From a virus: a stretch of 24,576 bases of DNA. Under the pieces are notes generated by a model. That model did no database searches. It had not been told where the DNA came from and saw only the letters and a program-made list of their open reading frames with translations. Shown here one piece after another: positions 1 through 24,576 of this stretch (position 1 is its first letter; every line of letters begins with the position of its first letter). Made by a program: the position numbers and the translations under genes. The stretch covers positions 1 to 24,576 of the IMG/VR virus record IMGVR_UViG_3300009502_000194. One strand, given 5' to 3'.

Positions 1-1194
1 CAACTGGTCACTCCGGCGCAGATGCAATATTCGCCTGCGTTCCTGAAAGCCGACGCCGAGATGGCGAAGTTGGCGGGAGACAAGGTGCCGCAATCGCTGC
101 GGTATCAGTATTGGCAGACGTTGAATGGCGACCAGCTGGCGGCCATCGACCCTCGTGCGGCGGCGCTTGCCTACGACACCGCCATCATGGCCGGGCCGCA
201 GAAGGCATTCGAGCTGCTGAAACAGACCGCTGCGGACCCTGCCAAAATGTATCAAGCTCGCAATGCTTATGCACAGCAAATGGTAAAACAAGACCCGCAA
301 AAATACGGACCGCTGGAAGCTGCGTTCAAACAGCACAACGAGACCATTGGGCGCTCGTTGGGGTTGATCCCTGCCGCCAACCAACAGGCGGCGCCCGGCG
401 CTGCGCCCGGCGCTGCGCCCGGCGCTGCGCCCGGCGCTGCACCTGCTTCCGGCGATGCGCCAGCACCTCCCGGCAGTTTGAAAGACTTGATCGACAAGGC
501 CGCAGCCGCCGCAGGCATCAGTCCGCGCAAAATGTACGGTATTGTGGCTGGAGAATCTGGTCACGGCAGTAATTACGACACCAATATATCAAGCAGAGAA
601 GAGTCTTATGGCCCGTTTCAATTGAACCGCAAAGGCGGTATTGGCGTGGATTTTGAGAAACAGACTGGCTTGAAGCTAAACGACCCCAACACCGTTCCGG
701 CGCAGGCGGAATGGGTCGCTAAGTATCTTGCCAAGAACCCCAACATGAATGTTGGTGGAACGTGGTTTGGGTATCATGGCGACACGGATTGGAACCCCAA
801 ATGGGGTAACGCTGGGTATTTGGGCGGCGAAGGCGCCGCCAATCCCTCGGCTTCGGACAAACCGGCGGAGCCGGAGAAGTCCACCTTTGACCGCGCGGCG
901 GAAGCCGTTTCGTCTGGGATTGCGGGCGCCGCAGAAGCAAAGAAGCCGGAAGCTGCGCCGCCCATTCCGACCACCAAGCCGACCGTGCCTCTGCCGACTG
1001 AACCTCTAGCTCCGTCGCAACGCGACCTGTATGCTAAGGCGCTGGACGCAATCAGCAAGCGAAACGCTTCAACTCCCGCTTACCAACCCGCCAAACCGGC
1101 GGACGCGCAGGAAAAAGCGGCGCCCGCGTCTGGCGCAGCGCCAGAATCCACCCCTGTGAAAGAGGCGGCGACCCCCAATGACAATGAAGCTTGA
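1..1194 (+). CDS. Virion-associated muramidase-like protein (5' end outside window)
   Basis: The frame is open from the first base of the window, so the gene begins upstream; the first Met is at base 22. Numbered from that Met, residues about 25-110 resemble the C-terminal half of GH108-type muramidases: a YQYW motif, then a DPRAAALAYDTAIMAGPQKA stretch that lines up with YRKRYW and AVFDFAINSGTGRA in the endolysin at 16922. An Ala/Pro/Gly linker follows (about 122-145). A second lysozyme-like stretch (about 150-265) contains GIVAGESGHG, with E178 as candidate catalytic acid, and SYGPFQLN. The C-terminus is Ala/Pro/Lys-rich and probably disordered. The likely role is local peptidoglycan cleavage during DNA entry, as part of a tail or internal virion protein. 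The fold assignment is inference; an ordinary structural protein remains possible. Confidence 0.6.
   Translation, partial: QLVTPAQMQYSPAFLKADAEMAKLAGDKVPQSLRYQYWQTLNGDQLAAIDPRAAALAYDTAIMAGPQKAFELLKQTAADPAKMYQARNAYAQQMVKQDPQKYGPLEAAFKQHNETIGRSLGLIPAANQQAAPGAAPGAAPGAAPGAAPASGDAPAPPGSLKDLIDKAAAAAGISPRKMYGIVAGESGHGSNYDTNISSREESYGPFQLNRKGGIGVDFEKQTGLKLNDPNTVPAQAEWVAKYLAKNPNMNVGGTWFGYHGDTDWNPKWGNAGYLGGEGAANPSASDKPAEPEKSTFDRAAEAVSSGIAGAAEAKKPEAAPPIPTTKPTVPLPTEPLAPSQRDLYAKALDAISKRNASTPAYQPAKPADAQEKAAPASGAAPESTPVKEAATPNDNEA
385..444 (+). repeat. 12-bp tandem repeat encoding a Gly-Ala-Ala-Pro linker
   Basis: The unit GGCGCTGCGCCC occurs three times exactly (397-432), flanked by degenerate copies on both sides. 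It is in frame and encodes repeated GAAP tetrapeptides between the two lysozyme-like stretches of the first gene. Copy number is likely to vary by slippage, which would change linker length without breaking the frame. Confidence 0.85.
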
Positions 1195-1513
1195 TCTTCT
1201 GGACGCCCTTGATATTGCCGCTGCGCATCTCTTGGAAAAGGCTGGAGTCGGTGCTACGGTAGAAGGCGGAACCCCCGCCAAAGAAGCGCCCTTGACCGAA
1301 CAGGTCAAGGCGTTCGAAGCGGTCGTCGATTGGGCAAAGACGCGCAAGGACTTGCGCCCGCCAAAGAAAGAGGAGTCACGGTTCGATGGAATCAAGCGAC
1401 AATTCAACAGTGCGACGGCTGAACGTGGAAGAAGTAGCCCCAAAAAGAAGGCCAATGGAAGTCGTGTCGGCGACGATGCCGACGACTCCGACACCCCAGC
1501 CCTCAACTCTTGA
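1178..1513 (+). CDS. Small charged protein of unknown function
   Basis: This 111-aa protein starts inside the end of the upstream gene (17-base overlap), typical of translational coupling; a second in-frame ATG at 1184 is an alternative start. The N-terminal half is helical and acidic (LLDALDIAAAHLLEKAG), with a TEQVKAFEAVVDWAKTRKDL helix around residues 40-59. The C-terminal third is very polar and Lys/Arg/Ser-rich, suggesting disorder. No membrane segment or signal peptide is visible. Its 3' end overlaps the next gene extensively. I do not recognise the family. Its place between a muramidase-like virion gene and a tail fibre suggests a virion or assembly accessory role, which is inference. 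Confidence 0.6.
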   Translation: MTMKLDLLDALDIAAAHLLEKAGVGATVEGGTPAKEAPLTEQVKAFEAVVDWAKTRKDLRPPKKEESRFDGIKRQFNSATAERGRSSPKKKANGSRVGDDADDSDTPALNS

Positions 1514-1715
1514 TGTGGTTGTGAGCGCCTTCGCTGCGCTGGGCTACGCCCTCTCCGCCCGCGCCTTGCTGCTCCTGTCGCTGATCGGCGCTTTCGTGCT
1601 GTCGCTCCTCGCCATCACGTCGCAGACCACCGCCGCGCTGGAGGTGCTGGTCGCCTACTGCTGCTTTACCGTCATTCCCGTCGCGTATCTTGAAATCCGC
1701 CGGAGACAGCAATGA
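1386..1715 (+). CDS. Small membrane protein with two transmembrane segments
   Basis: This 109-aa protein has a polar Pro/Thr-rich N-terminus and two hydrophobic segments, about residues 45-75 ([20 protein letters not shown] onward) and 82-100, then a basic RRRQQ tail. The start at 1386 has a good Shine-Dalgarno (GAGGAG, about 10 bases upstream), but it overlaps the preceding gene by 128 bases in another frame. A later start at 1455, after AAGAAGG, would shorten the overlap to 59 bases. It ends in an ATGA overlap with the long tail fibre. Two membrane passes and a basic tail fit a holin-like or membrane-accessory protein, but it lies far from the endolysin, so the function is left open. Confidence 0.6.
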
Positions 1716-3769
1716 GTGTAATCCCGACCATATCGGCAGACGGTGTAGGCGTCGTTTCAGCAGGTCAGCTAAACGCTTACCTGATCAGCGCGATGAACAC
1801 CGCGATGCTTCGCAATCTGAGCGGCCAAACCGGCATGACCGCTTATCTGCAAGGCGTTACTGTGCCGAACGATGGCGGGCAAGGCGCGTTCTATTGGAAT
1901 TACGCGTCCACGGCACCGGATGACAATTACAACGTCATTGTTCCCTACGGCGTTGTCTACGGCGCATGGATACGGCTTACGCAATCGGGCGGCAGCGCTG
2001 GCGTCACAAGCATCTCTTTCGGCAGCACTGGTCTTACGCCCGCAACAACCACAACGGGTGCTGTCTCTGTCTCCGGCATTTTGAACGTTGTTAACGGCGG
2101 CACCGGTACGGCCACGCCCAGCCTTGTGGCGGGAACTAACGTCACTATTTCGGGCAGCTGGCCGAATCAGACAATCAACGCGACAGGCGGCGGTGGCGGC
2201 AGCGGCACAGTCACCAGCGTGAACGTCAGCGGCGGCACGACCGGTTTAACGACAAGCGGCGGTCCCGTTACGACATCAGGCACTGTAACATTGGCCGGAA
2301 CGCTTGTCATAGCCAATGGCGGCACCGGGCAAACAACAGCTTCTGCTGCGTTCAACGCGCTTTCACCGATTACATCGACGGGCGATCTCATTGTCGGCAA
2401 CGGCGCAAATAGCGCTACACGTCTCGCCATCGGTTCAAATGGTTATGTTCTGACGTCCAACGGAACGTCAGCGTCGTGGACTGCTCCGGCTAGTATCAGC
2501 GGCGTTACAATCGGAACGACAACAGTCACGGGCGCAACAAACGGTTATGTGCTTTACAACAACGCTGGCGTGCTTGGTGCGGTCGCCCCCAGCGCCGCCA
2601 CCATTTCAATTGGGTCCGCTATTACGGGCGGCACCGTCGGCTACGGGCTGTACGTAAATTCCAGTACCCAGTTGGGGCAATTTGCATACGGTTCCGGTGT
2701 GTTCTCTGCGTTGGGTGTGGCGGTAGGCAGCGCTGGAGCTCCGGTTCTGTTTAATGGCGCTTTAGGTACACCTTCCAGCGGCACGCTTACCAATGCTACA
2801 GGGTTACCCCTCACCACTGGCGTTACCGGAGTGCTTCCCGTTTCCAACGGCGGATCGGGATCAACAACGCCGTCGTTGGTGGCGGGGACCAATGTCACAA
2901 TTTCCGGCAGCTGGCCGAATCAGACAATTAATGCTTCTGGCGGGTCCGGCAGCGGCACCGTAAACAACAGCACCACTTCAGGAGCTCTAGCCTACTACGC
3001 GACAACCGGCACCGCCGTGTCAGGCGACGCCAACATAACGGTAAACGGCCCCGCTCTTACACTTGGCGCGTCAGGGTATCTTCAAGGGTATTTGAGGCTG
3101 GCTAACGCCGGCCTCGGCGGTTACACCATTATTGTTGGCAGCAACTCTACAACCAGCGGGTGGACTTTTACGCTTCCCATAAGTTACCCCTCCACTGTTG
3201 GTGGTGGCGCAGCGACGCTTTCCTCGCTTGTGGCGGATAACACCGGCGTTTCGAGTTGGGTGGGGGGCATCAACACGCAACTTGCGAGCGCTACGGTTTC
3301 AACGGCTAACCATACGCAAGTCATTGAAATGTATACCAGCACGGCGGTTTTTGTTGGTTCCATATCGGCAACGACGCTTACTGTTTCCTCCGTCACGTCA
3401 GGTTCCATTACAGTTGGCATGACCATATCGGGAACTGGGGTGACGGCAGGCACCTACATTACCGCAGGCAGCGGTACGTCGTGGACGGTCAGTGTTTCGC
3501 AATCCGTGTCTTCCACAACCATCACGGGTAGCGGGGCCATTGTTTATCTGCCCAGCACGCTCACGGCGTCTATTAAGTTTGAAGTTGTTCAAATAGGTCC
3601 GGGGCCAGTGCAAATCCTTCCGGTTCCTTCAAGTGGCGCAACAGTGAACTCGCGCATCGGCTCAACCATCTTCCTGTCTGCCCCCTATTCCGGGTGCACG
3701 ATCTATAACGGCAGCAACGCCAATTTGTCGTCTTGGGTCGTCGTCGGCGACGTAGCTCCGTCCATTTGA
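1712..3769 (+). CDS. Tail fibre protein with beta-repeat shaft (685 aa)
   Basis: A receptor-binding or side tail fibre. Residues about 1-90 form a compact N-terminal domain ([20 protein letters not shown]...GAFYWNY...VYGAWIRL), probably the virion-proximal part. The shaft is built of Gly/Thr/Ser-rich repeats such as [25 protein letters not shown] and [15 protein letters not shown], typical of trimeric beta-helical phage fibres. About residues 266-410 are closely similar to residues about 483-625 of the 1123-aa fibre at 6272. The distal part (about 520-610) carries a second beta-rich motif ([20 protein letters not shown]), and the protein ends in a predicted receptor-facing tip. Almost no Cys or charged residues are present. 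The start is supported by GGAGA five bases upstream and an ATGA overlap with the previous gene. Confidence 0.85.
2510..2945 (+). repeat. Shaft segment paralogous to 7718-8158
   Basis: This stretch encodes about 145 residues nearly collinear with those encoded at 7718-8158. Shared blocks include [52 protein letters not shown] and GSWPNQTIN. Third codon positions differ often, so the duplication is not recent or has been recombined with diverged relatives. Confidence 0.75.
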
Positions 3770-3782
3770 AGGTAGCGAACCC

Positions 3783-5213
3783 ATGGGTTTCATGAACTTT
3801 AGTGGCGCTGTCCGCCCCGGATACCAAGCCAAAAGAACCTCTACGGTTTTTGTGGGGGATTCGATTACATGGGGATACGGGTTAGATCAAAATCAAACCA
3901 TCGCGTACAATATTCAGGCCCGCATCAACACCGTTACGGGGTTGACGCAAGCTACATGGGGTAATTCGTCTGCGGGCTTGGACATTTGTGCCCGCAACGT
4001 GATTGTGGACGACACAACATCGACGCCGTTTCAAGGCGGATCGCCACCTGCTCCTTACGCCAACCCGTTGTTGACACAATCTGGCGTTCTTGTTGCTGGG
4101 CTGGGCACGTACCCATTCTCCGATACGACCAATAACACCTACGGCAGCAACGTTTCTACGGCATACCCGTCAACCAGCAATTGCCCCGACGCCATATCAA
4201 TTCCGTCTGGGGGCAGCATTTCGTGGAACGCTACCTATCCGGGATCGACGGGTTACATCATTGTTGGACTGATGGGAGCCGGAACGGTTGTTGTCAAACA
4301 GGGCAGCACCATACTCCAAACCCTAACTTCTGGCGGAACGTTCAGTGGAACAGTGGTCAGCGGAACTAACACGATAACACTAACCACCGCCGTAACAGGA
4401 ACTTTAGTGGCGGGCAACCCGCTGTATTTTAGCGGAATTACTACTTCGCCCGTAACAACCATCGTGAGTTTTACCGGTACAAGCATCGGTAGCACCATCA
4501 CAATGAGCGCCAATTCCCCTGTTTCTGCAACCGGCACAGCTTGTCTGGCGCTTGCTTCTAACAGCGAGCCGGGAGGTAGCAACTTAAACATTGTTTCTTT
4601 TTCTGGCGCGTCGGGAACAAACAGTTATTCAATTTCCAATACCTCGGGCGGCGTCACCAATGTCGTTGTCAGCGTGTTGCATCCGAGCACCTTGTTGCCG
4701 ACAACGTACAACGAAATTCAGATCAACGGGCGAAACTCATACGCCATAGCGGATTATTCTTCTCCATCGGGAGACATCATCCAGCAACAGATCATGTCCA
4801 CCGTGACGCAAATACGGTCAGCGTCCACAGCATCGCCGCCGATCTACATCTTGTCGGTGGGTACGGTCAGCCTCTATGACACCTCCCGCCAATTGACGCC
4901 GACGCAATATGCTAATCAGCTCAACACCTTGGCGACGGCGTTTACAAATTCGGCGTATTACAACTACGGACGAGTCATCCTAACAATTCCGGCGCTGCCT
5001 TTAGCCGGTAACGGGTTTACTTTGCTGGCGGGATACACGCTGAACAATTATCGGCAAGCCATCATCGCTTTGGCAAACACACTAAAATGCGGTTACATTG
5101 ATCTCACACGAGTCAATCTGCTGTCTTCCGACTATCAAAGCGGAGGCCTGCACCCAAACGCCAGCGGCGCGGCCAAACTGGCGAAATACTACATCAGCAT
5201 GTTGGAATTTTGA
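3783..5213 (+). CDS. SGNH/GDSL hydrolase-like tail protein
   Basis: A 476-aa protein with an SGNH-hydrolase frame: block I is VFVGDSITWGYG (candidate nucleophile S27) and block V near the end is GGLHPNASGAAKLAKYY (H457). SGNH enzymes are esterases; in phage fibres they often deacetylate capsule, O-antigen or other envelope glycans. The aspartate usually three residues before the catalytic His is a Gly here (G454), with D450 the nearest acid, and no clear GxND block III is visible. Activity is therefore uncertain. About residues 180-260 form a Thr/Ser/Gly-rich beta insertion (GTNTITLTTAVTG...), likely a carbohydrate-binding or spacer domain. It lies just after a tail fibre. Start 3783 is preceded by a weak GAAGG; 3792 is an alternative. 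Confidence 0.75.
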   Translation: MGFMNFSGAVRPGYQAKRTSTVFVGDSITWGYGLDQNQTIAYNIQARINTVTGLTQATWGNSSAGLDICARNVIVDDTTSTPFQGGSPPAPYANPLLTQSGVLVAGLGTYPFSDTTNNTYGSNVSTAYPSTSNCPDAISIPSGGSISWNATYPGSTGYIIVGLMGAGTVVVKQGSTILQTLTSGGTFSGTVVSGTNTITLTTAVTGTLVAGNPLYFSGITTSPVTTIVSFTGTSIGSTITMSANSPVSATGTACLALASNSEPGGSNLNIVSFSGASGTNSYSISNTSGGVTNVVVSVLHPSTLLPTTYNEIQINGRNSYAIADYSSPSGDIIQQQIMSTVTQIRSASTASPPIYILSVGTVSLYDTSRQLTPTQYANQLNTLATAFTNSAYYNYGRVILTIPALPLAGNGFTLLAGYTLNNYRQAIIALANTLKCGYIDLTRVNLLSSDYQSGGLHPNASGAAKLAKYYISMLEF

Positions 5214-5225
5214 CAGGAGACAACC

Positions 5226-5552
5226 ATGAGCGTAACCTACAACTGGATCGTCGAACGGATGGACTGTCTCCCTACAGAACAAGGGCAGACCAACGTGGTC
5301 TTTACGGTCTTTTGGCGGCTTGAAGCCGCCGACGGATCGCACACCGCTGCAACTTACGGTTCGCAAGCCATCCCTTACGCCAATCTGACTGACTTTACCC
5401 CCTATGATAGCTTGACCCAAGCCGGAGTGATTGATTGGGTAAAAACTGCCATGTATCCGGGGCGAGTAGACGAGCTGGAAGCAAATTTGGCGACAGCCAT
5501 TCAAAATCTGATCACGCCTCCGATTGTCACTCCGGCGCTTCCGTGGGCATAA
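5226..5552 (+). CDS. Small tail-fibre-associated protein (DUF7936-like)
   Basis: A 108-aa protein with the pattern TYNWIVERMDCLPTEQGQTN, then VVFTVFWRLEAADG, FTPYDSLTQAGVIDWVK and a Pro-rich end (TPPIVTPALPWA). I recall this architecture from small proteins encoded among phage tail genes; the family label is from memory. No enzyme motif, signal peptide or membrane segment is seen. AGGAGA eight bases upstream supports the start. Its place between an SGNH-like protein and another fibre gene suggests a structural or assembly accessory role. Confidence 0.7.
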   Translation: MSVTYNWIVERMDCLPTEQGQTNVVFTVFWRLEAADGSHTAATYGSQAIPYANLTDFTPYDSLTQAGVIDWVKTAMYPGRVDELEANLATAIQNLITPPIVTPALPWA

Positions 5553-5627
5553 TGGTCAATCAAAACAGGTGCAACGTGGGCGGTCTAGCTATATAACTCG
5601 ATACGCCGGGATCGACGGGAGTCTAAT

Positions 5628-6242
5628 ATGGCGCGCATGGTAGGTTTCGCAGAACAACAAAATCTCATCCCCACGTATCGAGCGGACGGGGTTATCGCCG
5701 CAGGCGGTACGCCGCAGTTGATTCTGCCTCGCGCTGCGCCGCGCTCTTCCATCGTTGTCCAAAACACGTCAACGACCAACACGATCTATCTTGAATTTGG
5801 TTGTGCACGTGCGACGGCCACGGTCTCTGGCGGTAAAGTCACGGCGGTCACCGTCACCAACGCCGGATTTGGGTTTACGTACCCGCCGCTGGTGCATTTC
5901 TTAGGTGGGGGTAATCTTTTGAATGGCCGCGATCTTGGGGTCGGATACCCTAATCAGAACGCGCCGTCGAACTACGCCACCGCCCACTGCGTGCTGTCTG
6001 GCGGTGCGATCTCGTCCATTGTGATCGACAACCCCGGCTCTGGTTACGATTGCGCACCTTACGTGCAGCTTCTAAATGACGCAAACGACAATTACGGTTG
6101 TGCCGTTCCGTCTGCTACAAGCGGGTACAAGTTGACCGCTGGGTCGGTCTTCCGTGAATCTTACAATGTGGTCACAACAGACACCATTGCGGTTTTCAGT
6201 GCCTCGACCAGCGACTCTTGGTTCTGCATGTACACCACCTGA
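5628..6242 (+). CDS. Phage virion protein of unknown function
   Basis: A 204-aa beta-rich protein. Residues about 15-60 look like a small beta domain (PQLILPRAAPRSSIVVQNTS). Two related stretches follow, GGKVTAVTVTNAGFGFTYPP and GGAISSIVIDNPGSGYDCAP, a duplicated motif I associate with phage and extracellular structural proteins. Near the C-terminus, GYKLTAGSVFRESYNVVTTD resembles minor structural proteins that decorate virions. GGGAG six bases upstream supports the start. No catalytic motif or membrane segment is seen. The 75 bases before it hold no convincing promoter or terminator. Confidence 0.7.
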   Translation: MARMVGFAEQQNLIPTYRADGVIAAGGTPQLILPRAAPRSSIVVQNTSTTNTIYLEFGCARATATVSGGKVTAVTVTNAGFGFTYPPLVHFLGGGNLLNGRDLGVGYPNQNAPSNYATAHCVLSGGAISSIVIDNPGSGYDCAPYVQLLNDANDNYGCAVPSATSGYKLTAGSVFRESYNVVTTDTIAVFSASTSDSWFCMYTT

Positions 6243-6271
6243 TTTCTCTGGCCGCATAGAGGCTCCCCACG

Positions 6272-9200
6272 ATGTCGGCATCAGAAACACGAAATCAGCT
6301 TCTTGCCCAGATTAATTCGCAGATCATTGCGAATGGGCAGGGGGCTATTACTGGCCCTGTCTTGAACAACATTCTTGACAGTATGGTCTTGTCGTCTCTG
6401 TTTGATGCGGGCACTTGGTACGCGGCGGCCACTTACGCGCCGCTCGACGTTGTTCAATACAATGGTTCAACCTACATCGCTATCGCCACCAGCACCAACG
6501 TGCCGCCACCCAATGCGACGTATTGGCAAGTCTTCGCGTCCATCGGCGCGACAGGGGCTACCGGTCCAGCCGGACCTGCCGGCGGGGCTTTGGTCACGGT
6601 CGGTACAACCGCCGTCAATTCGGGCACAAACAGCTATCTGCTTTACGACAACGCTGGAACGCTCGGCAATCTAGCGGCAAGCAGCCTGACGGTCGGCGCA
6701 GCGACCAACATCGCCAACGGCGCGCTGGATCAGATCCCTTACCAGACCGGATCGGGCGCCACGGCGTTCATCTCGGCTCCGTCGGTCAGCAACACCTATC
6801 TCCAGTGGACTGGATCGGCGTTCGCTTGGGCTTCGCCGCCCGGCGTAACGACGTTCAGCGCGGGCACGACCGGCCTGACACCCTCGACCGCGACGAGCGG
6901 CGCGGTGACGCTCTCCGGCACGCTGGCGGTCGCCAATGGCGGCACCGGCGTCACAAGCTCGACCGGCGCAGGCTCCGTCGTTCTCTCCAGCTTCCCGACA
7001 TTGGTCTCCCCGGCGCTCGGCACGCCAGTGTCCGGCGTTATGTCGAACGTCACAGGCTTGCCGATCTCGACCGGCCTGACCGGCGCAGGCACCGGCGTCC
7101 TGACGGCGCTCGGCAACGCGACCAACGCGGCAGGCGGGTTCGTCACCTACAGCGGTGCGCTCGGCACGCCGACGTCCGGCGTTTTGACCAACGCCACCGG
7201 ATTGCCGCTCTCGACCGGCGTGACCGGCAACTTGTCGGTCAGCAACCTCAATTCCGGCACCAACGCCAACAGCAGCACCTACTGGCGCGGCGACGGCACA
7301 TGGGCGGCTATCACTGGCGCCACTGGCACTGTGACCAGCGTCAACGTCAGCGGCGGCACGACCGGCTTGACGACCAGCGGGGGTCCGGTCACCACGTCCG
7401 GCACCATCACGCTGGCCGGAACGCTGGCGGTGGCGAATGGCGGCACCGGCGTGACGACCTCAACCGGTTCTGGCGCAAACGTTCTTTCGAACTCACCAAC
7501 ATTGGTTACTCCTGCGCTCGGCACGCCTTCGGCGGTCACGCTGACCAATGCGACCGGCTTGCCGCTGACGACCGGCGTCACCGGCATCTTGCCGGTCGCC
7601 AATGGCGGCACTGGCACGGCGACCCCCGGCTTGGTGGCGGGCACCAACATCACCATCACCGGCAGCTGGCCGAACCAAACGATCAATTCCACCGGCGGCG
7701 GCAGCTCCGCGTTGGTTGTTGGAACGACCACAGTGACGGGCGCCACCAACGGATACCTTCTTTACAACAATGCAGGTGTCCTTGGCGCAGTGGCGCCCAG
7801 CAGCTCGACGATCACCATCGGCTCGCCGATCACGGGCGCCACCAACGGTTACGGCCTTTACGTGAACGCCAGCACGCAGCTGGGACAATTTGCGTATGGC
7901 ACCGGGGTTTTTGCTGCGCTCGGCGTGGCGGTCGGCAGCGCGGGCGCTCCGGTACTCTTCAATGGGGCTTTGGGTACGCCCAGCTCCGGCACACTGACCA
8001 ATGTGACCGGCTTGCCGCTGACGACCGGCGTGACTGGTATTTTGCCAGTTGCAAATGGCGGCTCTGGTACGTCAACTCCCGGCTTGGTCGCGGGGACCAA
8101 TATTACTATTAGCGGCAGCTGGCCGAATCAGACGATCAATTCCACCGCTAGCGGTGGTGTGACGACCATTTCATTCGGTTCCACGGGTTTGACGCCTAGC
8201 ACGGCTACATCGGGAGCTGTGACGGTTGCAGGAACTTTAGCTGTCGGCAGTGGCGGCACGGGTGTGACAAGCTCGACCGGTGCTAACAGCGTGGCGCTGC
8301 GGGATAGTAATGCTAATTTAACGGTGAACGCCCTTTTCCAAGGCTTCACCGTTGTGGCGGCCGCAGGCACGACAACAACGCTAACTGCGGCGTCTAATCC
8401 TGCTTACGTGGTGACAGGTTCGGGCGGTCAGACATTCCAGCTTCCCGATGCAACGACATTGCCAGCAGGGGCACAGTTCTCGTTTAACAATAATCAGACT
8501 TCTGGAACGATTGTTGTTAAAAATAATTCCGGCACTACGTTGCTGACGTTGCAGTCAGGGGCGTTTGCTGAAGTTATTCTTTTGGTAAACTCGCCCGCAG
8601 CGGGATCGTGGGACACGCATAATCAAGCGCCGACCAATGCGAGCTGGTCCACGAATACATTGAGCTGGGCAGGTTCGTATACAAATGGGACTTGGAATGG
8701 TGCGGTTGTAGGCCCGGCTTACGGCGGCACCGGCGTGGCGAACAACGCCGCCAGCACACTGACGATCAGCGGGGCTTACGGCACGACTTTCACGCTCAGC
8801 GGCACGACCGCATTGACGCTGCCAACCAGCGGATACCTGATCAGTTCGGTCTCGGCATTGGGCGCAAACCCGGTCACCGGAACGCCGTCCAGCACGACCT
8901 ATCTGCGCGGCGATGGAACATGGGCGACTGTTTCTGGTGGCGGTGGCGGCACATATACGCGCACGAGCTTTACCGCCACAGGCGGCCAGACGACCTTCAC
9001 CGTTTCCTATACAATTGGTTACGTTCAGGTTTATTTGAATGGCGTCCTGCTAAATGCGACTGACTACACAGCCACGTCTGGCACATCTATCGTTCTGGCG
9101 GTGGCTGCGTCTTCTGGCGACATCGTTGAAGTTATCGCGCTGTACGTGTCGATTGTCAGTGGCGTATCGGTCAGCGGATCGCCCACTAGCGGGCAGATCG

Positions 9201-9643
9201 CAACTTGGGTGAACTCGACCACGGTGCAAGGCACGTCAGTTCTTCCTTCAGCGAACGGCGGCACGGGCGTCAATAACGGCTCCAGCACCTTGACGCTCTC
9301 CGCCAACAACACCGCCGCGCAGTTCATCAACAACGCTGTCGCGGTCACGGTCACCTCTAATGCGGGCACGGTGCCGATCACGAGCAAGGTGAATAATTTC
9401 ACCAACAGCTCCGCCGCCACTATGGCGATCACGATGGCGGTAACCGGCGCGGTTGATGGTCAAATGTCGATGGTGCGCATTTACGACTTCAGCGCGGCGA
9501 CACAGACCATCGGTTGGACCAACACTGAAAACAGCACTGCTTCCGTGCCGACGACATCGAATGGCTCGACGACCTTGCCGGTGACCGTCGGGTTCCAGTA
9601 CAACGGCCAGACATCAAAATGGCGTTGCATCGCCACTGCATAA
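6272..9643 (+). CDS. Giant tail fibre with anchor, CBM-like and collagen-like segments
   Basis: A 1123-aa fibre. Residues 1-40 ([12 protein letters not shown]...[12 protein letters not shown]) match the N-terminus of the tailspike at 17451 and are the likely virion anchor. Residues about 46-88 resemble a chitin-binding-type module ([18 protein letters not shown]...NATYWQV). A short collagen-like segment [14 protein letters not shown] (92-105) leads into a long Gly/Thr/Ser beta-repeat shaft with many NGGTG turns and LPLTTGVTG repeats. Residues about 893-955 form a distinct domain ([16 protein letters not shown]...[13 protein letters not shown]), and the C-terminus is a separate beta domain. 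GAGG lies nine bases before the start. Composition shifts along the gene: the shaft is GC-rich up to about 7700, while 8150-8700 is AT-richer, suggesting mosaic origin. Confidence 0.85.
7718..8158 (+). repeat. Shaft segment paralogous to 2510-2945
   Basis: This is the second copy of the segment of about 145 residues shared with the 685-aa fibre, in the same block order and ending in GSWPNQTIN. The GSWPNQTIN block also occurs immediately upstream (about 7661-7690) and in the first fibre near 2155, so it is a recurring shaft module. Confidence 0.75.
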
Positions 9644-9652
9644 AGGTGATCT

Positions 9653-9835
9653 ATGCGCTGTGCGGTTTGTGAACTGTCGAACGGATTGGTGACGAACATC
9701 ATCGTGGCCGATCCAAATGTTGATCCGGCACCCGAAGGGACGCAGCTGATCGCCATAGCGGACGACCAGCCATGCGACATTGGCTGGACATGGGATGGCA
9801 CGCAGTTCAATCCCCCAGCTGATCAGGGGGCGTAA
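9653..9835 (+). CDS. Small tail-associated protein (60 aa)
   Basis: A 60-aa protein of the form AVCELSNGLVTNIIVADPNV, then PEGTQLIAIADDQPCDIGWTW and GTQFNPP. This resembles short proteins, or the N-termini of longer ones, that accompany phage fibre genes: a small beta unit reading a value-and-description layout ending in a Trp-rich turn. AAAGGTG upstream supports the start, and the gene lies nine bases after the giant fibre. Its job may be fibre assembly or tip capping, which is inference. Confidence 0.65.
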   Translation: MRCAVCELSNGLVTNIIVADPNVDPAPEGTQLIAIADDQPCDIGWTWDGTQFNPPADQGA

Positions 9836-9837
9836 AC

Positions 9838-11802
9838 ATGGCTACATGGTATTGGGTCGGCGGCGCTGGAACTTGGAATAACACCACACTTACTCACTGG
9901 GCTACGTCGAGCGGCGGAGCTGGAGGTGCTGGGTATCCGTTAATAACCGACAACGTGGTTTTTGACAGCAATTCCGGTGGAACTTTTACGGTAACTTGCA
10001 ATCAGACTGGTCAGAACAACTGCGCCAATTTCACCATTTCCGCAGGCGCCATCACGTTTTCGAATGTCGGAACGCTGATCGTGAGCGGCAATATGACCGT
10101 GACCGCAGCAGCCGCATTTAATATTGCATCTGTGACGTTCAACTCGACTACCTCACAAACCGTGCAGAACGGCGGCTCCACTTTCTCCGCCACGACGCCT
10201 ATCGTGTTCAATGGTGTCGGCGGAAGCTGGGCGCTTCAAGACAACTTGACGGTGTTGAGCAGCATAACGCAGACGAACGGCACGCTGAATCTCAACGGAA
10301 AAACGCTCAGCACCCCCAGCTACATCACCGCGACCGGAACAAAGAACTTAACCTTGAATGGCGGAACGCTTCTCTGTTCTGGTTCGGGCGCGACCGTTTT
10401 CAATAACGCTGCGCCGACTGGCTACACGACCACATTAGGCACCGGCAGCGGCAAGATCAGTCTGAACTCTGCCAGCGCCAAGACCTTTGTTGGTGGTGGG
10501 TTCACCTATACCGTTCCGGTATCAAATGACGGTGCAGGCGCACTGACGATCACCGGAGCGAACACCTTCGCAACGCTGGCTAACGGCGTCTCGCCCACAA
10601 CGTTCACATTTCCTGCATCCACAACGACGACCCTCACGACCTCTTTTGCCATTGCGGGAACCTCCGGCAATCTGGTGACGTTAAACAGTTCCACGGCGGG
10701 CACGCAGGCAACCATCTCTTTGACCGGCGGGGCGACCAGCAACTATCTGTCGGCGCAAGACATAGCCTTCGCGCCGGTGCCGACTTCCAACGGCACGACG
10801 CCTTACGTCTGGTTCTTGAACACCAACTCCACGAACGTGAGCAACGTCACCGGCGCCCTGTTCACTGCGCCCGGCACGGTCGCCTACCTTCTGACGTCGG
10901 GAACGTCGTGGACGGTTCCCGCCAATTTCAATCCGTGGAACAACACGATCCACATGATTGCTGGAGGCGGCGCTGGCGGTGCGGGCTCGCCGACGACGAC
11001 GCATAAAGGTGGCAGCGGTGGCGGTGGCGGCGGTTACACCAAGGTTACCAACTTTTTCTCCACTGCGGGCAGCTCCGTAACTTATGCGATTGGCGCTGGT
11101 GGATCTGGTTCCGCCGGTGGCTCGACGACTTGGGCGTCTGGCGCCTACACCGCTGGTGGTGGCGGTCTGGGGACGACTGGCAGCACCGGCGGAACGGGCG
11201 GAACAGGCAGCACGTACAACGGTGGCGCAGGCGGCGCGTCGGGGTCGGCCTCAACGGCGATAGGTTATGCGGGCGCGGGCGGCGGCGGCGCGGCGGGTCC
11301 GAACGGCGCGGGCGGCGCTGGCGGCTCCGTCACAGATACTACCCAAAGCTTTAATGCTGGCGCGGGTGGTGGCGGCAACGGCGGCGGCACCGCAGGAACC
11401 AGCAATCAATCTACTTCCACCGTTGCTGCCAACGGCGGCAATAATTCGCTCGGTGTTGGCGGCGGTGCGGGCGTAGGTTCCGGCACAGCATCCGGTTCTC
11501 CCGGAACAGTTGGTGGTGGTGGCGGTGGCGGGGAAAGCGCGACGAATGGTTCGTCAGTTGGCGTTGGCGGTTCTGGTTCACAGGGCATCGACATCCTCAA
11601 CACAATCGGCAGCGGCGGTGGTCCGGGCGGCAACGCCTCGGCGGCGACCGGCGCAGCGGCAAAATCAGGTATTGCGGGATCTGGCGGCGCGGGCGGCGTC
11701 ACAAGCTCGACGGGAACGTCGATAGTTGGCGGCTCTGGTGGCGCCGGTCTGATCGTAGTCACGTACATTCCCGCAACCAGCGGCATGTTCCTGTTGTTCT
11801 GA
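9838..11802 (+). CDS. Glycine-rich tail adhesin (654 aa)
   Basis: The N-terminal domain opens with WYWVGGAGTWNNTTLTHWAT and FDSNSGGTFTV, a pattern seen in phage and surface proteins with parallel beta structure; residues about 30-340 are Thr/Asn/Ser beta-repeats. From about residue 355 (TSWTVPANFNPWNNTIHMIA) it becomes a glycine-rich domain with GGGGGG, GGAGG and GGTGG runs to the end (VTYIPATSGMFLLF). Such Gly-rich tips in other phages, for example the gp38 adhesins of T4-like phages, form polyglycine-II helix bundles with variable loops that contact receptors; applying this here is inference. AGGGGGC precedes the start, and the gene lies two bases after the 60-aa protein. Confidence 0.8.
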   Translation: MATWYWVGGAGTWNNTTLTHWATSSGGAGGAGYPLITDNVVFDSNSGGTFTVTCNQTGQNNCANFTISAGAITFSNVGTLIVSGNMTVTAAAAFNIASVTFNSTTSQTVQNGGSTFSATTPIVFNGVGGSWALQDNLTVLSSITQTNGTLNLNGKTLSTPSYITATGTKNLTLNGGTLLCSGSGATVFNNAAPTGYTTTLGTGSGKISLNSASAKTFVGGGFTYTVPVSNDGAGALTITGANTFATLANGVSPTTFTFPASTTTTLTTSFAIAGTSGNLVTLNSSTAGTQATISLTGGATSNYLSAQDIAFAPVPTSNGTTPYVWFLNTNSTNVSNVTGALFTAPGTVAYLLTSGTSWTVPANFNPWNNTIHMIAGGGAGGAGSPTTTHKGGSGGGGGGYTKVTNFFSTAGSSVTYAIGAGGSGSAGGSTTWASGAYTAGGGGLGTTGSTGGTGGTGSTYNGGAGGASGSASTAIGYAGAGGGGAAGPNGAGGAGGSVTDTTQSFNAGAGGGGNGGGTAGTSNQSTSTVAANGGNNSLGVGGGAGVGSGTASGSPGTVGGGGGGGESATNGSSVGVGGSGSQGIDILNTIGSGGGPGGNASAATGAAAKSGIAGSGGAGGVTSSTGTSIVGGSGGAGLIVVTYIPATSGMFLLF

Positions 11803-11858
11803 GCAGGGGTATGGAGAAAAGCTCGGCGGTGTAGTAGACTGCCATTGAGGACAAACAG

Positions 11859-12317
11859 ATGACCACATCGCGCAACCTATCTATCTTGGCGGAATATGCC
11901 GGAACGGTAAACGCTCCGGTTATGAGCATTCCCAATATTGGTGAAGTCGCGACGGTATCTGCCACTGCGGCGACGGGGACGATCAACTTTGATGTCATCA
12001 CCCAGTCTGTGCTGTATTACACGACAAGTGCATCGGCTAACTGGACCGTCAATTTCCGAGGCAACAGCACAACATCATTGAATACGATGATGGCTACGGG
12101 CCAGTCAGTGACGGTGGCGTTCCTTGTAACACAAGGCGCTACTGCGTATTACAATAACGCAGTAACCGTGGATGGAACGTCGGTGACGCCAAAGTGGCAG
12201 GGCGGAACGGCTCCAACGGCGGGTAATGCGTCAGGCGTTGATATTTATACCTACACCATCGTAAAGACGGGAAGCGCAGCTTACACGATCTTTGCGTCCC
12301 AGACACAGTTTAAGTGA
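11859..12317 (+). CDS. Phage tail/virion protein of unknown function (152 aa)
   Basis: This 152-aa protein begins MTTSRNLSILAEYAG and continues with INFDVITQSVLYYTTSASAN, TSLNTMMATGQSVTVAFLVT and DIYTYTIVKTGSAAYTIFAS. The layout, a small N-terminal helix then a beta-sandwich with a phrase like QFK at the end, is one I associate with small virion proteins of environmental phages. No enzymatic motif, membrane span or Cys is present. GAGGAC eight bases upstream supports the start. It sits between a glycine-rich adhesin and a repeat protein. Confidence 0.7.
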   Translation: MTTSRNLSILAEYAGTVNAPVMSIPNIGEVATVSATAATGTINFDVITQSVLYYTTSASANWTVNFRGNSTTSLNTMMATGQSVTVAFLVTQGATAYYNNAVTVDGTSVTPKWQGGTAPTAGNASGVDIYTYTIVKTGSAAYTIFASQTQFK

Positions 12318-12326
12318 GGCGATAAA

Positions 12327-13289
12327 ATGCCTGCAATCATTACACGCGGTGCGATGTCGGCTCAGGGATTTGGGTATGGGGCGGCGGCAAGTGGAATTCC
12401 TGGGGATGGGACAAAAGGAATTTTTGCATTAGGTTATTGTACTGCAACTCGAAATAAATATATTTATTCAAACTGTTCATCTACAGCGACAGGGGTTGGT
12501 AGTGCCAGTCAACCATCTACTAATGGCGCTGCGGCAGGAAATAGCACTGCAGGAATATTTGCTGTAGGAAGTATCTCCACTATACGCAATAAATATACAT
12601 ATGCTTGTTGTTCATCTACATCTGTGGGCGTTGCATCATCAAGTGTAAGTTCTTGTGGAGGATCTGCTGCTGGCAACAGCACTCGTGGTATTTTTGCAAT
12701 TGGAAGAACACTTGTAGGTTGTTGTTTTCAAGCACTCACAACAAGAAATAAATACACATATTCTTCTTGCACATCTACCGCATGTGGGGTTGCTTCCTCA
12801 AGTGCAGTTTCTTCTGGAGGATCAGCTGCTGGAAATAGCACTAGTGGTATTTTTGCTTTGGGAAATTCATGTACAATTAGAAATAAATATACATATTCTT
12901 CTTGCGCATCTACCGCATCTGGCGTTGCTTCTTCAAGTGCAGTCTCAAATCGTGGATCTGCCGCTGGAAATAACACTCGTGGTATTTTTGCTCTTGGTTA
13001 CGCTTGCTTCATCCCTACAACGATTCGCAATAAGTATACATATGCTTGTTGTACTTCTACTGCGATTGGTGTTGCCGCTTCTAGTACACTATCATCGGGG
13101 GGTTCTGCTGCTGGAAATAGCACTCGTGGTATTTTTGCTCTTGGTGGTTCCGCTTGCTTCATCCCTACAACGATTCGCAATAAGTATCTTTATTCTAGTT
13201 GTACTTCCACTGCTACTGGGGTGGGGGCGGCAAGTGTCGCATCTGCAGGCGGCTCCGCCGCCTCTTGGGCCGTGTGCGTGAACGTATGA
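12327..13289 (+). CDS. Cys-rich six-repeat protein, putative propeller-like fibre tip
   Basis: A 320-aa protein. After about 25 residues come six repeats of about 45-53 aa, each starting with a GIFALG-type strand, then RNKYTYSSC, a TSTA.GV turn and GGSAAGNS. The period and strand pattern suggest a beta-propeller or stacked sheet, seen in repeat proteins of some phage tails. By my count there are 17 Cys, many paired (ACC, GCC), whereas the neighbouring fibres have almost none. The DNA is visibly AT-richer than its neighbours, with codons such as AAT, ATT and AGA. It contains exact long direct repeats: a block starting CGCTTGCTTCATCCCTACAA occurs near 13001 and again near 13151. GAGG seven bases upstream supports the start. 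Function is unknown; a host-contacting role is inferred from context. Confidence 0.7.
   Translation: MPAIITRGAMSAQGFGYGAAASGIPGDGTKGIFALGYCTATRNKYIYSNCSSTATGVGSASQPSTNGAAAGNSTAGIFAVGSISTIRNKYTYACCSSTSVGVASSSVSSCGGSAAGNSTRGIFAIGRTLVGCCFQALTTRNKYTYSSCTSTACGVASSSAVSSGGSAAGNSTSGIFALGNSCTIRNKYTYSSCASTASGVASSSAVSNRGSAAGNNTRGIFALGYACFIPTTIRNKYTYACCTSTAIGVAASSTLSSGGSAAGNSTRGIFALGGSACFIPTTIRNKYLYSSCTSTATGVGAASVASAGGSAASWAVCVNV
12400..13260 (+). repeat. Six degenerate direct repeats of about 120-160 bp
   Basis: These are in-frame direct repeats underlying the Cys-rich protein. The strongest pair has a 147-bp period (the GGTATTTTTGCTC block at 12981 and 13128) and shares a run of more than 30 identical bases after it. 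Such identity favours unequal recombination and change in copy number. Confidence 0.8.
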
Positions 13290-13906
13290 GCAGCCAACCG
13301 CACCGCAATAACTCAGATTTTCAACTCCGCCATTTTATTGCTGGCGGATGCCACACGGCTGATGGCGCTTGGAACATCTTGTATGAGCAAATGCTCGACA
13401 TCCAAATCAAGATTGAGCACACCAAGGCTCAAATGTTGCGCCGCCAAGCCAAAATTGTTGAAATTGAAGAAACCTTAAACGATCCAGACATCAAACAATC
13501 TATAAAGCTTAGAGCTGAAGCTGATAAGATTGAATGGAAATCTGGCGAAGGACTATCTGAGCTGGCCTTGGCCGGCGCTGAAAAAGAGCTTGAAACCATC
13601 AAGACAATTATGGTTGAGCTTGAACCGCATCGCAAATACGGCCATCTTCCTTTGCTGGAAGCTACCGAAGCGGCGCAACATGATGAATGGCGTGAAGAGT
13701 TTCGGTCGCGGGTTGAGAACTTTCTGATTACGCAAGGGACCATTCCGGAGGATCAGCTTCGCGCCATGCGAAGCCATCCCGACTTTGAGACGCATATCTT
13801 GCCACATATCAAAGGGGTATCTATGAGGCTGGAAAACGCAAACGACAGATTGAACTTGCTGACCCATACCAATGTCCTTCTTGAGCACAAGGAGGCCGCA
13901 GAATGA
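13286..13906 (+). CDS. Coiled-coil protein of unknown function (206 aa)
   Basis: The frame is open further upstream to 13199, but the ATG at 13286 overlaps the stop of the repeat protein as ATGA and begins a normal polar N-terminus, so I choose it. Residues about 20-120 are heptad-like and highly charged (QMLRRQAKIVEIEETL, IKLRAEADKIEWKSGEGLSE, AGAEKELETIKTIMVELEPH), predicting a long coiled coil. The C-terminal part (FRSRVENFLITQGTIPEDQL, then SHPDFETHILPHI) is mixed alpha. No membrane or catalytic motif is seen. It is translationally coupled to the dioxygenase gene that follows, suggesting joint function; a scaffold or chaperone role is possible but unproven. Confidence 0.65.
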   Translation: MSSQPHRNNSDFQLRHFIAGGCHTADGAWNILYEQMLDIQIKIEHTKAQMLRRQAKIVEIEETLNDPDIKQSIKLRAEADKIEWKSGEGLSELALAGAEKELETIKTIMVELEPHRKYGHLPLLEATEAAQHDEWREEFRSRVENFLITQGTIPEDQLRAMRSHPDFETHILPHIKGVSMRLENANDRLNLLTHTNVLLEHKEAAE

Positions 13907-14523
13907 ACGATACCATTGAACCATTTTTTTGTTTTCCATCCATCATCTATCAAATTGACAAGCCTGAGTTCTTTGGCGCTATGCGCGACACTGCCACAGA
14001 TTACCTCTCCAAGCCGGAAGGCTGCGGAATGCCGCATGACCATTTGGTTCGGATGACTGCTGACATGGCGCAGGATGAACGGGTACAACCGTTTGCTCAG
14101 TATGTTGCCTTAACGGCACTTAATCTTTTGGGCGATCAAGGTTACAAAGTGGATGATAAGGCCGCATTCTTTGCTGCCATGTGGTGCCATGAATACAAAC
14201 AACATGCCTTGATGGAGCAGCACACGCATCCCGGCTGCAAAATGGTAGGCTTCTATTTCCTCGACGTTCCTGAAAACTTTATGGCGCGGTTTTACGATCC
14301 TCGTGCCGGAAAAATTGCTGGGGGGATTGAAGAACGGAATATGAACGAATTGACGCCTGCCAGCAATGTAGTGGATGTCATTCCCAAACGTGGGCAGCTC
14401 ATTCTGACAAATTCATGGCTCCCGCACAGCTTCACGCGCGTTGTGGGCGGTAAGGCAGCTAGGTTCATCCACTTCAATATCGACCTGATCGACAATCCAA
14501 TGCCGCAGGCCGAGGTTATATGA
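13903..14523 (+). CDS. Putative 2-oxoglutarate/Fe(II)-dependent dioxygenase
   Basis: A 206-aa protein with the layout of the phage 2OG-Fe(II) oxygenase family (PF13759 type). It opens FCFPSIIYQID, then WCHEYKQHALMEQHTHPG supplies the first metal His (H107 or H109), followed by GFYFLDVP, YDPR (D132, second ligand), a GQLILTNSWLPHSF segment (H175, third ligand) and RFIHFNIDL (R187, 2-oxoglutarate carboxylate contact). These enzymes hydroxylate protein or small-molecule substrates, using O2 and 2-oxoglutarate. AAGGAGG seven bases upstream gives a strong start within an ATGA overlap. Neighbouring tail genes suggest a virion protein or host surface component as substrate, which is inference. Ligand and Arg positions all appear intact. 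Confidence 0.8.
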   Translation: MNDTIEPFFCFPSIIYQIDKPEFFGAMRDTATDYLSKPEGCGMPHDHLVRMTADMAQDERVQPFAQYVALTALNLLGDQGYKVDDKAAFFAAMWCHEYKQHALMEQHTHPGCKMVGFYFLDVPENFMARFYDPRAGKIAGGIEERNMNELTPASNVVDVIPKRGQLILTNSWLPHSFTRVVGGKAARFIHFNIDLIDNPMPQAEVI

Positions 14524-14753
14524 GCCACTTTTTGATCCGATTCAACAAATCCCGTGGGGCGATAGGGCGAGGAACCCCGGACCATGCGTGGAGGGTTTTT
14601 GAAAATGGCAAAGAGTATCTTTTTAAGCATATTCAGGTTAATGTACCCGTCAAGGATGAGCAGGCGCACGGCGAATGGAATATTGCGTGTGATGGCGTTT
14701 TGACCATTGATCGTAGTACCTCCACCGCCATTATAAATAGGGGTGAGCCATGA
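14520..14753 (+). CDS. Small conserved-looking phage protein (77 aa)
   Basis: A 77-aa protein: FLIRFNKSRGAIGRGTPDH, AWRVFENGKEYLFKHIQVNV, then GEWNIACDGVLTIDRSTSTA and INRGEP. The order suggests a small beta-barrel-like fold with a conserved HAWRVF/EYLFKH core. I recall similar short proteins in T4-like and cyanobacterial phages, but assign no function. It overlaps the dioxygenase stop by ATGA and the next gene by ATGA, with GAGG four bases before its own start, so it is one member of a tightly coupled four-gene string. Confidence 0.65.
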   Translation: MSHFLIRFNKSRGAIGRGTPDHAWRVFENGKEYLFKHIQVNVPVKDEQAHGEWNIACDGVLTIDRSTSTAIINRGEP

Positions 14754-15274
14754 CAGTATACGCCGAAGTTCAGGGTAACACCCTTGTCCAGTACCCCTAC
14801 ACGCTGGGGTCGCTTATGGCTGAAAATCCTTACACAATTTTTGGTTCAGACCCCAATATTGCGGAAATTTTTCCTGAGACAAATATTGCAATTGCGAAGG
14901 GTTATACCCTTCAACCAGTTACATTTGCAGCGCAGCCCACATATGACCCCGCCACACAGTTATGCGTTCAAAACTCCTCTCCAACATTGATCAATAATGT
15001 ATGGACGCTGGAATGGACTGTTAGCCAAATGACGCCGGATCAAGAAACAGCGTGGCAAACCCAGCAAAAATCTAATAATAAAACTCAAGCTCAACAATTG
15101 TTATCAGAAACGGATTGGTCTGAGATTCCTAGCGTTACCAATACATCCAATACGCCGCACTTGGTGAATTCCGCAGATTTCGTGACTTACCGTAATGCGC
15201 TGCGGTCAATAGCGGTTAATCCCCCTGTTACGGCTGCATGGCCCACTAAACCAACAGAACAGTGGTCTAGCTAG
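14750..15274 (+). CDS. Tail-fibre assembly chaperone-like protein (174 aa)
   Basis: The C-terminal third carries the pattern QLLSETDWSEIPSVTN, FVTYRNALRSIAVNPP and WPTKPTEQW, typical of Phage_tail_APC (PF16778)-type assembly chaperones, which help fold or trimerise fibres and are usually not in the finished virion. The N-terminal part (VQGNTLVQYPYTLGSLMAEN) resembles small fibre-linked proteins. The middle is a charged, Gln-rich helix (TPDQETAWQTQQKSNNKTQA). It is translated from an ATGA overlap after AGGGGTGA. Which of the several fibres in this window it serves cannot be told. Confidence 0.7.
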   Translation: MTVYAEVQGNTLVQYPYTLGSLMAENPYTIFGSDPNIAEIFPETNIAIAKGYTLQPVTFAAQPTYDPATQLCVQNSSPTLINNVWTLEWTVSQMTPDQETAWQTQQKSNNKTQAQQLLSETDWSEIPSVTNTSNTPHLVNSADFVTYRNALRSIAVNPPVTAAWPTKPTEQWSS

Positions 15275-15310
15275 AACCTTTACGCCTGAACGCAACCGTA
15301 ATATCCTCAA

Positions 15311-15343
15311 CCTCGCCCCAGACACTCCTACTGGGGCTAGAGG
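15311..15343 (+). promoter_or_regulatory. Hairpin sequestering a Shine-Dalgarno
   Basis: Left arm CCTCGCCCCAG (15311-15321) pairs with CTGGGGC-TA-GAGG (15331-15343): 7 bp plus 4 bp with a two-base bulge and a nine-base loop. The right arm contains the GAGG of the GAGGAG ribosome-binding site of the next gene. There is no T-run after it, so it is not a standard intrinsic terminator. A translational switch, or an RNA-protein binding site, is inferred. Confidence 0.55.
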
Positions 15344-15351
15344 AGCTTACT

Positions 15352-15528
15352 ATGGAAGTCATGCTGAAGCATACCGTCGAAGAAGTGAACGCCATTCTCA
15401 CGGCTTTGGGCCAGCGCCCGTTTGCCGAAGTCGCTGACTTGATCAACAAGATCAAGACCAGCGCCATGGCCCAGCTTGCGCCGCCCGCCGCGCCGGTTGA
15501 GGCTGTCGCCGAGACAACCGAACAGTAA
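15352..15528 (+). CDS. Small phage protein (58 aa) at the head of the lysis module
   Basis: The 58-aa protein is MEVMLKHTVEEVNAILTALG, then QRPFAEVADLINKIKTSA and an Ala/Pro/Glu-rich tail. The pattern, a short LT(V/I)EEVN helix followed by QRPFAEVADLI, is one I associate with small helical proteins near phage tail and lysis genes. An exemplary Shine-Dalgarno (GAGGAG, six-base spacer) supports this start over the later ATG at 15361. The site lies in a hairpin, so translation may be controlled. No membrane segment is present. Function is unknown. Confidence 0.75.
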   Translation: MEVMLKHTVEEVNAILTALGQRPFAEVADLINKIKTSAMAQLAPPAAPVEAVAETTEQ

Positions 15529-15542
15529 AGGGTTGCGGCGCT

Positions 15543-15773
15543 ATGGATCAATCAACGATCAATATTGTTCTTAGCGCCGCGCTTGCCGCGATTGGTTGGT
15601 TTGCCCGTCAATTGTGGGAAGCCGTTCAGTCATTAAAAGATGATATTCATCGGATAGAGGCGGACTTGCCCAAATCCTACGTCTTGAAAGATGATCTCGA
15701 CAAACGCATGGACCACATCGAAAGCATGTTCCAACGCATCTACGATAAGCTGGACGGCAAACAGGATAAGTAA
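15543..15773 (+). CDS. Membrane-anchored coiled-coil protein (76 aa)
   Basis: One N-terminal hydrophobic segment (residues about 6-24, INIVLSAALAAIGWFARQLW) is followed by a charged coiled coil (LKDDIHRIEADLPKSYVLKD...MDHIESMFQRIYDKL). Its layout is like the XhlA-type or other small lysis-cassette membrane proteins with an exposed helix, but no family is certain. AAGGG ten bases upstream and an overlapping TAATG with the next gene indicate operon translation. Confidence 0.65.
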   Translation: MDQSTINIVLSAALAAIGWFARQLWEAVQSLKDDIHRIEADLPKSYVLKDDLDKRMDHIESMFQRIYDKLDGKQDK

Positions 15774-16237
15774 TGGACCCTCTTACAATCCTTGCGCTCG
15801 CCAAAGCCAGCTACGAGGCGATCAAGACCGGCATTTCCGTTGGTAAGGAAATGCAAGGGATGTTTGGCGACGTGATGTCGCTTCTGGATAGCGCCGGTAA
15901 GCTATCGCGTCTTGCGGCCCAGCCCCCACGGCCCGGGCTTTTTGAAGAAAAGACCGCCGAACAGATTGCCATCGAGGCTTTTACGGCAAAGGCCGAGGTC
16001 GAGCACATGATGGCCGAGGTAAAGAATACCTTCATCTCAGAATATGGTATTGTCGCATGGGACAGCATTCTGAAAGAGACCACGCGGATCAGGAAAGAGC
16101 AAGCTGCGGTCAGACTTCAGGCTGCTAAGGAGCAGGAGGAGTTGATGGGTAACGTGCTGCTTTATGGAAGCGCTTTCTTGCTCTTCATTGTTCTGGCCGC
16201 TTGCGGGTTGCTCGCCGCTATCTCTCTGGCGCATTAG
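15773..16237 (+). CDS. C-terminally membrane-anchored protein of lysis region (154 aa)
   Basis: A 154-aa protein beginning MDPLTILALAKASYEAIKTG, with a long amphipathic, charged helical body (residues about 15-120, including KTAEQIAIEAFTAKAEVEHM) and one C-terminal transmembrane segment (about 126-151, VLLYGSAFLLFIVLAACGLL). I recall similar MDPLT...A.YKAIK...GK proteins from environmental phages. It shares TAATG with the upstream gene. Tail-anchored topology with a cytoplasmic body fits an accessory holin, antiholin or membrane scaffold; this is inference. Confidence 0.65.
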   Translation: MDPLTILALAKASYEAIKTGISVGKEMQGMFGDVMSLLDSAGKLSRLAAQPPRPGLFEEKTAEQIAIEAFTAKAEVEHMMAEVKNTFISEYGIVAWDSILKETTRIRKEQAAVRLQAAKEQEELMGNVLLYGSAFLLFIVLAACGLLAAISLAH

Positions 16238-16247
16238 GAGGTCATCT

Positions 16248-16490
16248 GTGCTCGCTGCTTTGAAACACATGTTCACCGGCGTCGATAACGCTACTTGGGA
16301 TATTGGCCGCATTCTATGGGCCAAAATCTCCATCGTCTATTGCGCCATTAGTGGCTATCATACGGTCATGCACGGTAGTTTTGACCCGCAGAGCTGGGCG
16401 ATTGGCGCGAGCGCCATTCTCGCTGGGGGTGGCGGAGCTCTTTCCCTGAAAGCGCACACGGAGCCGAAAAATGTTGACCCTTCTGCTTAA
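16248..16490 (+). CDS. Putative holin (two transmembrane segments, GTG start)
   Basis: An 80-aa protein read from GTG at 16248, chosen because AGGAGG lies six bases upstream; the longer frame from 16164 would sit inside the previous gene. Residues 22-41 (ILWAKISIVYCAISGYHTVM) and 50-67 (WAIGASAILAGGGGALSL) are hydrophobic, separated by a short loop. A charged, hydrophilic tail (KAHTEPKNVDPSA) follows. This small two-pass design, just before spanins and endolysin, matches holins, which form lesions in the inner membrane and time lysis. The GGGGA motif in the second span is common in this phage group as I recall it. Function is inferred from position and topology. Confidence 0.65.
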   Translation: MLAALKHMFTGVDNATWDIGRILWAKISIVYCAISGYHTVMHGSFDPQSWAIGASAILAGGGGALSLKAHTEPKNVDPSA

Positions 16491-16728
16491 CCCCTTCATC
16501 CGAAACATCGTTGTTGGCGTTGTTTCAGCGCTGGCGCTGGTGATCGCCTATTCCATCTGGTCGTCCCACTTACAATCGGTTGGGGCTATTGCTGAGAAGA
16601 CGAAAGAAGAAGCCGTCGCCATTGAACACCAGCAAGAAGTGACGTCGAAGGCGACGACCATCGAACAAGACGTCGCCAAAGACCCAACCCCACAAGACAC
16701 GCTTCAAAAGAACTGGAGCCAGCCATGA
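16471..16728 (+). CDS. Inner-membrane spanin subunit (Rz-like)
   Basis: An 85-aa protein with one N-terminal membrane segment (residues about 10-31, IRNIVVGVVSALALVIAYSI) and a charged helical periplasmic tail (LQSVGAIAEKTKEEAVAIEH...). It overlaps the holin by 20 bases and the lipoprotein by ATGA, with GGAG seven bases upstream. Spanins link inner and outer membranes and fuse them after peptidoglycan cleavage. The i-spanin assignment rests on its topology and on the partner that follows; the periplasmic part is short for the family. Confidence 0.65.
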   Translation: MLTLLLNPFIRNIVVGVVSALALVIAYSIWSSHLQSVGAIAEKTKEEAVAIEHQQEVTSKATTIEQDVAKDPTPQDTLQKNWSQP

Positions 16729-16922
16729 GATACCTTCTTGTCATTGCGGCGCTTATGACGTTGGTCGGTTGCGCCAGCAAGCCAGATACGCAGATCGTTG
16801 ACACCTCTTGCTCGTGGGTGAGGCCCATCTTCATCGGCAAGGGCGACAAACTGACGAACAAGACGGCGGAAGAAATTCTGGCCCACGACGACAAATGGAA
16901 ACAGTTCTGCGGGAGCAAATGA
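16725..16922 (+). CDS. Outer-membrane lipoprotein spanin subunit (Rz1-like)
   Basis: A 65-aa protein with a lipoprotein signal peptide MRYLLVIAALMTLVGC: the lipobox is LVGC with acceptor C16. The mature part has CSWVRPIFIGKGDKLTNKTA and EILAHDDKWKQFCG, two Cys flanking a helix, typical of small Rz1-like lysis lipoproteins. It is embedded in the i-spanin/endolysin string (ATGA overlaps at both ends) with GGAG six bases upstream. It would sit in the outer membrane and pair with the product of the preceding gene. Confidence 0.75.
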   Translation: MRYLLVIAALMTLVGCASKPDTQIVDTSCSWVRPIFIGKGDKLTNKTAEEILAHDDKWKQFCGSK

Positions 16923-17437
16923 TGAGCGCCAATAACTTTCCCGAGTGCTTTGCCCTTGTTCTCAAGAACGAAGGCGGTTACGTGGACAACCCTGCCGATC
17001 CCGGCGGCGCGACCAATTTGGGCTGCACCAAAGCGGTGTGGGAAGCCTTTGTCGGGCATGAAGTCAGCGAGGCCGACATTAAGGCCTTGACGCCCAACGA
17101 TGTGATGCCGCTCTACCGCAAACGGTATTGGGATGCCGTGCGGGGCGACGATCTTCCTGATGGCGTGGACTACGCCGTATTCGATTTCGCGATCAACAGC
17201 GGCACTGGCCGCGCGGTCAAAATCTTGCAGAAGGTGCTGGGCACCGCGCAAGATGGGCAGATTGGACCCGAAACCCTAGCGCTCGTAAACGCCGCCAACC
17301 CCCGTACTGTAGCGTCTCAAGTGTGCGATGCGCGACTTGCCTTTCTTCAGGGGCTTGCGACTTGGAACGATTTTGGCAGAGGATGGAAATCCCGCGTGGC
17401 GTCCGTCGAGGAAAAAGCTTTCGACATGGCGGCGTAA
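16922..17437 (+). CDS. Endolysin, GH108-type N-acetylmuramidase
   Basis: A 171-aa protein with the GH108 signature: FALVLKNEGGYVDNPADPGG has the catalytic E17 in NEGGY, then ATNLGCTKAVWEAF. The PG-binding-3-like second half reads YRKRYWDAVRGDDLPDGVDY, AVFDFAINSGTGRA, GQIGPETLALVNA. It hydrolyses the glycan strands of peptidoglycan at lysis. No signal peptide is present, so release needs the holin. The frame runs upstream to 16808, but GGGAG lies six bases before the ATG at 16922; the ATG at 16919 is an alternative. It completes a holin-spanin-spanin-lysozyme cassette. Confidence 0.92.
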   Translation: MSANNFPECFALVLKNEGGYVDNPADPGGATNLGCTKAVWEAFVGHEVSEADIKALTPNDVMPLYRKRYWDAVRGDDLPDGVDYAVFDFAINSGTGRAVKILQKVLGTAQDGQIGPETLALVNAANPRTVASQVCDARLAFLQGLATWNDFGRGWKSRVASVEEKAFDMAA

Positions 17438-17450
17438 TCAAAAGGTGTGA

Positions 17451-19346
17451 ATGATGACCATCGACAACCGCCAGCAGCTTCTTGGGACGATCAATTCGCA
17501 GATCAGGCTGAACGGCACGGGGGCCATCACCGGCCCGATCCTGAACAACGTGCTGGACACGACGGTCAACTCCGTCATGTTTTACGCAGGGGTTTGGTCG
17601 CAATACACCAACTACGCGCCACTCGATGTGGTTTTGTACAACGGCGTGTCCTACATCGCCTTGTTGACCAACGTGAACGTCATTCCTTCGGCCAATCCGA
17701 CGTATTGGACTCCGCTCGTCACAGCAAGCCAGAACGCTACCGGCGCGACGGGATCGGTTCAATACAACAACGGTTCTGGCGGGTTTTCTGGCTCCGCCAA
17801 CTTCACCTACGATGGCACCAATCTGACAACCCCCGCCTATATAGGCAACGTCAACGCAGCGTCGGCGACGGCAACTGGCGCGACAACGGCAAGAACATTG
17901 TCGGCCTACTTTGGTGACGTGCTGAGCGTCAAAGACTTTGGCGCTGTCGGAAACGGGGTGACCGATGACACAGCCGCCGTTCAAGCCGCGCTCAATGCAG
18001 CCGGCCCGGGCAAGCAAGTTCTCTTGAACGCGCCGGGGCAGTACCTGATCAACAGCGCCAATCTCAATATTCCAAAGGGCGTCCAACTCTGCGCGGGATG
18101 GCAAGTCCCCGGAACAACGAACAACAGCAGTTCGGGTGGTCAGCCGCTGGATTTATCTACGCTCAACGGCGCGCTGATCTTAAACCCAACCTACACGATA
18201 ACCATGCAATCTGGCTCGTCTATTCGCGGCGTGCCGATTTATCGCAAGGGTCTCGTAATCCCCGCGACAGATTCGTCGGCCTTTGCAGGCACGGCGATCA
18301 CAGTGCAGGGCGACGACTGCTACATTGGCTACAGCCTTGTTCTTGGCTTCAACCAGCTCGTAACCAGCACCAACCAAGTCCGAGAGAAGTACGAGTGGCT
18401 TTATGGCGACAATCAAAACGGCATCAAAATCCTCAATGCTTATGACACGCCATATCTTCAGTATTGCCACATGTGGCCGTTCTGCACGTACACAGCCACA
18501 GCCACCACGGCTTCATATCTGAGGACCGGAACTGCGTTCGACATTGAAGGCTCTGCGCTCATCAGCTTGGCGCATTGCTTCGCCCTTGGGTACAACATCG
18601 GCTATTTTCTATCGGGTGACGGCGGCCCCGTTCTTGTGGATTGCCAAGCCGATTACATCAATAACGGCGCGGTGGGTTTTATTGTCGGCAACAGCGTTCT
18701 TGGCGACACGAGTGGCAAATTCATTGGCTGTACTGCTTACGGCATAGCTGGAACAACCAACTCCAATGCGTATCAAGTCAATTTACCTGCCGGGGATTAC
18801 GTCGAATTTACCTCTTGTTCTGCGACGCAAACAGCCGGTGTTTACAACATAGTTTCCGGAGACGTGAGGATTATCGGCGGGTGTATGGACACCACGATAA
18901 ACGCGATTACTGTTTCTTCCGCCAACAGTGTCGTCATGTTGGACGGTGTTCGCGCCGTAAATGTCACCACCGCCATTATCTACAATCCCGGCGGCGGCGG
19001 AAACATCTACGTCTCTCCGTCTTGCGATTTCCAGCGCGGCACAGTTGGCGGAACCATTTCGTCCACCATGGTTCTGTACCCTATTGCATCCGCCGGAACA
19101 ATCAGCATTCCGGAATTTGGCGACGTCTTCCAAATTAACGGAACGACCGGGTTTGGCATACTTCTCAATGGTTGGGCGGGGCGAAAAGTTACGCTTTACT
19201 TCGCGGCAAGTTTGACCGTGTACAACGCGACTGGCGCAGCAAACATCCGTCTCAACAACAGCGCGAACTTCACAACAGCTGCGGGCTCAACCCTAACGCT
19301 GGTTAACAACGGCACGCAATGGTATGAAATTGGACGGTCTTACTAA
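17451..19346 (+). CDS. Tailspike with pectate-lyase fold
   Basis: A 631-aa protein. Residues about 1-42 (RQQLLGTINSQI...AITGPILNNVLD) and the following CBM-like stretch (YTNYAPLDVVLYNGVSYIAL, NPTYWTPL) match the N-terminus of the giant fibre at 6272: a shared virion-binding anchor. A short linker GATGSVQYNNGSGGF leads into DVLSVKDFGAVGNGVTDDTA from residue 156, the entry motif of Pectate_lyase_3 (PF12708), continuing as a right-handed beta-helix to about residue 520. The C-terminus (YFAASLTVYNATG...QWYEIGRSY) is a small beta tip. It probably binds or cleaves host surface polysaccharide; the catalytic residues cannot be read with confidence. AAAGGTG lies just before the start; ATG 17454 is the alternative. 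Confidence 0.85.
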   Translation: MMTIDNRQQLLGTINSQIRLNGTGAITGPILNNVLDTTVNSVMFYAGVWSQYTNYAPLDVVLYNGVSYIALLTNVNVIPSANPTYWTPLVTASQNATGATGSVQYNNGSGGFSGSANFTYDGTNLTTPAYIGNVNAASATATGATTARTLSAYFGDVLSVKDFGAVGNGVTDDTAAVQAALNAAGPGKQVLLNAPGQYLINSANLNIPKGVQLCAGWQVPGTTNNSSSGGQPLDLSTLNGALILNPTYTITMQSGSSIRGVPIYRKGLVIPATDSSAFAGTAITVQGDDCYIGYSLVLGFNQLVTSTNQVREKYEWLYGDNQNGIKILNAYDTPYLQYCHMWPFCTYTATATTASYLRTGTAFDIEGSALISLAHCFALGYNIGYFLSGDGGPVLVDCQADYINNGAVGFIVGNSVLGDTSGKFIGCTAYGIAGTTNSNAYQVNLPAGDYVEFTSCSATQTAGVYNIVSGDVRIIGGCMDTTINAITVSSANSVVMLDGVRAVNVTTAIIYNPGGGGNIYVSPSCDFQRGTVGGTISSTMVLYPIASAGTISIPEFGDVFQINGTTGFGILLNGWAGRKVTLYFAASLTVYNATGAANIRLNNSANFTTAAGSTLTLVNNGTQWYEIGRSY

Positions 19347-19357
19347 GAGGTGCGGTA

Positions 19358-19387
19358 AGGACAGGTTGTCAAAGTACAGCTTGTCCT
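19358..19387. promoter_or_regulatory. Inverted repeat, candidate operator
   Basis: AGGACA (19358-19363) and TGTCCT (19382-19387) are exact inverted arms spanning the promoter-like element of the next gene, with a second TTGTC at 19366 between them. This arrangement fits an operator for autoregulation by the adjacent HTH-like protein. Protein binding is inference. Confidence 0.35.
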
Positions 19388-19400
19388 ATATACCCAACCC
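19366..19400 (+). promoter_or_regulatory. Promoter-like element giving a probable leaderless mRNA
   Basis: TTGTCA (19366-19371) serves as -35. A -10 can be read as TATATA (19387-19392, 15-base spacer) or TATACC (19389-19394, 17-base spacer). The predicted first transcribed base is at about 19399-19401, on or next to the ATG at 19401. No Shine-Dalgarno lies upstream (CCTATATACCCAACCC). Confidence 0.45.
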
Positions 19401-19622
19401 ATGTTCGATTTCGCCGCCTTCCTGACCAGCCACTGGGGCAATGCAGACAATCTGCACAGCTTCCTGGAGACCTATGGCCGCGACTATCAGCGCCCGACCC
19501 TGTACAAGTGGTTCCTGCGAGGAACCATTCCAGCGGAAGGTTTCGCCATCCTACTCGCTCTGCTCGAAATTGACTCGGGTAAACCGATCAGCTTAGTCGG
19601 GTATATGAAAGAGCCCGCATGA
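19401..19622 (+). CDS. Putative Cro/C1-like HTH regulator (73 aa)
   Basis: A 73-aa protein, NADNLHSFLETYGRDYQRPT then LYKWFLRGTIPAEGFAILLALLE. The stretch TLYKWFLRGTIPAEG resembles the recognition helix and following turn of small phage HTH repressors (pattern W..RG.IP.E...L..LL). It has no Shine-Dalgarno and lies right behind a promoter, so leaderless translation is likely, as known for lambda cI from its maintenance promoter. It overlaps the RusA gene by ATGA. Being first after the late genes, it may control the switch between early and late, or lysogenic, expression. The HTH assignment is by pattern only. Confidence 0.6.
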   Translation: MFDFAAFLTSHWGNADNLHSFLETYGRDYQRPTLYKWFLRGTIPAEGFAILLALLEIDSGKPISLVGYMKEPA

Positions 19623-20044
19623 GCTTGGAATGGGACTTCGAACTCATTCTTGACGGTGAGCCCATCGGAAAGGGCCGTCCACGCTTCTCGCGTCAGACTG
19701 GTCACACGTACACGCCAGAGAAAACAGCTCGCTTTGAAGAGCGGCTGGCGTGGGCGGCCCAAGACACCATGAAGCGCGCACCTCTCTTTGACGGCGCGCT
19801 CGACATGTGCATCCACGCATACTTTTCCGTGCCTGTCAGCAAGCCCGCCAAGTGGAAGCTCGACGCCATGACGGGGAAGATCCGCCCCACCAAAAAACCC
19901 GACATCGACAATATCGTAAAAGGGGTTGCCGATTCACTCAACAAGGTGGTCTATGTGGACGACACGCAAATCGTGTGTCTGACCGCATTCAAACTGTATT
20001 CGGACAGGCCACGGATCGAGATTTATATCAAGAAGCGCGCTTGA
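19619..20044 (+). CDS. rusA: RusA-family Holliday junction resolvase
   Basis: A 141-aa protein, the usual RusA length. The start of the fold is ELILDGEPIGKGRPRFSRQT. The catalytic cluster reads KKPDIDNIVKGVADSL, with D95 and D97, and YVDDTQI with D114/D115, matching the Asp triad of E. coli RusA; K101 matches its catalytic Lys. The enzyme is a dimer that cuts four-way junctions symmetrically and is used by phages to resolve recombination or replication intermediates before packaging. Its start overlaps the regulator stop (ATGA). All key residues look intact. Confidence 0.92.
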   Translation: MSLEWDFELILDGEPIGKGRPRFSRQTGHTYTPEKTARFEERLAWAAQDTMKRAPLFDGALDMCIHAYFSVPVSKPAKWKLDAMTGKIRPTKKPDIDNIVKGVADSLNKVVYVDDTQIVCLTAFKLYSDRPRIEIYIKKRA

Positions 20045-20048
20045 CAGA

Positions 20049-20080
20049 TTGTCCTTCGGGACTTATGTCTTACATATAGT
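20049..20080 (+). promoter_or_regulatory. Promoter-like element with UUCG hairpin before the helicase gene
   Basis: TTGTCC (20049-20054) followed 16 bases later by TACATA (20071-20076) resembles the element at 19366: both show TTGTC, then ten or eleven bases, then a (T/A)TGTC(C/T) block and TA(C)ATATA. Within it, GTCC-TTCG-GGAC (20051-20062) forms a four-base-pair hairpin with a stable UUCG loop, overlapping the end of rusA. No T-run follows, so termination here is unlikely. Confidence 0.35.
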
Positions 20081-20101
20081 CGAAACAGAGGGCAGGTAGC
20101 C

Positions 20102-21436
20102 ATGATTCCAATGCCAACCCAGCTATCCGGTGCGAAGTTTTTGGCGTCCCGCCATCGCGCCCTTCTCGCGGACGAGCCGCGCGTCGGCAAGACCGGCGCA
20201 GCCATCATCGCCGCCGACTATATCTTCGCCAACACCATTGATGTCGTCACCACCGCGTCTGGCCGCGCCGTCTGGCGCCGGGGCTTTGCGACGTGGAGCA
20301 AGCTCAACCGCACAATCGGGATTGTGGGCGTGGACAAGCACGCCGCCGACTGCGACGTCCGCATCCTTTCCTACAACGGCGCCACGACCTTCGTGTCCAA
20401 GCGCGCCACCGATCTGGTGATCCTCGATGAATCGCACAACTGCAAGAACCCTGACGCCAAGCGCACACAAGCCATTCTGGGCAAGCCTGTGGCGGGCGGC
20501 AAGAGCCTGTTCACTGGCGGTGCGCTGGTTAAGGACACGACGCGCGCTTGGTTCCTCACCGGCACCCCGCTGCCGCACGACCCTTCAGATATATGGACGA
20601 CCATGCGCTCGTCATGCCCAGAACGGCTTCTGGCTAACGATCAATGGGGTTGGCCGGACGTAACCCGGTTCGAAGATTTTCGGCACCGTTACTGCATCGT
20701 GCGCATGAAGCAGATCAGCCGGTTCAACAAAATACCGGTGGTGATCGGCGGGCGCAACGAGAGCGAACTGCGCGAACGGTTGGGCGATTTCATGCTGCGC
20801 CGGACGCAGAAGGACATCGGCATCCGCCCGTCCGTCTTTGAGCTTTTCCCGATGGTCGTATCGCCCGCCACGCGCAAGAAGATCGACGGCGATCTCGACA
20901 AGACGCGGATCATGAACGCGGCGGAGAACGGCAACACCAAAGAGCTGGAGATGGAGCTGGGGCCGCTGCGGCGCCTCACCGGCAACATCAAGGCGCAGTC
21001 GGTTGTCGAGGCCGTGAAGGAAGAGTTCGACAACGGGCTCGACAAAATCGTGCTGATGTATTGGCACAAGGAGGTCGGAGACGTGTTGCAGGCCGGACTG
21101 GAGAAGTTCAAGCCCCTGCGCATCGACGGCTCGACCCCGGTGAAGCAGCGCGAGCAATACGAGCTCGCGTTCAGAGGAAATTCGGAAAACCGCGTGATGT
21201 TGGGTCAGATTCAAGCTGCGGGCGAGGCGGTGGACTTCTCGTCCGCCAACGAGCTGTGGTTCGTCGAGACGTCGTTCTCGCCGAAAGATCAGGCCCAAGC
21301 CGCCATGCGGGTGACGAATGTGAAGCAGACGCGCAACACGTTTGTTCGCGTCTGCTGCATAGAGGGCTCAATCGACGAGGCGTTGCAAGCCTCGTTGTTG
21401 AGATTGTGGACAGCCATCAACGGAGTGCTGAAATGA
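20102..21436 (+). CDS. SNF2-type superfamily 2 helicase/ATPase
   Basis: A 444-aa compact SNF2-type ATPase. Q-motif-like PTQLSGAKFL, then Walker A ADEPRVGKTGA (K30), Walker B/DEAH-box LVILDESHNCKN (D109-H112), motif III FLTGTPLP, and a second RecA lobe ending in AVDFSSANELWFVETSFSPK and QAQAAMRVTNVKQT. Such proteins in phages remodel or unwind DNA during replication and recombination. In motif VI the first Arg is R403, but the arginine-finger position holds N406; this may be a subfamily trait. GGCAGGT near the start and an ATGA overlap with the next gene tie it to the early operon. Confidence 0.88.
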   Translation: MIPMPTQLSGAKFLASRHRALLADEPRVGKTGAAIIAADYIFANTIDVVTTASGRAVWRRGFATWSKLNRTIGIVGVDKHAADCDVRILSYNGATTFVSKRATDLVILDESHNCKNPDAKRTQAILGKPVAGGKSLFTGGALVKDTTRAWFLTGTPLPHDPSDIWTTMRSSCPERLLANDQWGWPDVTRFEDFRHRYCIVRMKQISRFNKIPVVIGGRNESELRERLGDFMLRRTQKDIGIRPSVFELFPMVVSPATRKKIDGDLDKTRIMNAAENGNTKELEMELGPLRRLTGNIKAQSVVEAVKEEFDNGLDKIVLMYWHKEVGDVLQAGLEKFKPLRIDGSTPVKQREQYELAFRGNSENRVMLGQIQAAGEAVDFSSANELWFVETSFSPKDQAQAAMRVTNVKQTRNTFVRVCCIEGSIDEALQASLLRLWTAINGVLK

Positions 21437-22203
21437 TCGAGATCAAGTTTACCCTAGACCCAAAGCTGCCGGTGTACGACCAGCTTCTGGATCATGTCGC
21501 GGCGTTTTTCCCGCGCGACGTCACGCTGGAAGTGACGGACGACGGAGAGCCTGTCACGCGCGTCACGCCCGATAGCCCGGTCGAGACGGAGCCGACAGAG
21601 CCCAAAAAGCGTGGCCGCAAGCCCAAGGAGACTGCGGTCGCCGCCAAGGAAGAAGTAGCGCCAGTGGTTGTGCCTGTCATCGACGAGCAAGACGTCGCTG
21701 ACGAAGCGGCGGAAGCCGCCAGCACCACGCTGACCCATGACGATGTGCGCGCAGCGGTTGGTGAGTTCACCAAGAAGTTCGGAATTGTCCGGGCGCAGAA
21801 ACACATTCCCATGTTGTTGGGAAAACCAATAGCTGAAATCCCTGACGATCAGGTGTCTTTGCAAGAAGCGATTGCGGCAATCCACGACTACATGCAGTGG
21901 GGCGCGGCGGAACCGACAGTTTCCATTCCGCCGTTGTTCGACGAAGAGCCCGAAACCGCGCTGGCCGAAATCACTGAGACCGACCTGCGCAACGCCTTGA
22001 TGGCCTATGCCGCCAAGTACGACGTGAACGATAAGATGGCTAACACCCTTATAGACGGCCCGGACATCCTCAAGAAGACGTTCGGTCCGGCGGTCTCAGC
22101 GCTGCGTCTGGTGCCCAAGGATCAGGCCTCGTTGCGCAAAGCTTACGACGCGATCAACGACGCCACCGACAACAACTGGTACAACCGAAAGGTGGTGCTA
22201 TGA
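21433..22203 (+). CDS. AT-hook-containing protein with internal duplication
   Basis: A 256-aa protein. A longer frame runs upstream to 21061 through the helicase gene; I choose 21433, where ATGA overlaps the helicase stop and GGAG lies seven bases upstream. Residues 1-35 are a small acidic fold; residues 58-65 (KKRGRKPK) are an AT-hook-like DNA-binding motif in a disordered Pro/Glu linker. Two related helical units follow: about 100-154 (LTHDDVRAAVGEFTKKFGIV...SLQEAIAAIHDYM) and 180-244 (ITETDLRNALMAYAAKYDVN...SLRKAYDAINDAT). Both start (L/I)T..D(V/L)R.A and end in a SL.(E/K)A..AI.D pattern. Binding of minor-groove DNA is likely. I recognise no family for the duplicated unit. Confidence 0.7.
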   Translation: MIEIKFTLDPKLPVYDQLLDHVAAFFPRDVTLEVTDDGEPVTRVTPDSPVETEPTEPKKRGRKPKETAVAAKEEVAPVVVPVIDEQDVADEAAEAASTTLTHDDVRAAVGEFTKKFGIVRAQKHIPMLLGKPIAEIPDDQVSLQEAIAAIHDYMQWGAAEPTVSIPPLFDEEPETALAEITETDLRNALMAYAAKYDVNDKMANTLIDGPDILKKTFGPAVSALRLVPKDQASLRKAYDAINDATDNNWYNRKVVL

Positions 22204-23489
22204 CCGTCCATTCCAACCGTTATCACGCTGTCTGGTCGGCCAGTTCCACCGCCGCCAACTGGACATGCGCTGGCCGGATGGCGATGGTCTCCATTTCCCC
22301 GGACCAGAAGTCCAGCATCTACGCTGCGGAAGGAACCGCAGCGCATGAGGTCGCAGAGAAGGCGCTGCGCGGCGACAAGGACTGCTCGAAGTTCTTGGGT
22401 GACGTCTACAGCATCGACGGTTTTGAGGTGGAGATCACGGAAGAGATCACCAACTCCGCCCAGATGTACGTGGACTACGTGGTCGAGCAAAACGACGTTG
22501 CCAGTGGTTGCCTGCTCTTTCTGGAAGAGCGCCATTCGCTGGCCCAGCTCGACCCACCCTTCGATGCTGGCGGCACCTGTGACGCCACCATCATCAAGCC
22601 GCTCTTGGGGCAGATCGAAGTGATCGACCTCAAGAACGGTAAGGGCATCGTCGAGGTGAACGGCAACAAGCAGACGCGCACCTATGCGCTTCTGGCTTTG
22701 CTGAACGCCCCGAAGGAGTTGGTCAATCAGGTCGATACGGTCAAGGTGACCATCGTTCAGCCGCGCGCGTCCCACAAGGACGGGCGCATCCGCAGCGAGA
22801 CATTCCACATCGCGGAGCTGATCGAATGGACGGCGGAACTGATGAAGGCCATGGAGCGGTCCAAGCTCGCCTTGGACGGCTTCGAGATGATCAACGGCAA
22901 CCGCACCGCGTTCGACACATGGGCAGCGGCGGCGCTGACGCCCGGCAACTGCACCTTCTGTCCAGCGCAGGGCATCTGCCCGGCGCTGCGCAGCAAGGCT
23001 CTGACGGTCTCCCCGGAGGTCGCAAGGGCTTGGTTTGAAGACCCCACACTGGAGACACCACCGATGATCTCGAATACGGTCCCGGCGCTGTCGCCGGAAG
23101 AGCTTGCCCACATCCTCGACGGTCTCGACATGTTGGAGGATTGGGCGAAGGCGGTGCGCGCCACAGCGCACGCGATGGCGGAGAAGGGGACCACAATCCC
23201 CGGATACCAGCTGGTCGAGAAGATCGGCAATCGCAAATGGGCCGCTGACGACGAGAAGATCATCAGCGATCTGAAATCTGTGGTCAAACTGACGGAAGAC
23301 CAGATCTTCTCGAAGAAGCTGTTGTCCCCCGCGCAGATCGAGAAAATAATCGGCGCAAAACGAAAGGACGAGATCGCCAACATGTACCACAAGCTGGTCA
23401 CCGGAACCAATCTGGTGTCGGCGAAGAAGACCTCCCGCCCGGCTGTCAAAGCCAAAACCGAATCTTTCTTTGAACCTCTGAAGGACTAA
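22200..23489 (+). CDS. DUF2800-family Cas4/RecB-like nuclease with Fe-S cluster
   Basis: A 429-aa PD-(D/E)XK nuclease of the Cas4/AddB type. C23 (WTCAGRM) is the lone N-terminal cluster ligand; GTAAHEVAE gives H49; VIDLKNGKG gives the metal-binding D143 and catalytic K145; NKQTRTYAL supplies the motif Gln. C251, C254 and C260 (CTFCPAQGIC) complete a probable 4Fe-4S cluster. In phages this family sits next to the DUF2815 protein and a helicase, as here, and probably trims DNA ends during recombination or replication. AAAGGTGG before the start and an ATGA overlap show coupling to the AT-hook gene. All core residues appear intact. Confidence 0.85.
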   Translation: MTVHSNRYHAVWSASSTAANWTCAGRMAMVSISPDQKSSIYAAEGTAAHEVAEKALRGDKDCSKFLGDVYSIDGFEVEITEEITNSAQMYVDYVVEQNDVASGCLLFLEERHSLAQLDPPFDAGGTCDATIIKPLLGQIEVIDLKNGKGIVEVNGNKQTRTYALLALLNAPKELVNQVDTVKVTIVQPRASHKDGRIRSETFHIAELIEWTAELMKAMERSKLALDGFEMINGNRTAFDTWAAAALTPGNCTFCPAQGICPALRSKALTVSPEVARAWFEDPTLETPPMISNTVPALSPEELAHILDGLDMLEDWAKAVRATAHAMAEKGTTIPGYQLVEKIGNRKWAADDEKIISDLKSVVKLTEDQIFSKKLLSPAQIEKIIGAKRKDEIANMYHKLVTGTNLVSAKKTSRPAVKAKTESFFEPLKD

Positions 23490-23494
23490 AGACC

Positions 23495-24115
23495 ATGGAA
23501 CGCTCTGCTGATTTCAAGACCTCGCTGTGCCGCGTCTCGTTTGCCAACTCGCTGTTCAAGCCGCGCGCCCAACAAGAGGGCGGCGTTGAGAAGTACGGTT
23601 GCACCCTGATCTTCGAAAAGTCCGGCGACCGCAGCGCGATGGACGCCGCCGTGAAAGGCGTCATCGTCGCCCAATGGGGCGACAAGGGGTTGGAGCGGGC
23701 CAAGGCTGGCCTGATCAAGTCGCCCTTCCTCGACGGCGCTGGCAAGGAAGCCCGCAACAAGAAGACCGGCGAGCTGCACCCCGGTTTCGGCCCTGACGTG
23801 TTCTTCCTGCGCGTGCAGTCTGTGCGCCAGCCGGTGCTGCGTTACAAGTCTGAGCACCTGCCCGCCACCGAAGAGGAGATCTACTCCGGCTGCTACGGCA
23901 AGGCCGTGCTGAACGCCTTTGCGTGGACCAACGCGCAGAACGGCGACGGCGTGTCGTTCGGCATTCAGTTCTTCCAGAAGATCAAGGATGGCGACCGTCT
24001 GGGCGGCTCTGGCGGCGTGGACGCGGGCAAGTGGATGGAGTCGGTGCCGGACGAAGGCGAGGCGCCTGAAGCCACCCGCAGCGGCGCTGGCGCCAGCGGA
24101 TTGTTCGGGCTCTAA
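23495..24115 (+). CDS. DUF2815-family ssDNA-binding-like protein
   Basis: A 206-aa protein with the DUF2815 pattern: TSLCRVSFANSLFKPRAQQE, KYGCTLIFEKSGD, a central PGFGPDVFFLRVQSV, then SGCYGKAVLNAFAWTNAQNG and VSFGIQFFQKIKDGDRLGGS. Its acidic Pro/Glu/Gly C-tail ends in GASGLFGL, a hydrophobic tip like those through which ssDNA-binding proteins such as T7 gp2.5 contact partners. It likely coats ssDNA in replication and recombination. It follows the DUF2800 nuclease, its usual neighbour. The start has AAGGAC eleven bases upstream. Confidence 0.85.
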   Translation: MERSADFKTSLCRVSFANSLFKPRAQQEGGVEKYGCTLIFEKSGDRSAMDAAVKGVIVAQWGDKGLERAKAGLIKSPFLDGAGKEARNKKTGELHPGFGPDVFFLRVQSVRQPVLRYKSEHLPATEEEIYSGCYGKAVLNAFAWTNAQNGDGVSFGIQFFQKIKDGDRLGGSGGVDAGKWMESVPDEGEAPEATRSGAGASGLFGL

Positions 24116-24121
24116 TCAACC

Positions 24122-24141
24122 GGCGCGGGGCAACCCGCGCC
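24122..24141 (+). other. Perfect 8-bp hairpin with GCAA tetraloop
   Basis: GGCGCGGG-GCAA-CCCGCGCC lies between the DUF2815 stop and the GapR ribosome-binding site. The stem is all G-C and the loop is a stable GNRA tetraloop. No T-run follows (ACCACTCTAGG), so it is either a weak or factor-assisted attenuator or an RNA-stability or processing element that separates gapR levels from the upstream genes. Confidence 0.75.
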
Positions 24142-24160
24142 ACCACTCTAGGAGGACACC

Positions 24161-24388
24161 ATGACTGACGGCGTGAACACAACTGATATGATGCGCATTC
24201 TCGACCGGATCGAGACGCTGGAAAACGAGAAGAAAGAAATCGCCAACGACATTAAGGATGTCTGGGCGGAAGCCAAGTCCAAAGGCTTCACGAAGGAGCT
24301 GCGCAAGGCCTACTCCATTCGCAAGATGAAGCAGGAAGACCGAGCGGTGCTGGGAGTGTACGTGCAAGCCTTGGGGTTGTTCGACTGA
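24161..24388 (+). CDS. gapR: GapR-family (DUF2312) nucleoid-associated protein
   Basis: A 75-aa all-helical protein matching the GapR pattern: TTDMMRILDRIETLENEKKE, IANDIKDVWAEAKSKGFTKE, LRKAYSIRKMKQEDRAVLGV and YVQALG. In Caulobacter GapR is a clamp-like tetramer that wraps overtwisted (positively supercoiled) DNA and stimulates topoisomerases at replication and transcription fronts. The Lys/Arg residues of the IRKMK region fit the DNA-contacting face. AGGAGG six bases upstream is the best ribosome-binding site of this region, suggesting high expression. It overlaps the GcrA gene by one base (TGATG). A phage protein could relieve torsional stress from its own replication, or mimic host GapR. 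Confidence 0.85.
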   Translation: MTDGVNTTDMMRILDRIETLENEKKEIANDIKDVWAEAKSKGFTKELRKAYSIRKMKQEDRAVLGVYVQALGLFD

Positions 24389-24576
24389 TGGGAAACCAAC
24401 CTTGGTCGGAAGCCGACGTAGCCAAGCTACGAGACATGGCGGCTAAGGGGATGACCTCCCGTGAAATAGCAAGGGAATTGGGCGAGGGGTTTACGCGCAA
24501 TTCCGTGATCGGCAAGACGCAACGTCTGGGCATCTGGTTGGGCAGACCCAAGCCTTCTGAGCCAGAACAGCTGATC
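24388..24576 (+). CDS. gcrA: GcrA-family cell-cycle transcription regulator (3' end outside window)
   Basis: The frame runs open to the window end (63 codons seen). The N-terminal HTH is WSEADVAKLRDMAAKGMTSR, EIARELGEGF, TRNSVIGKTQRLGIW, matching the GcrA pattern where TRNAVIGKVHRLG forms the recognition helix. In Caulobacter GcrA binds sigma-70 RNA polymerase and activates promoters with methylated GANTC sites. The remaining C-terminal sigma-contact part is beyond the window. Coupled to gapR (TGATG), so both are made together. A phage copy may redirect host cell-cycle transcription or drive its own GANTC-linked promoters; this is inference. Confidence 0.85.
   Translation, partial: MGNQPWSEADVAKLRDMAAKGMTSREIARELGEGFTRNSVIGKTQRLGIWLGRPKPSEPEQLI

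Follow-up and report, generated by a model that had tools for sequence, protein, structure and literature searches.

A phage oxygenase-fold protein with an all-histidine motif is paired with a conserved 77-residue protein of an undescribed family

Oxygenases of the 2-oxoglutarate (2OG) type are among the commonest auxiliary gene products of aquatic phages, with their function left untested (PMC9602691). Roles in nitrogen metabolism or DNA repair have been proposed for them (PMC3037559), their partnership with ferrochelatase has been noted (PMC9599517), and phage oxygenases have already been reported to resemble human EGLN3 in structure (PMC12774648); our literature search did not turn up any report of a phage oxygenase that hydroxylates fibres. 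The protein studied here, OXY, resembles the putative 2OG-Fe(II) oxygenases of PF13759/TIGR02466 with solved structures (3bvc and 2rg4) in its fold (Z 21), its HxH...H arrangement and its DPR and FN motifs, but differs from them in that the Arg located 11 residues after the distal His is replaced, H190 is an additional invariant residue, and a small gene, SM77, is linked. The PHROG_81 oxygenases of pelagiphages and cyanophages (e.g., HTVC023P and HTVC033P) are OXY homologues with 22–29% identity and are also located near tail genes. They form a sister clade without SM77, in which a second oxygenase and a ferrochelatase-like gene usually adjoin. PHD2, bacterial prolyl 4-hydroxylase (P4H) and viral vCPH share the overall fold (Z ~15–16, identity 12–14%), but OXY is devoid of their HxD, and the canonical 2OG-binding Arg/Lys appears unmatched. 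Siphovirus sp. ctpbd312 (MW202545.1) carries an adjacent pair 37% (OXY) and 56% (SM77) identical to ours, which sits among replication genes, whereas ours sits among fibre genes.

The window analyzed here is a stretch of 24,576 nt from the IMG/VR virus record IMGVR_UViG_3300009502_000194 (positions 1 to 24,576). A preliminary description, made from the sequence alone, had proposed that one of its ORFs encodes a 2OG-Fe(II) dioxygenase with apparently intact metal ligands and 2OG-binding Arg, which is translationally tied to a coiled-coil protein, a small unknown and a fibre chaperone-like protein and could modify fibre residues. Much of this was borne out: the ORF is real and encodes 206 aa, COIL, OXY, SM77 and TFA are successively coupled through ATGA overlaps (Table 1), and TFA aligns through its C-terminal half with PHROG_4912 'tail fiber assembly' (E 4.7e-7). 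Two points differ: the active site departs from the canonical form, and the conserved partner is SM77 rather than the fibre genes. Elsewhere in the window, a GDSL-type esterase gene (PF13472) is located in the fibre region (3783-5213), and a GH108 endolysin gene (16916-17437) is followed by a gene for a pectate-lyase-like spike (17451-19346), which has sequence in common with the 1123-aa fibre protein. RusA, SNF2-type helicase, DUF2800 and Enc34-like ssDNA-binding genes lie downstream of the lysis region (19619-24115).

Table 1. Features of the OXY locus and its surroundings, in window coordinates
Feature	Coordinates	Strand	Description
Fibre-like protein	6272..9643	+	1123 aa; single short collagen-like stretch
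REP320	12327..13289	+	Protein built of kelch-like repeats (~45-53 aa per unit; TTIRNKYTYSSC motif); COIL partner
COIL	13286..13906	+	Coiled-coil-like protein, 206 aa; co-occurs with the kelch-like repeat protein
OXY	13903..14523	+	PF13759/PHROG_81 oxygenase-fold protein, 206 aa; invariant H107, H109, H175, H190
SM77	14520..14753	+	Small all-beta protein (77 aa); family highly conserved and undescribed; constant gene 3′ of OXY
TFA	14750..15274	+	Tail-fibre-assembly-like protein (PHROG_4912)

OXY scored 42.1 bits against the PF13759 2OG-FeII_Oxy_5 profile (E 1.2e-10), above the curated Pfam cut-off of 27, and matched PHROG_81 over residues 2-178 (E 2.7e-15); its score against TIGR02466 of NCBIfam, 48.1 bits, was under the cut-off of 62.5. 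The AlphaFold2 model is a double-stranded beta-helix (pLDDT 93), and its closest PDB folds are 3bvc (Z 21.1) and 2rg4 (Z 20.9), both uncharacterised PF13759 proteins. SnoN, bacterial P4H, PHD2 and chlorella-virus vCPH follow at Z ~15–16, and OkaE is also among the neighbours. These folds include protein prolyl hydroxylases, in keeping with a fibre hydroxylase, as well as SnoN and OkaE, which are small-molecule enzymes. Purifying selection acts on the gene (dN/dS 0.03–0.15).

In 153 OXY relatives that carry SM77, H107, H109, H175 and H190 are invariant, and W94, Y118, F119, P133, K137 (K or R) and the DPR motif are nearly so. The putative metal motif reads H107-x-H109...H175, i.e. HxH...H, in all 153, and the HxD/E...H triad of canonical 2-His-1-carboxylate 2OG-Fe(II) oxygenases is absent. 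Likewise, OXY does not carry the HxD triad of collagen-type prolyl 4-hydroxylase, the Asp of which is replaced by H109. As the equivalent Asp-to-His substitution in prolyl 4-hydroxylase, D414H, rendered the activity undetectable (PMC2767507), it would be premature to describe the metal ligands as intact. The presumed 2OG-binding Arg, R187, is not strictly conserved: of the 153 relatives, 69 have R at this position, 52 K, 15 T and 7 Q (R/K in 121, other residues in 32 in total), and it lies 12 residues after the distal His, one residue off the Arg of 3bvc and 2rg4 (+11, ungapped alignment). Residue 186, at +11, is hydrophobic in the OXY subfamily. R134 or K137 of the DPRxGK sequence could serve as an alternative 2OG anchor. 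At residue 96, the window OXY carries His where 151 of the 153 relatives have Gln.

OXY might then be a metal-binding pseudo-oxygenase that plays a structural role with SM77, as HxH replaces HxD/E, the Arg is unconserved and P4H activity is lost with D414H. This is very improbable, because the four invariant His residues and the near invariance of W94, Y118, DPR and K137 among the 153 proteins are what an active site predicts, HxH is also present in the solved relatives 3bvc and 2rg4, and 3-His dioxygenases are known (PMC2767507). The metal site of OXY is probably composed of His107, His109 and His175; an all-His site, if active, would inform the mechanism of PF13759 enzymes.

The survey of homologue neighborhoods suggested in the preliminary description was run on ~106 OXY loci, which are not independent because some of them are near-duplicate contigs. 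SM77, located immediately 3′ of OXY, was the single gene that was nearly always present, and its start lies at −6 to +45 nt from the end of OXY in 145 of 160 pairs. A search with SM77 alone retrieved 77 further loci, with OXY immediately upstream in 66 and one gene away in 8. OXY was missing from three, one of which is a contig edge, and the SM77 loci without OXY are short contigs. In long records of 31–328 kb, one SM77 and one strong OXY were adjacent in 16/16. The only locus from the genome collection is a Balneolaceae MAG, in which a contig carries SM77 and the genome has one OXY. The pairwise distances of OXY and SM77 are correlated, albeit modestly (r 0.38; permuted maximum 0.16). The pairing is in all likelihood genuine. 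The link to fibre assembly held and extends beyond the window, but the conserved partner is SM77 and not the fibre genes, and the working unit looks like the OXY-SM77 pair rather than the adjoining tail-fibre genes. Neighboring small genes of phages may, however, be inherited together even if their products do not interact, which counts against a common function of the two.

Other enzymes are occasionally found beside SM77. In five to six loci (L133, L136, L137, L138 and L192), OXY is separated from SM77 by a 2OG oxygenase of the PF13640 type, which lies exactly between the two. In two loci, a small protein that is cupin-like by sequence pattern, with no significant match in Pfam, is encoded directly 5′ of SM77 at the usual place of OXY, and in three other loci a cupin-like protein (HxH...H) immediately precedes OXY. 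PF13640 or cupin-like enzymes beside SM77 are expected if SM77 is a substrate of such enzymes. Cupin-like proteins are encoded at 2934-3215 in L149, 3845-4126 in L156 and 1809-2090 in L201.

SM77 has 13 invariant residues among 51 diverse members, and its predicted structure is confident and all-beta (pLDDT 94), with an ordered and nearly invariant loop, N9-K-x-R-G-x-x-G-R-G-T-x-D-H22-x-W24-R25. Searches of Pfam, PHROG and NCBIfam yielded no significant family common to SM77 members, with weak matches that leave a relation possible, and comparison of the model with PDB folds gave a best Z of only 2.5. Among viral models, the fold matched unnamed phage proteins, DUF2061 proteins and one protein named APS kinase; as similar folds occur in other viral proteins, SM77 may be a general adaptor instead of a substrate. 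Matches of SM77 to cyanophage '2OG oxygenases' (E 0.4) and to spermidine acetyltransferase (E 0.03) were taken as chance.

The gene immediately 5′ of OXY in 164 loci was TFA-related in 79 (61 + 18, a relation based on profile comparison at 93% and 99.9%), COIL in 23, a second oxygenase in 16 and others in the remainder, and many tail-fibre families were found among the neighbors. OXY could therefore hydroxylate residues of the fibre or fibre tip during assembly, with TFA and COIL as assembly factors and SM77 as a helper, as is consistent with the TFA-related or COIL genes adjoining OXY in 102/164 loci, the fibre families close by and the translational coupling in the window. However, the adjoining fibre families vary whereas SM77 is constant, and OXY and SM77 are kept together in a clade located in replication modules (see below). 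COIL, for its part, tracks the kelch-like REP320, and a homologue of COIL in Burkholderia phage BcepSaruman adjoins a kelch-motif gene in a record from which SM77 is absent. REP320 was rejected as an OXY substrate since it tracks COIL, not OXY, and the COIL/kelch pair exists in BcepSaruman without SM77. The collagen-like stretch of the 1123-aa protein, put forward earlier as a candidate substrate, is present once, but it consists of four G-X-Y triplets with Pro at the X, not the Y, position, and only 13 of 85 loci contain runs of at least five triplets. On this run frequency and Pro position, a collagen-like fibre was rejected as a general substrate, and a Gly-X-Pro substrate of collagen-type prolyl 4-hydroxylase is not supported in the linked proteins. 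The OXY neighbors showed no link to DNA-modification genes, and thus the linkage that the preliminary description had named as evidence against a fibre-modifying hydroxylase was not found. A role in defence or counter-defence was discarded as PADLOC gave no match. In sum, the fibre-assembly link of the proposed hydroxylase stands, but the constancy of SM77, the replication-module clade and the association of COIL with kelch proteins speak against it; fibre modification is possible but not favored, and we regard a fibre hydroxylase as unlikely.

In a maximum-likelihood tree, all OXYs linked to SM77 group in a single clade (104 rows, 100/100) separate from the pelagiphage-type OXYs, and SM77 is absent from three whole pelagiphage-type records that carry OXY relatives. 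Nine loci with the pair away from fibre genes constitute a nested clade (100/100), in which the surrounding genes are annotated or read as ParB-like, helicase, endonuclease VII, primase and RuvC-type resolvase. As the pair is intact in this nested clade, it has outlived a change of neighborhood: OXY and SM77 descend jointly and survive in two gene contexts. The replication-module clade also bears on the possibility that OXY is an auxiliary metabolic or repair enzyme, which would target a small molecule or nucleic acid or use up 2OG, as proposed for cyanophages, with SM77 as a regulatory or stabilising subunit. Published suggestions for phage 2OG oxygenases (PMC3037559; PMC9599517) and the small-molecule enzymes among the fold neighbors point in the same direction, but late structural genes adjoin most loci and the canonical 2OG residues are not conserved. 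Such an auxiliary role is improbable.

We favor the reading that OXY and SM77 constitute one functional oxidation module of two genes, with SM77 as either the target or the co-worker of OXY, and give it a probability of about 0.6. OXY would be a PF13759-type, metal-dependent oxygenase that binds its metal through His residues and oxidises SM77, most likely its dedicated protein substrate, probably within the loop of residues 9-25; alternatively, SM77 may be an obligate subunit that presents another target to OXY. The fibre-assembly genes would then be the usual insertion place of the module and not its defining partner. The fold, the conserved residues, the gene pairing and its joint descent are observed, whereas catalysis, the cosubstrate and physical contact between OXY and SM77 are inferred, and we place the narrower inference that SM77 is the actual substrate at somewhat under even odds. 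The departure of HxH from the canonical 2OG triad and the inactivity of D414H (PMC2767507) count against the module. More tentatively, many uncultivated phages may carry a self-modification module that comprises an all-histidine-site oxygenase and a dedicated, co-translated 77-aa beta-protein substrate, as a cassette between structural and replication regions.

At first sight OXY belongs to an ordinary phage gene family, and its added interest comes from the constant partner, which is undescribed, and from the unusual metal site. As the constant partner, SM77 provides a large clade of phage oxygenases with its first concrete candidate for a substrate or subunit, and the pairing makes a vague oxygenase annotation testable by co-expression and mass spectrometry.

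Two minor observations concern variation within the cassette. REP320 is 320 aa in the window and 220 aa in contig L002 (703-1365), where the adjoining genes are 93–99% identical, and this size difference suggests repeat-number variation. Between the window (13286-15274) and L002, adjacent genes differ strongly in synonymous divergence (dS 0.27 for OXY and 0.025 for TFA), hinting at recombination inside the cassette.
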